From: a bacterium
Lineage (GTDB): Bacteria; Armatimonadota; JACIXR01
Assembly: GCA_014360495.1 (NCBI GenBank)
Contig: JACIXR010000002.1
Location: forward strand, 62,001 to 126,000
Direction: 5' to 3'
DNA: 64,000 nucleotides
Of the stretch, positions 1 to 64,000 are shown in pieces. The translations under genes were made by a program, and so were the position numbers. The notes beneath the pieces are model-generated. The model ran no database searches, was not told the DNA's origin, and worked only from the letters and a program-made list of their open reading frames with translations. Position 1 is the first letter of the stretch. Each line of letters starts with the position of its first letter.

Positions 1-210
1 CCCCAAGCTCGCCAATTTTTTGGCTGTAACAGGTATCTCAAAGGAGCCCGGCGTCCAAAGGACATCTATATCATCCTCCTGAACATCGTGGCGGATGAGG
101 CAATCCAAAGCTCCCTCAAGCAACTTTTTAGTTATAGCCTCATTGAAGCGGGAAACGACGATAGCAAATCTCAGTCCTTTCCCTATCAGTTTCCCTTGAT
201 AAATCCTCAT
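1..210 (-). CDS. ribH: Lumazine synthase, N-terminal 70 residues (cut by window edge)
   Basis: 6,7-dimethyl-8-ribityllumazine synthase joins the RibB product DHBP to the RibD-pathway pyrimidine, the step before riboflavin synthase. Translating the minus strand from the ATG at 210 gives an open frame to the window edge. It carries the family's opening segment [20 protein letters not shown] (residues 15-34) and the substrate-loop motif [16 protein letters not shown] (about 51-66). An AAGGTGAT ribosome site lies just upstream. It is the last visible gene of the rib run, 32 bases after the diguanylate cyclase. The 3' half lies outside the window, so completeness cannot be judged. Confidence 0.93.
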
Positions 211-242
211 AAAATCACCTTCCTTCTTCAACTTTTAGATTC

Positions 243-2177
243 CTACTTTGAAGAAACAAGGGCAATCCTTCCCTTCCCCTTCTTCTTAGCCTCATAAAGA
301 GCTTGGTCAGCTTTGCGGAGAAGGGCTCTAAGGGTGTTAGCATCTGAGGGAAACTCCCCTATACCGAAGCTCACACTTATCCCTAAACTTTCCTTTATCT
401 TTTTTCTTATCCTTTCCGCCATTATGGCAGCTGCTTCCTTAGAGGTATGGGGAAGAACAATTGCGAACTCCTCTCCGCCCAGCCGTGCAGCATAATCACT
501 TGCCCTAATCTCCTCCCTTAGCAATCTCCCCAGCTCAGCAAGCAACCTATCGCCCTCAAGATGACCATATGTGTCATTGAACTCCTTGAAATTATCTATA
601 TCCATTATGGCAAGGGCTATTGGATAGCCATACCTCCTTGCCCCCTTAATATCCCGCCCAATCCTTTGATAGAACATCCTTCTATTGAGGAGCTTCGTTA
701 ATTGGTCGTGGAAGGCATACCTTTCCAACTCAGCAATTGAATAAACTCTCGCAAGAATGTTTCCTATCTCATAGCCAATTGCTGATAGGATGCTTAGAGT
801 GTCATCGTTTGGCGGAAGAAGAGAGAGGGTAAATAGAACAAGTATGTGGGTAAGATTTCCTCCCTCAAATATCGGAACACCTATAGCACTTGTCTGGTTG
901 CTATCTAGTTCTCCTTCAATGAAAGCTACACGCCCAGACTTTCTAACCTCCTCATAAACCCTTCTCAGCAGGGAGAAATCAATTTCCCCCTCGCCGAAAT
1001 GGAAAACAGGAGTACATTCTTCGCTTGTGCACTTGGCTAAAACCAAATCGTTGATTGAGGGGATTATTTCCCGCAGGGAATTGATTAACGTTCTGCCCAC
1101 TTCCTCAATGTTTATCGCTGTTGAAAGATTAGAGATGAGGCGAGAGAGCACTTCCAGGTAATCTTTCCTCTTCTCAACCAACCTTCCTTTCTCAATCACC
1201 TCCAAAACAATCATCCCTTCCGCTACAAAATCCTTCATCTCTTGAAATTCTCTTTCCGTAAAAGGTTTGCTTCCCCATCTCCTAATGAAATGAAATACAC
1301 CTCTCTTTATGCTATTAATGGTAAGAGGAAAGCTCATCACGCTACCCACTTCAAACTTTTCCACGACATCCTTCAGAATGTTGGGGTAGGTTTTCGCGTC
1401 TTTTACAAGGATTGGCTCGCCCTTTTGAAAAACCTCAACTGATAACCCTCCTTCAGCAATGGGAATTTCCCTTTCCAATAGCCTTCTTTCCTCCTCCTCT
1501 CCCCTCAGTCCATAGGTTATAGACTGAAATACAAGCTTTTCACCTTCTTCGTCGTAAAGCAGATAAACAACTGCATCCGCTCCGCAAGCTTTCGCTAAAA
1601 TTTCCAACAACCGGGGAATGGTTTGCTGGTAGGGCATCCGCTGGATGGCAAGGGCGCGGAGAGCGCTGAGGGTTTTTTCTCTGTTCTCCATAAACTTCTG
1701 GCTATCGCAGAGAGCACCAGTTGAAAGAGCTATTGTGAATATTGTAGCAATATAGGTTAAGAAATAATGGAATTTCGGAGGGGGAGACATTAGAAGAGCT
1801 GCTGAGCCAACTAAAGATGCGTAAACGGAGAAAATCAACGCATCCTTTGTCCCGTGGTCAACTGCGATGAAGATAACTGGAAGGAAGAGGAAGGGATAAA
1901 TGGGGCTTGCGATGCCCCCACTGGAGCCGACAACCCAGCTTAACAAAACCATATCTAATACATAAAGGAATTTGTTCACCCTCGGGCTTGTCTTCGTTAT
2001 CCTCTTCCTTTCCAGGCAAACCGCAATAGGAACATATATGGTTGAAACCGCAATCGCTGTTGATAGCTGAGACGGCCTAAATATATCGGTAGCAGAAGGA
2101 GAGAGGAACAAAGCACCAACCACCAAAAGATAAACGATGGCACGAGTATAAATTAATATGAGGTCTGCGAAGGTCAT
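243..2177 (-). CDS. Membrane GAF-GGDEF diguanylate cyclase
   Basis: Predicted to make cyclic di-GMP from two GTP. Residues about 1-165 hold several hydrophobic segments that look like a membrane or MASE-like sensor. GAF-like sensor regions follow at about 185-330 and 340-470, and a GGDEF domain fills 475-644. The catalytic loop is GGEEF (567-571), so the enzyme should be active. RASD nine residues before it fits the RxxD inhibitory I-site. No EAL or HD-GYP phosphodiesterase domain is present. The start at 2177 has a GGAGGGG ribosome site. It lies 9 bases after ribBA and 32 bases before ribH, inside the riboflavin operon. The sensed signal is unknown. Confidence 0.92.
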   Translation of the reverse strand: MTFADLILIYTRAIVYLLVVGALFLSPSATDIFRPSQLSTAIAVSTIYVPIAVCLERKRITKTSPRVNKFLYVLDMVLLSWVVGSSGGIASPIYPFLFLPVIFIAVDHGTKDALIFSVYASLVGSAALLMSPPPKFHYFLTYIATIFTIALSTGALCDSQKFMENREKTLSALRALAIQRMPYQQTIPRLLEILAKACGADAVVYLLYDEEGEKLVFQSITYGLRGEEEERRLLEREIPIAEGGLSVEVFQKGEPILVKDAKTYPNILKDVVEKFEVGSVMSFPLTINSIKRGVFHFIRRWGSKPFTEREFQEMKDFVAEGMIVLEVIEKGRLVEKRKDYLEVLSRLISNLSTAINIEEVGRTLINSLREIIPSINDLVLAKCTSEECTPVFHFGEGEIDFSLLRRVYEEVRKSGRVAFIEGELDSNQTSAIGVPIFEGGNLTHILVLFTLSLLPPNDDTLSILSAIGYEIGNILARVYSIAELERYAFHDQLTKLLNRRMFYQRIGRDIKGARRYGYPIALAIMDIDNFKEFNDTYGHLEGDRLLAELGRLLREEIRASDYAARLGGEEFAIVLPHTSKEAAAIMAERIRKKIKESLGISVSFGIGEFPSDANTLRALLRKADQALYEAKKKGKGRIALVSSK

Positions 2178-2186
2178 ATGCCCCTC

Positions 2187-3407
2187 CTATTCCACCTCCT
2201 TCGCCTTTAAAAGATGTCCCATTTTGTTAACCTTAGTTAAAATATAATCCTTATTTTCCTCTCTCATAGGGGTGGTAAGAGGCACTCTTTCCACTATCTC
2301 CAACCCATAGGCTGATATACCTACAATCTTCTTGGGATTGTTCGTCATCAGCCTGATTTTTTTGAGTCCTAAATCAAGGAGAATCTGCGCCCCGATTCCG
2401 TAATCCCTTAGGTCAGGAGGGAATCCAAGCGCCTGGTTAGCCTCCACCGTATCAAGACCACTATCCTGAAGCTGGTAAGCCTTAATCTTATTGACCAAGC
2501 CTATCCCTCTCCCCTCCTGCTGAATATAGAGAATCACCCCTTTTCCTTCCTCGCTTATAATCTGGAGGGCGCGTTCCAACTGGTCGCCACAATCACAACG
2601 AAGGGAATGGAAGACATCACCGGTTGTGCAGGAGGAATGGACCCTAACAAGGGTTGGCTCTTCGGGGTCTATCTCCCCCATAACGAGGGCGAGATAAGGC
2701 TTGTCATCAACCAAGCTTTGATATGCGATGGCTCGGAAGATGCCGAACCTCGTGGGGAGTGTCGTTTCAGCTGCTCGGAAGACGAGCTTTTCTTTCTTCC
2801 TTCTGTATTCAATCAGGCTGTTTATTGTTACGATATGCAAGCCCCACTTCTTTGCGAATTCTATGAGTTGGGGAAGCCGGGCACAGGTTCCATCGTCATT
2901 GAGGATTTCACAGATAACTCCTGCGGGATAGAGACCAGCGAGAGTAGCGAGGTCTACCGCTGCCTCTGTGTGACCCGCCCTTACGAGAACACCTCCCTTC
3001 TTAGCGATAATGGGGAAGATGTGCCCTGGGCGCGCTAAGTCGCTTGGCTTAGTGGTGGGGTCAATTAGGGCTTTAATCGTCGTAGCCCTATCCTGAGCGG
3101 AGATTCCCGTCGTCGTCCCCTTCTTAGCATCCACCGATATGGTAAAGGCTGTGCGATGCGCCTCGGTGTTCTCTGTGGTCATAAGGGGAAGGTCCAACTC
3201 CTTTGCCCTTTCCTCCGTTATCGGAACGCAGATAAGTCCCCTTCCATAGGAAGCCATAAAGGCTATATGCTCCGGGGTAACCTTCTCCGCGGCTATGACT
3301 AAATCCCCCTCGTTTTCCCTATGCTCATCATCCACGACAATGAGCATCCTCCCCTCTTTTATCTCCTCTATCGCCTTCTCAGCCGATATGATTACTTCCT
3401 CATCCAT
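2187..3407 (-). CDS. ribBA: Bifunctional DHBP synthase / GTP cyclohydrolase II
   Basis: This fused enzyme supplies both riboflavin precursors: DHBP from ribulose 5-phosphate (RibB half, about 1-205) and the GTP-derived pyrimidine (RibA half, about 206-406). The RibB half shows the acidic loop [16 protein letters not shown]. The RibA half shows the zinc-cysteine motif [19 protein letters not shown] and the QQEGRGIGL segment. The length of 406 residues is normal for RibBA. Its start overlaps the end of ribE by 8 bases, indicating translational coupling. The enzyme consumes GTP, as does the diguanylate cyclase encoded next. Confidence 0.96.
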
Positions 3408-3990
3408 ACTTCCTCACCTGCTGGGCATACTTTGAAAGTATATCCACCTCTATGTTAACCAAATCCCCCACCTTTTTTCGCCTTAAATTAGTGTTATTAT
3501 ATGTAAAAGGGATGATAACGACCTCAAAGCCGTCTCTTAAGATATTCGCGATTGTCAAGCTTATCCCATCAACGGCTATTGAACCTTTAGGTGCAATATA
3601 GGGACGAAGCTCTTCTTCAACTCCGATTTCCAATCTCATTTCTTCTCCCCTTCTTTTAATCTTTTTAATGCGCCCCACTCCATCAATATGCCCTTGAACG
3701 ATGTGTCCACCCATCCTTTCGCTAAGAGTAAGGGCGGGCTCAAGATTAACCTCCTCGCCTGCTCTCAGTCTCCCAAGGTTCGTCCGGCTCAGGCTTTCTT
3801 GCGAGACATAGAATAACAAACTGTCCTTCCTTTTCTCCATAACCGTAAGGCATACTCCATTAACTGCTATGGAATCCCCAGGCTTCGTCTCCCTGGAGAT
3901 ATCCCTGGCTAAAACCTCAAGGACAAGACCATTGCCCTTCCTTGCTATTCTTTTTATCTTCCCGATTTCCTCAATTATTCCTGTGAACAT
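3400..3990 (-). CDS. ribE: Riboflavin synthase, alpha-chain type
   Basis: Dismutates two lumazine molecules to riboflavin plus the pyrimidine. The N-terminus [12 protein letters not shown] is diagnostic, and the protein is an internal duplication of two lumazine-binding barrels. The first barrel contains VNGVCLTV and the second VDGISLTI. The [14 protein letters not shown] segment joins them. At 196 residues it is family-typical. It overlaps ribD upstream by 20 bases and ribBA downstream by 8, so it is translated as part of the rib operon. No frame damage was seen. Confidence 0.96.
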
Positions 3991-5071
3991 AGCGTGGATA
4001 CGCTTCTATCAAGATGTCGTTCCCTATTTTTCTAATGCTATAATAATCTAATTTTATAGCTTGTTGCAAATTTTGACAACCATTCCCTTCAACGCTCGTC
4101 TTTGCCTCCCTCCCTCCTATAATAATAGGGGCAATGAAGAAGAGGATTTTATCAACCATCCCTTCTTCCAGAAAGGCGCTCGCCGTTTCTCCTCCCCCCT
4201 CAACAAGAACGGAAGCTACCCCTCTTCTACCCAGCTCCTCCAACAATCCCCTTATATCAACCTCCTCCCCCTCGCTCACTATTACCTCTACTCCCCTCTC
4301 CTCAAGCGCTTTCATCCAATTAGGCGAAGAAATCCGTGTAGTGAAAACTAAACGCTCTACTCCGGGGCGGAAAACTTCAGCATCGGGGGGAACTCTCCCT
4401 TTCCCATCCAAAACAATTCTTTTTGGGTCCCGTCCCATTCCGTGAGCAGAGAGGGATGGATTGTCAAGTAGCACAGTGTTTGCTCCTACTAAAACCGCAT
4501 CGTATTCGCTCCTGAGCTTGTGAACAAACCTTCTCGCTTTTTCCCCAGTTATCCATTTGGATTCCCCTCTTTTGGTCGCTATCTTCCCGTCAAGCGATTG
4601 CGCCATCTTCAAAATAACGAAAGGAACTTTTTCTTTTATGAACTTAGCGTATGCTTCATTCAATCTTCTCGCCTTCTCCTCCAATACCCCCACCTCAACC
4701 TCAATCCCCTTTTCCCTCAATTCCTCAACACCCTTTCCGTTAACGAGGGGATTGGGGTCAATCATCCCTATCACAACCCTCTTTATGCCGGCTTCAATTA
4801 TCGCTTTTGTGCAAGGAGGAGTTTTCCCGTAATGGCAACAGGGTTCCAAGTTGACATAGAGGGTAGCATCCCTTGCCTTTTCTCCCGCTTCCTTTATAGC
4901 AAAAACCTCCGCATGAGGCGCACCGAAACGAGGATGGAAACCCTTGCCTACAACCTCTCCTTCCTTAACTATTACCGCTCCAACGAGGGGATTGGGCGAT
5001 ACGAAGCCCTTTCCCTTCATAGCCAGCTGAAGGCAGAGCTTCATATACAATTCATCTTTTGTGTCTGCCAT
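3971..5071 (-). CDS. ribD: Bifunctional pyrimidine deaminase / reductase
   Basis: Carries out the deamination and the NADPH-dependent side-chain reduction after GTP cyclohydrolase II. The N-terminal cytidine-deaminase-fold domain (about 1-145) has the zinc motifs HAEVFAI and PCCHYGKTPPCT. The C-terminal RibD reductase domain (about 146-366) shows MAQSLDGKIAT near its start and VEGGGETASAFL near its end. The 366-residue length is normal. Its start overlaps the preceding small membrane-protein gene by 20 bases. Because of that overlap there is no leader, and no FMN riboswitch precedes the rib genes here. Confidence 0.96.
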   Translation of the reverse strand: MADTKDELYMKLCLQLAMKGKGFVSPNPLVGAVIVKEGEVVGKGFHPRFGAPHAEVFAIKEAGEKARDATLYVNLEPCCHYGKTPPCTKAIIEAGIKRVVIGMIDPNPLVNGKGVEELREKGIEVEVGVLEEKARRLNEAYAKFIKEKVPFVILKMAQSLDGKIATKRGESKWITGEKARRFVHKLRSEYDAVLVGANTVLLDNPSLSAHGMGRDPKRIVLDGKGRVPPDAEVFRPGVERLVFTTRISSPNWMKALEERGVEVIVSEGEEVDIRGLLEELGRRGVASVLVEGGGETASAFLEEGMVDKILFFIAPIIIGGREAKTSVEGNGCQNLQQAIKLDYYSIRKIGNDILIEAYPRYVHRNN

Positions 5072-5321
5072 CTTTCCCCAGCGTTTTGTGGATTATCTCC
5101 TTCCTTTTGCTTAAGTAATAGCGAGATATCTCCCGCATCTCCTCCAATGCAATAAGAATCAAGAGCAGGGCAAAAATTATGCAGAAGCTCCAATAAATTA
5201 TGTATAGCTTCCCAAGCTCCGGATTGACAAAGCGCCAACCTATGAAGAGAAGTATCAATAAAAATATAGCGAGGGAAAAGCTGGCAATCCTTAATTTCCT
5301 CTGTTTAGGGGAAAAAACCAT
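5052..5321 (-). CDS. Small two-helix membrane protein, unknown
   Basis: An 89-residue protein with a short basic N-terminus, two hydrophobic helices (about 13-30 and 41-58) separated by a short loop, and a strongly basic C-terminal tail rich in Lys and Arg. I do not recognise the family. The start at 5321 lies four bases after the proS stop and has an AAGGAAG ribosome site overlapping the proS end. The 3' end overlaps ribD by 20 bases. This tight placement in the operon, and the typical inner-membrane look, argue that it is a real gene rather than a chance frame. No function can be assigned. Confidence 0.7.
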   Translation of the reverse strand: MVFSPKQRKLRIASFSLAIFLLILLFIGWRFVNPELGKLYIIYWSFCIIFALLLILIALEEMREISRYYLSKRKEIIHKTLGKDGRHKR

Positions 5322-5325
5322 CTAC

Positions 5326-7035
5326 TTATTCTTCCTTTAACCTTTCCCAGAGGGAAAAGACCCTATCCTCTATCTCCTCCAAACTAACATCTTCTTTTTC
5401 CCTCGTCCTCCTCACCCTCAACTCCACTTTATTTTCCGCCGCTTTCCTTCCCACAACAATCTGAATGGGAATTCCTATGAGGTCGGCGTCCTTAAATTTT
5501 ACCCCGGGGCTCTCCTCCCTATCATCATAAAGAACCGACATCTTTTGTGAGAGCTGGGCATATATTTTCTCCGCGGCTTCCCTCTGCACATCATCTTGGG
5601 AATTGACCAAGATTATTATCAGGTCGAAGGGGGCTACGCTTGCCGGCCAGCATAAGCCATCTTCGTCGTGATAAATTTCCGCCACAGCGGATACAAGACG
5701 TGAAACGCCCAAGCCATAACAACCCATCACAAAGGGCTTTAACGAGCCATCCTCGTCTTGGAAATATGCCTTCATCTTCTCCGAATACTCCGTTCCGAGC
5801 TTAAATATATGCCCAACCTCTATCCCCCTTATCTCCTCCAACTTCCCTTCGCACTTCGGACAAGGGTCGCCCGCTACCGCGAGCCTTATATCCGCCACGA
5901 GGTCAATCTTGAAATCCCTTCCCGGCACAACTCCAATAAAATGGAAATCCTCCTCATTTGCCCCCGTGATGAAGCCCCTCATTTTCGCCACTTCCTTATC
6001 CGCAACTATTAGGACATCCTCTCTGAGATTGACCGGTCCAGAGAAACCCATAGGAGCGCCAGTGAGCTTTTCAATCGTCTCCCCATCGGCCATTTGAATA
6101 GATTTAGCCCCAATCGCTAAGGAAAGCTTGCTCTCCGATAGCTCACGGTCTCCTCGCACGAGGGCAGCGACATATCTTCCATCCGCAATATATAGGAGCG
6201 TTTTGACGAGGCGGTCTGGGGTAGTTGAGAGGAAGGAAGCTACTTCTTGCACGGTCTTGAGATTAGGGGTATGGACTTTCCTAAGAGGAACTTCCTCACC
6301 TTGAGGAACCTCGCTATCCCCAATAGTCGCAATGCTTTTAGAGGAGGCATAACCACAGCTTCTGCAGAGGATGACCACATCCTCCCCCGAGGGAGTGGGG
6401 ACAGTGAACTCAAGGGTATATTTTCCTCCTATCGCGCCAGCCTCCGCTTCCAAAATCAAATAGGGTAGCTTCAAACGCTGAAGGATGCGCTCGTAGGCTT
6501 GACGCATCTTCTCAAATGATTCGTCAAGCCCCTTCTCGTCTCTATCAAAAGAATAGAGGTCCTTCATAACGAATTCCTTCGCCCGGATAAGCCCACCTCT
6601 TGGGCGGGGCTCATCTCTGAACTTCGTCTGGATATGATAGATGAGAAGGGGGAGTTGACGATAGGATTTTATCGTCCTTCTAACGATTTCGACCGATACC
6701 TCCTCATGGGTGGGAGCTAAGCAGAAATCCCTTTCCGTTCTATCCTTCAGCTTGAAAAGCTCCGGACCGAAGTTTGTCCATCGCTCGGATTCCTGCCATA
6801 GCTCGGCGGGATTTAAGGCTGGCATAAGTATTTCTATCCCTCCCGCCCTGTTCATCTCCTCCCTTACTATATTCTCTATCTTCTTATAAACAGCGAAGCC
6901 AAGTGGGAGGAAGGTATAAACGCCAGCAGCTATCCTGCGGATATATCCCGCCTTCAGAAGGAGACGTAAGGAGGGAATATCCCTTTCCGTTGGCTCTTCT
7001 CTTAGTGTGGGGACGAAATATCGCGAGAGACGCAT
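5326..7035 (-). CDS. proS: Prolyl-tRNA synthetase, bacterial type
   Basis: Charges tRNA-Pro. The class II catalytic core shows GGIEILMPALNPAELWQESERW (motif 1 region, read in parts), RDEPRPRGGLIRAKEFVMKD (motif 2), and GCYGLGVSRLVSAVAE (motif 3). A long insertion between motifs 2 and 3 (about residues 220-400) is the YbaK-like editing domain of bacterial ProRS. The C-terminal anticodon-binding domain follows from about 465. The length of 569 residues is standard. It lies 15 bases after apt and just before the small membrane protein, in the long minus-strand run that starts at mtnP. Confidence 0.97.
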   Translation of the reverse strand: MRLSRYFVPTLREEPTERDIPSLRLLLKAGYIRRIAAGVYTFLPLGFAVYKKIENIVREEMNRAGGIEILMPALNPAELWQESERWTNFGPELFKLKDRTERDFCLAPTHEEVSVEIVRRTIKSYRQLPLLIYHIQTKFRDEPRPRGGLIRAKEFVMKDLYSFDRDEKGLDESFEKMRQAYERILQRLKLPYLILEAEAGAIGGKYTLEFTVPTPSGEDVVILCRSCGYASSKSIATIGDSEVPQGEEVPLRKVHTPNLKTVQEVASFLSTTPDRLVKTLLYIADGRYVAALVRGDRELSESKLSLAIGAKSIQMADGETIEKLTGAPMGFSGPVNLREDVLIVADKEVAKMRGFITGANEEDFHFIGVVPGRDFKIDLVADIRLAVAGDPCPKCEGKLEEIRGIEVGHIFKLGTEYSEKMKAYFQDEDGSLKPFVMGCYGLGVSRLVSAVAEIYHDEDGLCWPASVAPFDLIIILVNSQDDVQREAAEKIYAQLSQKMSVLYDDREESPGVKFKDADLIGIPIQIVVGRKAAENKVELRVRRTREKEDVSLEEIEDRVFSLWERLKEE

Positions 7036-7050
7036 CGCTTTTATAATATA

Positions 7051-7581
7051 TTAGTAACGAACCAAAGTCAACACATCATAGCCCTTCAACTTCTCCCTAC
7101 CACCTAAATAAGTGAGCTCTATTACGAAGGCAATCCCCTCAACCTTCCCGCCAAGGCTTTCAACCAGTTTCGCGCTGGCGAGGGCTGTCCCTCCCGTAGC
7201 CAAGAGATCATCCAAAACAAGGACCTTCTGCCCCCTTGTTATAGCGTCTTTATGCATTTCCACTGTCGCCGTCCCATACTCCAATTCGTATGTTTCCTTG
7301 ACCGTAGCCCATGGCAGTTTCCCTTCTTTCCTTATCGGAACAAAGGGAACGCCCAATCTCAAGCAAAGAGGCATGCCGAAGATGAAACCACGGGATTCAA
7401 TCGCTGCAACAACCTCAATGCCTTTCTTCCTCGCGAAAGCCTCAAACTCATCTATTATCTCCGATACGACCGCCGGCTCCTTCAGCAGGGGAGTTATGTC
7501 CCTGAATATCACTCCTTTTTGCGGAAAATCTGGAACATCCCGAATCAAAGCCTTTATCCTTTCCTCTAATGTCATCTTCAT
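7051..7581 (-). CDS. apt: Adenine phosphoribosyltransferase
   Basis: Converts adenine and PRPP to AMP. The PRPP-binding signature VLVLDDLLATGGTA is present near residue 120, and the family opening DVPDFPQKGVIFRDITPLL near residue 15. The 176-residue length is typical. The start codon overlaps the mtnA stop in an ATGA junction, so it is translationally coupled to the methylthioadenosine salvage genes. The context explains its job: MtnP releases adenine from methylthioadenosine and Apt recovers it as AMP. Confidence 0.97.
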   Translation of the reverse strand: MKMTLEERIKALIRDVPDFPQKGVIFRDITPLLKEPAVVSEIIDEFEAFARKKGIEVVAAIESRGFIFGMPLCLRLGVPFVPIRKEGKLPWATVKETYELEYGTATVEMHKDAITRGQKVLVLDDLLATGGTALASAKLVESLGGKVEGIAFVIELTYLGGREKLKGYDVLTLVRY

Positions 7582-8633
7582 CTACCTCCTTCAAATAGGG
7601 ACGCTATGCTTTCCTCAAAGGGAGGATAACATACGCCTTTTTCGGTTATGATTGCTGAAATATACCTTGCTGGAGTAACATCAAAAGCGGGATTGATTAC
7701 CTCCACATCAAATGGCAGGAGCCTTTTCCCTTTGATATACAAAACCTCCTCCTTACTCCTTTCCTCAATCGGAATTTCTTCTCCGCTCGCTACTTTTATA
7801 TCTATCGTAGATAAGGGAGCCGCTACGAAAAACGGTATTTTATGCTCCTTAGCGAGTATAGCAAGGGTATAGGTGCCGATTTTATTGGCGGTATCCCCAT
7901 TCCGAGCGATTCTATCCGCTCCCGTTATAACAACATCTATCTTCCCCTTGCTCATCAAGTAGCCAGCCATAAAGTCGGAGATGAGTGTGGCAGGGATTCT
8001 GTCCTTTGTTAGTTCAAAAAGAGTGAGGAGACCTTGAAGGCGTGGGCGGGTCTCACAGGCATAGACTCTTACCCTTTTCCCTTCCTCTACTGCCATCCTC
8101 ACAATGCCCAGAGCGGTCCCATACCACACTGTTGCAAGCGAGCCAGCGTTGCAGATGGTAAGGACATTCGCGCCATCTTTGATTAATTCAGCGCCGTTTT
8201 TGCCTATAGCCCTGTTTATTTCTATATCCTCCTCCCACATAAGTTTTGCCTCCTCTAAAAGGGCTCCCTTTATTTTCTCCACTCCTTGCCCTTTCAATTC
8301 TTTCGCCTTCTTTATCATTCTTTCAATTGCCCAGAAAAGGTTATAAGCTGTGGGTCTAGTGCTTCTCAAGAGGGAAGCCGCTTCGTTCAATCTGAAAAAT
8401 AGCTCCTCCTCATTCCCCTGAAAATCCCTAACAGCAAGGTAGATTCCGAAAGCGGCCGCTACACCTATCGCTGGAGCCCCCCTGACATTCATATCCTTTA
8501 TACATTTAGCCACATCTTCTGCCCTATTGCATTCTATAAAAACGAGTTCTTCCGGGAGTCGAGTCTGGTCTATCAAAAGAAGACAATTATCCTCCCATTT
8601 TAATGTGGGAGGGAGCTCCCATTTATGGCTCAT
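7578..8633 (-). CDS. mtnA: Methylthioribose-1-phosphate isomerase
   Basis: Isomerises methylthioribose 1-phosphate to methylthioribulose 1-phosphate in methionine salvage. The eIF2B-related fold is marked by NVRGAPAIG, CNAGSLATVWYGTALG (conserved Cys) and TGADRIARNGDTANKIGTY (conserved Asp). I place the start at the ATG at 8633, not at the longer in-frame start at 8669, because it makes an ATGA overlap with the mtnP stop and begins with the usual short N-terminus. That gives 351 residues. The later salvage genes mtnB, mtnC and mtnD are not in the window. Confidence 0.95.
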   Translation of the reverse strand: MSHKWELPPTLKWEDNCLLLIDQTRLPEELVFIECNRAEDVAKCIKDMNVRGAPAIGVAAAFGIYLAVRDFQGNEEELFFRLNEAASLLRSTRPTAYNLFWAIERMIKKAKELKGQGVEKIKGALLEEAKLMWEEDIEINRAIGKNGAELIKDGANVLTICNAGSLATVWYGTALGIVRMAVEEGKRVRVYACETRPRLQGLLTLFELTKDRIPATLISDFMAGYLMSKGKIDVVITGADRIARNGDTANKIGTYTLAILAKEHKIPFFVAAPLSTIDIKVASGEEIPIEERSKEEVLYIKGKRLLPFDVEVINPAFDVTPARYISAIITEKGVCYPPFEESIASLFEGGR

Positions 8634-9418
8634 ACAATCGCTCCCTTTAGAGCATCCTTGCAGGGGCAAGTCCTCTCATCAGGCATATTCTCTATCATCG
8701 TATAGATTAACCTCTTTACCTTTTCGTTATTCTCCTTGAATACCCTCGTTACCTCCTCCGCCGAGACCGGCTCCACTTGCCCAACCAAGCCAACATCCCA
8801 ATCAGTTATAAGAGCTATACTCACATAACAAATGGCTAACTCCCTTGCAAGCGTTACCTCGGGATACTGGGTCATATTTATCACTTCCCAACCCATCTGG
8901 GTAAACCACTTTGACTCCGCCTTTGTTGAGAAGCGAGGTCCTTGAATGACGACTACCGTTCCCGTTGGATGGTAGGGAATTCCAAGTTTTTGGGCGCATT
9001 CAATTGCCAATTTGCGGAGCTGAGGGCAATAGGGGTCGGCGGTGGAAATGTGGACCGTTGTTGGTCCATCGTAGAAGGTATCAATTCTTCCCCTCGTTCT
9101 ATCAACGAATTGGTCGCAAATAACGAAATCCCCTGGCTTTATATGGGGTTGAAGGGAACCAGCAGCACAAGGGGCGATTATCCTCTCCACCCCTAAATGG
9201 TGGAAAGCCCAAATGTTAGCCCGATAATTTATCCTGTGGGGAGGAAGGGAATGGTCTCTTCCGTGTCGGGGAAGGAAAGCTACATCATAATTCCCAATTC
9301 TTCCAATCGTCACTTTATCGCTGGGCGGACCATAAGGCGTATCCACCTTAATCTCCTCATATTCTTCAAAAAGGGAGTAAAAGCCTGAGCCTCCGAAAAC
9401 ACCGATTTTCGCCTTCAT
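8630..9418 (-). CDS. mtnP: S-methyl-5'-thioadenosine phosphorylase
   Basis: Phosphorolyses methylthioadenosine to adenine plus methylthioribose 1-phosphate. The protein has GVFGGSGFYSLF near the N-terminus and PRHGRDHSLPPHRINYRAN in the phosphate-binding area. It also has MTQYPEVTLARELAICY, whose variant of the purine nucleoside phosphorylase motif is typical of MTA phosphorylase. Length is 262 residues. It is the first gene of the long minus-strand run and starts after an AAGGAGGTC ribosome site. Together with mtnA and apt it makes a tidy MTA-to-AMP salvage unit. Confidence 0.96.
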   Translation of the reverse strand: MKAKIGVFGGSGFYSLFEEYEEIKVDTPYGPPSDKVTIGRIGNYDVAFLPRHGRDHSLPPHRINYRANIWAFHHLGVERIIAPCAAGSLQPHIKPGDFVICDQFVDRTRGRIDTFYDGPTTVHISTADPYCPQLRKLAIECAQKLGIPYHPTGTVVVIQGPRFSTKAESKWFTQMGWEVINMTQYPEVTLARELAICYVSIALITDWDVGLVGQVEPVSAEEVTRVFKENNEKVKRLIYTMIENMPDERTCPCKDALKGAIV

Positions 9419-9445
9419 AATTGACCTCCTTTCACTTTTAAAAAG

Positions 9446-9477
9446 ATTATAAAATCAGCTTGAGTTAGACAAGTCAA
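9446..9477 (-). promoter_or_regulatory. Candidate promoter of the mtnP-rib run
   Basis: On the minus strand a perfect TATAAT (9451-9446) lies 27 bases upstream of the mtnP start. TTGACT (9477-9472) precedes it, but the 20-base spacing is longer than usual, so the true -35 may be the degenerate sequence nearer to the -10. It sits back to back with the efp promoter. No riboswitch-sized leader is present. Confidence 0.5.
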
Positions 9478-9498
9478 AAAACGCTATCGCAATAAAAT

Positions 9499-9527
9499 TT
9501 GACATAACTTCTCCTTTAAATTAAAAT
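9499..9527 (+). promoter_or_regulatory. Sigma-70-type promoter of efp
   Basis: TTGACA (9499-9504), a 17-base spacer and TAAAAT (9522-9527) make a near-consensus promoter. The leader would be about 20 bases long and contains the GGAAGGAGGAG ribosome site of efp. It probably drives the run from efp at least as far as folD. Confidence 0.75.
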
Positions 9528-9552
9528 TGAATTGGAAGGAGGAGAAGAGAAT

Positions 9553-10116
9553 ATGCCCCTTGATTTAGGAGATATTAGACCTGGCTTGACGATAGAATAC
9601 GAAGGCGAAGTCTATTATGTCCTCGGCGCCGAACACGCCAAGTTAGGAAGAGGCGGTGCTTTCGTTCGCGCTCGTTTAAGAAATATTAAGACAGACGCAG
9701 TTATAGATAAAACCATAAAACCGGGTGATAAGTTTGACCTCGCCTTCATAGAGAGAAAAAGCTTGCAATATATTTATCACACTGGGGATGAATATGTTTT
9801 TATGGACCCTGAAACTTATGAGCAAATCTCCCTTCCCTCCTCCCTTCTTAGCCCAATACTTTATTACCTGAAGGAAGGTGTTGATTTCCAGGCGGTTATT
9901 TATGAGGGGAAAGTGATCGCCGTTGAGCCACCTATAACAGTCGATTTGGAAGTCGTGGATACGGAGCCTGGCGTAAGAGGAGACACAGCTTCTGGTGGAA
10001 CAAAGCCCGCTACTTTGGAGACCGGCTTGGTCGTTCAGGTTCCACTCTTCATAGAGAAAGGGGATATCGTGAGAATAGATACAAGGACCGGTGAATATGT
10101 GGAAAGGGTGAGATAA
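9553..10116 (+). CDS. efp: Elongation factor P, arginine at the tip
   Basis: EF-P binds between the ribosomal P and E sites and relieves stalling at proline runs. I start it at the ATG at 9553, after GGAAGGAGGAGAAG, which gives 187 residues in the usual three-barrel layout. DTEPGVRGDTASGG marks the domain II/III region and VPLFIEKGDIVRIDTRTGEY the C-terminal barrel. The domain I tip loop reads KLGRGGAFVRARL, so Arg33 occupies the position of the lysine modified in most bacteria (Lys34 in E. coli). Arg-type EF-P is known from EarP-dependent bacteria, but no EarP gene is visible here. Confidence 0.96.
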   Translation: MPLDLGDIRPGLTIEYEGEVYYVLGAEHAKLGRGGAFVRARLRNIKTDAVIDKTIKPGDKFDLAFIERKSLQYIYHTGDEYVFMDPETYEQISLPSSLLSPILYYLKEGVDFQAVIYEGKVIAVEPPITVDLEVVDTEPGVRGDTASGGTKPATLETGLVVQVPLFIEKGDIVRIDTRTGEYVERVR

Positions 10117-10196
10117 AAATAGGATATAAGAAAATAAGGTGGGAATATACAGTTTCACCGTTTTTTATCGGTCTGCTAATTGGGGCTCTTCTGCTT

Positions 10197-11180
10197 ATGG
10201 GTGGCTCTTCGTTCTATATTATTTATGGCTTCGCACGTGGCTACATCCCCAATCTAACCTCTTTCCTCCCTCAATTCCAACAAGTAATCCTCTATAAGTT
10301 CAACCTCGCCTTGAAGCTTTTCTCCGTAGGTTTCTGTCTCCTTCTCTTTGCTTTTCTCCTTCGCTATACCTTCTCCTTTGAATTCAGTTTCCTTCTCCTT
10401 TTAACTGCCCTTTTCTTATATTTTGCCATCCCCTATATATTCGGCGCTTTCTATTCCACGAGAGCATATAACCCGGGCATTGCGTCACTAATCCGCAATT
10501 CCCAGCTTCTCGGGGAAATAGCAGGGGTTCTTGCTGCCTTACTTGTTATCGTGGATATCGGCGTTCTCATACATAATCGGATAGGTAGAAGGGAAATCGT
10601 TTTTGAGAAAGAAGCTCCACTTGCCCGCAGGAGAAAATTCTCCCTCTCCCGCCTTCTAATGCCTTGCTGGGAAACCCCTTACTGTCGCGACTTTTTAAGG
10701 GATTTCTGCCCCTCCTATAACCAGAAACGCAGCTGCTGGAAAGTCGGGGGCGGTTGCCTATGCGACGAGGCAATCGTCAACCGCCTGTTGGAGCAAACAA
10801 GCGTTAGGGGGGCAGAAGCTACACCCTCATTGAGTAGAATTACCCAGCTGATGCAAAAGAAAAGGGACTGCAAACGCTGCCCAATCTATCAGGAACATCA
10901 AAGATGTAAGTATCAACTCGCAGCTCCCTTCGTTCCTCTCTTTGTCATCGCCATATTTTGGTTTGGTAGAGGTGGCATCCATCATCATTACCTCAATATA
11001 GCTAAATACATTGACAATCTCTTATCAAATCTCACCTATCTCCCCACAGGGGTGGGACAAGTATATGGCACGCTCTCTACCCCTTGGTTGGAAACTATCA
11101 TCCTCGTCATCTTTGCCCTATTTCTCATTGGTATTCTCCTCCATCTTTTAGAATACTTTATCTTCAGCATGGAATGGTGA
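10197..11180 (+). CDS. Cys-rich multi-helix membrane protein, unknown
   Basis: About 327 residues. Hydrophobic helices lie near 34-53, 60-82, 106-125, 236-250 and 289-310. Between the third and fourth is a soluble segment with nine cysteines (157, 163, 171, 180, 187, 189, 215, 218, 227), including CWETPYCRDFLRDFC, GGGCLC and CKRC. This spacing could bind zinc or an iron-sulfur cluster, or form disulfides, but I do not recognise the family. The frame stays open upstream to 10095 and reads as a basic stretch followed by a further hydrophobic helix. The listed ATG is therefore probably internal, and the real start may be a non-standard ATA near 10113, overlapping the efp stop. It lies between efp and the accB-like gene. 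Confidence 0.75.
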   Translation: MGGSSFYIIYGFARGYIPNLTSFLPQFQQVILYKFNLALKLFSVGFCLLLFAFLLRYTFSFEFSFLLLLTALFLYFAIPYIFGAFYSTRAYNPGIASLIRNSQLLGEIAGVLAALLVIVDIGVLIHNRIGRREIVFEKEAPLARRRKFSLSRLLMPCWETPYCRDFLRDFCPSYNQKRSCWKVGGGCLCDEAIVNRLLEQTSVRGAEATPSLSRITQLMQKKRDCKRCPIYQEHQRCKYQLAAPFVPLFVIAIFWFGRGGIHHHYLNIAKYIDNLLSNLTYLPTGVGQVYGTLSTPWLETIILVIFALFLIGILLHLLEYFIFSMEW

Positions 11181-11578
11181 AAATGATTGAGCCGGAATTC
11201 ATAAAACAAATAATCTCCCTCCTTGAAGACACCTCAATTGAAGAGTTAGAGCTGGAATGGGAAGGCAAGAGGGTAGTGATAAGACGACCAGCCACCCAAA
11301 AGGAAATATTTACAGACACAAAGGAAGAGGTAAAGAGCCCTCCAATTGAGGTGGTAGCTAATGCTGTGGGAATTTTCTATCCAAATGTTGCGGAGGGAAG
11401 CAGGGTCAAGGAAGGAGATAAGATTGGTGAGGTGGAGACATTGGGGATAAGGGAGGAGATTCTTGCCCCTGCAAACGGAGTGATTGAAAATCTTCTCAAG
11501 GAAGGAGAAATAGTTGAATATGGGAAAACTATATGTATCATAAAACAAGAGGAGGTCAAAGATATTGAAGAACGATAG
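11174..11578 (+). CDS. BCCP-like protein lacking the biotinyl lysine
   Basis: Resembles AccB, the biotin carboxyl carrier of acetyl-CoA carboxylase. The N-terminal helix region (1-35) and the C-terminal biotinyl fold VVANAVGIFYPNVAEGSRV onwards (60-123) are both present. The lysine that should carry biotin is not. Where the family has EAMKM, this protein has ETLGI, placing Gly91 at the lysine position. It overlaps the preceding gene by 7 bases (a second ATG at 11183 is also possible) and is followed two genes later by accC. It may be a non-biotinylated partner or regulator of the carboxylase, comparable to plant BADC proteins. A true BCCP must then lie elsewhere. Confidence 0.85.
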   Translation: MVKMIEPEFIKQIISLLEDTSIEELELEWEGKRVVIRRPATQKEIFTDTKEEVKSPPIEVVANAVGIFYPNVAEGSRVKEGDKIGEVETLGIREEILAPANGVIENLLKEGEIVEYGKTICIIKQEEVKDIEER

Positions 11579-11918
11579 GCTTATCACTCTGTTCATGTTC
11601 ATAGCACTTGTCATAGTTGGATTTGGGCTATATTTTGCTATTCAAAAGGCACAAGCCCCGAACGAGCCTTCGTTTGAAGCAAATCAGTTAAAAGAAAGCG
11701 ACATAAAGGATTTGGAATGTATTAACAATTTGCGTCAAATAAGGCATGCGATCACGGCATATATGGCTGACCATAATAACAGCCTCCCCCGTTCATTAAA
11801 GGACCTCTCCCAGTATGGAATCACGAGCGAGATGCTGAGGTGTCCCGTGGGAGGCGAACCATATTTATACAACGAGGGAACCGTTACCTGCCCTCATCCC
11901 GGGCACGAGAAATACTGA
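11565..11918 (+). CDS. Pseudopilin-like small membrane protein
   Basis: A 117-residue protein starting at a TTG at 11565 behind AGGAGG (11550-11554). It has one N-terminal membrane helix (about 6-27) and then a short soluble domain. That domain carries the NNLRQIRHAITAYMADH helix and a cysteine/histidine-bearing C-terminus (CPVGG and CPHPGH). The helix resembles the alpha1-C region of type II secretion or type IV pseudopilins, but no GFxxxE prepilin cleavage motif is evident. The gene overlaps the accB-like gene by 14 bases and is followed by accC after one base. The link to carboxylase is positional only. Function unknown. Confidence 0.65.
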   Translation: MKNDRLITLFMFIALVIVGFGLYFAIQKAQAPNEPSFEANQLKESDIKDLECINNLRQIRHAITAYMADHNNSLPRSLKDLSQYGITSEMLRCPVGGEPYLYNEGTVTCPHPGHEKY

Positions 11919-11919
11919 T

Positions 11920-13269
11920 ATGTTTAAGAAGATATTGATAGCAAATAGAGGCGAAATAGCGATAAGGATTATAAGGGCTTGCAAAGAGCTCGGGATAAAA
12001 ACCGTCGCCATTTATTCAGAAGCCGATAAGGATAGCCTCCACAAGGAGTTAGCGGATGAGGCTATCTGCGTGGGTCCGCCTCCGGCAAGGGATTCCTACC
12101 TAAATATCCCTCATATATTGAGCGCTGCTATTATAACGGGAGCGGAGGCCATTCATCCGGGATATGGATTTCTCGCTGAGAATTCTTCATTCGCTCGCCT
12201 TTGCGAGCAGTGCCAACTAAAGTTCATCGGTCCCTCTCCCGAGGTAATTGAGGCTTTCGGGGACAAAACCAATGCTCGTAGGATAATGAAAAATGAGGGA
12301 ATTCCCGTTGTTCCTGGAACCGTGGAAGCCTTGAGCGACGAGGAAATGATTAAGTGGGCTAATATAAACGGCTTCCCTGTTATGATAAAGGCTTCCGCAG
12401 GAGGTGGAGGAAAGGGAATGAGGGTGGTAGAGAGCCTTGAGGAGCTTTTCCACGCCTTGCCTGCTGCCAGAGCCGAGGCGGAAGCAGCTTTCGGTGATGG
12501 AAGGCTATACTTGGAAAAATTCATCAGGAGACCACGCCATATAGAGGTGCAGATACTCGCAGATTTGCATGGGAATGTCGTTCACTTGGGAGAAAGAGAA
12601 TGTTCAATCCAAACCCCTTCCTATCAGAAGATGTTGGAAGAGGCACCCTCACCTGTAGTGGATGAAAAGATGAGGGAGAGAATGGGGGAAACAGCTATAA
12701 GAGCGGTTAAAGCCTGCGGATACCACACTGCGGGAACGGTGGAATTCTTGGTGGACGAAGACCTTTCTTTTTACTTTATGGAGATTAACACACGCGTTCA
12801 GGTGGAACATCCAGTCACCGAGATGATAACGGGTATAGATATCGTGAAGTGGCAGATATTGACCGCAGCTGGGGAAAAGCTTCCCTTTAGACAAGAGGAT
12901 ATCTCCTACAGAGGGCATAGCATAGAGTGCAGAATAACAGCAGAGGACCCTTACAGGAATTTCGTTCCCAATGTAGGGAAGGTAAAGAAGCTTATTTTAC
13001 CGGGTGGACCCTGGGTTAGAGTTGATACCTATCTCTATGAGGGATACGATATTCCTCCCAACTATGATGCTCTCTTGGCAAAATTGATAGTTTGGGGAGA
13101 AAACAGGGAAGAAGCGATAAAAAGAATGCGAAGGGCGTTGGATGAGTTTATAATAGAAGGAGTGAATACAAACATAGAGTTCCACAAGGAGATACTTTCC
13201 TCCCCTGATTTTAAGGAGGGAAGGACATATGTTGGCTTCGTTAAAGAACTTCTCGAAAGGAGGTATTGA
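11920..13269 (+). CDS. accC: Biotin carboxylase
   Basis: ATP-grasp enzyme that carboxylates biotin on BCCP. It begins MFKKILIANRGEIAIRIIRA and has the glycine-rich ATP loop KASAGGGGKGMR, HLGERECSIQ and the active-site region MEINTRVQVEHPVTEM. The C-terminal B domain ends at residue 449, the standard length. The start follows the previous stop directly. Its BCCP-like neighbour has no biotin attachment lysine, so its carrier is probably encoded elsewhere. It may serve acetyl-CoA carboxylase or another biotin carboxylase complex. Confidence 0.97.
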   Translation: MFKKILIANRGEIAIRIIRACKELGIKTVAIYSEADKDSLHKELADEAICVGPPPARDSYLNIPHILSAAIITGAEAIHPGYGFLAENSSFARLCEQCQLKFIGPSPEVIEAFGDKTNARRIMKNEGIPVVPGTVEALSDEEMIKWANINGFPVMIKASAGGGGKGMRVVESLEELFHALPAARAEAEAAFGDGRLYLEKFIRRPRHIEVQILADLHGNVVHLGERECSIQTPSYQKMLEEAPSPVVDEKMRERMGETAIRAVKACGYHTAGTVEFLVDEDLSFYFMEINTRVQVEHPVTEMITGIDIVKWQILTAAGEKLPFRQEDISYRGHSIECRITAEDPYRNFVPNVGKVKKLILPGGPWVRVDTYLYEGYDIPPNYDALLAKLIVWGENREEAIKRMRRALDEFIIEGVNTNIEFHKEILSSPDFKEGRTYVGFVKELLERRY

Positions 13270-13271
13270 AA

Positions 13272-13454
13272 GTGGATAATAAAGGAATCTGGGACCGCTA
13301 TAAAGGTAGAATCGTTGGCTCCTTAGCGGGAGCTGTTGTAGGACTTCTTGCCCTCTCCGTGGGCTGGAAAACCCTGCTCTTCCTCGTGTTTGCCGCTATT
13401 GGCTATTTCCTTGGTCTCGTGATTTGGGATAAGGAAACGACAAGCAAACAATAG
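13272..13454 (+). CDS. DUF2273-type small membrane protein
   Basis: About 60 residues with two hydrophobic helices (about 14-30 and 33-51) and charged ends, matching the small DUF2273 family that in Firmicutes accompanies Asp23/AmaP genes, often near nusB. I choose the GTG at 13272 because AGGAGG (13258-13263) is well spaced from it. The TTG at 13266 is too close. It is followed by nusB after two bases. No Asp23-family gene is present here. Role unknown, possibly envelope-associated. Confidence 0.7.
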   Translation: MDNKGIWDRYKGRIVGSLAGAVVGLLALSVGWKTLLFLVFAAIGYFLGLVIWDKETTSKQ

Positions 13455-13456
13455 CC

Positions 13457-13876
13457 TTGCGCGCCAAGGCCAGGGAACTTACTTTGAAATTGTTATTCCA
13501 AATGGATGTTGGCGGACAATCTGTTGAGGAGGTTTTGCGTTTAGCAAAGATAAATATCAAAGCGAGCGAGGAAGTCTGGAACTTAGCGAGGGAGAAGTTG
13601 CTCGGTATAGTGAAAAATCTCCCCCAAATAGATGAAAATCTGCGGGAATTTACAAGGGAATGGGGAGATATAGATAGACTAACATATATTGATAGAAACA
13701 TCCTTCGTATCGCTACCTATGAACTCCTTTATGAGGATGAAACCCCAACGGGAGTGATTATCGCGGAAGCTGTGAAGCTGGCTGAATCATATGGAACGGA
13801 GAATTCAGCCCGCTTCGTCAACGGTGTCCTTTCCAATATGGCAAGGAAATTGAGAAGCGATGGCGAAGATACTTGA
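13457..13876 (+). CDS. nusB: Transcription antitermination factor NusB
   Basis: All-helical RNA-binding factor acting with NusE (S10) at boxA of rRNA operons. The N-terminus RAKARELTLKLLFQMDV and the C-terminal PTGVIIAEAVKLAESYG plus ARFVNGVLSNMARK are hallmarks. Length is 139 residues. The start is a TTG immediately after the DUF2273 stop, and the end overlaps folD by 17 bases, so the two are tightly coupled. The nusB-folD arrangement is common in other bacteria. Confidence 0.94.
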   Translation: MRAKARELTLKLLFQMDVGGQSVEEVLRLAKINIKASEEVWNLAREKLLGIVKNLPQIDENLREFTREWGDIDRLTYIDRNILRIATYELLYEDETPTGVIIAEAVKLAESYGTENSARFVNGVLSNMARKLRSDGEDT

Positions 13877-14708
13877 CGGTAGAAGCTTAGCAAAACAGAT
13901 AAGAGAGAACCTCAAGCTCAAGGTTGAGGAATTGAGAAATAAGGGTATTGTACCTTCCTTAGCTGTAGTCCTCGTGGGAGAAGACCCTTCCTCAATCGTT
14001 TATGTAAATATGAAGCGCAAAGCATGCGAGGAAGTGGGCATAGTTTCTCATCTCTTCCACCTCCCAGCTAACTCCAAACAGGAGGAGGTTATAGAGCTGA
14101 TAAATGATTTAGGGGAAAGAGAAGATATAAATGGCATCTTGGTTCAACATCCCCTCCCCAGCCATATTGACGAGCTCAGCGTTTTCTCGGCGATTCCCCT
14201 AAACAAGGATGTGGATGGACTATCTCCCCTGAGCTTGGGAAGGCTTACATTCGGACATCCCGTTTTCGTATCCTGCACCGCATTGGGAGTTTTGGAGCTT
14301 CTGAAGCATTATGATATACCCATAGAAGGAAAAGATGTTGTGGTTATGGGGAGGAGCATAATCGTGGGCAAGCCAATCGCTCTCCTTTTGCTTCAAAATA
14401 ACGCCACCGTGACAATCTGCCATTCAAAAACAAAAGATATTTGGGAAAAAACGAAAAAGGCAGATATATTGGTGGTCGCAATAGGGAGAGCTGAATATGT
14501 GAAAGGAGAACATATAAAAGAGGGAGCGGTGGTCATAGATTGCGGATACAATAGACCTCCTGAGGGGGGCAAGGATGTAGGCGATGTCCATTTCCCCTCC
14601 GCTGAAAAGGTGGCAAGCTTCATCACCCCCGTTCCCGGGGGTGTGGGACCAATGACAATTGCAATGCTCTTGAAAAACACAATCAAAGCCGCGGAGGTGT
14701 CATTATGA
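13860..14708 (+). CDS. folD: Methylenetetrahydrofolate dehydrogenase / cyclohydrolase
   Basis: Interconverts methylene-, methenyl- and formyl-tetrahydrofolate with NADP. Signatures are VGEDPSSIVYVNMKRKACEE (substrate and catalytic Lys region), GILVQHPLPSHI, GRSIIVGKPIALLL (nucleotide binding) and PVPGGVGPMTIAML. At 282 residues it is full length. It overlaps nusB and shares an ATGA junction with the beta-helix enzyme downstream, although that enzyme is unrelated in function. Confidence 0.97.
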   Translation: MAKILDGRSLAKQIRENLKLKVEELRNKGIVPSLAVVLVGEDPSSIVYVNMKRKACEEVGIVSHLFHLPANSKQEEVIELINDLGEREDINGILVQHPLPSHIDELSVFSAIPLNKDVDGLSPLSLGRLTFGHPVFVSCTALGVLELLKHYDIPIEGKDVVVMGRSIIVGKPIALLLLQNNATVTICHSKTKDIWEKTKKADILVVAIGRAEYVKGEHIKEGAVVIDCGYNRPPEGGKDVGDVHFPSAEKVASFITPVPGGVGPMTIAMLLKNTIKAAEVSL

Positions 14709-16777
14709 ACTCCAATTTTTATCTACTGCTTTTAGCCGTTTTCCTCTTCGCCTGCTTTTCCCAAGCGGAGCAAGTTATCTCCTTCTATGTCTCCCCCAAA
14801 GGCAACGATGCTTGGTCGGGCAAATTGCCCACTCCTAACAGAAATAAAACCGACGGTCCCTTCGCCACCATTGAGAGAGCAAGGGATGCGATAAGAGAGC
14901 TGAAGGAAAAACAGGGAGGAAAGCTGAAGCAAAAGGTAAATATCTATATAAGAGGCGGAACTTATTTCCTTAAGGAAGCATTCGTCCTCACTCCAATTGA
15001 TTCGGGAACAAAGGAACATCCAATCACCTATTCCGCTTATAGAAACGAGAAACCGATAATAAGCGGAGGAAGAATTATAACGGGCTGGAGGAAGGAAAAA
15101 GTAGATGGAAAGGAACTATGGGTTGCGGAGATACCAGAGGTTAAGGAAGGGAAATGGTTCTTCCGAGAGCTTTGGGTGGGGGAGAAGAGGTTACAAAGGG
15201 CAAGACATCCCAATAAAGGCTATCTTCAAATTGAGAAGCCTCCAACAGTTCAACAATGGTTTCAAGCAAACGATTTTTACTTCAAAGAAGGAGACATAAA
15301 ATTCCACCCTTCCCTTAAGGATGCCGAGGTCATTGCGATGGCTCTTTGGGCGGAATCCCACCTCCCAATAGCCCATGTGGATGAAAATAGCAAGAGGATT
15401 CTCTTCGGCAAGAAGATTGTTTTCCCTCCCCAAGCTGGCGACCCTTACTATATTGAGAACGCCCTCGTTTATCTTGATTCTCCCGGTGAATGGTGTTTGG
15501 AAAGGGAAACGGGTAAGCTTTATTACATTTCCGATAAGAACGAAGAACCAATGAAAAAGGAGATTATCGCTCCATACCTTACCCAGCTCGTTCGCCTTGA
15601 GGGGAAGCCAGAGGAAGGAAAATTCGTGGAATATGTGGTCTTCAAAGGCTTGACCTTCAGTCACTGCGAGTGGTGGTTCTCACCCCAAACTCACCCAACC
15701 TGGTGGTCATCTGCAGAGACAGAGGTGGGGGGGTTCGCCCAAGCTGCTTGGGGCGTTCCGGGAGCGATTTATGCCGAGGGGGCTCGGAACTGCACCTTGG
15801 AGAATTGTTCCATCAAACATATCGGAAATTATGGTGTGGAATTTTCCAGAGGATGTAAAGGTAATTCAATAATATTCTGTGAGGTATCGGATATGGGAGC
15901 GGGAGGGGTGAAGATTGGTGAGCCTACAATAAGGAAGGATGAGAGGGAACAAACCGGCAATAATAGGGTGATGAATTCTCACATCTATAACGGAGGAAAA
16001 ATCTTCCATAGCGCCGTAGGAGTATGGGTTGGACAAAGCTATGGAAACATTATTGCCCGTAATTCCATCCACGATTTTTATTATTCCGGATTATCTATAG
16101 GCTGGACTTGGGGCTATGGTGAAACGCTGGCGAGGGATAATCTGATAGAGGGAAACGAGGTGCACCATATCGGCAGGTTATCAAATGGGGATGGACCAAT
16201 TTTGAGCGATATGGGCGGCATCTATACTTTGGGAGTTCAGCCGGGAACAGTCATTCGTCTGAATTTATTCCATGATATAGCAGGTCTCCATTACGGGGGA
16301 TGGGGAATCTACTTTGATGAGGGAAGCACCCATATCCTCGCAGAGAAAAACATCGTCTACAATACAACTCATGGCGGCTTCCATCAACATTACGGTAAGG
16401 AAAACATAGTTAGAAACAACATCTTCGCCTTCGGAAGAGATGCACAAATTCAGCGCTCCCGACCAGAGGAACACACGAGCTTCTTCTTCCAACATAACAT
16501 AGTTTATTGGAAAGAGGGAGCGTTATTCGCTGGGAATCTCGGCGATTTCCATTTCGTGTTTGATAACAATCTATACTGGAAAGTGGGAGGAGGCGATATA
16601 TCCTTCGCTGGAATGACCTTCTCCCAATGGCAGGAGAAGGGAATGGATAAGAATTCACTAATAGCCGACCCTCTATTCGTGAATCCCGACAAATTTGATT
16701 TCCGCTTGAAGGAGAATTCGCCCGCCCTCAAAATCGGCTTCGTTCCCTTCCAAATCCCCAGGGTTGAAAAAAGGTGA
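14705..16777 (+). CDS. Secreted parallel beta-helix glycoside hydrolase, GH141-like
   Basis: A 690-residue protein with a signal peptide (about 1-22, hydrophobic core LLLLAVFLFACF) and then FYVSPKGNDAWSG, the opening of right-handed parallel beta-helix enzymes of the GH141 type. TDGPFATIERARDAIRELK and the many Asn-ladder turns (NCSIKHIGNYGVEFSRG, NSIHDFYYSG, NIVYNTTHGGFHQHYGKEN) fit a beta-helix across about 290-640. GH141 founders include an alpha-L-fucosidase acting on rhamnogalacturonan II and a xylanase, so pectin side chains are a plausible substrate, but this is inferred from family. It overlaps folD by ATGA and lies 5 bases before the RuBisCO-like gene. Confidence 0.75.
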   Translation: MNSNFYLLLLAVFLFACFSQAEQVISFYVSPKGNDAWSGKLPTPNRNKTDGPFATIERARDAIRELKEKQGGKLKQKVNIYIRGGTYFLKEAFVLTPIDSGTKEHPITYSAYRNEKPIISGGRIITGWRKEKVDGKELWVAEIPEVKEGKWFFRELWVGEKRLQRARHPNKGYLQIEKPPTVQQWFQANDFYFKEGDIKFHPSLKDAEVIAMALWAESHLPIAHVDENSKRILFGKKIVFPPQAGDPYYIENALVYLDSPGEWCLERETGKLYYISDKNEEPMKKEIIAPYLTQLVRLEGKPEEGKFVEYVVFKGLTFSHCEWWFSPQTHPTWWSSAETEVGGFAQAAWGVPGAIYAEGARNCTLENCSIKHIGNYGVEFSRGCKGNSIIFCEVSDMGAGGVKIGEPTIRKDEREQTGNNRVMNSHIYNGGKIFHSAVGVWVGQSYGNIIARNSIHDFYYSGLSIGWTWGYGETLARDNLIEGNEVHHIGRLSNGDGPILSDMGGIYTLGVQPGTVIRLNLFHDIAGLHYGGWGIYFDEGSTHILAEKNIVYNTTHGGFHQHYGKENIVRNNIFAFGRDAQIQRSRPEEHTSFFFQHNIVYWKEGALFAGNLGDFHFVFDNNLYWKVGGGDISFAGMTFSQWQEKGMDKNSLIADPLFVNPDKFDFRLKENSPALKIGFVPFQIPRVEKR

Positions 16778-16782
16778 GAAAA

Positions 16783-17976
16783 ATGCCCGGATTAACAGAC
16801 CATTTCATCGTTCGTTATCTTATTGAGACAAGCGGGGATTTAAAGGAAGCAAGCGAGAGGATTGCAAGGGAGGAAACAACAGGCAAATGGGTGGGCAAAG
16901 GAGAACCCACAGAATTGTTCAAGAAATGTCAGGGAACTGTTGTGGAAATAGAAGAGCTGGGAGAGGGAAAGGGAATAGCCAAGTGCGCCTTCCCCTTGAT
17001 AAATTTCCTGGAAGACGAAGACCCCTTTACCGCTTTTTGGCTTTTCGCCACAGGCGGACCAGCTTTTGAGTTCAGGGATATTGAGTGGGTGAAGATTTTG
17101 GATTTTGAATTTCCTGAAAAGATGTTGAGGAGATTCCCGGGTCCCAAGTTCGGTTTGAAGGGCATGAAAGAATTGGTGGGCATTGGCGATGATGACTTGC
17201 TTTTGGGGATGTTCGTCAAGCCCTGTGCTGGTTTGTCCGTTGAAGAAGTTGCGGAGAGATGCAAGGAGGCAGCTATTGCTGGGGTTGATATCGTTTCCGA
17301 TGATGAGAAGATGGCAAATCCCGACTATTGCCCTCTGGAAAAGAAAGTGAAAGCAGTGAAGGAGGCAATTAAGGAGGCGGAGAGAAGGGTTCTCTATTTC
17401 GCCCATATAACGACTTCGCCAGATAAAATAAGAGAAAGGGCTTATAGGGCGATAGAGGCTGGAGCGGATGGCTTGATGATTCACATCCTTGCTTCCGGTT
17501 TTCATTCCCTCTCCATTTTGGCTAAGGACAAAAACATAAATGTCCCAATTTATGTTGAGAGCGGAGGGCGCTCCATCTACGATAGGTTGCCCAATTGGGG
17601 ATTTACCAGTTCCGCCTTCGCAAAATTGGTTCGTCTTCTCGGGGGAGACGCACTCCAAACAGGGGTTGTAGGAGGTTATCTCCGTCCCGATGTTGATACA
17701 GCAAAGGAGATGACGAGGGTTATGCGAGAGCCTTTAAACGGAATCAAGGACTGTGCGCCAGCGATAGCGGGAGGATTGAAGCCTTCTAATTTACCCGATA
17801 ATCTTGCCGTTTTCGGGATTGATGTGTTCGCGGTTGCGGGAGTGGGGATTCTCTCCCACCCCTTGGGAACGAAGGCGGGAGTGAAAGCTATGAGGCAAGC
17901 CGCGGAGGCATTCCGCCTCGGAATCCCTTTGGAGGAATATGCAAAGGAACACGAGGAACTCCGCCTCGCCCTCTAA
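16783..17976 (+). CDS. RuBisCO-like protein (form IV) without catalytic lysines
   Basis: A 397-residue RuBisCO large-subunit homologue. I start at the ATG at 16783 behind AAGGTGAG. A GTG at 16774 would overlap the previous stop. The metal-site block reads DIVSDDE, so Ser172 replaces the lysine that is carbamylated in RuBisCO and in the enolase-type MtnW, while the acidic pair is kept. KPCAG replaces KPKxG, keeping Lys146 but losing the second Lys. The loop-6 region reads TGVVGGYLRPD, with Gly where GKLEG has its Lys. CO2 fixation is therefore excluded. RuBisCO-like proteins act in methionine salvage, the MTA-isoprenoid shunt and apionate catabolism. The pairing with a GH141-like enzyme hints at sugar-acid catabolism. 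Confidence 0.85.
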   Translation: MPGLTDHFIVRYLIETSGDLKEASERIAREETTGKWVGKGEPTELFKKCQGTVVEIEELGEGKGIAKCAFPLINFLEDEDPFTAFWLFATGGPAFEFRDIEWVKILDFEFPEKMLRRFPGPKFGLKGMKELVGIGDDDLLLGMFVKPCAGLSVEEVAERCKEAAIAGVDIVSDDEKMANPDYCPLEKKVKAVKEAIKEAERRVLYFAHITTSPDKIRERAYRAIEAGADGLMIHILASGFHSLSILAKDKNINVPIYVESGGRSIYDRLPNWGFTSSAFAKLVRLLGGDALQTGVVGGYLRPDVDTAKEMTRVMREPLNGIKDCAPAIAGGLKPSNLPDNLAVFGIDVFAVAGVGILSHPLGTKAGVKAMRQAAEAFRLGIPLEEYAKEHEELRLAL

Positions 17977-18104
17977 TGCCTTCCAAACTTCTCTATTTCC
18001 ACCCGCAGGACTTCTTTCCCTCGAGCATTGAAAATTAAAACTCTCTCTCCATAGTTGATGTTACTTATGGAATTTGCGGCGAGACCACTTAAATAGCAGA
18101 AAGG
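17973..18104 (-). other. 43-codon open stretch in frame behind galK
   Basis: Directly after the galK TAA (18107-18105) the same frame stays open for 43 codons and closes with a TAG (17975-17973) that overlaps the stop of the convergent RuBisCO-like gene. The translation looks protein-like (SNINYGERVLIFNARGKEVL, then RVEIEKFGRH) but has no plausible start codon. It may be a read-through extension of GalK, a decayed gene end, or the tail of a gene joined to galK. Galactokinase already looks complete without it. Confidence 0.35.
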
Positions 18105-19259
18105 TTAGGAACCCAGCGATATGATGACCCCTCCCTGCGCTGGATGGGTGAACCAGATATCGGCTTCTAAACCGGTTGCCTCTTTATATTTCCTCTTTAC
18201 TGTCTCCTCAAATCTATCCTTTGCGTGTTCTTCCAAGAGGTTAACCGTGCATCCGCCGAAGCCAGCACCAGTTAGCCTCGCTCCCAATACTCCCTCAACG
18301 CTCAAGGCAATCTCAACAAGTAAGTCCAATTCACTGCAGGAAACCTCGTATAAGTCCCTCAAAGAGAGATGAGAACCCACCATCAACTCCCCAAATCTCT
18401 TTACATCTTTCTTTTTCAAAGCGTCAACGGCGGAGAGAACCCTCTCGTTTTCCTCCACAACATGCTTCGCCCTTTTATAGAAATTCCCCGATAAAATCTC
18501 TTCCCCCATATCCCTTATCATCATAGGAGTAGCATCTCTAAGTGCCTTGACCCCAAGCAGACGCGCCGCCTCTTCACATTCCCACCTTCGCTTATTATAT
18601 TCCGATGAAACAAGCTCCCTTCTCACCTTTGAATCACATACAGCTATAAGATAACCCTTGGGTATGGGGATGTTCTCCGTCTCCAAGCTCCTGCAATCTA
18701 TGAAGAGCGCCATTCCTTCCTCGCATAATAGAGAGGCGAACTGGTCCATTATCCCGCAACGCATCCCAACGAATTCGTTTTCCGCCCTTTGACAGATTAG
18801 CGCCAACGATTTCCTATCCATACTAAATGAAGAGACAGCCTGAAAAGATAGAGCAGCTCCTACCTCCATAGCAGCTGAGGAGGAAAGTCCCGCCCCTATG
18901 GGCAAATCTCCATAAATAAGTGCGTCCATTCCATTCAACGCGACATTCTCGGAGAGAAATTTCGCCACTCCCCTCACATAATTACTCCAATTCAATTCGC
19001 CTCTTTCTATTTCCTCATCTAAGGAAAATTGGTCAAATTCTTGAAAATTTTCAGAATATAACCTTACCTCCCTATCAGTTCTGGGAGCTACTACATAGGA
19101 GATTCCCAGCTCCATCGCTATTGGTAAAACGAATCCCTCATTGTAATCGGTATGCTCCCCGATTAGATTTACCCTTCCCGGAGCGCGAACATAATATTTT
19201 GCCTCCTTCCCGAATATCTCCTTGAATCTCGCCATTCCTTCCTCGTAAATCATAATCAT
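18105..19259 (-). CDS. galK: Galactokinase
   Basis: GHMP-family kinase making galactose 1-phosphate. The galactokinase signature GRVNLIGEHTDYNEGFVLP lies near residue 28, the ATP loop PIGAGLSSSAAMEVG near 120, and the third GHMP motif LTGAGFGGCTV near 340. The length of 384 residues is normal. The start at 19259 forms an ATGA overlap with the galT stop and has AGGAGG just upstream. It works with galT and, by inference, with the secreted GH36 alpha-galactosidase encoded at 47435-49948. No galE or galM is in the window. Confidence 0.97.
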   Translation of the reverse strand: MIMIYEEGMARFKEIFGKEAKYYVRAPGRVNLIGEHTDYNEGFVLPIAMELGISYVVAPRTDREVRLYSENFQEFDQFSLDEEIERGELNWSNYVRGVAKFLSENVALNGMDALIYGDLPIGAGLSSSAAMEVGAALSFQAVSSFSMDRKSLALICQRAENEFVGMRCGIMDQFASLLCEEGMALFIDCRSLETENIPIPKGYLIAVCDSKVRRELVSSEYNKRRWECEEAARLLGVKALRDATPMMIRDMGEEILSGNFYKRAKHVVEENERVLSAVDALKKKDVKRFGELMVGSHLSLRDLYEVSCSELDLLVEIALSVEGVLGARLTGAGFGGCTVNLLEEHAKDRFEETVKRKYKEATGLEADIWFTHPAQGGVIISLGS

Positions 19260-20239
19260 TCAACCTCCTCGATTGAAAAGGGAGGTAACTCCCTCAATTC
19301 TTTCGCTTTATCCTCGGGATGCGAATCATTTATGAAGTTTCCCGCTCCAGATTCAACGCTCGCAAGATACTTCAACTTATCTTTGCTCCTATAGGGCGGA
19401 TAGAACTCAATATGATAATGGAACAAGCCAGATTTATCCTTAGAGGGTCTTTGGTGCATTACCATCATATAGGGGAGGGGAAAGGAGAATAAATTATCGT
19501 ATTTCAAAAGAACCGCTTTCAAAATCTGGGCTAAATCAAAGAGCTTTTCCTCATCATATTCATCCAAACTCGGTATATGGAGTTTGGGCATAAGGAAAAC
19601 CTCATATGGCCAGCGGGCAAAGAAAGGAACAAAGGCTATGTGGAAAGACGACTCAATGATAACCCTGTTTTCCTCCTTTTCTCTCTCCGCTATATCACAT
19701 ATCAAACATCTTCCTTCCTTCCTCTTATGCTCTCGTAAGGAGCGGATTTCGTCGTGGATGACTGGAGGGATGAAAGGAAAGGCATATATCTGCCCGTGGG
19801 GATGATGAAGGGTTACGCCAACCTCTTTCCCCTTGTTCTCAAAGACATATACATATCTGACATAGGGCAATTTAGATAGCTCCCTGAACCTATCCTGCCA
19901 GACGAGGAATAACTTATATATTCTTTCAAGGCTCTGCGTCGCCAGGCTACCCGTATGCTCGGGAGTATAAACTACAACTTCACAAACTCCCCTTGATGGC
20001 TTAACTTTGTAAAGCTGGGAGGATGAGACGGAGGGTGAGGGAGGCTTGGGGAAAAGGGAAGGAAAGCGATTCTCAAAGACGACTATATCAAAGTCCTCTC
20101 TCGGAATTTCCGTCTGCTTGCCTTCCCCACTCGGGCAAAGGGGACATTCAGATGGGGGAGGAAGAAATGTTCTCTCCATCCTATGTGTTGCAGTCATCAC
20201 CCATTCCCTTCTCAGAGGATGCCAGCGGAGCTCGGACAT
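19256..20239 (-). CDS. galT: Galactose-1-phosphate uridylyltransferase
   Basis: Exchanges UMP between UDP-glucose and galactose 1-phosphate. The HIT-superfamily active site HHPHGQIYAFPF carries the nucleophilic histidine. CPLCPSG and CLICD look like zinc ligands, and FHYHIEFYPPYR is the C-terminal conserved region. Length is about 327 residues. The ATG at 20239 is preferred: GAGGTGAGG lies five bases upstream and it overlaps the stop of the 31-codon ORF (TGATG). An in-frame GTG lies one codon earlier at 20242. Confidence 0.95.
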   Translation of the reverse strand: MSELRWHPLRREWVMTATHRMERTFLPPPSECPLCPSGEGKQTEIPREDFDIVVFENRFPSLFPKPPSPSVSSSQLYKVKPSRGVCEVVVYTPEHTGSLATQSLERIYKLFLVWQDRFRELSKLPYVRYVYVFENKGKEVGVTLHHPHGQIYAFPFIPPVIHDEIRSLREHKRKEGRCLICDIAEREKEENRVIIESSFHIAFVPFFARWPYEVFLMPKLHIPSLDEYDEEKLFDLAQILKAVLLKYDNLFSFPLPYMMVMHQRPSKDKSGLFHYHIEFYPPYRSKDKLKYLASVESGAGNFINDSHPEDKAKELRELPPFSIEEVE

Positions 20240-20334
20240 CACTTCCTCACCTCAAAGGAATAATAGATTATATACCTCCCATCCTCTTTCTTCTCCTTTT
20301 CCTTCTTCAACTTTAATCGGGGCAGCTTCTTCAT
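20239..20334 (-). CDS. 31-residue charged micro-ORF between mutL and galT
   Basis: Not a known family. It begins with an ATG (20334) that overlaps the mutL stop as ATGA, has AAAGGAGG about 11 bases upstream, and ends with a TGA that overlaps the galT ATG as TGATG. The product is MKKLPRLKLKKEKEKKEDGR followed by YIIYYSFEVRK. It is very basic and charged at first, then has an aromatic strand. Coupling at both ends is the main evidence that it is translated. It could be a true microprotein or only a coupling device that carries ribosomes from mutL to galT. Confidence 0.55.
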   Translation of the reverse strand: MKKLPRLKLKKEKEKKEDGRYIIYYSFEVRK

Positions 20335-22016
20335 CTCCTTTGGAACCTCCTTTCCAAATCTGAATAGGGGAAGACGATATAGGTAGGTCTTCCGTGGGGA
20401 CAAATGCTGGGATTCTCGCAGAGGAAAAGCTCCTCCAAAAGCCTTTTCATCTCCTCCTTCTCCAATTTATCCCCCGCCTTGATTGCGAGTTTACAAGAAG
20501 CTGTCGCAGCTACCTCCTCCATCCCTATCTTCGCTTCCCTCTCGGGCAGCTCGGTCAACTCATCAATTATATCCCTAACCAATTCCTCTATGTTCTTCCC
20601 CTCAAGTTCGCTCGGCGCAGACCTTACTATTATCTCCTGTTTCCCGAATATCTCAATAGTGAAGCCGAGCTCCTCAAATGTAGGAATCAATTGTGAGACC
20701 ATACGAAATTGGGCGGGTGAAAGGCGAAGAACGATTGGGAAAACCGCCTCCTGGGAGGATTCCCTCAATGTTAATCTCTTTCTTTTAAGTAGTTTCTCAA
20801 AGATTATCCTCTCGTGAGCGGCGTGTTGGTCTATTATCATGAGTTCATCCTTCCACTCAACGATTATGTAAGTCTTAGCCACCTGCCCTATTATCTTTGG
20901 ATATACCTCAACCTTCTCCTCAAATGGAAGGGTGGGGAGCTCGATGCCTTCCTTTTCAGGGAGAACAGGGGTAGACGGAAAAGCGACCGGTTTCAATTCC
21001 TCTTTCTTTATAACCGTTGGGGCAGAAAGGGACTGGGAAAAAGCGCTGATAACAGCCTCCCTTATAAAGGAAAACATCTCCCTCTCCCGCACGAACTTTA
21101 TCTCCAATTTCATAGGGTGAACATTCACATCCACGAGATTGGGAGGTATATCAATGAAAAGGACGCAAACGGGGTGGCGTCCAGCTGGGATGGCGCTGAG
21201 CATAGCTTCATCAATGGCTACATTGAAAAGGCGAGACTTTACGAATCTGCGATTAACGAACAGATATTGTTCCTGCCTTGTGGCTCTCGTAAAGGAGGGA
21301 TTGGAGACATACCCATGGATTCTTATATCGTTTTGTGAATAATCAATAGGAAGCATTTGGGAGGCGATTTCCTCCCCCATTATTGAGGCGATGGCGGAAA
21401 GGAGGTCATCGGTAGCTTGATGGGAGAAAACTTCCCTATTGGAGGAGAAAACCCGAAACGAGACATTGTGATGGGAAAGGGCAAATCTCTGCACCCAAGC
21501 GAGGATATAGGCAAACTCCGTTTGAGGGGCACGCAGAAACTTCAAGCGAGCCGGCGTATTGAAAAATAAATTCTCAACAATAACTGTTGTGCCCCTTGAA
21601 AGTCCAACCTCCTTCATATCTACAATCACGCCCTCAATAGCCCTTATTTCCACCCCTAAGCTGTCTTCTTCGCTCCGGGTCAAAAGACGCATTTGGGAAA
21701 CGGCAGCTATTGATGGCAAGGCTTCCCCCCTGAAACCAAGGGTAGTTATGTTATGCAGGTCCTCAGCAGAACGAATCTTTGATGTTGAATGCTTTTGAAG
21801 GGCGAGGACTGCGTCCTCCTTGCTCATCCCTATGCCATCGTCCATAACCCTTATGAGCTTCTTACCTCCATCAACAATCTCAATTAATATGTGCTTCGCC
21901 TCAGCATCAAGGGAATTTTCCACGAGCTCCTTGACAACCGATGCAGGTCTTTCCACCACCTCCCCAGCAGCTATCTTTCCCACCGTTGCTTCATCTAAAA
22001 TGATTATCTTCCCCAT
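20331..22016 (-). CDS. mutL: DNA mismatch repair protein MutL, endonuclease type
   Basis: Coordinates mismatch repair after MutS. The GHKL ATPase half has IAAGEVVERPASVVKELVEN, DDGIGM and TLGFRGEALPSIAAVS. The C-terminal half has DQHAAHERIIFE, which fits the endonuclease motif DQHA-x2-E-x4-E, and CPHGRP near the end, so it should nick DNA itself as in bacteria without MutH. Length is 561 residues. The start overlaps the AIR-synthase-fold gene by 13 bases. No mutS is in the window. Confidence 0.97.
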   Translation of the reverse strand: MGKIIILDEATVGKIAAGEVVERPASVVKELVENSLDAEAKHILIEIVDGGKKLIRVMDDGIGMSKEDAVLALQKHSTSKIRSAEDLHNITTLGFRGEALPSIAAVSQMRLLTRSEEDSLGVEIRAIEGVIVDMKEVGLSRGTTVIVENLFFNTPARLKFLRAPQTEFAYILAWVQRFALSHHNVSFRVFSSNREVFSHQATDDLLSAIASIMGEEIASQMLPIDYSQNDIRIHGYVSNPSFTRATRQEQYLFVNRRFVKSRLFNVAIDEAMLSAIPAGRHPVCVLFIDIPPNLVDVNVHPMKLEIKFVREREMFSFIREAVISAFSQSLSAPTVIKKEELKPVAFPSTPVLPEKEGIELPTLPFEEKVEVYPKIIGQVAKTYIIVEWKDELMIIDQHAAHERIIFEKLLKRKRLTLRESSQEAVFPIVLRLSPAQFRMVSQLIPTFEELGFTIEIFGKQEIIVRSAPSELEGKNIEELVRDIIDELTELPEREAKIGMEEVAATASCKLAIKAGDKLEKEEMKRLLEELFLCENPSICPHGRPTYIVFPYSDLERRFQRR

Positions 22017-23017
22017 TCCTCCTCCAATCTTGCAACTTCGTCTCTCGCTGAGAACTCCAAAGGGAAAACCCCTTCCCTTCTTTTAATTTTAATCCCATAA
22101 TCCCTCTTCTTTATCTCTCCGATTTCCCCGTAATCTATACCCTCCCTATCCAAAAGCTCTCTTACACATTCCCTCTTATCTGGTGAAATGGTGAAAAGAA
22201 GCGAGCCTGAAGCGAGCAATCCCAATGGGTTGAGGGAGAGCTTCTCGCAAATCAGTCGGCACTCGGGAAGGATGGGAATAGACTCTTCATATAACAAAGC
22301 CCCTTTATCATTTGCCCTACAGAGCTCATAGATAGCAGTTGCCAACCCTCCCTCTGTTGGGTCGTGCATTGAGGTGGCATAATTTCTGAGCAAAAGCGCC
22401 TCCCTAACAACGGAAATTCCGGGCTTAAATATCAACCGCTTTGCTCTTTCCAGAACTTCTTCCTCTACGCCGAGGGCGAGGAGCTTGGCGGTATACTCCC
22501 TCGCTAAAAGAGCTGTTCCCTCTATCGCTATCCCCTTCGTCAAGAATATCAAATCTCCTTCCTTCGCGGAGGGCACCAACACTTTCTCGGCTGAGCCCAA
22601 CATCGTTCCAACGACAATTGGTCGCTCCAAGCCCGGCGTTACCTCGCTATGCCCACCGATGACTCTGATGGAGAGCTCCCTACAGGCTTCTTCTATTTGC
22701 TGCATAATATTTATTGGAAGAGAAGCGGGAGAATCCGGAGGAAGCAGGAGAGTAACAAGGAGATAGCGAGGGACAGCTCCCATAACCGCTATATCGTTCG
22801 CGTTCACCATAACCGCATACCAACCAATTAGCTCGCTCGCAAAGGTAATGGGGTCGCTTGCCACGACCAGAAGATTCTCATCCCATCTCACAACTGCGGA
22901 ATCTTCACCAACTTTGGGACCGATTATTATCCTATCGTCCTCTAAATCCAACAGACCGATTATCTCTTCAAGCAGCTTATGGGGAATCTTCCCGCATTTA
23001 AGCCCCTCCTCCAGCAA
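22004..23017 (-). CDS. AIR synthase / HypE-fold ATP-dependent enzyme, substrate unknown
   Basis: PurM/ThiL/SelD/HypE superfamily. The N-terminal half has GEDSAVV and NANDIAVMGAVPRYLLVTL, the dimer and phosphate-binding features. The C-terminal half has MHDPTEGGLATAIYELC and the glycine-rich LLASGSLLF. It lacks the PRIC tail of true HypE and the Cys/Sec loop of SelD, and no hydrogenase genes are near. I place the start at the TTG at 23017, directly after the guaB3 stop and behind AGAGGTGAT. Starting at the ATG at 23065 would extend 48 bases into guaB3. About 337 residues. The specific reaction cannot be named. Confidence 0.8.
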   Translation of the reverse strand: MLEEGLKCGKIPHKLLEEIIGLLDLEDDRIIIGPKVGEDSAVVRWDENLLVVASDPITFASELIGWYAVMVNANDIAVMGAVPRYLLVTLLLPPDSPASLPINIMQQIEEACRELSIRVIGGHSEVTPGLERPIVVGTMLGSAEKVLVPSAKEGDLIFLTKGIAIEGTALLAREYTAKLLALGVEEEVLERAKRLIFKPGISVVREALLLRNYATSMHDPTEGGLATAIYELCRANDKGALLYEESIPILPECRLICEKLSLNPLGLLASGSLLFTISPDKRECVRELLDREGIDYGEIGEIKKRDYGIKIKRREGVFPLEFSARDEVARLEEEWGR

Positions 23018-23021
23018 ATCA

Positions 23022-24155
23022 TCACCTCTGGAGGGCTTTCCCTTCGGTTGAAATGGCGGGAGCATATGCTATCCTGACCTTTTGCATTTCTTTTATATTC
23101 GTAGCTCCGCAGGAGCTCATTGAAAGCTTGAGGGCGCCGACGAGATTCATCGTCCCGTCATCCTTTTTCGCTTCTCCGAAAAGTATTTCCTTGAGAGTTC
23201 CCAAAATACCCACATAAATCCTCGTTCCTCTGGGGAGCAGAGGATGGAAGGAAGCCATTCCCCAGTGATAGCCTTTCCCTGGCGCCTCCTCAGCTGAGGC
23301 GATTGGAGAACCAATCATGACCGCATCCGCTCCGCAGGCTATAGCTTTTGCGATATCCCCTCCCCTTCTCATACCTCCATCGGCGATGACGGGAACATAT
23401 TTGCCAGTCCTCTTGAAGAAATCGTCCCTCGCAGCTGCGGCATCGGCGATAGCAGTGATTTGGGGAACTCCGATGCCCAAAACCTGCCTTGTCGTGCAGG
23501 CTGCTCCAGGTCCAACCCCCACCAAGATTGCTGAAGCCCCGGCTTCCATAAGTTCAAGCGCCCCTTCGTAGGTGACGCAGTTGCCGATTATCACCGGTAT
23601 GGGCGACCTCTCGCAGAATGAAGGGATATCAAGGCTACCTTTAGATGACCTATGACGAACGGTCGTTATTGTGGATTGGAGGACGAAAATATCAAGACCA
23701 GCGGAAAGGCAGATGGGGAAAAACCTTTCCGCATTGGCAGGAGTTGCAGAGGCAGCAGCAACGACCCCCGATTCCTTAATTTCCCTTATCCTCTTCTCTA
23801 TCAAATTCTCCTTTATGGGTTCCCTATAGACATCCCTTATTACCTCAATTACCTTTTCTTTCGGAGCGGTTATTATCCTCTCTATCGCTTCTTCAGGCTT
23901 CTCATATCTCGTTTGCACTCCCTCTAAATTGAGGACCGCCAACCCTCCCAATTTCCCCAGAAGAGTGCAAATTCTCACATCAACCGCTCCATCCATAGCG
24001 GAGGCGAGAATGGGGATGGAAAAGCGAAAATCGCCAATTTGAAAGCTGACATCAACCTCATCAGGGTCAATCGTTTCCTCTGATGGGATGAGAGAAATTT
24101 CATCAAAGCCGAAAGTCCAATAAGCTTTGCGGTTTCTTCCTATCTCTATTTCCAC
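23022..24155 (-). CDS. guaB3: IMP dehydrogenase family protein, GuaB3 type
   Basis: TIM-barrel of the IMPDH/GMP reductase family, 377 residues, without the CBS-domain insertion of standard GuaB. The active-site loop [20 protein letters not shown] carries the catalytic Cys. The phosphate-binding segments [18 protein letters not shown] and ADAVMIGSP follow. Its build matches the GuaB3 subgroup of actinobacteria and cyanobacteria, reported to have GMP reductase-like activity. The start is a GTG at 24155 behind AGGAGG. It heads the minus-strand run guaB3, AIRS-fold gene, mutL, microORF, galT, galK. Confidence 0.88.
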
Positions 24156-24185
24156 AGGGGAATACCTCCTTTCGTTTATTAAAGA

Positions 24186-24214
24186 AGATTAACATAGCAC
24201 ATTATCTGTGTCAA
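24186..24214 (-). promoter_or_regulatory. Candidate promoter of guaB3
   Basis: On the minus strand TTGACA (24214-24209) is followed after 17 bases by TAATCT (24191-24186), a weak -10. It lies about 30 bases upstream of the GTG start. A perfect -35 compensates for the poor -10. Confidence 0.45.
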
Positions 24215-24229
24215 CCTAAATTGTATAAT

Positions 24230-24490
24230 CTCATAATATTTGAGACTCCTCGGAGGACTTCCCGTATTGCTTGACTATAAACTCCAAGAGAGGATATCTA
24301 CTGCTCTATAGCTTTGGGGAACTACGGTCTGGAGCTTTCCAGCTCACGCCATTGATTTACTAAGGAAACTCTAAATCTCCTTAAACCCAATCGCTTATCC
24401 TCCTACTCAAAATATATAGGCTTTCAGCTTATCTAAGCTTAGAACCTGGATTCACCGCGAGGCTAAGTTCTTGCCTAATTATTTGTTTTA
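24230..24490. other. Hairpin-rich non-coding segment, possible mobile-element relic
   Basis: Roughly 260 bases between the divergent guaB3 and LolA-like genes with no long open frame. Several short hairpins are visible: CTCCTCGGAG near 24243, GAGCTTTCCAGCTC near 24330, and AGCTTATCTAAGCT near 24426. The last overlaps the palindrome CTAAGCTTAG. Minus-strand translation gives short pieces such as GKNLASR and SRYPLLEFIVKQYGKSSEE, broken by stops. These faintly recall the end of an IS605-type tnpB, but I cannot confirm it. It could instead be a structured RNA. Confidence 0.35.
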
Positions 24491-24508
24491 CTATGTTAAT
24501 CTTTGATG

Positions 24509-24514
24509 TATAAT
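24509..24514 (+). promoter_or_regulatory. Perfect -10 element, near-leaderless start for LolA-like gene
   Basis: TATAAT ends 12 bases before the ATG at 24527, so transcription would begin about five bases before the start codon. No Shine-Dalgarno sequence fits that gap. The -35 region is poor. Confidence 0.5.
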
Positions 24515-24526
24515 TATATTACAGCT

Positions 24527-25228
24527 ATGCGGAAGTTGGCGATATTTTTGCTATTTTGTTTGTTCCTCCTTCCCCAATCAATAAAGGAGAGATTAGAGGA
24601 AAGATGGTCTTCTTTGAAGACCTACTCAGCAACATTGGTAGTTAAACAAGCGAAGACCTCTAAGCTCACGAAGTTAGACCCCGATTACAAATACTTCTTT
24701 AATGCGAAGAAGACGCAAATCTATTTTCGAGCTCCTCACTCCTTGAGGTTAGAGGGAACTCCCTATGGGATGTTGCGAGTCGTTTATATAATCAATAGCA
24801 ATCGCTATTTTGTCTGGGTGCCAGGAATTGGATATAAGAAAGAGGATAACTTCAAAGGGATTGACCGCAAAACTCTCTCCTTGGATTTCGGCATCATCGC
24901 TCCCGATTTCTGGAACGATTACGATTTAAGGGTTGTTGAGGAAACAAAAAATAGTTTGAAGATAGAGGCTATACCAAAGGATAACACTCGGAAGAGGATA
25001 ATATGGATTAACCCTAACGATTTATCATTGCAGAAATCCTGGAAGCTGAACAGCTTGGGGAAGTTAAATGTCTCCTATGTTTATGATAATTACTTCAAGG
25101 ACCAATCAGGTGTAGTCATACCGAGAAGAATAAAGATGTTCGCTCCAGATGGAGAGCTCGTTGCGGAGGGGGAGTTGCAGAACATAAAGATTAACTCCCC
25201 CCTTCCAGAGAAGCTTTTCTCTCCCTAA
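24527..25228 (+). CDS. LolA-like outer-membrane lipoprotein carrier fold protein
   Basis: A 233-residue secreted protein. The signal peptide (about 1-18, core LAIFLLFCLFLLP) is followed by a half-barrel LolA/LolB/LppX-like domain: KERLEERWSSLKTYSATLVV, YFRAPHSLRLEGTP, RYFVWVPGIGYKKED and late strands ending VVIPRRIKMFAPDGELVAEG. The family binds lipids or lipoproteins in the periplasm. Its presence suggests a lipid-trafficking envelope, but LolA-like folds also occur in monoderms. I use the ATG at 24527, since the upstream in-frame ATG at 24503 precedes the promoter -10 and would spoil the signal peptide. First gene of a six-gene plus-strand run. Confidence 0.78.
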   Translation: MRKLAIFLLFCLFLLPQSIKERLEERWSSLKTYSATLVVKQAKTSKLTKLDPDYKYFFNAKKTQIYFRAPHSLRLEGTPYGMLRVVYIINSNRYFVWVPGIGYKKEDNFKGIDRKTLSLDFGIIAPDFWNDYDLRVVEETKNSLKIEAIPKDNTRKRIIWINPNDLSLQKSWKLNSLGKLNVSYVYDNYFKDQSGVVIPRRIKMFAPDGELVAEGELQNIKINSPLPEKLFSP

Positions 25229-25252
25229 TCTAAATAGAAAGGGGGAAAATTG

Positions 25253-25753
25253 ATGGACCTTTTCGAAGCAATTGAGAAGAGGCGAAGCGTCCGCCTCTTC
25301 CAAACCCATCCTGTCCCTCTTGAGGACTTGAAGAAGATAGTGAACGCTGGAAGGCTCGCCCCATCGGGCTATAATCTGCAGAAGCGAGAATTCATTATAA
25401 TCACCGATAAAAGCATCCTCAATCGTCTAAACGATGTTCAACCCGTCTTCGATTGCGGAGGAGCTATAGCGGTCATCGTTGAGCCAACTAAATATGCTAT
25501 TGAGGATGCCTCTGCAGCAATAGAGAATATTCTCCTCGCAGCAACAGCCCTCGGCTATGGTTCATGTTGGGTTGAGGGAACGCTAATCCCTCACGAAGGA
25601 TGGGTCAAGGAACTTTTGGGCATTCCCAAGAGGAAAAGGCTCTTCGCCCTCATCCCAATCGGGATTCCGCTAACATCTGGAGAGCAAGCTCCAAAGAAAC
25701 CCCTTGAAGAGATAACATATCTCAATTATTACGGCAATAAGGAAGGGTTATGA
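25253..25753 (+). CDS. Nitroreductase-family flavoprotein
   Basis: A 166-residue short nitroreductase. AIEKRRSVRLFQTHPVP and AGRLAPSGYNLQKREFIII form the FMN-binding N-terminal part, and AAIENILLAATALGYGSCWV is the typical helix near residue 95. Likely an FMN-dependent NAD(P)H oxidoreductase. The substrate cannot be inferred. The ATG at 25253 follows AAAGGGGG. Its stop overlaps the next start as ATGA. Confidence 0.92.
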   Translation: MDLFEAIEKRRSVRLFQTHPVPLEDLKKIVNAGRLAPSGYNLQKREFIIITDKSILNRLNDVQPVFDCGGAIAVIVEPTKYAIEDASAAIENILLAATALGYGSCWVEGTLIPHEGWVKELLGIPKRKRLFALIPIGIPLTSGEQAPKKPLEEITYLNYYGNKEGL

Positions 25754-26067
25754 GATACGACCTTTCGGAGCCGCAAAGGGAGGATATCTTCGTCTCTGAG
25801 GAGATAGAGGTCTATTTCGCGAGAAAGCCCGGTCCACCCACATCCTTTCGCTGGAGAGGTAAAGATTTCAAGATAGTGAAATGCAAGTTCCAAGGTAGAA
25901 AGCTTGACTTCGGAAAGCGTTGGTGGCAAAGACATCATAAGGATTACTACATAGTTGAGGATGAAAATCGCAATGTCTTCCAAATCTATTACAATAGAGG
26001 TCCGAGAAGGAGATATTGGGTTCTCCTCAAGATTTTGAGGATAGCTCAGGGCGAATTGATAGATTAA
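25750..26067 (+). CDS. DUF6504-like small protein
   Basis: A 105-residue protein rich in aromatic and basic residues. The run SFRWRGKDFKIVKCKF, then RWWQRHHKDYYIVED, then YYNRGPRRRYWVLLKI resembles the small DUF6504 family, in which Trp-rich strands recur. In actinobacteria members sit near DNA-repair or polymerase genes, but nothing of that kind is beside it here. Function unknown. Translationally coupled to the nitroreductase by ATGA. Confidence 0.6.
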   Translation: MRYDLSEPQREDIFVSEEIEVYFARKPGPPTSFRWRGKDFKIVKCKFQGRKLDFGKRWWQRHHKDYYIVEDENRNVFQIYYNRGPRRRYWVLLKILRIAQGELID

Positions 26068-26082
26068 AAGGAGGTGACATTT

Positions 26083-26391
26083 TTGCCGATAGCGGAGATA
26101 AGCATAATACCCTTGGGAACTGGTTCACCTAGCGTTGGCGATTATGTCGCGAATTGCGTGAAAATATTGGAGGAAATGGGTTTGAATTATCAATTAACGC
26201 CTATGGGCACGGTATTTGAAGGCGAACTGGAGCAAATCCTTGAGGCTGTCCGTCGTATCCACGAAGTTCCCTTTCAAATGGGATGTCAAAGAGTCGTTAC
26301 CACACTGAAGATAGATGATAGGAGGGATAAGCCTGCAACTATGCGTTCAAAGGTAGAAGGAGTTGAGAGAAGACTTGGGAAAAAGCTATAG
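26083..26391 (+). CDS. MTH1187/YkoF-type thiamine-binding family protein
   Basis: A 102-residue protein of the DUF77 (MTH1187) fold: PIAEISIIPLGTGSPSVGDY at the start, LTPMGTVFEGELEQIL in the middle and RVVTTLKIDDRRDKP near the end. Some members bind thiamine or its pyrimidine. I choose the TTG at 26083, correctly spaced from AAAGGAGGTGA, over the GTG at 26074 that lies inside the ribosome site. No thiamine genes or TPP riboswitch are nearby, so the ligand is uncertain. Confidence 0.85.
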   Translation: MPIAEISIIPLGTGSPSVGDYVANCVKILEEMGLNYQLTPMGTVFEGELEQILEAVRRIHEVPFQMGCQRVVTTLKIDDRRDKPATMRSKVEGVERRLGKKL

Positions 26392-26392
26392 A

Positions 26393-27421
26393 ATGCTTGA
26401 GGAGATAAAAGAGCAGCCCAAATGTCTTGCGGAAACCTTCAAGCTTGAGACAGAAAAGGCAAGGGAGATAGGAAAGGAGATAAAGAGATTTTCTCCCGAA
26501 TGCGTGATGGTAGTGGCAAGGGGAACTTCCGATAATGTCGCAACTTATGCCAGGTATCTCATTCAATATGAAAACAAATTGCCCGTAGCCTCCGCCGCGC
26601 CCTCCCTTTACACCTTCTATGATGTGAAGTTGAAATTGGATAAGACCTTCGTGATAGGGATTTCCCAATCCGGAGAGACGCCCGATGTTGTTTATTGGAT
26701 AAGAAGGGCGAGGGAAGACGGAGCTTTGACCTGTGCCATCACAAACACGGAGGACTCGCCCTTGGAGAAAGAGGCGCATTTATCCCTGATAGCACGCTCA
26801 GGCAAGGAGGAAGCTGTCGCGGCAACTAAAACCTTCACCACTTCCCTCCTTGCAGTTGCTCTGCTTTCATTTCATTGGGCGGGAGACGAAGAGAGATTGG
26901 AGGAATTGAGCTCAACTCCTTCCCAAGCGGAGAAAATGCTCGCCCAAGCATCTTTGATTGAGGAACTGGTCCAGAGATATACTTATGTTGAGACGATGGC
27001 TGTCATCTCCCGTGGGTTTTCCTATCCTACAGCTTTGGAGATAGCCTTGAAGATAAGGGAAACATCCCTCGTTGATGCTGATGGCTTCTCTTCAGCCGAT
27101 TTTATGCACGGACCAGTGGCGGTTGTGAGAAAGGGTTTTCCCCTCTTCTTCGTCGCTCCGAAGGGGAAAATATTGGAGCATTTAATAGATATAGCTCAGC
27201 AATTGAGAAAAAGGGGAGCGGAGATAATCGCCCTTTCCAATAGCGAAAGGATGAGGAAATTGGCTAATTCCTATATTCCTGTTCCCTTTGATGGCGATGA
27301 GATGATTCTGCCCATAACCTCAATTATTGGCGGGCAGTTGTTTGCCTATTATCTGGCTATTTCCCGGGGATTGAACCCCGATAAACCTCGTGGATTAAGG
27401 AAGGTGACGCGCATATGGTGA
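26393..27421 (+). CDS. Double-SIS-domain sugar-phosphate isomerase/deaminase (GlmS-like, no glutaminase)
   Basis: Tandem SIS domains as in the isomerase half of GlmS. EIKEQPKCLAE is the usual entry, ARGTSDNVATYARYLI and GISQSGETPDVVYW mark the first SIS domain, and EIALKIRETSLVDADGFSSA the second. No N-terminal glutaminase domain is present, so it is more likely a glucosamine-6-phosphate deaminase-type or AgaS-like enzyme than a GlmS. I prefer the ATG at 26393, one base after the previous stop. A TTG at 26363 would add ten residues and cannot be excluded. The end overlaps the next gene by 7 bases. A role in amino-sugar use fits the CAZyme setting. Confidence 0.85.
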   Translation: MLEEIKEQPKCLAETFKLETEKAREIGKEIKRFSPECVMVVARGTSDNVATYARYLIQYENKLPVASAAPSLYTFYDVKLKLDKTFVIGISQSGETPDVVYWIRRAREDGALTCAITNTEDSPLEKEAHLSLIARSGKEEAVAATKTFTTSLLAVALLSFHWAGDEERLEELSSTPSQAEKMLAQASLIEELVQRYTYVETMAVISRGFSYPTALEIALKIRETSLVDADGFSSADFMHGPVAVVRKGFPLFFVAPKGKILEHLIDIAQQLRKRGAEIIALSNSERMRKLANSYIPVPFDGDEMILPITSIIGGQLFAYYLAISRGLNPDKPRGLRKVTRIW

Positions 27422-28467
27422 AGCCGAATTTTGAGAGAATGGAGAAGGCTTTACGCTTAGAAGGGGAGCCAGACCGTGTCCCCTTCATTGAGGGATGGAT
27501 AGATTACAGAGTTGCTTCCGCCTTTTTGGGGAAGCCGATAAGAAATTTCTCGGATTGGGTTGAGTTCTGGTGTAAAGCAGGATATGATTTCATCCATATC
27601 GTCCCTCCCTATTCCTTCCCCAGCCCGCGCCGGGAGGTCCATTTCAATTACAGCTTATACGAGGACCAATTATCCTCTCGCTCTTGGGTGGAGCAACATA
27701 GGGGAGCGATAACGAATGAAGAGGAATTTTCCGCTTATGATTTTCCCTCCCCCGAGGAGGTTGATTACTCCATCATTGCGGAGACAAGGAAAGCCCTACC
27801 AGAGGGTATGAAGATAATAACGGGAACGGGAGGGATTTTTGAGGAGACATCGTTCGCGATGGGTTTTGAGACGCTCGCTTTGTCCTTATACGATGAGCCA
27901 AAGCTCGTGGCAAAGGTTTTTGATAAAGTGGGGGAAATCCTCACGGAGATAACGGATATCGCCGCTGAGGCGTGTGAAGACGCTCTCGGAGCCCTTTGGT
28001 TGTCAGACGATATCGCTTATACCGAGGGGACTTTCTTTTCACCATCTGTTTACAGGAAATATCTTTTCCCCTGGTATAAGAGATTTGGGGAAATCTGCAA
28101 GAAATATGATGTTCCCTTCCTTTTCCATTCCGATGGCAAGCTTTGGGACATTTTGGACGATTTGATTGAATGTGGCGTTAACGCGATCCATCCAATTGAG
28201 CCGAAGGCTATGGATATAAGAGAAGTGAAGGAAAGATACGGGGACAAACTATGCATTCTTGGTGGTTTGAATTTGGATTATCCCCTATCAAGGGGAACAC
28301 CGAAGGAAGTGGAGGAAGAGGTAAAGCGACTAATAAAGGAAATCGCACCCGGGGGCGGTTATTGTCTCGGCTCCTCCAACAGCATCCCCGAATATGTCCC
28401 CTTGGAGAACTACAAAGCAATGCTTGAAAGCGGTCTGAAATACGGCAAATATCCCATATCCCTTTAG
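27415..28467 (+). CDS. UroD-family methyltransferase/decarboxylase-like protein
   Basis: A 350-residue TIM barrel of the uroporphyrinogen decarboxylase superfamily. The opening NFERMEKALRLEGEPDRVPF, LWLSDDIAYTEGTFFSPSVY, FLFHSDGKLWDILDDL and GGLNLDYPLSRGTPKEVEEE are typical of the broad UroD-like group that includes corrinoid methyltransferases (MtaA-type). No other haem-synthesis genes are near, so true HemE is unlikely. The last bases overlap the convergent hydrolase gene (shared TTAG). A second, divergent relative lies at 46369-47427 beside other CAZyme genes. Confidence 0.85.
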   Translation: MVKPNFERMEKALRLEGEPDRVPFIEGWIDYRVASAFLGKPIRNFSDWVEFWCKAGYDFIHIVPPYSFPSPRREVHFNYSLYEDQLSSRSWVEQHRGAITNEEEFSAYDFPSPEEVDYSIIAETRKALPEGMKIITGTGGIFEETSFAMGFETLALSLYDEPKLVAKVFDKVGEILTEITDIAAEACEDALGALWLSDDIAYTEGTFFSPSVYRKYLFPWYKRFGEICKKYDVPFLFHSDGKLWDILDDLIECGVNAIHPIEPKAMDIREVKERYGDKLCILGGLNLDYPLSRGTPKEVEEEVKRLIKEIAPGGGYCLGSSNSIPEYVPLENYKAMLESGLKYGKYPISL

Positions 28468-31346
28468 GGAATGAGATAGATATGCCAGGGTTGGGTAACT
28501 AATTGCCCATCCTTGATTTGCATCCGCTTTTTAGTGGTTACATCCTCTACTTGTGTTCTTCTCCCTAACTTGTAAGAGAAGCGTTTGAAGGAGAACAGCA
28601 CCGTTTTCCCCTCTTTGTTTCTCCATTCTACGCCAAACCAATCATCCCCCATGCCCAATAATCTCCTTTTTTCCATATAAGGAGCAACTATGTTAAAGCC
28701 GTTGTTGATTTCAGCAATTGCATTTTTGTCTTCCTCCGACAATCTATCTAATGAGAGTATGCCCAATACGCCTTTGCTCGCAAGTGCCCTAAAATAAGCC
28801 TCTTTATCAAAGATTGTATCCGCAACATAATAGTAAAGCCCATATTCTTTGCCTTTTATTTTCTCAAAGTAAGAATTGTCGCCATAGCCATATCCACCAC
28901 TTGACAAACCAAATGGTCCACATCCTTCAATATGTATCTCAGAATACCCCATCTCTTGCATTGCTTTTTGCATTTTGATTGTTCTCTCCAACTGAGGATA
29001 AGGGTTTGGTTGAGAGAAATCGGTTAGGACCCCAAAGGTAAGGAATGAATCTTGCCAATATCCATCAATCCCTAAAGACCTGATAGCTTTATATCGGTTA
29101 ATTGCATAGAGAAAATAACCGCCATACAGACTAACTCCAAAGACATCGTTATACCAAGTCACCGGAATGCCGTCTGCTTCTTGAGCAATCCACTCTGGAT
29201 GTTCTAATAAAAGAGGGGATGAATTTGATAAATGAGCTGGGGTGGACCAAATAAGGACCTTGATTCCCCTTTTATGAGCCTCATTACAAAGGTGGGCAAG
29301 GGCTTCTTCACCGCCAAGCGCGGGACTGATCTCCAGATGCCAAGGCGCGCATCCCGAACCGAAACACTTGCTTCCCTCCAGATATCTGTTGGGAGGATAC
29401 TCCGCGTCGCTTTCCCAGATGCCACCGGCAAGATAAAGAATCCTTATGCCCAACTTCCCCAAAATGGGTAGTTTGTCATCAGCAAAACGCCAGAGCCAAC
29501 TCTTTTCTAAATCCAGCTTGCCCTCACTTTTGTACCTATCAAAGGCATCGTCATAACCTTGCCAAAGGAGCGCGGGCTTCGGCTCTATTCTCTTCAAACC
29601 ATACAAGGAACGATATCTCCCCCCTAAATAATCAAAAACCTCGCTCCACTCATTTAATATACTCCATTTATCGGGAAATTTACCCTCACCCACAAGCCAA
29701 CATTTCATGGTTGTTTCCCCGTTCTTTAAGGGAATGGAGGAATTTATAATTAGCTTGTCCATTTCTTGATTGACGCCTACTTTTGCATAAACTACATCAT
29801 TGAAGAAGGAAACAATCGCTCTATTGGCTCCTCCATAGAATAGAAAAGGTTGTTGCCAAGCGAAGTAACCCATAGGTGGGAGTTGGAGGATGGAAAGGAA
29901 GCTCAGCTTTACCTCTTTGAAATCACCCCAAGATTGGTTTATAAACCAATCCCCGTTCCACCATTTTGCTTTCTCCTCTATCACTACTTCAAAAGGTTTT
30001 CCCTGGCATCTAAGGTTTCTGAATATAAGTTTATAAGAGAGCCCTTTGTAGATTCGCCTTCCTATTTTCTTCTCAGAGGGTATGAATACCCAATAAAGCT
30101 CGCCATTGATTTTTTCTGATTCAATCAGGCTTTTAATAATCACTACGTCTCCATTTATCTCATAACCTTTATAAAAGCACCTTTCAATCTTAACTTCCTC
30201 AACTTTCCCATTTCCCCTTTTCACCCAATCCCCGTTTTTATCCCTTTCAAGGAGATAATTCCTCCAATCCTTTATCTTTTCTACGCTACCGGAAAAAACT
30301 TTCAGTGTCGGCAAGGCTGGATTGTCGTTATCCTCAACTTCGTAATTCCCGATAAACAATTTTTGTATTCCTTTTAGATGCTCGCCTTCCTTCATAAGCT
30401 GAATTGCAACCCCTTGAGGAAAGGAAATAGCGACGCTTTCGCTTTCAACATCTATTTTGATTTTCTTCGGATAGACTCGTTTAGCTGAGCTGGTCTGGAC
30501 CCCTTCAAAAGATAAAAGACATTTCCCGATAGAGTTATAGGAAAATCTGAAAGTATTCGGACCTCGCTTTAGTTTGAGCAGGGGAAGGACAGAACGAGCA
30601 TCTAATTTTGCCGTGATGTAAAGGTCATATAAAACATTGTTGTTTTGACCTACAAATTTTAGGTAAATCGTTTTTGAACCGATTAAGGGTTGCGGGAGCT
30701 CAGCTTTGACTTGAGTGACTCCACCGGGAGGAGGTGATTTCCACATCAGGGTCCAATTTTCGGCATCGGCAGACGCATATATCCAAATCGCTCTTCCAAC
30801 CTTTTCCCATTCCCAATCTCCTACAGTTGTTATAAGCGAGCCCTCTGGGCTTGAAAGATTTAAGGATTTTATGGGAAAGGGAAATTCAAACTTATAAACC
30901 AACTCCCCAGTCCACCAAAGAATGTCTTCCCAATCGTTGAAGTAAAGGGCAGATACATTCATAGAATAGACATCTTTAAGAAATTTAGGCAATGGCGAAG
31001 AAATGGGGCGGGAAAGGAAGTTTTCTATTTTGTTTGACAAAATTTGTTTTCTGCCCCGATAATGGCGAAGGAAAGTATCGTAATAAAAGAAAGTAGCAGT
31101 TCCATCTGGAGTGAAAACGAGGACCGATTCAGAGGGAAGCTCCTTGGCGAGAAGGAAACCATTTAGGCGAGCATCTTTCAATTTTTCCATGTTAACGAGT
31201 GTGAGAGAAGTAAATCTTTCCTTTTCCGAAAACAAAGAAAAGGTGAAAGGGGTGGAGCTTATCATAATATCAGCGTTCCCGAAAGCGGGAAACATCAAAG
31301 AAAAAAGCGAAATTATAAACAACAATCCTTTATCCGTCTTCCTCAT
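28464..31346 (-). CDS. Large secreted glycoside-hydrolase-like protein, unclassified
   Basis: A 960-residue protein with a signal peptide (about 1-26) and then beta-rich N-terminal modules. A (beta/alpha)8-like catalytic region spans roughly 590-880, with markers LLWQGYDDAFDRYKS, AHKRGIKVLIWSTPAHL, LGIDGYWQDSF and YSEIHIEGCGPFG. The Asp in GYWQDSF sits where clan-D enzymes (GH27/31/36) keep their nucleophile after strand 4, so an alpha-galactosidase-like retaining hydrolase is my inference. I cannot assign a CAZy family. It starts in an ATGA overlap with GH5 and is the last gene of the 37649-28464 CAZyme operon. Confidence 0.7.
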   Translation of the reverse strand: MRKTDKGLLFIISLFSLMFPAFGNADIMISSTPFTFSLFSEKERFTSLTLVNMEKLKDARLNGFLLAKELPSESVLVFTPDGTATFFYYDTFLRHYRGRKQILSNKIENFLSRPISSPLPKFLKDVYSMNVSALYFNDWEDILWWTGELVYKFEFPFPIKSLNLSSPEGSLITTVGDWEWEKVGRAIWIYASADAENWTLMWKSPPPGGVTQVKAELPQPLIGSKTIYLKFVGQNNNVLYDLYITAKLDARSVLPLLKLKRGPNTFRFSYNSIGKCLLSFEGVQTSSAKRVYPKKIKIDVESESVAISFPQGVAIQLMKEGEHLKGIQKLFIGNYEVEDNDNPALPTLKVFSGSVEKIKDWRNYLLERDKNGDWVKRGNGKVEEVKIERCFYKGYEINGDVVIIKSLIESEKINGELYWVFIPSEKKIGRRIYKGLSYKLIFRNLRCQGKPFEVVIEEKAKWWNGDWFINQSWGDFKEVKLSFLSILQLPPMGYFAWQQPFLFYGGANRAIVSFFNDVVYAKVGVNQEMDKLIINSSIPLKNGETTMKCWLVGEGKFPDKWSILNEWSEVFDYLGGRYRSLYGLKRIEPKPALLWQGYDDAFDRYKSEGKLDLEKSWLWRFADDKLPILGKLGIRILYLAGGIWESDAEYPPNRYLEGSKCFGSGCAPWHLEISPALGGEEALAHLCNEAHKRGIKVLIWSTPAHLSNSSPLLLEHPEWIAQEADGIPVTWYNDVFGVSLYGGYFLYAINRYKAIRSLGIDGYWQDSFLTFGVLTDFSQPNPYPQLERTIKMQKAMQEMGYSEIHIEGCGPFGLSSGGYGYGDNSYFEKIKGKEYGLYYYVADTIFDKEAYFRALASKGVLGILSLDRLSEEDKNAIAEINNGFNIVAPYMEKRRLLGMGDDWFGVEWRNKEGKTVLFSFKRFSYKLGRRTQVEDVTTKKRMQIKDGQLVTQPWHIYLIP

Positions 31347-32908
31347 TCTTCAAGAAATTTTTCCAACTTGCTTGTCCAATTCTTGTCTTTCTGAGAAATG
31401 ATTAAAATTCGTCCTTTAGCCACTAATTTCCTTACGCTCTGAATTATCTCATCAGACAACTCATCCGCAAGGATAATTATTTTTCCGTATTTCCTTTTGC
31501 TCAAAAGTTCTCTCCTTTCTTTAATTGCTTGGATGAAAATCGTGTGGAAGGGAGTGGCTTTTTTTCTCATTAAAATATCGCTTATCAGCAATAAATCTTG
31601 GGGAGAACCGTATTGGCTACGCTTTCCCATATCGCAAATCACAGCTATTTTGGCTTCAGCGGAAGTTAGCCTGGGATTTTTAAAGCTCTGCGCGAAATCC
31701 TTGAGCACCTCAAAGCCAGAAGATAGGGATAGGTCTCGCTTCCCTTCCGCTTGCCCCGGTATCCCTTCCCACCAAGCCCAATAAAATACTCCTTGAATTC
31801 CCATCTCCTTCCATTGCTCCAAACAAGCCCTCATAACATCCCTATGAAGCAAGGATAGGTCGGGCTTATCGCCCGAGAAATTGTAGAATTTCCTCATTTC
31901 CTCAATATGCTTTCCCATCCAATCCTCGTTTAAACCCGCCACTCCATACTCTCCTACCATTACTGGCTTCCCCAATCCCGTGAACCAGCTTGTCCAGTTA
32001 GCCACTGCACAACGCAGGGCTTCATCATAGGGAGTATTGGGACAATGCATCCCGAAATAGAAATGGGGGAATAGAACATCAACTTCGGGAGGCGTGCGCC
32101 AAGTTGATGAGGGCGGAAGATAATTAACACCCGCTCCCCAATCTTGGATATCCATAAAGACAAGGCGATTTGGGTCTTCCTTCTTAACAGCAAGAGCACA
32201 GGCTTGCACCAGCTTGTAATATAGATTTTCATTCTCCGCCCATCCCCCAACGGGCTCGTTCCAGGGAACCTCTATTCCCGCCAAGGTTGGATTTCCCTTG
32301 TAATGGCGTGCTAACCAAGCTAAAGCCTTGGGAACATGTTCGTAGGCCTTATCCCAATCCAGCTCCACTTTCTCAATCTTTCCATCTTTCTCCTCTATCT
32401 TGGCGAGCCAAGAGATTGCCCCTCCGTGCTTTCCGCTTCCCCTCAATTGCTCCTGCCCTCCAGCGAAATATCTCCAAGGGTCCGCGGGAAGCTCGTGGAA
32501 CTCCAATATCACATAAAGCCCAAGCTCGCCCGCTTTTTGCACCAAAGCATCAAGAAAGCGAGGAAACCCATCCTTCAATTTATGCTGATGCATAATCTCC
32601 GAATAGTATGGGTTATCGGGAAAGATATCCGGGGCAGGCTCAATATAACTCATATTCAGAGGAACTCTCAAGGCGTTAAAGCCGAGTTTGGATATCGCTG
32701 TGAGATTCCTCTCCATCACGGATATCTCTTGAGATATCGCCCAACCGAGATGGGTCTCAAATAAATTCACGCCGAAAAGCCAAATCGGTTTCCCCGTTAT
32801 CCCATCAACTATCTTCCCTTTCTCCACCTTTAAAGGATGAAGCGAAGGGAATGCCACGGAAAAGACAAAGAGAAGAAACGTGAATAGATAAAACCTCCTG
32901 ATTTTCAT
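31343..32908 (-). CDS. Secreted GH5-like retaining glycoside hydrolase
   Basis: A 521-residue protein: signal peptide (about 1-21), then a GH5/clan-A barrel (about 40-410), then a Rossmann-like C-terminal piece (about 415-521). The acid/base Glu218 lies in VPWNEPVGGW and the nucleophile Glu320 in PVMVGEYGVAG. LGFNALRVPLNMSYIEP and LYVILEFHELP are also typical. GH5 acts on beta-glucans, mannans and related chains, and the specificity here is open. The start overlaps the preceding hydrolase stop by ATGA, and the end overlaps the next start by ATGA. Confidence 0.88.
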   Translation of the reverse strand: MKIRRFYLFTFLLFVFSVAFPSLHPLKVEKGKIVDGITGKPIWLFGVNLFETHLGWAISQEISVMERNLTAISKLGFNALRVPLNMSYIEPAPDIFPDNPYYSEIMHQHKLKDGFPRFLDALVQKAGELGLYVILEFHELPADPWRYFAGGQEQLRGSGKHGGAISWLAKIEEKDGKIEKVELDWDKAYEHVPKALAWLARHYKGNPTLAGIEVPWNEPVGGWAENENLYYKLVQACALAVKKEDPNRLVFMDIQDWGAGVNYLPPSSTWRTPPEVDVLFPHFYFGMHCPNTPYDEALRCAVANWTSWFTGLGKPVMVGEYGVAGLNEDWMGKHIEEMRKFYNFSGDKPDLSLLHRDVMRACLEQWKEMGIQGVFYWAWWEGIPGQAEGKRDLSLSSGFEVLKDFAQSFKNPRLTSAEAKIAVICDMGKRSQYGSPQDLLLISDILMRKKATPFHTIFIQAIKERRELLSKRKYGKIIILADELSDEIIQSVRKLVAKGRILIISQKDKNWTSKLEKFLEE

Positions 32909-35823
32909 TTCACCTCCTCTATCTCAACAAGGGAACAACCCTTGGGAGGCAAATCCGCCCATATAATGACATTTGAACCTTCTCTGCTCCAGTTAGCTCC
33001 CTTGATTCTAATCTCAGCATTCGGCTCAAGCCCTATCTCCTCCAACTTAAACGCTATATATTTTCTCTCCTCTTTTTCCCCTAAATTGAAGAGATTTATT
33101 ACTGCACCCTTTCCCTTTATGCTATGGATGTGAACGGTTTCGTCTATCCCGTAGAAAGTTCCCTTTGTGAAATACTCCTTCAATCTTTTATATTCACTCA
33201 TCGCTTTCTTATGCGCCTCCCAAATCCTCTCATCGGGATGCTTTCCGCCCACTCCCAAATGCCTGCAGGTTGATGCATACCACCAGAATTCCAGGCAATT
33301 CTCATTATCCTTTCTTAAATCTATATGGATATAGAGGGGAAGGGAGTAGGCGAGATTGTAGTAATAAAGGCTTATCGCCCTTCCGCTGAGGAGGTCCTCA
33401 AGAGGAGACCACATATATTCAAAAGCCCAGACCTCATCAAATGAACCCGGCAAAGCATGGAGATAGTATGTCGGGGCATATCGTTCGGGAACTCCCGCTA
33501 TGATTGGGTCGTGAAGCTCTATGAGGACATCGGGATATTCCTCGTGAATTAATTGAGCTAATTTGAGAATCGCCCGACAATGAGCCTCTCTCGTATAGGG
33601 GATGGGATGATGATGGGAGGTGTCATAGCATTCCCCCGTATAGGCTGATCCATCAAACATAAAGAAGACAACTCCAGCTTTCGCCAGTTCCTTCAATCTG
33701 TTAGCCTTCGTCTCTATATATTTCTCAGAACCGCCGCAGAGGGCGGGAAGTATATTGCCATCCTTGTCCTTCCTTCTGCACTCAATGGGGTAAGCGTTTA
33801 TATCGGACCAGCCCGCCAATGGAGTATGTAAGGCAACATAGAGACCGTATTTCACCTTCATCAGCTTCACAAACTCCTCAGCTTTCAGCAATCTATCTTC
33901 AGCCCAAATGGAGGAAGCAAATGAGGTATCCCAGCCAGGGTCAAGGTAAAGGGACTCGCAGCCGATTTCCCTTGCCTTTTCCGCTTCCTCCAAAATTTGT
34001 GGGAGTGAATAAAACTTTTTTCTGTTCTCCTCCGTATCGGGACCCCACCAAAGGGGATTGTCGTAGAGCTCGTTCCAGTGAATAGGCGGATTGTAATTTT
34101 CCGGCACCTTGTGCCCATTCTCCTCCATAAACTCCCTGAAGGCGTAATAGCAAGCCTTCCAATCACCCTCAACGAGGGCGTAACGAGTTATCCCAAAGCG
34201 AAATTCCTCGCCCGGTGAGAGCTCGCATGCGTTTTCAGGGTCTCCATGCCACACTCCCCCACCGCCGAAACGAAGCCGAAATTCTTCATTCTCTTTGATA
34301 AGCTTTAATGTTGAATACTCCATACCATCGTTATTATGTTTCGCAATCATAAGAGAGGAATCGTCAAAGACAAAAGCCCAACCCTCGGCACCCCATTCAT
34401 CAATATAAAGTTTTTCATACCAAACCGGACGCCACCATCCCTTTCGCCAAAGGAGCTCATCAAAGGGAAAATCCTCATATTCACCCATTTTGCCCTGAAG
34501 AGGTCTCCTATAGGGAATGGAGACAACCCTTGCCTCATTGAGCCCCTCTAATAGCTTTCCGTTGGATAGCCTGAGGTTCTTTTGAAAGCCAAAGGAGATA
34601 TTCGGCGCCTTAACGCTTTCCTTCCCCCTATTTATTACCCTTATCCTTTCCTCAAAATATGGCTTGTCTTTGGGAAGATGGAATTCGTGAACGATTTCCA
34701 CGCCATTGCTTTCCCCGATCAATACGAATCTGTCGTCTTCTTGCTTGAAGTCTTTAAACTCCGGACTTGCGATTTCCTCGTTTACGAAATAAAGATAAGG
34801 AGCATCCGAGAGGATTCGCCCGTTTTTCCTATCAATCAAGAGATATGGTCCAAATCCGTCTCTCGTCTTTATCCTCATCTCAAAATATTCATTTCGCAAA
34901 ACGATGTCTCCGTTGAGCTTTGAACATTGAATCGTTTCACTTTCTCGCCCCAAAATCTCAAACATTGATAGGGCTGACGAGAAATCGCCAGAGGCAAAAA
35001 GCCTCATTGCCCGCTGAATTTGGGAAGAGAAACGCTCCCCTTCCTTCTTCAATCTTTGAATTTCACTCATCACCCTCTTCGCCATTTCATCCCTTATGTA
35101 GAGAGGCAAGCTTCCCTCCCATAGCATCCTGCCATCTTGGGATATCTCGCACTTCAAAGCATAGCCGCCATCGCCCATTTTCTCCTCGATCAGGAAATCC
35201 TCCTCCCACTCCTTCTTATCGGGACCGATTGCTCTTTTCCTTCTATCCAATTCCTTCCCATCCGGGCTTATCAGCTTAATTTCCATATCCAAATCGCCGA
35301 TGGGCGACGCCCTTATCCCTAATTTAACAACATCCCCCTTCTTATAGGAGACCTTGTCAAGTTCCAACTTGATTGGCGGTCTATAAAAGAGGTTAGCGAG
35401 ATAGAATTCGCATTTGCCGTCGCTTGATAGCTTTAGCCTCCCAGACGGTGCGAGAAGATGGGAAGTTTCCCTCTCCTCCAAGACCTTCCCCTCCGCATCA
35501 AGGATTTTGATATAAACTTTATCCCTAAGGTTACGGATTCGGAAAATAAGCCATTGATTATTTATCTCTGGAAGATTGAAGGACCAGTTCTCCCCCATAG
35601 CTTCCTCAGGGAGGGTATAGGAGATTTTGAGATTGCCGTTGTCCAAGTAGATTTGTCCACCTATTTCAAAATCTGAGTTCTCAATTAAAAAGGAAGTTTG
35701 GAGAAAATCTCCTGGGAAGAAAAGACAATGGAAGAACTCACCCTGCTGCAAAACTATACCCTTGGTTTCCAATTCAGAAGGGGAGAGGATTCTGAAGAGG
35801 GAAAAGGGAAAGATTGGTTTTTT
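32905..35823 (-). CDS. Clan-D-like glycoside hydrolase, C-terminal part after frameshift
   Basis: About 970 residues downstream of a T6 run (35818-35823). This frame has no sensible start of its own, because the bases before the run code for the upstream domain in another frame. The catalytic barrel (about 560-880 of this part) has CESLYLDPGWDTSFAS, YGLYVALHTPLAGWSD and VVFFMFDGSAYTGEC, whose Asp is the likely nucleophile. A beta-sandwich N-module and a C-terminal beta domain flank it. It reads as the continuation of the signal-peptide-bearing frame at 35774-36439. Family not assigned, clan-D-like by pattern. Ends in ATGA overlap with GH5. Confidence 0.7.
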   Translation of the reverse strand, partial: KKPIFPFSLFRILSPSELETKGIVLQQGEFFHCLFFPGDFLQTSFLIENSDFEIGGQIYLDNGNLKISYTLPEEAMGENWSFNLPEINNQWLIFRIRNLRDKVYIKILDAEGKVLEERETSHLLAPSGRLKLSSDGKCEFYLANLFYRPPIKLELDKVSYKKGDVVKLGIRASPIGDLDMEIKLISPDGKELDRRKRAIGPDKKEWEEDFLIEEKMGDGGYALKCEISQDGRMLWEGSLPLYIRDEMAKRVMSEIQRLKKEGERFSSQIQRAMRLFASGDFSSALSMFEILGRESETIQCSKLNGDIVLRNEYFEMRIKTRDGFGPYLLIDRKNGRILSDAPYLYFVNEEIASPEFKDFKQEDDRFVLIGESNGVEIVHEFHLPKDKPYFEERIRVINRGKESVKAPNISFGFQKNLRLSNGKLLEGLNEARVVSIPYRRPLQGKMGEYEDFPFDELLWRKGWWRPVWYEKLYIDEWGAEGWAFVFDDSSLMIAKHNNDGMEYSTLKLIKENEEFRLRFGGGGVWHGDPENACELSPGEEFRFGITRYALVEGDWKACYYAFREFMEENGHKVPENYNPPIHWNELYDNPLWWGPDTEENRKKFYSLPQILEEAEKAREIGCESLYLDPGWDTSFASSIWAEDRLLKAEEFVKLMKVKYGLYVALHTPLAGWSDINAYPIECRRKDKDGNILPALCGGSEKYIETKANRLKELAKAGVVFFMFDGSAYTGECYDTSHHHPIPYTREAHCRAILKLAQLIHEEYPDVLIELHDPIIAGVPERYAPTYYLHALPGSFDEVWAFEYMWSPLEDLLSGRAISLYYYNLAYSLPLYIHIDLRKDNENCLEFWWYASTCRHLGVGGKHPDERIWEAHKKAMSEYKRLKEYFTKGTFYGIDETVHIHSIKGKGAVINLFNLGEKEERKYIAFKLEEIGLEPNAEIRIKGANWSREGSNVIIWADLPPKGCSLVEIEEVK

Positions 35824-36439
35824 CCGGTGGAGATAAGGGAATCTGAGGGACATCAAATAGGAAAATGGCATCGTAGGCTATCCAAGAGCCGGAGGTGAGG
35901 GAGATTTCCAATTTATTCTCTCCAAGTTTTAAGTCATCGCTATTAAGTGTAAAGGCGATGAATTGTTCTTCCCCTTTTTCTCCATAGAATGCCCTCCCTT
36001 TACCAGCTCTAACCCTCTTTGCTCCCTGCGTCCTGTCGTTTAGCCGAATCTCCACGATTGGAGCCAACGATTCGTGGACATCAGCCAAGGCAAGAAAAAG
36101 AAGCGGAATCCCTTTCGGCTTTTCCGATAGATTGAAGATAATGGTGAATTTATGATGGGGTTCCTTAGCCCAAAAGGTGTCCGCTTCGTTGGGATGGATG
36201 AAGGGGAAGTCAGAGGGAAGGCTTTTCCCGACGATATAAACGGGGTCTTGGGGGAATCTGTCCTTGAATTCTCTCGCCTGTGAGGGCGCAAGGGCGAATT
36301 CGTTGGGAGAAAAATCCAACTCGCCGATTTTGAAAATCGTATTCCAGCTCCTGGGTATTATCTCTTCCATAGATATTACCTCCTTTGCGGATAGAATAAG
36401 AAAAAAGAAGAAAACAAAACCCAATCTTCGGAGAGACAT
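35774..36439 (-). CDS. PL4-domain-III-like N-terminal part of the frameshifted hydrolase
   Basis: A 221-codon frame with a signal peptide (about 1-23) and one carbohydrate-binding-like domain. FKIGELDFSPNEFALAPSQ, WAKEPHHKFTIIFNLSE and LGENKLEISLTSGSWIAYDA are the hallmarks of rhamnogalacturonan lyase family 4 domain III. After PPEKTNLSLF the frame runs into nonsense and stops, while the +1 frame continues with SLFRILSPSELETKG. Removing one base in the A6 run (T6 on the plus strand, 35818-35823) would give a single protein of about 1,177 residues. Sequencing error, true mutation or recoding cannot be told apart. It follows the pectate-lyase-like gene by four bases. Confidence 0.72.
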   Translation of the reverse strand: MSLRRLGFVFFFFLILSAKEVISMEEIIPRSWNTIFKIGELDFSPNEFALAPSQAREFKDRFPQDPVYIVGKSLPSDFPFIHPNEADTFWAKEPHHKFTIIFNLSEKPKGIPLLFLALADVHESLAPIVEIRLNDRTQGAKRVRAGKGRAFYGEKGEEQFIAFTLNSDDLKLGENKLEISLTSGSWIAYDAIFLFDVPQIPLSPPEKTNLSLFPLQNPLPF

Positions 36440-36443
36440 ATCA

Positions 36444-37649
36444 TTACTCCTTTTCTCTCACCACATTATTATCTATCAACCATTTATCGGATGTAAAGCC
36501 ACCTTTATCCACGCCGATATAGGAAGATGGGAAGATGTTATTCGTTATAATAGCCGTTTTGACCTCTTTTCCAAGCTTGATTGCAGGGGCGTTCTCGTCA
36601 AAATCACAAGCATTTATCAAGAGATTTCCAATCTTTTCCACATTCACGGAATAAATCTCCGCTCTCGGGAAGGCGCTTCGGAATGAAGAACCGGTGATGT
36701 TGAGGGATTTCCCCTCCTTAACCCATATACAGGGCTCGCCATTGGACTGCATTAGCACACCGTTTATCCTTAAATCAGCATCTTTATTCTCAATGTAAAA
36801 GGAGGCGTGATGATTCATGAGGTCCCCTCCGACGATATTCAATTTAACCGGGCTTTTTACCACATATCCTCTACTGCAGTAGTCGGTGGCACAGTTGAGA
36901 AGGGTGCCGTAAGTTGAGCCACCACCCTCTCCTTCGTCAGTCTCAAAGAGATAAGCTATGTTGGTGTGAAAAACGAAGCAATTTGAGAGATGGATTTCGT
37001 CGTTTCTACCCAACTTTATCCCCACTCCCTTTGTTAGAGAAGTTGGGCTTGCCGGGCTCCAAATATGGATGAGTTCCAAGGTTGCTACATCGTAGGTGCG
37101 AGTTATGTAAATCGCTATGTTGTGACATTGGGCTATGAAAACATTGCGAATCTTCAATCTTCCCACATTGCTTTTCCCGTCGGCGATTATTCCATCGTAG
37201 CATCCGTGAATCTTTATATTGGAGATGTTTATCCCTACTCCGGAAAGGAGAATTGTGGGGGCAAATGGTTGAGGAACGGTCGGTTTATGTTCGTATTGGA
37301 AACACAAACCATTTATTGAGGCCCCGTCATAGGCGCGTATAGCTGGCCCTTCTATGTGGTCTATGATGAGGACGGGAAGAGCATCCACATCTGCGTTCCA
37401 AGCACCATTGGGATTGCCAAGTAGGGTTCTCTGCCTCAATTCTATCGTCTCTTTGAGGCGATACTTCCCGGGCGGGAAATAGATTATCCCGTTTTCCGGC
37501 GCTGATTCAATGGCTTTCTTCACAGCCTGTGTATCATCGCTTATTCCATCCCCCTTGGCTCCATAATCCCTAACCGATATGAGCGAATCAGCTCGGGAGA
37601 GAACCAAAGAGAAAGCCAGGAAAAGGAGAACAAAGAATAAGTTTCTCAT
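36444..37649 (-). CDS. Secreted pectate-lyase-superfamily beta-helix protein
   Basis: A 401-residue protein with a signal peptide (about 1-20) followed by SVRDYGAKGDGISDDTQAVK, the standard start of pectate_lyase_3 / GH28-related beta helices. GIIYFPPGKYRLKETIEL continues the pattern, and repeated strands (INISNIKIHGCYDGIIADG, INGVLMQSNG, LLINACDFDE) fit a right-handed helix to the C-terminus. It may cleave or bind polygalacturonan-type chains. Catalytic residues cannot be placed by eye. First gene of the CAZyme operon, with a GAGGTGAAAG ribosome site. Confidence 0.82.
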   Translation of the reverse strand: MRNLFFVLLFLAFSLVLSRADSLISVRDYGAKGDGISDDTQAVKKAIESAPENGIIYFPPGKYRLKETIELRQRTLLGNPNGAWNADVDALPVLIIDHIEGPAIRAYDGASINGLCFQYEHKPTVPQPFAPTILLSGVGINISNIKIHGCYDGIIADGKSNVGRLKIRNVFIAQCHNIAIYITRTYDVATLELIHIWSPASPTSLTKGVGIKLGRNDEIHLSNCFVFHTNIAYLFETDEGEGGGSTYGTLLNCATDYCSRGYVVKSPVKLNIVGGDLMNHHASFYIENKDADLRINGVLMQSNGEPCIWVKEGKSLNITGSSFRSAFPRAEIYSVNVEKIGNLLINACDFDENAPAIKLGKEVKTAIITNNIFPSSYIGVDKGGFTSDKWLIDNNVVREKE

Positions 37650-37699
37650 TTTTCTTTCACCTCTTCAAATAAAGGATATTACCTCTATTATTCCATTTC

Positions 37700-37746
37700 A
37701 AGCTATTTAACCCTATTCAGCGGGTTTTTGTAGCTTGGTATAGGGT
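37700..37746. repeat. Imperfect inverted repeat between pectate-lyase-like gene and nurA
   Basis: AAGCTA (37700-37705) pairs with TAGCTT (37731-37736), and inside it AACCC (37709-37713) pairs with GGGTT (37722-37726). An alternative stem pairs ACCCTAT (37710-37716) with ATAGGGT (37740-37746). The two stems are mutually exclusive. It lies in the 245-base gap between divergent genes and could be an operator or RNA switch. There is no T-run typical of a terminator. Confidence 0.4.
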
Positions 37747-37844
37747 AACGAGTAAATTACAAATGCTCGCGCATTCTTTGAAACTGTAAAATTAAGATGT
37801 TCTGGCTTCCTGGGAAACTTCGGAAAAAGAGAAATTCCTCAAGT

Positions 37845-37874
37845 TTGACTGAAAAGGGGAATTTGGAGTATAAT
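37845..37874 (+). promoter_or_regulatory. Strong promoter of the nurA-herA-mre11-rad50 operon
   Basis: TTGACT (37845-37850), 18 bases, then a perfect TATAAT (37869-37874). The predicted leader is about 15 bases and contains AAAAGGAGGG, seven bases before the nurA TTG start. The operon's four genes have gaps of only 3-5 bases, so this is probably their common promoter. Confidence 0.75.
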
Positions 37875-37895
37875 TTTCTTAAAAGGAGGGAAACC

Positions 37896-39020
37896 TTGCC
37901 CTGCTTCCCCGATAAATTCGCGGAAAATATAAAAAGCAAACAGGATAAGCTCTATTCCCTTTTCAAAAGAGAGCCCAAAAATGAAGACGAATCCTTTCTC
38001 AAACAGGAAATCGTCCATCATTGGAATCCCTTTCCCCAGCTCCCTCCCTCTGAGCTCCCCCTTTTCGCAGTAGATGGCTCAAACGCTTGTTTAGCTACTC
38101 AAGGCGGGATATATATCTCAATAGTTCAAGCTATCCTTCAAGGAAAGGATTGGAGGGAAGTTGAGGTTGATGTAGAGGCTTTTAGGAATACGCAAAAAGT
38201 GGATGTGGAGAGATTCCATCAAGTCCACCGTCAATGGCTGGAATGGAAAATAGGAAGCGATTACACAGAGAAAATCGCTAACTCTTTCCTCTTCATAGAT
38301 GGAAGTCTTTATATATCTCCTGTGCTTTACTATTGGGCACAGATTGCCCCCAGAATGCCCGAAGGTTTGGAGGATATGCCCCTCAGGGCATTGGAGGCTT
38401 TCCTCTCCCTCGCTGAAGTCTCCCTTCGCTTTAATATTAAACTCATAGGTATATCTAAAACAAGCAAGGGACACTTCTACCCCAGGTTGCTTTTGGGGAA
38501 GGAAACCGATATAACCGATTTGGAGATATTTTCATTTTGGACAGAAGGGGCAGGTTTCTCCACTCCTCTTCTCGTCGGTCTCGAAGCAGTCCCCCAACCT
38601 TTGGAGAGGCTCAAAAAGGATTTCCTACCTGAGCTTCCTTCCCCCAAAAGGGAGGAAGTTTCAAGCCGTCTTGATAATTTACTCCCCTCGCTTTCCGTTG
38701 TCCTCTTCTATATCCGCTTTGAGGAAGGGGACGAGATTTATAGAGTGGATACTCTCGCTCCCTCCGTGGGCTTAGAAACTAAAAAGGAAGAACTGGGGAA
38801 AATCGTTATGTGCGACTCGGAGATAATACATCCCATCCTATCCGTCCTTCTCTCCTCCCACGGTGGCTTCAATGTTTATCAAAACCTCTTGTATGTGGCG
38901 CATAACGAGGTTATTTTGAGGGGAACAGACCAGGATGTTTATTTAGCTCTTTTGAGGGAGCTCACAAATCTCCCCATAAGGAGGAGCAAGGTGGATACGA
39001 GATTTGGAAGGAGGTTTTAG
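37896..39020 (+). CDS. nurA: NurA-domain 5'-3' nuclease
   Basis: NurA is the nuclease partner of the HerA hexameric translocase in DNA-end resection. I start at the TTG at 37896 behind AAAAGGAGGG. A frame opening at 37797 would begin upstream of the promoter. The 374-residue protein has the NurA metal-site segments LFAVDGSNACLAT (Asp60) and FLFIDGSLYI (Asp135), the central LIGISKTSKGHFYPR, and the C-terminal LPIRRSKVDTRFGRRF. The core matches archaeal-type NurA. It is followed by herA after five bases, and the pairing is functional in known systems. NurA is common in archaea and patchy in bacteria. Confidence 0.9.
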   Translation: MPCFPDKFAENIKSKQDKLYSLFKREPKNEDESFLKQEIVHHWNPFPQLPPSELPLFAVDGSNACLATQGGIYISIVQAILQGKDWREVEVDVEAFRNTQKVDVERFHQVHRQWLEWKIGSDYTEKIANSFLFIDGSLYISPVLYYWAQIAPRMPEGLEDMPLRALEAFLSLAEVSLRFNIKLIGISKTSKGHFYPRLLLGKETDITDLEIFSFWTEGAGFSTPLLVGLEAVPQPLERLKKDFLPELPSPKREEVSSRLDNLLPSLSVVLFYIRFEEGDEIYRVDTLAPSVGLETKKEELGKIVMCDSEIIHPILSVLLSSHGGFNVYQNLLYVAHNEVILRGTDQDVYLALLRELTNLPIRRSKVDTRFGRRF

Positions 39021-39025
39021 ATGAT

Positions 39026-40747
39026 ATGGAGGTCGTGAAAACTCCTGAGCCTGTAGGATATATAGTGGGGAATGTGGAAACGCAGAGATTCAGCTTCGTA
39101 ACGGAGCCCACTATATGTCCGCCTCGGCTTGAATATCTCGTCGTTAGGGATATACCTGCAACCGAGCAGGGATTGGATAGGGTTGACGTCCTCGCCCAAG
39201 TGAGCAAGCTCCAAGTTGCCTCACAAATACTCGGCGAGGAGCTCACCTATCAGGAGGCAAGGGCTATTTTGGAGGGACTTTCCCCTCGCCCCAAGATAAT
39301 CGGAACGGCGGATGTCCTCGGCTATCTAACTCCCGATGGCGGAGTTAGGTTTCCTCGCCACGCTCCCCTTCCCGGTCAGCCCGTTTATTTAGCCTCCGAT
39401 GATTTCCTCCGCAATTTCTTCTCAAAGGATGTTGAATATGGCATAACGATAGGGAACCTCATCAACCGAGAGGGTGTAGAAGTTAAACTAAATCCAAATG
39501 GTTTGCGAAGGCATCTCGCCATTATCGCTCAGACGGGCGCTGGGAAATCCTATCTCGCTGGACTCCTTTTGGAGAATCTATTGAAGATGGGGGCAACCAT
39601 CCTTGTTTTCGACCCCAACTCCGATTATGTTATGATGCGTCTCACCCCTGACGGGAAAAAGACATCTTTTGCGGATAGAGTAAAGGTTTATAGAGTTCCT
39701 TTAAAGGCAGAGCGTCGCTACAGCGACGAGAAAATCGGTGGAAGCGAGGAATACACTATAAGATTCTGGACCCTAGAGGACGAGGATATATTTGAGATAG
39801 CCCAAATCCACGAAACTTGGGCGAGAATCAGGGAAACCCTCTCCAAATTGCTAAATACTTTGCGGAAAAGAAGCCCTTATTTCACCCCCAGCTATTTAAA
39901 GGAGTTAGTGGAAGAGATGATGCAGAGAGAGGATGCAGGCAGTGAGCTTGACGAGCTTGAGGAGATGGTAAGCGAGAGCGAATTGGAGGAAATTACGCTA
40001 AATATGCAGAGGAAGGCGAAGGCTGGCAAGGAAACAAGGGGTTCATTTTCCTATGAAGAGCTGAGAAGAGTCAAGCCATATGTTGACAGGCTTGCCACCT
40101 TGGAAATCTGGGGAGACAAAGACCTCCCTATAAATGATATCATCTCGCCTAAGAGATTGTCGGTAATAGACCTCGCGGGCTTGCAACAGCGGGCTATGGA
40201 GATAGTCGTTGATAGAACTCTGAGGGAAATATGGGAGAAGGCGGTGCTTGGGCAGTTGCCTCGTCCCTTGTTCATCTTTCTTGAGGAGGCACATAACTTC
40301 GTGCCAGGGAGGGGGAAACAAAGCAGGTGTGCGGAGATTATCAACAGGATAGCGGCAGAGGGAAGGAAATTTAAAGTATTCCTCGTCGTAATAACCCAGC
40401 GTCCCTATAAGATAAATCAGGATACCCTATCCCAATGCGGTAGTCAGATAATCATGAAATTGACGAATCCCGAGGACCAGGAAGCTGTCCGGACAGCCTC
40501 AGAGAACATCTCCGAGGCACTTCTAGCCGATTTGCCTGGCTTAAACACTGGTGAGGCGGTTGTATTGGGCGAGCTGACGAGGGTGCCCGTGATGATAAAG
40601 GTGGGCAAGAGGGAATCGGCTGAGGGCGGAGCGGATGTGGATATCGTTAAGGAGCTTCAGTCGGCTTTACAGGAAAGCAAAACTGAAGTCCCAATCATCA
40701 CAACTGAACCCCTAAAAGACGATTTGATGGGTGGAGGTGTGCTTTAA
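39026..40747 (+). CDS. herA: HerA hexameric DNA translocase
   Basis: FtsK-like ATPase that, with NurA, unwinds and degrades DNA ends. The N-terminal HAS barrel starts PEPVGYIVGNVETQRFSF. The RecA-like core has Walker A AQTGAGKSYLAGLLLE (about 168), Walker B PLFIFLEEAHNFVP (about 412) and the sensor/Arg-finger region VVITQRPYKINQDTLSQC (about 455). A central helical insertion (about 270-360) and the C-terminal brace LPGLNTGEAVVLGELTRVPV complete the HerA layout. At 573 residues it is full length. The start follows GGAGG within the nurA end. Confidence 0.95.
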   Translation: MEVVKTPEPVGYIVGNVETQRFSFVTEPTICPPRLEYLVVRDIPATEQGLDRVDVLAQVSKLQVASQILGEELTYQEARAILEGLSPRPKIIGTADVLGYLTPDGGVRFPRHAPLPGQPVYLASDDFLRNFFSKDVEYGITIGNLINREGVEVKLNPNGLRRHLAIIAQTGAGKSYLAGLLLENLLKMGATILVFDPNSDYVMMRLTPDGKKTSFADRVKVYRVPLKAERRYSDEKIGGSEEYTIRFWTLEDEDIFEIAQIHETWARIRETLSKLLNTLRKRSPYFTPSYLKELVEEMMQREDAGSELDELEEMVSESELEEITLNMQRKAKAGKETRGSFSYEELRRVKPYVDRLATLEIWGDKDLPINDIISPKRLSVIDLAGLQQRAMEIVVDRTLREIWEKAVLGQLPRPLFIFLEEAHNFVPGRGKQSRCAEIINRIAAEGRKFKVFLVVITQRPYKINQDTLSQCGSQIIMKLTNPEDQEAVRTASENISEALLADLPGLNTGEAVVLGELTRVPVMIKVGKRESAEGGADVDIVKELQSALQESKTEVPIITTEPLKDDLMGGGVL

Positions 40748-40750
40748 GCT

Positions 40751-41902
40751 ATGGTGAAAATGGTCATCTGTGCTGATACACATCTCAATGCTTATTACGC
40801 AAAGATGAGACCCGAACAGCTGGAGAAAAGAAGAGAGTATTTGAGGAATGCCTTTAAATCCGTCGTTGATTTCGCGATAGAAAAGAAAGTGGATATTTTC
40901 CTTCATGCGGGCGATTTATTTGATATGCCTGACCCCCGCTACTTGGAGCTTTTATTCGTGTTTAGGGAATTAATGCGGTTGAAAGAGGCGGGAATTAAGA
41001 CCTTCATGATTGGCGGGACCCACGATATTCCCAAGGCGAGATTTGAAGCGGGAGGAGCAGCGAGCATACTCATTTATGAGATTGGGCAAGTAGCGAGGGT
41101 TTTCCGAGGGGCAAAGATTCAATCCGAGACAATAAATGTGGGAGGAAAATCAATAACCATAGCTGGCATCTCCTGCGACCCAAGGATTAGGGATGGAAAT
41201 CCCTTAGAGGGATTGGAGTTTCATCCCGATAACAGCGATTTCACCATTTTTATGTTCCACTATGCGATAGAGGGGAGGATACCCCAAAGGTATGAGGGAG
41301 CAGTAGTTACCCTTCATTGGTTGCGCCAATTTCCCGCCGACCTCTTTATCGCTGGACATCTCCACCCTCATGCGAATTTTGATTTGGAGCGCAAATCCGT
41401 GATCATACCCGGCGCAACTGAGCGTTTTGACTTCGGCGAGGAAAAAAACGATTGCGGATTCTATTATCTTCAACTCACGGATAAACCGAAGATTGAATAC
41501 CAAAAAATATCGGCACAGCCTATGCAAAATATTGAAATTCATAGCGACGAGATAATACAAAAACCAAAGGGGGAGCGGCTGGGCTATCTACTATCCCGCA
41601 TAAAGGAAGTTTCCCATCCAGAGAAACTGCTTAAATGTAAATTGATAGGAGAAATTGAAAACGATGTTTTGATGGAGGTTCCCTTTAATCAAATCTTGGA
41701 GGAAGGGAACAAAAGCAATTTCTTCTTCGATTTGGATTGGCAAGGTTTAAAGATTAAGAGGGGAGGTTTTGAGGGAAGTGGAGAGGGTCCAACAAATGTT
41801 GAGGAGGAGATGAAGTCCGTGGCGAGGAGCATTGAAGAGGAGGAGGAACTCGTCAAAGAAGCGCTTGATTTAGCCCTTTCAAAATGGAGGGAGGCGAGAT
41901 AA
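40751..41902 (+). CDS. Mre11/SbcD/YhaO-like phosphoesterase with altered motif III
   Basis: A 383-residue calcineurin-type phosphoesterase. Motif I is CADTHLN (Asp9, His11), motif II HAGDLFD (Asp55), motif IV MFHYAIEG (His170) and motif V AGHLHPHANF (His203, His205). TERFDFGEEK is typical of Mre11/YhaO. Motif III, normally GNHD, is GGTHDIP, with Thr90 where the metal-binding Asn should be. His91 and Asp92 are kept. The change may lower or alter nuclease activity. The C-terminal part (about 250-383) is acidic and would bind the coiled-coil base of the Rad50-like partner encoded three bases downstream. Confidence 0.9.
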   Translation: MVKMVICADTHLNAYYAKMRPEQLEKRREYLRNAFKSVVDFAIEKKVDIFLHAGDLFDMPDPRYLELLFVFRELMRLKEAGIKTFMIGGTHDIPKARFEAGGAASILIYEIGQVARVFRGAKIQSETINVGGKSITIAGISCDPRIRDGNPLEGLEFHPDNSDFTIFMFHYAIEGRIPQRYEGAVVTLHWLRQFPADLFIAGHLHPHANFDLERKSVIIPGATERFDFGEEKNDCGFYYLQLTDKPKIEYQKISAQPMQNIEIHSDEIIQKPKGERLGYLLSRIKEVSHPEKLLKCKLIGEIENDVLMEVPFNQILEEGNKSNFFFDLDWQGLKIKRGGFEGSGEGPTNVEEEMKSVARSIEEEEELVKEALDLALSKWREAR

Positions 41903-41905
41903 GGG

Positions 41906-44689
41906 ATGAGATTGAGACGGTTAATGGCGGAAGGGTTTAAACATTTGAGAGGGATAAATCTCTTCTTCCCCTCAAAGGGAACATTTCTCATACAGGGAAG
42001 CAATGAGGCTGGGAAAAGCTCGCTTTTTGAGGCTGTCTTTTTCAGCCTTTTCGGTAGACCATTACAAGCAAGGAGCTCGGAGGACCTCATCGGCTATGGA
42101 CTGCAGGAGGCTCTTGTCTATTTGGAAATGGAAATAGGCAATGAAATCCTGGGAATAGAGAGAAGGATAAGGAGAGGGAAAACAAATGTAGCGAGGCTCC
42201 GCATAGGAAGTGAAGTAATAACCACTGCGAGGGAGGTCAACAGGAGAATTCAAGAGGAACTACATCTTGACGCTGATACTCTTTTGAACTCCTGTTTCGT
42301 GGAACAGAAGGCGCTGGAGAAATTGGAAGGAATGGATAAGTCGGCGCGGGAAAGCGCAGTGATGAAACTTCTCAATCTTGATAGGATGCAGGCGATAGAA
42401 GAGGAGTTAAAGGTAACAAGGGAAGACGAGAGAAACCTGGAGGATTGGGAAAGGAAGAGAAGGTTTGCAGAGATAGAGAAGGAAATTCCCGAAGTTGAAA
42501 AGGAAATAGCCCATATAGAGTGGTTGTTGAAGTTCTGGAATGTAAAGCAACTGTTGAGCGAGGCGGAGAGGAATAAAAAAGAGGCGGAAGAGGCAGAGAA
42601 GGAGATACCGAAGCTAAGGGAGGAGAGGAACAAGTGGCAGGAAAGAGCAAAGGAGCTCAAGGAGACAAGGGAAAAGGAACACAAGGTGGAAGGGATACGC
42701 TCTTTAATCCGCCTGTTGATGGAAAAGGAGAGCGCCCTCATCAGTTTGTCCTCCCAGCTTAAAGAGGTTGCAAGGGCAAAAGAGGAATTGCCGGAGCTTC
42801 GGAAAAGAAGAAAGAAGGCGGGAATTTTGCTTCATATTTTGAAGAAATTAACCAATCTCTCCCAACTAATGGATAAAATAGAGAATTTGTTGGGTTTGCA
42901 GCGCCAGCTTAACCAAGAGATGAGCAGGAAGGAAATCTTGGAATTGGATTTAGAGGAAAAGGAGAAAGAGATAGGAAATAAAAAGAAGAAAATAGAGCTG
43001 TTAGAAAAATGGAGAGAAAGAGTAATCAATAAAGAGAAAGTTGAGGAAAAGAACAAGCTGAAGGAAAGCGCACAATTTTTTAGAAATATCGGCTTAGCGG
43101 GTATTATTTGTTGCGGTCTGCTTCTATTTCTTTTACTTACTCCGCTAAAAATTCTCGCTGCTATTTCCCTGATTCCCTTCATCTGCGCCCTTCTAGCATT
43201 CACAAAACGAGGCAAGATTTTAATAAGGGTTGCTAAAATAGAAGGGGAACTAGGGGATAGGGAGGAATTTGACCTAAAAGAATTGGAGAAGCAACTTCAC
43301 GAAGTGGGTTTAACGCCCGCTTATGATGTCCAATGGGGAGAAAATGCTTTAGATAAAGAGAAAAGGGAAGAGGAGTTGCTTGAAAGGAGCAAAGAGTCAA
43401 TTAGAAGGGAGATTATCAGAGCGGAAAATAACATAGAAAATCTAAGGAAACAAGCGAATGAACAGTTAAGTCAGCTTCCTCCCTCCTGGCAAAGCCTTCA
43501 GCCAGAGCATCTTATTCAAAAATCCGATAGGATAAAGAAATTATTGGAGGAAAGAGGGAGCAAAAATAAACAATTAGCTGAGGAATACGAGTTGTCTATT
43601 GATGAAACCGAGCTGACAAGGGAGTTGGGGAAGCTGGATAGCGAGATAAGAAATCTTGAGCAATTCATTAATAGCGAAGCGGAATTGAAGGGCAAGAGGG
43701 AGGAACTGGAAAAGGAAACGCAACAAATCAAAAAGAAAATAGAGGAAAGCGCCCTTCCCTTCAATGAAGATGTTAAAGATATCTATGCTCTTGAAAGCTG
43801 GGAGGAGCTGAGTAGAAGATTGAAGCGGGAACTGGATAAAATGGAAAGGGAGAGACCGGAGGAAAACCTTCAATTGGCGATATCTCGTCTTGCCGGGCAG
43901 GAGCAGAAGGTGAAGTCCTTAAGGGAAAAAGCAGTTGAATTGGAGAGAAATGCAGAGGAGATACTTAAGGAGTTAGGAGGCGAATTTCCTCCTGAGCTTC
44001 CCTCTCTTGAAGAACTTAATAACTCTTTGGTAGAAAAGAAAGCATATTACCAGCGACTGGAAAACGAGAGGAAATCCCTAAGGGAATTGATAATTGGAGA
44101 AATCCCCCCGCTTGAGGAATGCCAGAGGGAATGCGAGAGATTGAGGAGGGAGCACAAAGTGAGGGAGCTCAGCGTGAGGATTTTAGAGACCGCGCGCAGA
44201 AACATAACCCAGAGAATCCTTCCCCGCACTATAGACCACATGTGGCGATTGCTTCCCCTTATAACCAATGATAGGTATAGGCAGGTTGACTTAGACCCCG
44301 ATACCTTCAGAATCAAAGTCTACGATGAGAGGGCAGGCGATTGGAAGGAAAAGAACATCTTCAGTGGGGGAACGAGAGACCAGATGTCCCTCGCCCTCCG
44401 CCTCTCCTTCGCTCTCGCCTCTCTGCCCCAAGAGAGGGGAGCAGCTCCTTCCTTCCTCTTCCTTGATGAGCCCCTCTCCTCGTTTGATGAGCAAAGAAAG
44501 GAAGCGCTTATCAGGGTTATAACCGAGGGTGAAATCGCGGAGAGATTCGACCAAATCTTCGTCATAAGCCATACCCCGCTCCTCAACCCAAACCTCTTTC
44601 ACTATTACATCGTTATGGAAAATGGAAGGGTCAGGGAATGCAGCGATGAGCTCAAACCTCCCGAGGAGAGGCCCCAAATCCTCTTATAA
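41906..44689 (+). CDS. Rad50/YhaN-like coiled-coil ATPase with membrane hairpin in place of zinc hook
   Basis: A 927-residue SMC-like ATPase. The N-terminal lobe has FLIQGSNEAGKSSLFEAVFF (Walker A) and a following Q-loop region. Long charged coiled coils span about 180-390 and 440-780. The C-terminal lobe has the signature FSGGTRDQMSLALRLS, Walker B FLFLDEPLSSFDEQR and the H-loop ISHTP. At the apex of the coil, where Rad50 and SbcC carry a CxxC zinc hook, residues 395-432 instead form two hydrophobic segments separated by a short TPLK turn. This suggests membrane insertion. It matches the plan I recall for Bacillus YhaN, the partner of YhaO. The end overlaps the convergent GHL10 gene by six bases. 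Confidence 0.9.
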   Translation: MRLRRLMAEGFKHLRGINLFFPSKGTFLIQGSNEAGKSSLFEAVFFSLFGRPLQARSSEDLIGYGLQEALVYLEMEIGNEILGIERRIRRGKTNVARLRIGSEVITTAREVNRRIQEELHLDADTLLNSCFVEQKALEKLEGMDKSARESAVMKLLNLDRMQAIEEELKVTREDERNLEDWERKRRFAEIEKEIPEVEKEIAHIEWLLKFWNVKQLLSEAERNKKEAEEAEKEIPKLREERNKWQERAKELKETREKEHKVEGIRSLIRLLMEKESALISLSSQLKEVARAKEELPELRKRRKKAGILLHILKKLTNLSQLMDKIENLLGLQRQLNQEMSRKEILELDLEEKEKEIGNKKKKIELLEKWRERVINKEKVEEKNKLKESAQFFRNIGLAGIICCGLLLFLLLTPLKILAAISLIPFICALLAFTKRGKILIRVAKIEGELGDREEFDLKELEKQLHEVGLTPAYDVQWGENALDKEKREEELLERSKESIRREIIRAENNIENLRKQANEQLSQLPPSWQSLQPEHLIQKSDRIKKLLEERGSKNKQLAEEYELSIDETELTRELGKLDSEIRNLEQFINSEAELKGKREELEKETQQIKKKIEESALPFNEDVKDIYALESWEELSRRLKRELDKMERERPEENLQLAISRLAGQEQKVKSLREKAVELERNAEEILKELGGEFPPELPSLEELNNSLVEKKAYYQRLENERKSLRELIIGEIPPLEECQRECERLRREHKVRELSVRILETARRNITQRILPRTIDHMWRLLPLITNDRYRQVDLDPDTFRIKVYDERAGDWKEKNIFSGGTRDQMSLALRLSFALASLPQERGAAPSFLFLDEPLSSFDEQRKEALIRVITEGEIAERFDQIFVISHTPLLNPNLFHYYIVMENGRVRECSDELKPPEERPQILL

Positions 44690-46321
44690 GCTGGATAGAT
44701 ACTTGACTAAATCATCGGTCAAAAATGGCAGAGAGAAGAGGATAAACCCTCTCGCCCCTTCTTTTCTTATAAGCTCTATCTGTTTAACGACTTTCCTATA
44801 ATCCTTCGCTACTTCTCTGCCATTCCTCATCTCGTAAATGCTCAACCCGGGTATTATTTTCTCCAAATTCGGGTCTGCTTGCTTCCATTCCTTCAGGGCG
44901 GAAAGCAATCGGGCATCATCCACATAGGCCATCGGGGCAACGAAGTCAACTATTCCCATATCAAGCCATCCATACCAATCCTGCAAGACCCTCTCCGCGC
45001 TAGCTTTATTATAAAACACAGCAGCGCTTAAAAGAAGGGCGTTAGACATTCGCTTTGTTAATTGGTAGACCTCCTTCACGAAAGAGGTTATTAGCTCTTT
45101 TCTAAAATCAACCCATTTCCCCCATATCTCCCTCCTCTCACCTTCCCCACCCTGCAACACGGGAATTAATGGATGCTCTTGAAGAGGGATAAGAATATGA
45201 TTCCCTTTGAGCTTCCTCCCCTTTCCACATACCCCAAGGAGCTCATTACATTCTTTCCCCTCTATTCCCTCCTTGCTCAAGCTTACTATCGCTCTCCCAC
45301 CCGTGTTCAGGAATTTTCCTATATCATCACATAGGGTTCCCCTCAATCTTTTTAAAGCGGGAAATAAAAGGAGAGTTTCTTTCGGATTACATTCAGAGAC
45401 CTCTTTCACCATTTCCCACTTCAAATTCGCTCTTCTCAATATTTGAAGAATCAACCCGTATCCATGCTCATCGTAGCCGACCTCCGCTCTTGGCGAGAGG
45501 ATGACGATTTTCTTCCCCTCCACAGCCCTTCTGAGGATATCAAGGAAAAGTTGAACAGAGTTATTATCAATTTGCCAATTTAAAAGAAGCAGAAATCCAT
45601 CGCCATATTCCCTTATGGTTATCCCTGGAACGCCGTTATCTAGTCTCGCCAACAGCTTCGCCCCACAGAGATGAGTCAAAGGGGTTGAAGTTACCAAAAA
45701 TCTAGTCGGGAGGGCGTAGGGCAAGGAGAGGGGGTCAAGATTGTAAAGCTTTTTGAAAAAATCCCTACATTCCTCGCAATAGCAGTAATCCCGAGAGGGA
45801 AATCTGATGTAATCTAACTGAACTCCATCAACGGGATATTTGTTCAACAGTTCGGAGATAAGCCCGAGCTGAAAATCCCTAACCTCCCTCTTTCCCAAAT
45901 CAAACCATCTTGACCTCACCCCCTCTTTATTTTCAATCTGCCATTGAGGATTTTGCGCTAAAATTCCCTCACCTGCTTTCCCTCCTACCAAACCATTTGA
46001 GAACCTCGCAAATACCTTTATCCCCCTCCTATGACATTGCTCTATGAAATAAGAGAATAAATCGCTATCATTTGCTGGGTCATAAGCTAAAGGAGCAAGC
46101 TCCGTTTTGAAGAAACTTTTGCCTCCCCAATAGAAAACCAAAACGAAAACCGCGTTTAGCTTCGCTGAAGCGATTCTCTCCACTATCAATTCAGCCGTTC
46201 TTTCGTCTTTGATTTGCGTAGCCTGCATCCAGATTCCCCTTATCTCAAAATCCCTTGGATATGAAGGGGGAATCAAAAGAGACAAAATTAAAATAGGCAA
46301 AATATATATTGTTCTTCTCAT
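44684..46321 (-). CDS. Secreted GHL10 (DUF187) protein with an inserted domain
   Basis: A 545-residue protein with a signal peptide (about 1-22). The GHL10/DUF187 barrel begins EIRGIWMQATQIKDERTAEL and has NPQWQIENKEG and VDGVQLDYIRFPSRDYCYCE. It then breaks at about residue 200 and resumes at about 400 with SNALLLSAAVFYNKASAERV and VDFVAPMAYVDDARLL. The roughly 200-residue insert (FLVTSTPLTH... ILIPLQEHPLIPVLQ) looks like an alpha/beta, class-I glutaminase or ThuA-like fold. GHL10 proteins act on surface or peptidoglycan-derived sugars. Function is unproven. The ATG at 46321 may be leaderless (see the promoter at 46328). Confidence 0.75.
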   Translation of the reverse strand: MRRTIYILPILILSLLIPPSYPRDFEIRGIWMQATQIKDERTAELIVERIASAKLNAVFVLVFYWGGKSFFKTELAPLAYDPANDSDLFSYFIEQCHRRGIKVFARFSNGLVGGKAGEGILAQNPQWQIENKEGVRSRWFDLGKREVRDFQLGLISELLNKYPVDGVQLDYIRFPSRDYCYCEECRDFFKKLYNLDPLSLPYALPTRFLVTSTPLTHLCGAKLLARLDNGVPGITIREYGDGFLLLLNWQIDNNSVQLFLDILRRAVEGKKIVILSPRAEVGYDEHGYGLILQILRRANLKWEMVKEVSECNPKETLLLFPALKRLRGTLCDDIGKFLNTGGRAIVSLSKEGIEGKECNELLGVCGKGRKLKGNHILIPLQEHPLIPVLQGGEGERREIWGKWVDFRKELITSFVKEVYQLTKRMSNALLLSAAVFYNKASAERVLQDWYGWLDMGIVDFVAPMAYVDDARLLSALKEWKQADPNLEKIIPGLSIYEMRNGREVAKDYRKVVKQIELIRKEGARGFILFSLPFLTDDLVKYLSSL

Positions 46322-46327
46322 ATCGGC

Positions 46328-46335
46328 ATTATAAT
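46328..46335. promoter_or_regulatory. Palindromic -10 shared by divergent GHL10 and UroD-family genes
   Basis: ATTATAAT is self-complementary and gives TATAAT on both strands (plus 46330-46335, minus 46334-46329). On the plus strand TTGTTC (46309-46314) is a weak -35, 15 bases away. On the minus strand the -10 lies so close to the ATG at 46321 that the mRNA would be leaderless. Confidence 0.5.
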
Positions 46336-46368
46336 TTAAGAAAAATTTTCCAAGGAGGCAACTATTAT

Positions 46369-47427
46369 ATGTCTTATGAGATTGGAATGAAGATTTTGAA
46401 TTTGGAATGGACGGAAAGAGTTGGTCGCACTGAATATTGCGACCACACAGCCTTGGTTCGTTATGTGACGGGATATGACCCCCTCAGTCCTAACCCAGAG
46501 GAGAGCTACAAGGCTTGGAAGCTCTTTTACGAATGGGCGGAATACGACATCCTCTGGTTCTCTCACGACGGACCAGTTGACTGGGGAGCAGTGGGGAGGG
46601 TAACAAGCATGGGGCACGCGGTCTATATGGAGGGAGGAATAGATTATAATGATTCTATTTATTGTCCATTTAAGACGCCGGAGGAGGTTCTCTCCTTTTA
46701 CGCGGCTGAAGAATATGGTTTGCCCGATATAGATGAGAGGGCGAAATTCTTCCAGAAAATCTATGAGGAGGGGCAGAAGTCTTATCCCAGCCTCGTCTTT
46801 CCTGGTGGCTATTACAAAACACTCGTCTCGGGATGCATCCAATCCTTCGGCTGGGAGATGTTCCTCTTGGCGTTAGGCACCGACCCCGTTAGATTTGGCG
46901 AATATGTGCTGGAGGGATTTTATGAACTCACGCTTGCTAATACCAAGGCTTGGGCAAAGACGGATATAAAGGTTTTCATTTGTCACGATGATATGGTTTG
47001 GACGGAAGGAGCTTTCATCCAACCGAGTTGGTATAGGAAGTACATCTTCCCACGCTATAAAAAGCTCTGGGAACCCCTGAAGGAAAAGGGAATAAAGGTT
47101 CTATTTTGTTCAGATGGCGATTTCACGGAATTCGTTGACGATTTGGCGGAAGCTGGTGCTGATGGCTTCATCTTTGAGCCTCTCACCAATTTGGATTACA
47201 TCGTTGAGCGCTATGGGAAAACCCACATCATAGTAGGAAACGCCGATTGCAGAATATTGACCTTTGGCACGAAGGAGGACATAGAGAAAGAAGTGAAGAG
47301 ATGCATAGAGAAGGCGAAGCATTGCCCAGGCTTCATAATGGCTGTGGGCAATCATATCCCCTCAAATGTCCCAATTGAGAATGCCCTTTACTATTTTGAG
47401 CTCGTGAGAAAATATGGCAGGCGCTGA
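46369..47427 (+). CDS. UroD-family protein (second copy in window)
   Basis: A 352-residue TIM barrel. FICHDDMVWTEGAFIQPSWY, RKYIFPRYKKLWEPLKEKGI, VLFCSDGDFTEFVDDLAEAG and HIIVGNADCRILTFGTKED correspond one by one to segments of the UroD-like protein at 27415-28467, but the two are clearly diverged. Such proteins include corrinoid methyltransferases as well as decarboxylases. The ATG at 46369 has AAGGAGG ten bases upstream. It stands alone between hydrolase genes and its stop faces GH36 eight bases away. The role may be in methyl-group or sugar metabolism, by context only. Confidence 0.84.
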   Translation: MSYEIGMKILNLEWTERVGRTEYCDHTALVRYVTGYDPLSPNPEESYKAWKLFYEWAEYDILWFSHDGPVDWGAVGRVTSMGHAVYMEGGIDYNDSIYCPFKTPEEVLSFYAAEEYGLPDIDERAKFFQKIYEEGQKSYPSLVFPGGYYKTLVSGCIQSFGWEMFLLALGTDPVRFGEYVLEGFYELTLANTKAWAKTDIKVFICHDDMVWTEGAFIQPSWYRKYIFPRYKKLWEPLKEKGIKVLFCSDGDFTEFVDDLAEAGADGFIFEPLTNLDYIVERYGKTHIIVGNADCRILTFGTKEDIEKEVKRCIEKAKHCPGFIMAVGNHIPSNVPIENALYYFELVRKYGRR

Positions 47428-47434
47428 AGGGAGT

Positions 47435-49948
47435 TTATCTTGCCTTGTAGCGAATGAGCAAGCTACTCCTCTTCTCCGGAAGGCGAATCTCCAGTCCGTC
47501 CTTCAAAAGCTTCTCACCAGACACGACCATTTTCTTCTTCTTGAATGAATCATCTATGAACTCCAACTCGTATGTTTCATTCGGAGATAACCCCCTTGGT
47601 GCAACCAAGATGCCGAGATATTCGCATTCGGGACGGCGGAAGGCGTAAATTATCCCCTCCTTCAGATCCGAGCGATGAAACTGATAGGCTGTAATTTGTT
47701 CAAGGGATTTGCTGATTGGGGTTAATGGGTAGAAATCGCCAATCCAATACTTTCTGTTTTCTTTAGCCTCGTTTATAGCCTTTCTTGCCAATTCCCAGGG
47801 GAAATTCTTATCAAGGTACGGGAGCTCGCATATCGCTCCCGCTGTTTGACCGCTCCTGAACTCGTACGGCTCGGGCGACCATATTCCCACCGTGAAGAGG
47901 GGAATATATTGAGCCAAGCCCATGCTCTGGTTTTGATTCCATTCGGGATGACCGGGGAAACAGCCTGTATCGCTGCGCCAAAGGGGAACGGAACGCATTA
48001 TAGTCTCCAAATCTATCCTCCTTCCTCCGCTGGCGCAGTTGTCAATCATCAAACCGGGATGTCTTGCTAAAAGCTCATCCCACATCTCATATAAACCCTC
48101 AACATATCTTATCTCCGTTATCCCTTGGCGGTCAGGTTCATCGTTCGCTCGCCAGTAGGGAAGCGGGTCAATATTGAAATCGTTGCGATATATATCCAAC
48201 CCGAACTCCTCTATTATCTTGGAGAGAAGCTCCGTGAGCCATCTGCGAGCCTCGGGCTCGTTCAACTTGAATAATCCACCCCTTTCCCCACCAAAAACCC
48301 ATTCAGGATGTTCACGGGCAATCTGGGTTCCTTGCGCTACCCTTTCCGGCTCAACCCACAGGATGAATTTCATTCCCAACTTATGACACTTATCGCTTAT
48401 CGGCTTCAAGCCATTCGGGAAAGCTTCCGGCTTAGGGAACCAATTGCCCACTCCATTCGGAAAATCCCCCACGAACCAGCCAGCATCAAACCAATATGTA
48501 TCGCACCCCATTTTATGAGCGGCCTCAACCCCTTCCAATTGTCCCTCCTCAGTCGCCCATCGTGGCAGGGTGAAATTGTAGCGGCCAAATGTTTCAAGAG
48601 CGATTGGGAGTTCCGCCGGCTTACCATTGAATTTGGGGATATAATGAGCAATCAGCAATCTCCTGAAGAGATTATGCCCTTCCCATCTATCCCCTCGCCA
48701 ACTCATGAGGAGAATGCGGGGCGTTCTTATCCTCTCTCCTGGCAAGAGCTTTAAGTGGGTAAATTCCATTCCCGCTTGGATATGTGTCTCACAAGTGGAT
48801 GTCTTAGGTCTCTCAAGGGAAACAGCCCATTGCCCTGTCCAGCCAATCCCCAAGATTACCCCCTTATCACAGTATTGGAAATTCATAAAAGGGAAGCCGC
48901 TAATTGAGGAAGGTCTCCCACCGGTGGGAGCAATCTTCAAGCTATCTCCCACCTTAACGGGAGTATCAATCGGCAAAAATGTGTTTTCATCGCAGGAATC
49001 GCCGTGGAGTTGATGAAGAATTCCCTCCCTATACATATTTCCCGTCGCTAAATCAATATCTAAAGCTTGGATGTTCTCAATGATAGGGGTGGGTTCGTTT
49101 CCCCTGTTCTCAAAATAAAGCACCCATTCAACTGCGGGGAAATCTTTATATATCTTTACATCCGCTTCCACAAGCAGATTGGTCTGATGGTCAAGCCATG
49201 ACACTTTGTATATTCTCTTGTCTTTTTCTTCGCTTTCAAGGATTTCTTTTTCCCAATCTCTTAGAAGAAGCTCGGAGGGAACACCATTGTAGACGAAATG
49301 GAATGGAGGATTCACTCTGTCCAAAAGCAGTAGGTCGTTCTGTCCCTCATCAAGGAAAATGATTTTACCATCCTTCATAATGATTTGAGCGTCAGCCCAA
49401 TCCGATTGGTCCCAGCCGGGTCCATCAGGTGTCGTGTCAACTTTCAAAGTCAGTTCTTTTGCTCCCTCTGGGATTGCGATTTCAATTTTATAAGGTTCAT
49501 CTCCTCCCTTTAAAACGGGTGTTTTAGCGAGCTCCTTTCCATCCACCTCCACGCTGAATACAACGCTCCCTCTGAACCCCTGCGTATCAAAGTTATTATC
49601 AATACCAACAAATGCTTTAAACTTGCTCGCTCCCTCCGGAAGCTTAACCAGAATTTCGCTGTTGGCGTGAGTTCCCAATCCATTTTTGAACGATTTTGAA
49701 CCGATTCTCAACGGCGTATTCATGCAGGATTCCCCAAACCGGAGGAGAGCGAAATCCTGCCTTATGAGCTTCAATTCCAAGGGAGGTGGAAAGACCTTCT
49801 CGCCTGTAAATGAGGAAACGAAGACATTTGTGATTTTCCTTATTTCCTGCTCCAAGCTTTCCTTGTCCATAGCGAACCCTCCTTTGTGGGACAAAGCGAT
49901 TTGGATGAATATAAACAAAAGAAAATAAAGCTTTTTATAAACCCTCAT
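47435..49948 (-). CDS. Secreted GH36 alpha-galactosidase with NPCBM domain
   Basis: About 837 residues from the ATG at 49948, which has AAGGAAA upstream and begins a clean signal peptide (LYFLLFIFIQIALS). An NPCBM-type module lies at about 60-190 (SKSFKNGLGTHANSEILVKL, SDWADAQI). The GH36 supersandwich and barrel follow. The nucleophile Asp590 is in DIYRNDFNID, and the acid/base Asp660 in CASGGRRIDLETIMRSVPLW followed by RSDTGC. TYWFDAGWFVGDFPNGVGNW is a further GH36 marker. It should release alpha-galactose from galactomannan, raffinose-type sugars or pectic galactan stubs. The galactose would then enter galK/galT. Confidence 0.93.
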   Translation of the reverse strand: MRVYKKLYFLLFIFIQIALSHKGGFAMDKESLEQEIRKITNVFVSSFTGEKVFPPPLELKLIRQDFALLRFGESCMNTPLRIGSKSFKNGLGTHANSEILVKLPEGASKFKAFVGIDNNFDTQGFRGSVVFSVEVDGKELAKTPVLKGGDEPYKIEIAIPEGAKELTLKVDTTPDGPGWDQSDWADAQIIMKDGKIIFLDEGQNDLLLLDRVNPPFHFVYNGVPSELLLRDWEKEILESEEKDKRIYKVSWLDHQTNLLVEADVKIYKDFPAVEWVLYFENRGNEPTPIIENIQALDIDLATGNMYREGILHQLHGDSCDENTFLPIDTPVKVGDSLKIAPTGGRPSSISGFPFMNFQYCDKGVILGIGWTGQWAVSLERPKTSTCETHIQAGMEFTHLKLLPGERIRTPRILLMSWRGDRWEGHNLFRRLLIAHYIPKFNGKPAELPIALETFGRYNFTLPRWATEEGQLEGVEAAHKMGCDTYWFDAGWFVGDFPNGVGNWFPKPEAFPNGLKPISDKCHKLGMKFILWVEPERVAQGTQIAREHPEWVFGGERGGLFKLNEPEARRWLTELLSKIIEEFGLDIYRNDFNIDPLPYWRANDEPDRQGITEIRYVEGLYEMWDELLARHPGLMIDNCASGGRRIDLETIMRSVPLWRSDTGCFPGHPEWNQNQSMGLAQYIPLFTVGIWSPEPYEFRSGQTAGAICELPYLDKNFPWELARKAINEAKENRKYWIGDFYPLTPISKSLEQITAYQFHRSDLKEGIIYAFRRPECEYLGILVAPRGLSPNETYELEFIDDSFKKKKMVVSGEKLLKDGLEIRLPEKRSSLLIRYKAR

Positions 49949-49953
49949 TTTCC

Positions 49954-49983
49954 TTGACCAAAATTCTAACATCACTTTATGAT
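49954..49983 (+). promoter_or_regulatory. Promoter of the CocE/NonD hydrolase gene
   Basis: TTGACC (49954-49959), 18 bases, then TATGAT (49978-49983). The expected start of transcription lies about 13 bases before the ATG at 50003, leaving room for AAGGAGGG. Confidence 0.6.
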
Positions 49984-50002
49984 TAACACAAGGAGGGAAA
50001 TC

Positions 50003-51646
50003 ATGAGAGAGCAAAGAAAGATTTTAAAATTCATAGTCTCTATTCAACTGGGATTATTTCTCGTCTTAAGCGCTATCATTCTCCTCGCCCAACCAGCGGT
50101 TGAAAAGCAGACCTATATGGTTGCTATGAGGGATGGGGTCAGGCTGGCTACTGATGTCTACCTTCCCGGGGGAAAGGGACCCTTCCCCGTAATCCTCATT
50201 CGCACCCCCTACGATAAAAACGCTCTATCGGGCATAGGTATGGAAGGGAAAAAGCGTGGTTACGCAGTTGTTATTCAGGACACAAGAGGGAGATATGCCT
50301 CCGAAGGGGCGAACCTCCCCTTTGAGAGCGATGCTAAAGATGGCTATGACACAGTTCAGTGGATTCTAAAGCAGGAATGGTGCAACGGAAAGATAGGCAC
50401 TTGGGGAGGCTCGGCATTGGGGATAACTCAGCTTCTATTGGCGGGAACGGGGGCGAAAAATATCGTTGCCCAACACATAACTGTTGGCGCTCCCAGCCTC
50501 TATCACGATGCGGTATTCACCGGAGGCGAGTTCCGAAAGGCGCTTTTCGGCGATTGGGTTAGGATAACTAAATTCAGCCCCCTCGCTTGCGACATAGTCT
50601 TGAAGCATCCTCTATACGATAGCTATTGGAAGTCAATGGACATAAGCGATAAGTACCAAAATGTAAATTCTCCCGCAGTCCATATCGGGGGTTGGTATGA
50701 TATATTCGCCCAAGGGACGATAAACGCCTTCCTCGGTTATCAAACCAAGGGAGGACCGCAGGCCAGGGGTAAGCAGAAACTCATAATGGGTCCCTGGACC
50801 CATGGTGTTTTTATGGAAAAAGCGGGAGAACTCACTTTCCCTAACGCGAAAAACCCACCTACCACCTGTCACGATGCCTGGAAATGGTTTGACCGCTATT
50901 TGAAGGGAATAGATAACGGGGTGGATAAGGAGCCGGCGGTAACCTATTATGTAATGGGGGATGTAAGCGACCCCAAAGCGCCAGGAAACGAATGGCGAAC
51001 AGCTAACTCCTGGCCGCCCGTTAAGGCTAAATTCACCCCTCTTTATCTTCATCCAGATAAAAAGCTTTCTTGGAATAAGCCTAAATCCGAAAGCAAATTT
51101 AGCTATACTTACGACCCCAAGAACCCCGTACCAACGATAGGTGGATATCAATTGACCATTCCCGCAGGTCCTATGGACCAGAGGAAAATTGAAGAACGCT
51201 CCGATGTTCTGGTCTTCACGAGCGAACCTCTATCCCAGCCTCTTGAGATAACGGGTAGGGTGCGAGCGATAATTTGGGCATCAAGCGATTGTCCAGATAC
51301 GGATTTCGTAGCGAGATTGTGCGATGTTTACCCTGATGGACGCTCATACAACATCTGCGAGGGAATAATTAGGGCTTGCCTTAGAGAATCGTTCAGCCAA
51401 CCGAAATGGCTCAAACCGGGCAAAATCTATCGCTTTGAGATAGACCTTTGGTCTACGAGCATAATCTTCAACAAGGGACATCGTATTCGCCTTCACATAA
51501 CCTCCAGCAGCTCTCCCGGTTGGCAACCAAACCCCAACACTGGAAAACTAATACCTGACGAGTCCACAGCAAGAATAGCCCATAATACAATCTACATCGG
51601 TCCTAATTATCCTTCGCATATTCTTTTACCAGTGGTCAAAAAGTGA
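50003..51646 (+). CDS. CocE/NonD-type alpha/beta hydrolase, exported
   Basis: A 547-residue S15/CocE-family hydrolase. I use the ATG at 50003 behind AAGGAGGG. An in-frame ATG at 49979 lies inside the promoter. An N-terminal signal or anchor helix (about 8-30) is followed by MRDGVRLATDVYLPGGKGPF and VIQDTRGRYASEG. The nucleophile elbow is GTWGGSALGITQ (Ser after GG), and LIMGPWTHGVF carries the likely catalytic His region. The C-terminal jelly roll (about 370-547) is present. Family members cleave acyl esters, amides or X-Pro peptides. A glycan or lignin ester is possible given the neighbours but unproven. Its stop faces the GH106-like gene five bases away. Confidence 0.9.
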   Translation: MREQRKILKFIVSIQLGLFLVLSAIILLAQPAVEKQTYMVAMRDGVRLATDVYLPGGKGPFPVILIRTPYDKNALSGIGMEGKKRGYAVVIQDTRGRYASEGANLPFESDAKDGYDTVQWILKQEWCNGKIGTWGGSALGITQLLLAGTGAKNIVAQHITVGAPSLYHDAVFTGGEFRKALFGDWVRITKFSPLACDIVLKHPLYDSYWKSMDISDKYQNVNSPAVHIGGWYDIFAQGTINAFLGYQTKGGPQARGKQKLIMGPWTHGVFMEKAGELTFPNAKNPPTTCHDAWKWFDRYLKGIDNGVDKEPAVTYYVMGDVSDPKAPGNEWRTANSWPPVKAKFTPLYLHPDKKLSWNKPKSESKFSYTYDPKNPVPTIGGYQLTIPAGPMDQRKIEERSDVLVFTSEPLSQPLEITGRVRAIIWASSDCPDTDFVARLCDVYPDGRSYNICEGIIRACLRESFSQPKWLKPGKIYRFEIDLWSTSIIFNKGHRIRLHITSSSSPGWQPNPNTGKLIPDESTARIAHNTIYIGPNYPSHILLPVVKK

Positions 51647-51650
51647 AAAA

Positions 51651-54398
51651 TCAGGGTTTCATTAGGATTTGAGGTGGCGTAGTGGAAAATTGTAGTTCCT
51701 CTCCCTCTTCCCCATAGTACCCGCCCCATCCAATGCTTATCGTTGAGATTTTTGTCAAATCCGCGGGCTTTCCCTTTCCCCAAGGTGTAGGGGAGAAACC
51801 TGATAAGGGGACGAATAGTTCCCTTTCACCGCCATCTGAAAGGAGAATTCCCGTGTTTGCTATTGATTCGTTGCCCTCCATATCTCTAAGTATGACAAAC
51901 ATATGGGCCGGTGATTTTTGCTCCTTGGGTATCGAGATTTGGAAATATAAATGACTCGCTTTGCTGAGGTCTACTTCACCCGAATAGATAAAAGAAAGGA
52001 AAAGGAAGCAATCCACATTGCTCCTTGAGAGCCTTGCCTTCGTCTTAAAACCATCCTGCCCGCTTACTTTCGCTCTCTCAAACCCACCTTGAACGAACTC
52101 CCCTTTGCCCAAGAGCTGTCCAGCGTGTTGAAGCTTTTTGATGTTCAGCAAAGCCCTTTCGTTTTCAGTGGGTTGGAGTCTTTTGGTTTTTTCAACCTCG
52201 GGGAAAACAACGATTTTAGCATCATAAGGTGCGAACTCAATCTCCACCCACTCCACTTTCTCTATTGTTTTTGTGCTTCCGTCCATAGGGTCAAGTAGCT
52301 TGCCCTCTCCCTTTCCCCTAAACGATAACGAGTTTTTACAAGCCTTATCGCTATCGTTGATGATGAAATAGATGTCCCATCCCTCAATTTTCCTATGAGT
52401 TATGCGTAGAGGCGACGATTCCTCTTTTATCTTAACATCTTGCTCAATTATCTTATCCAGAATTGTGGGAAGAATTGAAGCTGAACCTACGGGAAGATAA
52501 ACAGCTACCCCTCCCTTCTCGTTCCTTTTTATGCTCACTTTCTCGCCGTTAGCGAATAACGAGTTTGCGATTCTCTTTACATAGTAAGAGGGGAATTCTC
52601 TTTCGCTGTTTGTTGGTAGAGCCCCAATAGCTATAACTACCCCGCCCTCTCTCCAAAAGCTTTCAATTTTTCTCCAAGCGTCTAATGGCAATGTATCAAC
52701 GCAAGGGAGGATTAAAATCCTCCAGCTAAGACCGTTAAAGACGAGGGAACCCTTATTGAGTGTAGCATTAAGCAGGGTTGGGGTATCAATGTAAAGGAAA
52801 TCTCTATTTGAATTATAAAGAACATCGGAAACTTGATTGAAAATTTCCTCAATTCTAAGGGCTGATGGAGAATCCGTGGCTCCCCGTTTCGCCGGGCGAA
52901 AATGAACCCACAAGCTTTCAACCGGATAGAGAACCGCTATATCGGTTACCTGCTGACCTCCCCTCATCATCCCGGCGCACCTCCCAACCCAGAGGTTCAA
53001 TCTTTGCAGCTGTTCTGTTGATAGTTTTTGGAAAGTATAATAGCTCGTTATCGTATTAACTCCTCCGTGAATCAAGCGATTGCAAGTGCCCCTTATTTCC
53101 TCTTCAGTAACCACCCTTACTGGGCGTTTATCTCCCTCGGGACGATAAACCTGGATGAAATCAGAAGTTTCACACATCGTATAGATGTTTTTGTTCAAAT
53201 CCCTGACGCTTCCTATGAAACGGGCAATTCGCCACGGCACCTCGCTTGGAATGCTGGTCAAACAATCAATGCTTGGTGCATCAAGATATTTAAGGCAGAG
53301 GAAGAAATTCCCATAGAAGGAGACATGGGCTGTTAGGCTTTCCTCCATCAAAAGATGACCACCTGAGGCGATGTTGTGTCTTCTGCACCAGTCCCTGATC
53401 TGTCCAAAGAAATTCTCCGCAACCAATTCGCCAACCGTTTGCCAAAAGTCATACCTCACCTTACCTGCTTCTTTGCCATCCAGGAAAAGGAGCGGCAAAA
53501 AGGGCTCAATCTCATATCCCCTTCTTTTTCTGAATTCATTCGGCAAATTCGGTGCCCATGGTAAGGGGCTATAAGAAGCGGGAAGGAAGAAGTAGCTCAT
53601 AAGAGATGGCTCATCGGTAAATGTTGCGATGAAATATTTCCCCAAATCATCGCCAAGGTGTTTAGCATACCTTTCGTGTGTCAATTCAATGAATCTTCTT
53701 GTGGGCTCCGGCATAAGGAGGTTGATATAGGGGAGCCTATCGCCCAGGCTGATGGCAGCGTGGGTTTTATCGTAGAGACGATTTTCACTGAGAATGATAA
53801 CATGCCAATCTCCTTTTTCGGGTTTCCAGGAGAGCTTTCCATCCTTTACTTTATCGGTCAGGTCTATCCTTCCTTTAAGGTCAATTCCGTCTTTCCTTTT
53901 GGGGAAAGCCCAAGCACCGAGAAGCTTTCCCGGCGGCGCTTCAAGAACGACGCCTTCTTCTGATGTTTCCCCCTCAGCGCAAAGTAGACCCCTCGCTTCC
54001 CATTCAGGATGGTCTTTTAAGGTCAATCCTCCAGCAGTGCCTGAGGGATAGCCTTTCTCGTCATAAAGCCAAAGCGCCATTCCCAACTCTTTAGCCTTCT
54101 TAACGCCCCGCACAAAGGCAGCCCATTTCTCCTCGCTCTCAAGGTAATCGGCAAATGAGACATTGCAAACCACCCCGCCGAATCCTTGAGACAAAAGCCC
54201 GCTGAAAAGCGAATCCTGTGCTTCGGGGGTATCGGGGAGGCTATGAACTATTTTGAGTATACGGGCATCCATAGGCGGATTATTGAACCTTTCAAGCAGT
54301 TCCATTAGGGTCGTCCTCCTTTCCGTAGAGGCAAAAGAGAGAGAAGCCAGAACAACTACAAATAAAAACAATTTGCTTTTTAGAATTTTCATCTTCAT
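51651..54398 (-). CDS. Secreted GH106-like alpha-L-rhamnosidase
   Basis: A 915-residue protein with a signal peptide (about 1-23). The pattern PPMDARILKIVHSLPDTPEA, GFGGVVCNVSFADYLESEEK, LWLYDEKGYPSGTAGGLTL and YFIATFTDEPSLMSYF matches the GH106 / large putative rhamnosidase group. GGVNTITSYYTFQKLSTEQL marks the later barrel, and a galactose-binding-like module fills about 760-915 (HLYFQISIPKEQ, GWGGYYGEEG). GH106 inverts alpha-L-rhamnosides, fitting pectin and rhamnogalacturonan use. The family call is by pattern. An ATG two codons later (54392) is equally possible. Confidence 0.78.
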   Translation of the reverse strand: MKMKILKSKLFLFVVVLASLSFASTERRTTLMELLERFNNPPMDARILKIVHSLPDTPEAQDSLFSGLLSQGFGGVVCNVSFADYLESEEKWAAFVRGVKKAKELGMALWLYDEKGYPSGTAGGLTLKDHPEWEARGLLCAEGETSEEGVVLEAPPGKLLGAWAFPKRKDGIDLKGRIDLTDKVKDGKLSWKPEKGDWHVIILSENRLYDKTHAAISLGDRLPYINLLMPEPTRRFIELTHERYAKHLGDDLGKYFIATFTDEPSLMSYFFLPASYSPLPWAPNLPNEFRKRRGYEIEPFLPLLFLDGKEAGKVRYDFWQTVGELVAENFFGQIRDWCRRHNIASGGHLLMEESLTAHVSFYGNFFLCLKYLDAPSIDCLTSIPSEVPWRIARFIGSVRDLNKNIYTMCETSDFIQVYRPEGDKRPVRVVTEEEIRGTCNRLIHGGVNTITSYYTFQKLSTEQLQRLNLWVGRCAGMMRGGQQVTDIAVLYPVESLWVHFRPAKRGATDSPSALRIEEIFNQVSDVLYNSNRDFLYIDTPTLLNATLNKGSLVFNGLSWRILILPCVDTLPLDAWRKIESFWREGGVVIAIGALPTNSEREFPSYYVKRIANSLFANGEKVSIKRNEKGGVAVYLPVGSASILPTILDKIIEQDVKIKEESSPLRITHRKIEGWDIYFIINDSDKACKNSLSFRGKGEGKLLDPMDGSTKTIEKVEWVEIEFAPYDAKIVVFPEVEKTKRLQPTENERALLNIKKLQHAGQLLGKGEFVQGGFERAKVSGQDGFKTKARLSRSNVDCFLFLSFIYSGEVDLSKASHLYFQISIPKEQKSPAHMFVILRDMEGNESIANTGILLSDGGERELFVPLSGFSPTPWGKGKPADLTKISTISIGWGGYYGEEGEELQFSTTPPQILMKP

Positions 54399-54439
54399 TA
54401 TTAAATTTGATACTTGACTTATTAAAGAAAGGCATAAAT

Positions 54440-54447
54440 ATTATAAT
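54440..54447. promoter_or_regulatory. Palindromic -10 between GH106-like gene and acidic-protein gene
   Basis: ATTATAAT again supplies TATAAT on both strands. On the minus strand TTGCCT (54467-54462) is a fair -35 with 16-base spacing. On the plus strand the only good -35, TTGACT (54414-54419), is 22 bases away, so plus-strand activity is less certain. Confidence 0.45.
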
Positions 54448-54488
54448 CACAATGCAAATTAAGGCAATAGGAGGTGCAAAAATTAGCT

Positions 54489-54740
54489 ATGGAAAAAGAA
54501 GACAGAGACCTCTACGATGAAGGTTTTGCCGAGGGGGTGGAACACGCCCTTGATGTAGTGGAGGATGTTTTGTATGAGGAACTGGTGGCGGAGAACATAT
54601 TGAGCGACACAGAACTTGAGGAGCTTATGGATAAGATAAGGGCGACGATAGGAGAGTTTGAAGTTGATTGGGAGGAGGTAGAGGAGGAAGAGGAGGAATT
54701 TGAAGACATAGATATAGACGAAGAGGAGGAAGAGGAATAG
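54489..54740 (+). CDS. Small highly acidic protein, unknown
   Basis: An 83-residue protein. The first 55 residues form an acidic, probably helical region (DEGFAEGVEHALDVVEDVLY, NILSDTELEELMDKIRATI), and the rest is almost pure Asp/Glu ending EEEEEE. It could be a DNA- or RNA-mimic, a polymerase-associated factor like the acidic tail of RNAP delta, or a metal or protein binder. None is proven. AGGAGG (54469-54474) lies 14 bases before the ATG, a wide gap. A GTG at 54474 is in frame but overlaps the ribosome site. It is followed by the RNase P RNA gene after 47 bases. Confidence 0.7.
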   Translation: MEKEDRDLYDEGFAEGVEHALDVVEDVLYEELVAENILSDTELEELMDKIRATIGEFEVDWEEVEEEEEEFEDIDIDEEEEEE

Positions 54741-54749
54741 CCAAGTTTT

Positions 54750-54778
54750 TTGGAAAAAAGGAAATTGAACGCTATAAT
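54750..54778 (+). promoter_or_regulatory. Promoter of rnpB
   Basis: TTGGAA (54750-54755), 17 bases, then TATAAT (54773-54778). Transcription would begin about 54785-54788, matching the first base of the P1 helix. Confidence 0.7.
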
Positions 54779-54787
54779 ATATAAATA

Positions 54788-55126
54788 GGGAAGGTGGGTC
54801 GGACGACCGCGCCGAAAGGCGAGGAAAGTCCAGGCTCCGTAGAGCAGGACGCTGGAGGCAACTCCAGATAGCGTAAGCTATGGAAAGTGCCGCAGAAAAC
54901 ATACCGCCCACCGCTCCCTTTAAGGGAGCAGAGGCAAGGGTGAAAAGGTGGGGTAAGAGCCCACCGGCGGAAGGGTGACCTTCCGGCCAGGCAAACCCCG
55001 TCCGGAGCAAGACCAAATAGGAGGAGAGGGAAGCTGCTCGCTGACTCCTCGGGTAGGTCGCAAAGATAAATGGTCGTCGCCAGCCGTAAGGCTGGAACAG
55101 AACCTGGCTTATAGACCCACCTTCCC
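54788..55126 (+). ncRNA. rnpB: RNase P RNA, bacterial type A
   Basis: The catalytic RNA that trims tRNA 5' leaders. The ends pair in a 13-base P1 helix: GGGAAGGTGGGTC at 54788-54800 with GACCCACCTTCCC at 55114-55126. The universal core GAGGAAAGTCC lies near 54821, GAGCAGGACGCTGG near 54842, and the 3' core ACAGAACCTGGCTTATAGAC near 55098. The length of about 339 bases is normal. Antisense open frames across this region are shadows of the RNA. No hairpin-plus-T terminator follows, and the S24 repressor gene starts 14 bases later. Confidence 0.96.
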
Positions 55127-55139
55127 GGATTAAGATGAA

Positions 55140-55850
55140 ATGAAAATGAGAGATTTGACAGGGAGATTAAAAAGGACATTGGGAGCTCAACTGCGCGCCC
55201 TTAGGGAAGCAAAAGGTATGCGCCTAAGGGAACTCTCTTATCTTTCCGGTATCTCGGAAAGCGTCCTATCCCGACTGGAAAGAGGATTCACATTTCCTCG
55301 CCGAGCCACGCTTGAAGCCATTGCTTCCGCCTTAGGGATTGATGTCGTCCCCTTTTTAGAAAGCATCGCCAACCAGCTCGGCGTTGACCCCACGCCCCTC
55401 TTGCTGCGCCTCGGCTACACATCAAAGGAATCAGCTATCCCACCCTTGCCCTCGGGAGGAAGGCTGCTTAAAGTCATCGCCGAGGTCCCCTGTGGAAAGC
55501 CTTACGAGGCTTTGGAAGAACTACTTGGTTATATCATAATTCACGAGGATGAATATCCGGGAGCAACCTTCTCCTTACGAGCCACTGGGGATAGTATGTA
55601 TCCCCTAATTATGCATGGAGATTTCATAATCGTCAGGCAACAAGACGATGTCGAAAGCGGCTCAATTGCTGTTGTCTCCCTGGAAACGGATGGCGGATTT
55701 GAAACAACAGTTAAAAAAGTTATTAAACAGGATGCCCAAATAATACTTGAAAGCCTAAACCCTGCCTATCCTCCCATTGTTGTAAATATAAAAGAGAAAG
55801 GGTTTAGGATAATAGGGAAGGTTATCGGTCTGAAGCGTTATTTTAAATGA
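55140..55850 (+). CDS. HTH-S24 LexA/CI-like self-cleaving repressor
   Basis: A 236-residue regulator. The N-terminal XRE-type helix-turn-helix (about 10-70) has LGAQLRALREAKGMRLRELS and ISESVLSRLERG. The C-terminal S24 peptidase domain (about 108-236) has the likely cleavage site AEVPCGKP (Cys118-Gly119), the nucleophile Ser152 in TGDSMYP and the base Lys192 in TTVKKVI. Such proteins cleave themselves on RecA activation or, in variants, respond to other stress. It is full length. No clear ribosome site precedes it, and it begins 14 bases after rnpB with no terminator between, so it may depend on rnpB read-through. No phage genes adjoin it. The end overlaps the DUF4438 stop. Confidence 0.88.
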   Translation: MKMRDLTGRLKRTLGAQLRALREAKGMRLRELSYLSGISESVLSRLERGFTFPRRATLEAIASALGIDVVPFLESIANQLGVDPTPLLLRLGYTSKESAIPPLPSGGRLLKVIAEVPCGKPYEALEELLGYIIIHEDEYPGATFSLRATGDSMYPLIMHGDFIIVRQQDDVESGSIAVVSLETDGGFETTVKKVIKQDAQIILESLNPAYPPIVVNIKEKGFRIIGKVIGLKRYFK

Positions 55851-56700
55851 TGTTTAGATAGTTCGCCAAATTGGCGTTCTTATCTATTCTTCCCTCTATT
55901 CTGCCTTCTTTGCTGGACATTATCACCGTGACGCCCGGTCCGTGTCCCGTCCATACGCAATCGCTGTGAATGACTACTCCAATGGAAACTGCCCCTTTGA
56001 GAAAACCTCTTCCATATGTGTTATCGCAATCACGCAAGAGGACGAAATCCCCTAATCGGAGGTTCTGTAGTCCATATGCTTCAAGTTCCTTCGCATCAGC
56101 GGTCATAATGTCGTAATCGCCCCTTATCACCTGTGTTGAGCCTATACCTGAACCCATCAAATGGGCGGGAACCTCAGCCACTACGGGAACCAGCAGCTTC
56201 CCATCCTTTTCCTCAATGTTGAGCTTCTCCAATAGACCTGGGTCTATATTGCAAATGAAGACATCCTCCCAACCGATGATTTTCAAGCCTTGCCCTTTCG
56301 CCATCACCAATATTTGGTCCCCTATATTGAGCTTTTCCAAAACTTCCCTAGGAAAGTAAACGAGGACATGCTCAGCTCCGCCATGTTTTCCCGTGACGAA
56401 ACCGCATTCCCCTTTTGCATCCCCACTTACAACCTTTGCGACATTCCCGATACAAGCGAGAACATTTAGGGCTGCGTTTTCCCCTTCATCCTTTGCCCTT
56501 ATGGTAACCCCGGGCTCTATGTGGTCGCCAGCCCAGCCGAAAGCGCTATCACCAATCTTCACATTATAAGTTATACCTCCCGTTGATGGAAGGAATAGCG
56601 GTTCGCCCTTGTGGCTTATCTGGGGAAGCCAGACACGAGGTTGAATAACCTCCCCGCGCACAGATGTTTCAATAAGCTTTTCTACATTCGTCTTCAACAT
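55843..56700 (-). CDS. DUF4438 family protein
   Basis: About 285 residues matching the DUF4438 family, conserved in thermophilic bacteria and of unknown function. LPSTGGITYNVKIGDSAFGW, GENAALNVLACIGNVAKVVS, VTGKHGGAEHVLVYFPREVL and GDFVLLRDCDNTYGRGF are the recognisable blocks. The ATG at 56700 is chosen because GGAGGTGAAAG precedes it correctly. An in-frame TTG at 56715 lies just upstream of that ribosome site, inside the TTGGAGGTG sequence, and is less likely. It is convergent with the S24 gene, overlapping by eight bases, and divergent from secDF. A minus-strand TATAAT at 56751-56746 could serve it. Confidence 0.82.
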   Translation of the reverse strand: MLKTNVEKLIETSVRGEVIQPRVWLPQISHKGEPLFLPSTGGITYNVKIGDSAFGWAGDHIEPGVTIRAKDEGENAALNVLACIGNVAKVVSGDAKGECGFVTGKHGGAEHVLVYFPREVLEKLNIGDQILVMAKGQGLKIIGWEDVFICNIDPGLLEKLNIEEKDGKLLVPVVAEVPAHLMGSGIGSTQVIRGDYDIMTADAKELEAYGLQNLRLGDFVLLRDCDNTYGRGFLKGAVSIGVVIHSDCVWTGHGPGVTVIMSSKEGRIEGRIDKNANLANYLNII

Positions 56701-56758
56701 AGCTTTCACCTCCAAGGGTCTCTTTTGGGAAACTTATTTTTTAAGATTATACACTAAT

Positions 56759-56787
56759 TTGACATCATAGGATAGAAGATTTATAAT
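56759..56787 (+). promoter_or_regulatory. Consensus sigma-70 promoter of secDF
   Basis: TTGACA (56759-56764), exactly 17 bases, TATAAT (56782-56787): a perfect housekeeping promoter. The leader is about 15 bases and includes AAGGAGGAAAG. The minus-strand -10 of the DUF4438 gene overlaps its upstream flank. Confidence 0.9.
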
Positions 56788-56808
56788 CCATTAACAAGGA
56801 GGAAAGAG

Positions 56809-59199
56809 ATGAAGACGAAGCATTTGCTCATCCTGATTTTTGTTTTGGTTGCCGCATCTGGCTATGTTATCTACAAGAAGCCCTTTAAACGGGGTCTTGA
56901 CCTCGCTGGGGGCATAAGGCTTGTTCTGGAAGCCAAGCCAACAAAGGAAATTCCCCGCATAACCAAAGAGCATCAAACAGCTCTGATGGATATCATTAGG
57001 CGGCGTGTTGATGCTTTAGGGGTGGCTGAACCGTTAATTCAAGCTAAGGGAACAAACCAGATAGTCGTTGAACTGCCCGCAATTGAGAGGGAAGAGGAAG
57101 CCTTGGCAATGCTGAAATCCACCGCTATGGTGGAGTTTCGCTACCTGAAGGATGTCCAAAGCGATAATAATCCCGCAGCTTCATATAAAATGGTGGTCAA
57201 TGAAGGACCCGAGGGGAAAGAAGAGATTATATTCTATGATATTGAGGGAAAGGAGGTTCCCCACGAAAAGGTTCTTGAGAACGCTCCCGTTATACTCACG
57301 GGAAACGACTTAAACCCCAAGAGGAGGGCGAGGGCAGAGCCAGGTCCTACAAACCAGCCAATAGTTACTTTTTCTCTTAACCCTGAGGGGCAAAAGAAAT
57401 TCGCGGCTTTCACAGCAGGCCATGTCGGCGATTACTTAGCCATCGTTTTGGACAACAAGATAATAAGCGCGCCTAAAATTAGAACTCACATATACACTGA
57501 GGGGGTTCAGATTGAGGGAGGTTTCAAGGACCTAAGGGAAGCTCAGCAGCTAGCGGATTTGATAAATGCAGGCGCTCTTCCCGTTCCTTTGGAAATCGCC
57601 TCCGTTGAGAAAGTTGGACCCACCCTCGGGCAGGATTCCCTTGAGAAAAGCCTACGCGCGGGAATTTGGGGGCTTGTCCTGGTTATGCTCTTTATGCTCG
57701 GCTATTACCTCCTTCCCGGTCTAATCGCCGATATCGCCCTTCTCCTTTATACACTCTTTATGCTCGCCATCTTCAAGGCTATCCCCGTAACCCTTACCCT
57801 CCCGGGTATCGCCGCCCTAATCATAACCATAGGTATGGCTGTGGATGCTAACATCCTCATATTCGAGAGACTAAAGGAGGAGCTAAGGGCAGGAAAAACG
57901 CTAAGGGCGGCTATTGATGCAGGTTTCCATCGCGCCTTCACGGCGATATTTGACTGCAATACCACGACAATCATCTCCGCCATTGTCCTTTATACAATCG
58001 GCACGGGGCCGATAAAGGGTTTTGCCCTTATCTTGGGAATAGGAACGATTCTCTCTATGTTCACAGCCATAACCGTCAGCAGGACCTTGTTGATTGTCGT
58101 GGAAAGCCTCTTCCCCTTTGCCCGAAATCCTCGCTTATACGGGGTCTTTTCCTGGACCAAAGGGGTAAATTTCAAATTCGTAAAGCACTGGAAGATTTGG
58201 TTCGCCATCAGCCTCGCGATCATTATCCCCGGCATAATCTTCTATGCACCTCCTATTAGAGGGCTTAAGAAGGGCATAGACTTTACGGGAGGAATGATTA
58301 TCACATTGAAATTTGAGAAGCCCGTTTCACTTCCCGAAGTGAGGAATCTTCTCGCTAAAGCGGGCTTCTCCGACGCCTTCGTCCAAACGAGCAGGGATAA
58401 TAAACAACTTTACATTCGTATGAAGGAAGCCTCGCTTGAGGCAAGGAAGAAAGTGGAAAGCCTCCTCGGGGAAAAGTTCGGGAAATTTGAGGAGCTAAGC
58501 GTGGATAGCATCGGTCCAACCATTAGTAGAGAGTTGACGCAAAAAGCTTTGATGGGGGTTATCCTCGCTTCAATATTGATTCTCCTTTATCTATCTTTCC
58601 GCTTCAATGAGTTGAAATATGGGGCAGCTGCCGTCATCGCTACTCTGCACGATGTTGCGGTAATGTTCGGGTCTTTCGCCATTTTAGGCAAGCTCTTCGG
58701 CGTGGAAATAGATTCCCTCTTCGTGACCGCTGTCCTCACAATGATTGGTTTTTCCGTCCACGACACGATAGTTATTTTTGATAGAATCAGGGAGAACTGG
58801 CGACTCAGAAGAAGAGGGGAAACTTTTGGCGAGGTCGTTGATGCAAGCATCAATCAGACATTGGTAAGGTCCATTAATACCTCTTTAACCGTTCTACTCG
58901 TATTATTTGCCCTCTTCTTCTTCGGCGGAGAGACGATAAGACACTTTATAGGCGCCTTAATCATTGGAACTATAACGGGAACTTACTCCAGTATCTTCAA
59001 CGCCGCCCAAATAGTTTACCTCTGGACGAGACGCGAAAGGAAAGAGCGAGCGGAACCTCTCCCTATTCCCACCGTCGCCACTGCTGACGATGCCGGTCGC
59101 ACGACTACTCCTCCTACACCAGTTTATGTCCCTACCCCCAAATCGGTAGGGAATATAAGCAAGAGAGTCAAAAAGAAGAAAAAGAAAAAGAGAAGATAG
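56809..59199 (+). CDS. secDF: Fused SecD-SecF translocase subunit
   Basis: A 796-residue fusion of SecD and SecF, the proton-driven partner of SecYEG that pulls exported proteins. The SecD half has KRGLDLAGGIRLVLEAKPTK, LNAGALPVPLEI-like NAGALPVPLEIASVEKVGP, and the membrane block ITIGMAVDANILIFERLKEE. The SecF half begins GLKKGIDFTGGMIITL and has MIGFSVHDTIVIFDRIREN. Each half contributes about six helices. The C-terminus ends in a strongly basic KKKKKKKRR tail, facing the cytosol. It heads a plus-strand run with a CDF transporter, recJ and relA. The heavy load of secreted hydrolases makes a strong Sec system sensible. Confidence 0.96.
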   Translation: MKTKHLLILIFVLVAASGYVIYKKPFKRGLDLAGGIRLVLEAKPTKEIPRITKEHQTALMDIIRRRVDALGVAEPLIQAKGTNQIVVELPAIEREEEALAMLKSTAMVEFRYLKDVQSDNNPAASYKMVVNEGPEGKEEIIFYDIEGKEVPHEKVLENAPVILTGNDLNPKRRARAEPGPTNQPIVTFSLNPEGQKKFAAFTAGHVGDYLAIVLDNKIISAPKIRTHIYTEGVQIEGGFKDLREAQQLADLINAGALPVPLEIASVEKVGPTLGQDSLEKSLRAGIWGLVLVMLFMLGYYLLPGLIADIALLLYTLFMLAIFKAIPVTLTLPGIAALIITIGMAVDANILIFERLKEELRAGKTLRAAIDAGFHRAFTAIFDCNTTTIISAIVLYTIGTGPIKGFALILGIGTILSMFTAITVSRTLLIVVESLFPFARNPRLYGVFSWTKGVNFKFVKHWKIWFAISLAIIIPGIIFYAPPIRGLKKGIDFTGGMIITLKFEKPVSLPEVRNLLAKAGFSDAFVQTSRDNKQLYIRMKEASLEARKKVESLLGEKFGKFEELSVDSIGPTISRELTQKALMGVILASILILLYLSFRFNELKYGAAAVIATLHDVAVMFGSFAILGKLFGVEIDSLFVTAVLTMIGFSVHDTIVIFDRIRENWRLRRRGETFGEVVDASINQTLVRSINTSLTVLLVLFALFFFGGETIRHFIGALIIGTITGTYSSIFNAAQIVYLWTRRERKERAEPLPIPTVATADDAGRTTTPPTPVYVPTPKSVGNISKRVKKKKKKKRR

Positions 59200-59202
59200 G
59201 TT

Positions 59203-60078
59203 ATGCTCTCAGAGAGAAAGGAATTACCGAGGGCGGCGGGAATTGCGCTTGTAGCGAATCTTTTTCTCCTGGCGCTCAAAGGAACAGTTGGACTCCTCAT
59301 CTCATCGCTCAGCGTTCTATCAGACGCTATGGATTCCTTCACGGAGAGTTTGTCTTCTTTTATAACCCTACTCTCCCTCAAGCAAGTAACTCGCCCTCCC
59401 GATGAGGACCACCATTTCGGACATGGGAAATACGACATCCTTGGCTCATTAGTAGAAGGAACGGTCATCTTCTCGTTTGCAATGATAATCTTCATTGAGG
59501 GAGCCAAAAGGATAATTAATAAGGAAGTGGTCAAGTTAGCAGAATTAGGGATTGGGGTTATGCTCCTCAACTCCCTAATAAAAATCCTCTTATCTCGTTA
59601 TCTTTCAAGATTAGGCAGGAAAGCCGACTCCTTATCGCTCATCTCAGCTGCTCAACATTATAAGTTAGATTTTTATAACGATTTTGGCATAATTTTAGGT
59701 CTTTTCATAATCCGTTTGACGCACATACATATAATAGACCCTATAATTGCTATAATAATAGGCTTTATGTATCTAAAAACTTCAATAACTCTTTTAAGGA
59801 ATGCTGTCCATCAAATAGTTGACAAAGCCCCACCGGGAGTGGAAGAAAAAGTAGAACAACTTATTATGGAACACTATCCTCAGCTAACTGGTTTCCATAA
59901 ACTGAGGATAAGGAAAGCTGGCAGCGAGTTGCAAATGGATATGCACATTCAATTCCCAAATGGCGTTTCCCTGGAGGAAGCCCATAATCTCTCCGAGCAT
60001 CTGGAGGAGGATATAAAGGCATTATTCCCCTCCGCAATTGTCGTCATTCATATGGAGCCGGACGAGAGAAATGCATAG
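59203..60078 (+). CDS. Cation diffusion facilitator (divalent metal efflux)
   Basis: A 291-residue CDF transporter exporting Zn2+, Fe2+ or Mn2+. Six hydrophobic helices span about 12-200. The metal site shows LSDAMDSFTES in helix 2 and AAQHYKLDFYND in helix 5 (HxxxD). The cytosolic HHFGHGKYD loop is diagnostic. The C-terminal ferredoxin-like domain (about 205-291) includes MDMHIQFPNG. Metal specificity cannot be read. It starts three bases after secDF and overlaps recJ by eight bases. Confidence 0.94.
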   Translation: MLSERKELPRAAGIALVANLFLLALKGTVGLLISSLSVLSDAMDSFTESLSSFITLLSLKQVTRPPDEDHHFGHGKYDILGSLVEGTVIFSFAMIIFIEGAKRIINKEVVKLAELGIGVMLLNSLIKILLSRYLSRLGRKADSLSLISAAQHYKLDFYNDFGIILGLFIIRLTHIHIIDPIIAIIIGFMYLKTSITLLRNAVHQIVDKAPPGVEEKVEQLIMEHYPQLTGFHKLRIRKAGSELQMDMHIQFPNGVSLEEAHNLSEHLEEDIKALFPSAIVVIHMEPDERNA

Positions 60079-61819
60079 AGAAATTTGGATTAAGGGAAAT
60101 CAGGAAGCGGAAAAGGCTAAGGAATTAGCGAAAAGGTTATCCATTTCACCAATAACTGCTTCCCTTCTTCTCAATAGAAAGATAGAAAATGAAGAAGATG
60201 GCAGGGAATTTCTTTTCCCTTCTCTCCACAATCTCCATGACCCCTTTCTCCTTGAAGGGATGGAATTGGCTGTTTTCAGGATAAAGACAGCAATAAAGAA
60301 AAAAGAGCCAATCTTTCTCCAAGGGGATTTCGATGTTGATGGCATTTGCGCTACCGCTTTCCTAGCGAAGACGCTCACCAAGCTCGGGGGGAAGGTCTAC
60401 TGTCATATTCCCGATAGGCATAGAGAGGGGCACGGAATATCAAATTATGCGGTGAGGAAAGCTGTGGAACTGAAAGTGGGCGTCTTTCTAACGGTTGATT
60501 GCGGGAGTTCATCTCATACTCAGGTTGAGAGATTAAATAATAGCGGAATAGATGTCATTATAACCGACCACCATGAGATGGGACAAAACCCACCCGCTTT
60601 GGCGACGATAAACCCCAAAGCTTCACATTCATATCCTTATAAGGAGTTAGCGGGGGTTGGCGTTGCTTTTAAATTAGGGCAGGCATTGTGTAAATCTTTC
60701 TCTCGGGACGAAAGGCTGGTTTACGATAAACTTGACCTCGTTGCTTTGGGGACGATAGCAGACCTTTCCTCCCTCTTGGGAGAGAACAGGGTTCTGGTTA
60801 AGTTCGGGTTGGAGAAATTGGGAAGGGAGCCGACGGATGGTCTTGCTACCTTAAAGAAAACAGCTCGTTTAAATGGCTATGTTGACTCGCAAAAGGTAAG
60901 CTTCATTTTGGCTCCCAGGCTCAACGCTCCGGGAAGAATAAAAAGCCCACTCAAAGCTCTTGAGTTGCTGGTTGTAAATAAGGAGGAACAAAGGGAGGCT
61001 ATTTGTCAAGAACTTGAGGAGTTAAACAGAAAGAGACGCTCTCTTGAGATAGAAATATTAATGGAAATAGAGGACGATTTGGGGAAATTGGAGCTTGATA
61101 AGGACTTCGTTATAGTTATTAAGGGGAATAATTGGAATAGAGGACTTTTAGGATTAGTTGCTTCAAGATTAGTGGAGATGTATCAGAGACCAGCATTTGT
61201 CCTATCTCAATATGGCGATGTGATAAAAGGGTCAGGAAGGAGCATCCCCACATTTAACCTCTATAAAGCTTTGGAAGAGGTATCACACCTCCTCAGAAAT
61301 TTTGGTGGGCATAACGCAGCCGTTGGATTGGAAATGGAAGCGAGTAAATATAAGGAATTCAAGGAGAAAATAAACGAGATAGCGAAGAAATATCTGAGCT
61401 ATGAGGACCTCGTTGTAAAACAAGAGGTGGAGTGTGTCCTTCAATTCAGCGAGATAACGGAAAGATTAGCAAAAGAGGTTTCACTTTTTGCTCCCTACGG
61501 TATAGATAATCCTCAACCCCTCTTCTTAAGCGAAAATGTGGAGGCAAAACGCTTGAGTCCCTTCTCCAATGGAAGGTATGTCTCTCTCTTAGTCAGACAG
61601 AGAGGAAGGGAACTCAATTGTCTCAGCCCAGCGAAGCTTACCGAAGATATTCCTGAGGAGTGTTCAATAATATATGCCCTTGATTACGATAGGCAACTTG
61701 CTCAGCCGCTTTTAATATTGAAAGGGTGGATAAGGAAAGGGGTAAGTGTTGTGAAGGAGGAAAGAGCTCCCTATCTATCTCAGCTTTTACTTTGGGGAGA
61801 GGAATTTATATATGACTGA
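60071..61819 (+). CDS. recJ: Single-strand-specific exonuclease RecJ
   Basis: DHH-family 5'-3' exonuclease for recombination and mismatch repair. Motifs are GDFDVDGICATA (the usual Tyr replaced by Phe), LTVDCGSSSHTQVE, ITDHHEMGQNPPA (DHH), PRLNAPGRI and the DHHA1-type GSGRSIPTFNLYKALEE with NFGGHNAAVGLEM. An OB-like tail completes 582 residues. I choose the ATG at 60071, which overlaps the CDF stop. It is coupled to relA by an eight-base overlap. RecJ may share end-resection work with the NurA-HerA system in this window. Confidence 0.95.
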   Translation: MHREIWIKGNQEAEKAKELAKRLSISPITASLLLNRKIENEEDGREFLFPSLHNLHDPFLLEGMELAVFRIKTAIKKKEPIFLQGDFDVDGICATAFLAKTLTKLGGKVYCHIPDRHREGHGISNYAVRKAVELKVGVFLTVDCGSSSHTQVERLNNSGIDVIITDHHEMGQNPPALATINPKASHSYPYKELAGVGVAFKLGQALCKSFSRDERLVYDKLDLVALGTIADLSSLLGENRVLVKFGLEKLGREPTDGLATLKKTARLNGYVDSQKVSFILAPRLNAPGRIKSPLKALELLVVNKEEQREAICQELEELNRKRRSLEIEILMEIEDDLGKLELDKDFVIVIKGNNWNRGLLGLVASRLVEMYQRPAFVLSQYGDVIKGSGRSIPTFNLYKALEEVSHLLRNFGGHNAAVGLEMEASKYKEFKEKINEIAKKYLSYEDLVVKQEVECVLQFSEITERLAKEVSLFAPYGIDNPQPLFLSENVEAKRLSPFSNGRYVSLLVRQRGRELNCLSPAKLTEDIPEECSIIYALDYDRQLAQPLLILKGWIRKGVSVVKEERAPYLSQLLLWGEEFIYD

Positions 61820-63983
61820 ACAATTCCTTTGTTTGGTAAGACAATTGATTGCCAAGATGAGGCAGAAGCGCGGCAGAGTGGATGAAGGACGCATACACCT
61901 CGCCGCGGAGACCGCTTATTTTGCCCATCTTGGCGAAAAAAGGGAATCAGGAGAGCCTTATATCTTCCATCCTTTAAATGTTGCATTGATTCTTGCCGAC
62001 TTGGGGATGGATGAGGAAGTGGTAATAGGTGGACTCCTCCACGATGTTCTTGAAGATGGAAAGAATATAGACCTACCTTTCATAAAATCAAATTTCGGTG
62101 AAGATGTAGCTGAGTTAGTGGATGGAGTGACGAAGCTTTCCCACACGGAGCGGGAGTATTTTAAGGAGGAAAGAGAACAAGCGGAGAATATCAGAAAGTT
62201 GCTATTGGCGATGGCGAAGGATATAAGGGTGATATTCATAAAGCTTGCTGATAGATTACATAATATGCAAACCCTTTATGCCTTGCCTGAGGGGAGAAGG
62301 AAGAAAATGGCTTTGGAAACGATGCAGATATTCGCTCCCCTTGCCAACAGGTTAGGAATTTGGGAATTCAAATGGAGGCTTGAGGACTTAGCCTTCCAAT
62401 ACCTTTACCCGAAGGAATTTGAGGATTTAAAAAGAAATTTGGAGAAGATCAGGAGAAATAGAGAGGCTGAAGTAGAGGAGGCAGCCAGGATATTAAGGGA
62501 AAAACTGGCGAAGGAGAACATAGATGCTACAGTCTATGGGAGAGCAAAGCATCTTTGGAGCATTTATAATAAACTCAAAAGGGACAACATCTCCTTGGAA
62601 GAAGTCTATGATTTGGTAGCTTTAAGAGTGATAGTCTATACTAAGGAGCAATGCTACATTGCCCTAAGCATTGTCCACGACACCTGGACGCCTATCCCCG
62701 GGATGTTCACGGATTTCATTGCCTCTCCCAAGCCAAATGGTTATCGCTCCCTACATACCAAAGTAATAGGTCCGAGGGGAAAACCTTTAGAGGTGCAGAT
62801 TAGGACTTGGGATATGCATAGGGAAGCAGAGTTCGGTTTAGCCGCTCATTGGCACTATAAAGAAGATGCCAAGGACGACAAATATTTCCTAGAGCGAATT
62901 CGCCAACTCAGAAACCAGATTTTCAAGTGGCAAACCGATTATGGGGACCCCGCTGAATTTTTCCGTTCCGTTATTGAGGACCTATTTGCCGACAGGGTCT
63001 TCGTCTTCTCACCTAAAGGTGATGTGTTCGACCTTCCTGTTGGCTCCACGCCAGTTGACTTCGCCTATCTGATCCACTCGGAAATCGGAAATAAATGTGT
63101 GGGCGCAAAGGTCAATGGGAAAATCGTTCCCTTGGATTATATCCTCCAAACAGGAGATAAAGTGGAAATCCTCACAAAATCCTCCGCCCATCCTTCTTTG
63201 GAATGGCTGAGATTCGTTAAAACTCCTCATGCTAAAAGCTGTATAAAGCGATATTTCCGCCAAAGACATAAGGAAGAATTGATAGAAAAAGGGAAAGCAC
63301 TCCTTTTGAATGAGCTTTCAGAATTGGGTTATTTACCACCTGAATTCTCTTGGGAGAAGGAATTGGAGGAGATGGCTCCCCGACTGGGCTTTGCTTCTTC
63401 CAATGACCTTTTAGCTTCTTTAGGCTATGGTTCCTCCTCCGTTTCCCAGGTTATAGAAAAAATAAAGAAAAAATATCCTCCTCCCACTCCCACGATATCC
63501 GAGAGACCGCAAGTAAGCGTTAGTCTCCCAGAGGTGGGAGTTGATGGGATAATGATAAAGAGGGCGAGATGCTGCTTCCCCTTGCCGGGAGAGGAGGTTG
63601 TAGGATTCATCACAAGAGGAAAGGGAATAGTTGTCCATCGCGCTGATTGCCCAAATATGGAAAACCTACCTTCTTCCGAGAGGGAGAGATTGGTGAAACT
63701 TCAATGGGGAAGGTCGGAGAAGGCGATACCTGTAGCGATTCAAATAGAGGCAATTGATAGAATCGGATTGCTATCCGATATAAGCGCGATCATAAGCAGC
63801 GAGGGAGTGAATATAAGTTCCTTAAAAGTAAAAACGAGGAGTGATAGAACCGCTACGATAAACGCTCTCATAGATATACACGATATCCAACATCTAAATA
63901 AAGTTTTGGAGAAGATAAGCAAATTGAGCGATGTTATGGATGTATATCGTATAGGGACAATGAAAAAAGCGAGAAACCGATGA
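61812..63983 (+). CDS. relA: Bifunctional (p)ppGpp synthetase/hydrolase
   Basis: Rel/SpoT-type stringent-response enzyme, 723 residues. The hydrolase HD domain has YIFHPLNVALILADLGMDEE and GGLLHDVLEDG, plus IKLADRLHNMQTL. The synthetase domain has KPNGYRSLHTKVIGPRGKPL and EVQIRTWDMHREAEFGLAAH. TGS (DRVFVFSPKGDVFDLPVGST) and C-terminal zinc-finger and ACT regions (RARCCFPLPGEEVVGFITRG, IDRIGLLSDISAIISSEGVN) follow. Both active sites look intact. It overlaps recJ upstream and dtd downstream, the latter a common rel-dtd arrangement. Confidence 0.97.
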   Translation: MTEQFLCLVRQLIAKMRQKRGRVDEGRIHLAAETAYFAHLGEKRESGEPYIFHPLNVALILADLGMDEEVVIGGLLHDVLEDGKNIDLPFIKSNFGEDVAELVDGVTKLSHTEREYFKEEREQAENIRKLLLAMAKDIRVIFIKLADRLHNMQTLYALPEGRRKKMALETMQIFAPLANRLGIWEFKWRLEDLAFQYLYPKEFEDLKRNLEKIRRNREAEVEEAARILREKLAKENIDATVYGRAKHLWSIYNKLKRDNISLEEVYDLVALRVIVYTKEQCYIALSIVHDTWTPIPGMFTDFIASPKPNGYRSLHTKVIGPRGKPLEVQIRTWDMHREAEFGLAAHWHYKEDAKDDKYFLERIRQLRNQIFKWQTDYGDPAEFFRSVIEDLFADRVFVFSPKGDVFDLPVGSTPVDFAYLIHSEIGNKCVGAKVNGKIVPLDYILQTGDKVEILTKSSAHPSLEWLRFVKTPHAKSCIKRYFRQRHKEELIEKGKALLLNELSELGYLPPEFSWEKELEEMAPRLGFASSNDLLASLGYGSSSVSQVIEKIKKKYPPPTPTISERPQVSVSLPEVGVDGIMIKRARCCFPLPGEEVVGFITRGKGIVVHRADCPNMENLPSSERERLVKLQWGRSEKAIPVAIQIEAIDRIGLLSDISAIISSEGVNISSLKVKTRSDRTATINALIDIHDIQHLNKVLEKISKLSDVMDVYRIGTMKKARNR

Positions 63984-64000
63984 GAGCAGTGATTCAACGG
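63980..64000 (+). CDS. dtd: D-aminoacyl-tRNA deacylase, first seven codons
   Basis: The ATG at 63980 overlaps the rel stop as ATGA and the seven visible codons read MRAVIQR, the standard Dtd N-terminus. Rel-dtd is a widely conserved neighbour pair. The rest lies beyond the window. Confidence 0.8.

Follow-up and report, generated by a model that had tools for sequence, protein, structure and literature searches.

The last gene of a nurA-herA-mre11-rad50 operon in this armatimonadotal genome encodes a Rad50-like ATPase in which two strongly hydrophobic segments, joined by a short turn, occupy the predicted apex of the coiled coil. The hairpin feature is real and conserved. We consider that the protein is probably the ATPase of an Mre11-Rad50-type complex whose zinc hook has been replaced by a two-helix membrane hairpin. 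The features concerned are given below, with positions counted in the window, that is, the whole stretch of 64,000 nucleotides that was analysed.

37797..39020, + strand: nurA, NurA nuclease, first gene of the operon; 407 aa; Pfam NurA PF09376, E 1.2e-16, 61.4 bits, cut-off 21
39026..40747, + strand: herA, HerA-type hexameric translocase; 573 aa; Pfam DUF87/HerA central domain, E 6.6e-38
40751..41902, + strand: mre11-like metallophosphoesterase; 383 aa; Pfam Metallophos, E 9.7e-14
41906..44689, + strand: rad50-like ATPase with apical hydrophobic hairpin; 927 aa; SMC_N, AAA_27 and AAA_23 above cut-offs
41996..42019, + strand: Walker A, GSNEAGKS; residues 31-38
42419..43087, + strand: ascending coiled-coil arm; residues 172-394, from model helix and heptad power
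43088..43138, + strand: predicted membrane helix 1, IGLAGIICCGLLLFLLL; residues 395-411, KD19 2.43 (window from 395)
43139..43150, + strand: turn, TPLK; residues 412-415
43151..43201, + strand: predicted membrane helix 2, ILAAISLIPFICALLAF; residues 416-432, KD19 2.42 (window from 414, overlapping)
43202..44263, + strand: descending coiled-coil arm; residues 433-786, from model helices and heptad power
44363..44383, + strand: ABC signature, SGGTRDQ; residues 820-826
44453..44473, + strand: Walker B, FLFLDEP; residues 850-856

In the translation of the open reading frame, residues 395-432 (exactly 43088-43201) consist of the two segments flanking TPLK and are followed by TKRGK. The maximum 19-residue Kyte-Doolittle mean (KD19) reaches 2.48 in this hairpin versus 0.74 in the remainder of the protein, which bears out the two hydrophobic segments and the turn claimed in a first-pass annotation of this DNA. 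The value lies about 3 standard deviations above the mean maximum of shuffled copies (1.50 ± 0.32), the top among 2000 shuffles being 2.81. On a biological-hydrophobicity scale, helix 1 sums to -3.9 and helix 2 to -1.9. The same annotation had claimed that the CxxC hook is absent throughout; indeed, a scan of all 927 residues finds no CxxC, so that a hook at another site is ruled out. Cysteines are located at positions 130, 402, 403, 427, 739, 743 and 912. A metal site formed by C402, C403 and C427 within the hairpin was rejected, since this set is not fully kept in two congeneric proteins.

The protein has the attributes of the Rad50/SbcC superfamily, namely Walker A, ABC signature and Walker B distributed over two lobes, a long coil and an Mre11-type neighbour. 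Rad50 PDB chains match both heads by sequence, and the Foldseek matches to an AlphaFold2 model are Smc5/6, MRN Rad50, condensin, MukB, JetC and Rad50 heads. The model (32 family sequences aligned, mean pLDDT 83) comprises a helix over residues 172-410, a break at 411-421 and a return helix at 422-449. This helix-break-helix arrangement indicates that residues 395-432 form the apex of an antiparallel coil, as had been proposed, with the qualification that pLDDT at the modelled tip is low (about 49-68) and that the model contains no membrane. The hairpin is thus modelled at the coil position where hook-bearing relatives carry CxxC. Heptad power is 2.75 for residues 172-394 of the ascending arm, versus 1.34 after shuffling, and 3.47 for residues 450-735 of the descending arm, versus 1.31.

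Relatives were gathered by scanning one genome per species with a search keyed on the head peptides LN[ST]CFVEQ and DEPLSSFD, so that features of the tip were not selected for. The scan returned 78 loci, 75 of them encoding proteins of sufficient length for an apex call; many of these rows are closely related, and the counts given here are not independent observations. The family extends over Chloroflexota (Anaerolineae, Ktedonobacteria and others), Armatimonadota, Caldisericota, actinobacterial Rubrobacter/Thermobaculum MAGs and two archaeal MAGs labelled Methanophagales and Methanosarcinales. Three further members (L050, L122, L124) lie on contigs labelled as Nitrospira, Proteobacteria and Actinomycetota MAGs, for which mis-binning or mislabelling is possible. 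In 66/75 proteins, KD19 reaches 1.96 or more in a stretch at the apex, and an apical hook was found in no family member examined.

Several known systems resemble this one in part. Archaeal Mre11-Rad50-HerA-NurA operons unite the same four gene families. Archaeal Rad50 bears a CxxC zinc hook; in the Salinigranum protein, CxxC is found at 453 and a hydrophobic apex is absent. The window protein differs from archaeal Rad50 in bearing the hairpin, and a head tree (see below) does not place its heads among the hook-bearing proteins. Bacterial SbcC/SbcD and zinc-hook Rad50 share with it the ABC heads, the long antiparallel coil and a metallophosphoesterase partner. They differ from it in their SGGE signature and in a coil CxxC, both present in every one of the 16 SbcC/Rad50 proteins compared. 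In a set of 11 hook-bearing SbcC/Rad50 proteins checked for contrast, all have an apical CxxC, SGGE and a coil KD of at most 1.1. The head similarity extends to LmuB of the Lamassu system, whose PADLOC profile scores 94 bits with the window protein. Here, however, the partners are HerA, NurA and Mre11, and no Lamassu effector was recognised: PADLOC gives no LmuA match among the four operon proteins, the other neighbours having been judged by eye. Identity with Lamassu is considered unlikely, the likeness recognised being one of heads only.

The closest parallel in plan is YhaN (SbcE) with its partner YhaO (SbcF) in Bacillota such as B. subtilis and E. faecalis. An E. faecalis locus encodes, in order, a YlbF family protein, a YhaO-type exonuclease, an AAA ATPase, an HD-domain protein, a PrsA-type isomerase, YtxH, HIT and an ABC transporter, and we take it, from what is known of B. 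subtilis, to be the yhaO-yhaN-yhaM neighbourhood. Its YhaN has an apical hydrophobic hairpin, PLWLLLGSILVLLGFFLPSPLKWGLVLVGVSFIA, with an SPLK turn and no CxxC, so that the likeness to YhaN pointed out in the first-pass annotation is borne out by a syntenic example. Clostridial and armatimonadotal YhaN-like proteins have a hydrophobic apex too, and two long proteobacterial proteins labelled 'YhaN family' (L128, L184) do not. YhaN/SbcE already has the hairpin plan, and the present family is a further group with the same plan. The two share Rad50-like heads, the absence of a hook, the hydrophobic apical hairpin, a signature of T-x-[DE]-Q type and an Mre11-like gene directly upstream. The window locus differs in having HerA and NurA as partners, no YhaM, and no yhaO-yhaN-yhaM order. 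In detail, the signatures are SGG[TA]xDQ in the family versus SxGTx[DE]Q in YhaN and SGGE in hook proteins, and the type shared by the first two hints at common ancestry.

In a head tree of 57 rows, the family (support 95/79), YhaN (100/100) and the hook-bearing Rad50/SbcC proteins (92/96) form three separate groups, which rules out the window protein as a member of YhaN. An earlier tree of 43 rows agrees with the three groups, although its E. coli SbcC row had been wrongly cut. Long branches make the branching order among these groups unsure, and the two hairpins may thus have a common origin or have converged. The N-terminal AAA_27 domain of the window protein scores 29.5 bits (cut-off 22), a match that many other ATPases give as well.

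The four operon genes are co-directional and separated by gaps of 3-5 bp. They are flanked by oppositely directed genes that, by eye, encode carbohydrate-active and secreted proteins. NCBIfam models for archaeal HerA score 186-204 bits with the herA product, under their cut-offs, and the best model for the mre11-like product is Mre11_Sulfo (80 bits, also under cut-off). Motif III of this Mre11-like protein is GTHD (residues 89-92, window 41015-41026), with Thr at the position of the Asn metal ligand of Mre11. Across 51 family Mre11 proteins, this position is N in 28, V in 10 and T in 9, and at the first His of GHxH the counts are H 26, Y 16 and D 8. Judging from these residues, some Mre11 proteins of the family may have an altered nuclease activity.

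The locus seems to be the sole Mre11-Rad50 system of this genome, in which no match to Rad50_zn_hook and no other SbcC/Rad50 was found at the thresholds used. A profile search at the thresholds used did not find a second NurA in the genome either. A search with the single PDDEXK_1 model returned one stand-alone frame of 245 aa and nothing else, and by this model no AddAB/RecBCD-type nuclease was seen in the genome. As to the coupling with HerA-NurA put forward in the first-pass annotation, it holds for the tightly spaced window operon, but adjacency is found in only part of the family. HerA and/or NurA genes adjoin in the genus, in Caldisericota (HerA upstream, NurA a few kb downstream of the rad50-like gene), in several Chloroflexota, including a MAG (L087) in which NurA and HerA precede the hairpin-bearing Rad50, and at other armatimonadotal loci. 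NurA is encoded in 20/23 genomes that have a family member and is missing from that of L049 and from both archaeal MAGs. In the latter (L118, L120), the hairpin-bearing Rad50 adjoins Mre11. A functional link of the family with HerA-NurA is plausible, though the genes are often apart, and for the window operon we think it likely that the ATPase belongs with HerA and NurA to a single pathway of DNA-end processing.

The purpose of such a pathway could be a different one. By the title of a 2010 study cited in PMC3896406, YhaN (SbcE) is reported in competence as well as in break repair, and PMC3896406 itself places yhaONM, peroxide-induced in B. pumilus, within its SOS section. The competence report for this analogous protein, together with the matching of Rad50-like heads by PADLOC LmuB (Lamassu) profiles, would fit a membrane-anchored complex that is dedicated to DNA arriving at the membrane by uptake, conjugation or phage injection, and not to chromosome repair. 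Inspection by eye recognised no defence or uptake gene beside the operon, however, and the lack of a Lamassu effector among the operon proteins, as well as the apparent status of the locus as the only Mre11-Rad50 system of the genome, also speak against this dedicated role, to which we give perhaps one chance in four. As for the location of YhaN, S. haemolyticus YhaN, predicted to be a membrane protein, was recovered by surface shaving, which is weak evidence, cytoplasmic proteins having been among those recovered (PMC7137321). No report of a membrane hairpin in YhaN/SbcC-like proteins was found in the literature searched, the original SbcE paper lying outside that search.

Insertion of residues 395-432 into the membrane is very likely, as judged from hydrophobicity scales and charge counts standing in for topology prediction, and this claim of the first-pass annotation gains support from the conservation pattern as well. 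Both congeneric genomes carry the feature, in proteins 52-54% identical to that of the window, and its presence there and in most of the family rules out chance or an artefact of a single assembly. Among the three congeners, identity is 76-80% in the heads, 36-53% in the arms and 26-37% in the hairpin. The hairpin is thus the least conserved segment within the genus, yet its KD of 2.39-2.61 is maintained, and the turn is kept as [ST]PxK (TPLK in the window, SPVK and SPFK in the two congeners). Constraint on hydrophobicity and on the turn, with the sequence otherwise free, is the pattern expected of a membrane anchor.

The wider family conforms to this picture. Detailed statistics were taken from the 64 members with a core of at least 31 residues. 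Family proteins range from 581 to 1703 aa, and the lengths of the parts before and after the core change together (r = 0.90, n=64), so that the hydrophobic stretch stays near the middle of the protein. The core has a median of 42 residues and an interior nearly free of charge (30 charged among 2388 residues). The mean hydrophobicity profile consists of two lobes with a polar dip mid-core, and 59/64 members are individually two-lobed, the dip having been sought in the central 40% only. Per 15 residues, the flanks contain 3.33 and 2.73 K/R versus 2.24 in the arms, and 1.53 and 1.59 D/E versus 2.65 (n=64). Being rich in K/R and poor in D/E on either side, they follow the positive-inside rule as expected of an N-in/C-in hairpin.

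In the window protein itself, each helix has only about 17 residues and helix 2 contains P424, both of which count against full spanning; the turn holds one Lys. These features would suit a short re-entrant or peripheral hairpin that dips reversibly into the inner leaflet, but across the family the median of 42 residues fits a pair of complete passes together with a turn, and we regard contact of this non-spanning kind as unlikely. Soluble dimerisation, in which two tips would pack as a four-helix hydrophobic bundle in place of the hook and touch no membrane, agrees with the dimerising function of the known, mutually exchangeable apex modules, zinc hook and SMC hinge (PMC6969161), and with the soluble-looking beta domain of a sister subclade (see below), but it is improbable given an almost uncharged core of about 42 residues, a sequence that drifts while hydrophobicity is kept, and positive-inside flanks that such a bundle would not be expected to have.

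The subclade in question comprises hairpin-less Chloroflexota proteins (n=7: L074, L075, L091, L092, L097, L100, L107). At the apex of the L091 model lies a four-stranded beta domain, with which the other six align; a PDB fold search found no match to this domain among solved structures. Four of the seven (L074, L075, L091, L097) were placed in the head tree, where they nest together inside the family, which makes loss or replacement of the hairpin in their lineage most likely. On another branch, the apex of an Abditibacteriaceae member (L108, genome G006) lacks hook, hairpin and beta domain alike. Such members indicate that the family does not strictly require a membrane anchor. Elsewhere, two P-loop ATPases of about 1300 aa (L190 and L191, from G056 and G009) are strongly hydrophobic over a stretch in mid-coil (KD 2.9 and 2.6), with P-loops SPNGGGKT or GLNGSGKT and no recognised SGGE or DQ signature.

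Under the preferred reading of a membrane-spanning hairpin, the ATPase head, formed by both ends of the polypeptide, would reside in the cytosol, and the antiparallel coil would project from it to the inner membrane. Residues 395-432 would cross that membrane as a hairpin of N-in/C-in topology, which would put the TPLK turn on the outer side. Two Rad50 arms could then be held together side by side in the bilayer instead of by zinc, although dimerisation of the tips in the membrane is a suggestion we put at somewhat below even. Mre11 at the heads, together with HerA and NurA, would clear and resect DNA ends while the complex is tied to the membrane. In its most general form, and again only tentatively, the model assumes that a third, widespread Mre11-Rad50 group (Chloroflexota, Armatimonadota, Caldisericota and some archaea) works from the membrane, that its tips pair via transmembrane helices so that the bilayer takes over from the zinc hook, and that with HerA-NurA it makes up a membrane-anchored resection machine.

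The apex of Rad50 is usually regarded as a dimerisation module, and its zinc hook can be exchanged with the SMC hinge (PMC6969161). Here, a natural family is found in which this apex has turned into a predicted membrane anchor, beside a resection operon of archaeal type. Together with the subclade in which a small beta domain takes its position, the hairpin family makes the true role of the Rad50 apex testable. If the proposal is true, some cells may handle DNA breaks with a machinery that is tied to the membrane, a question that now becomes testable.
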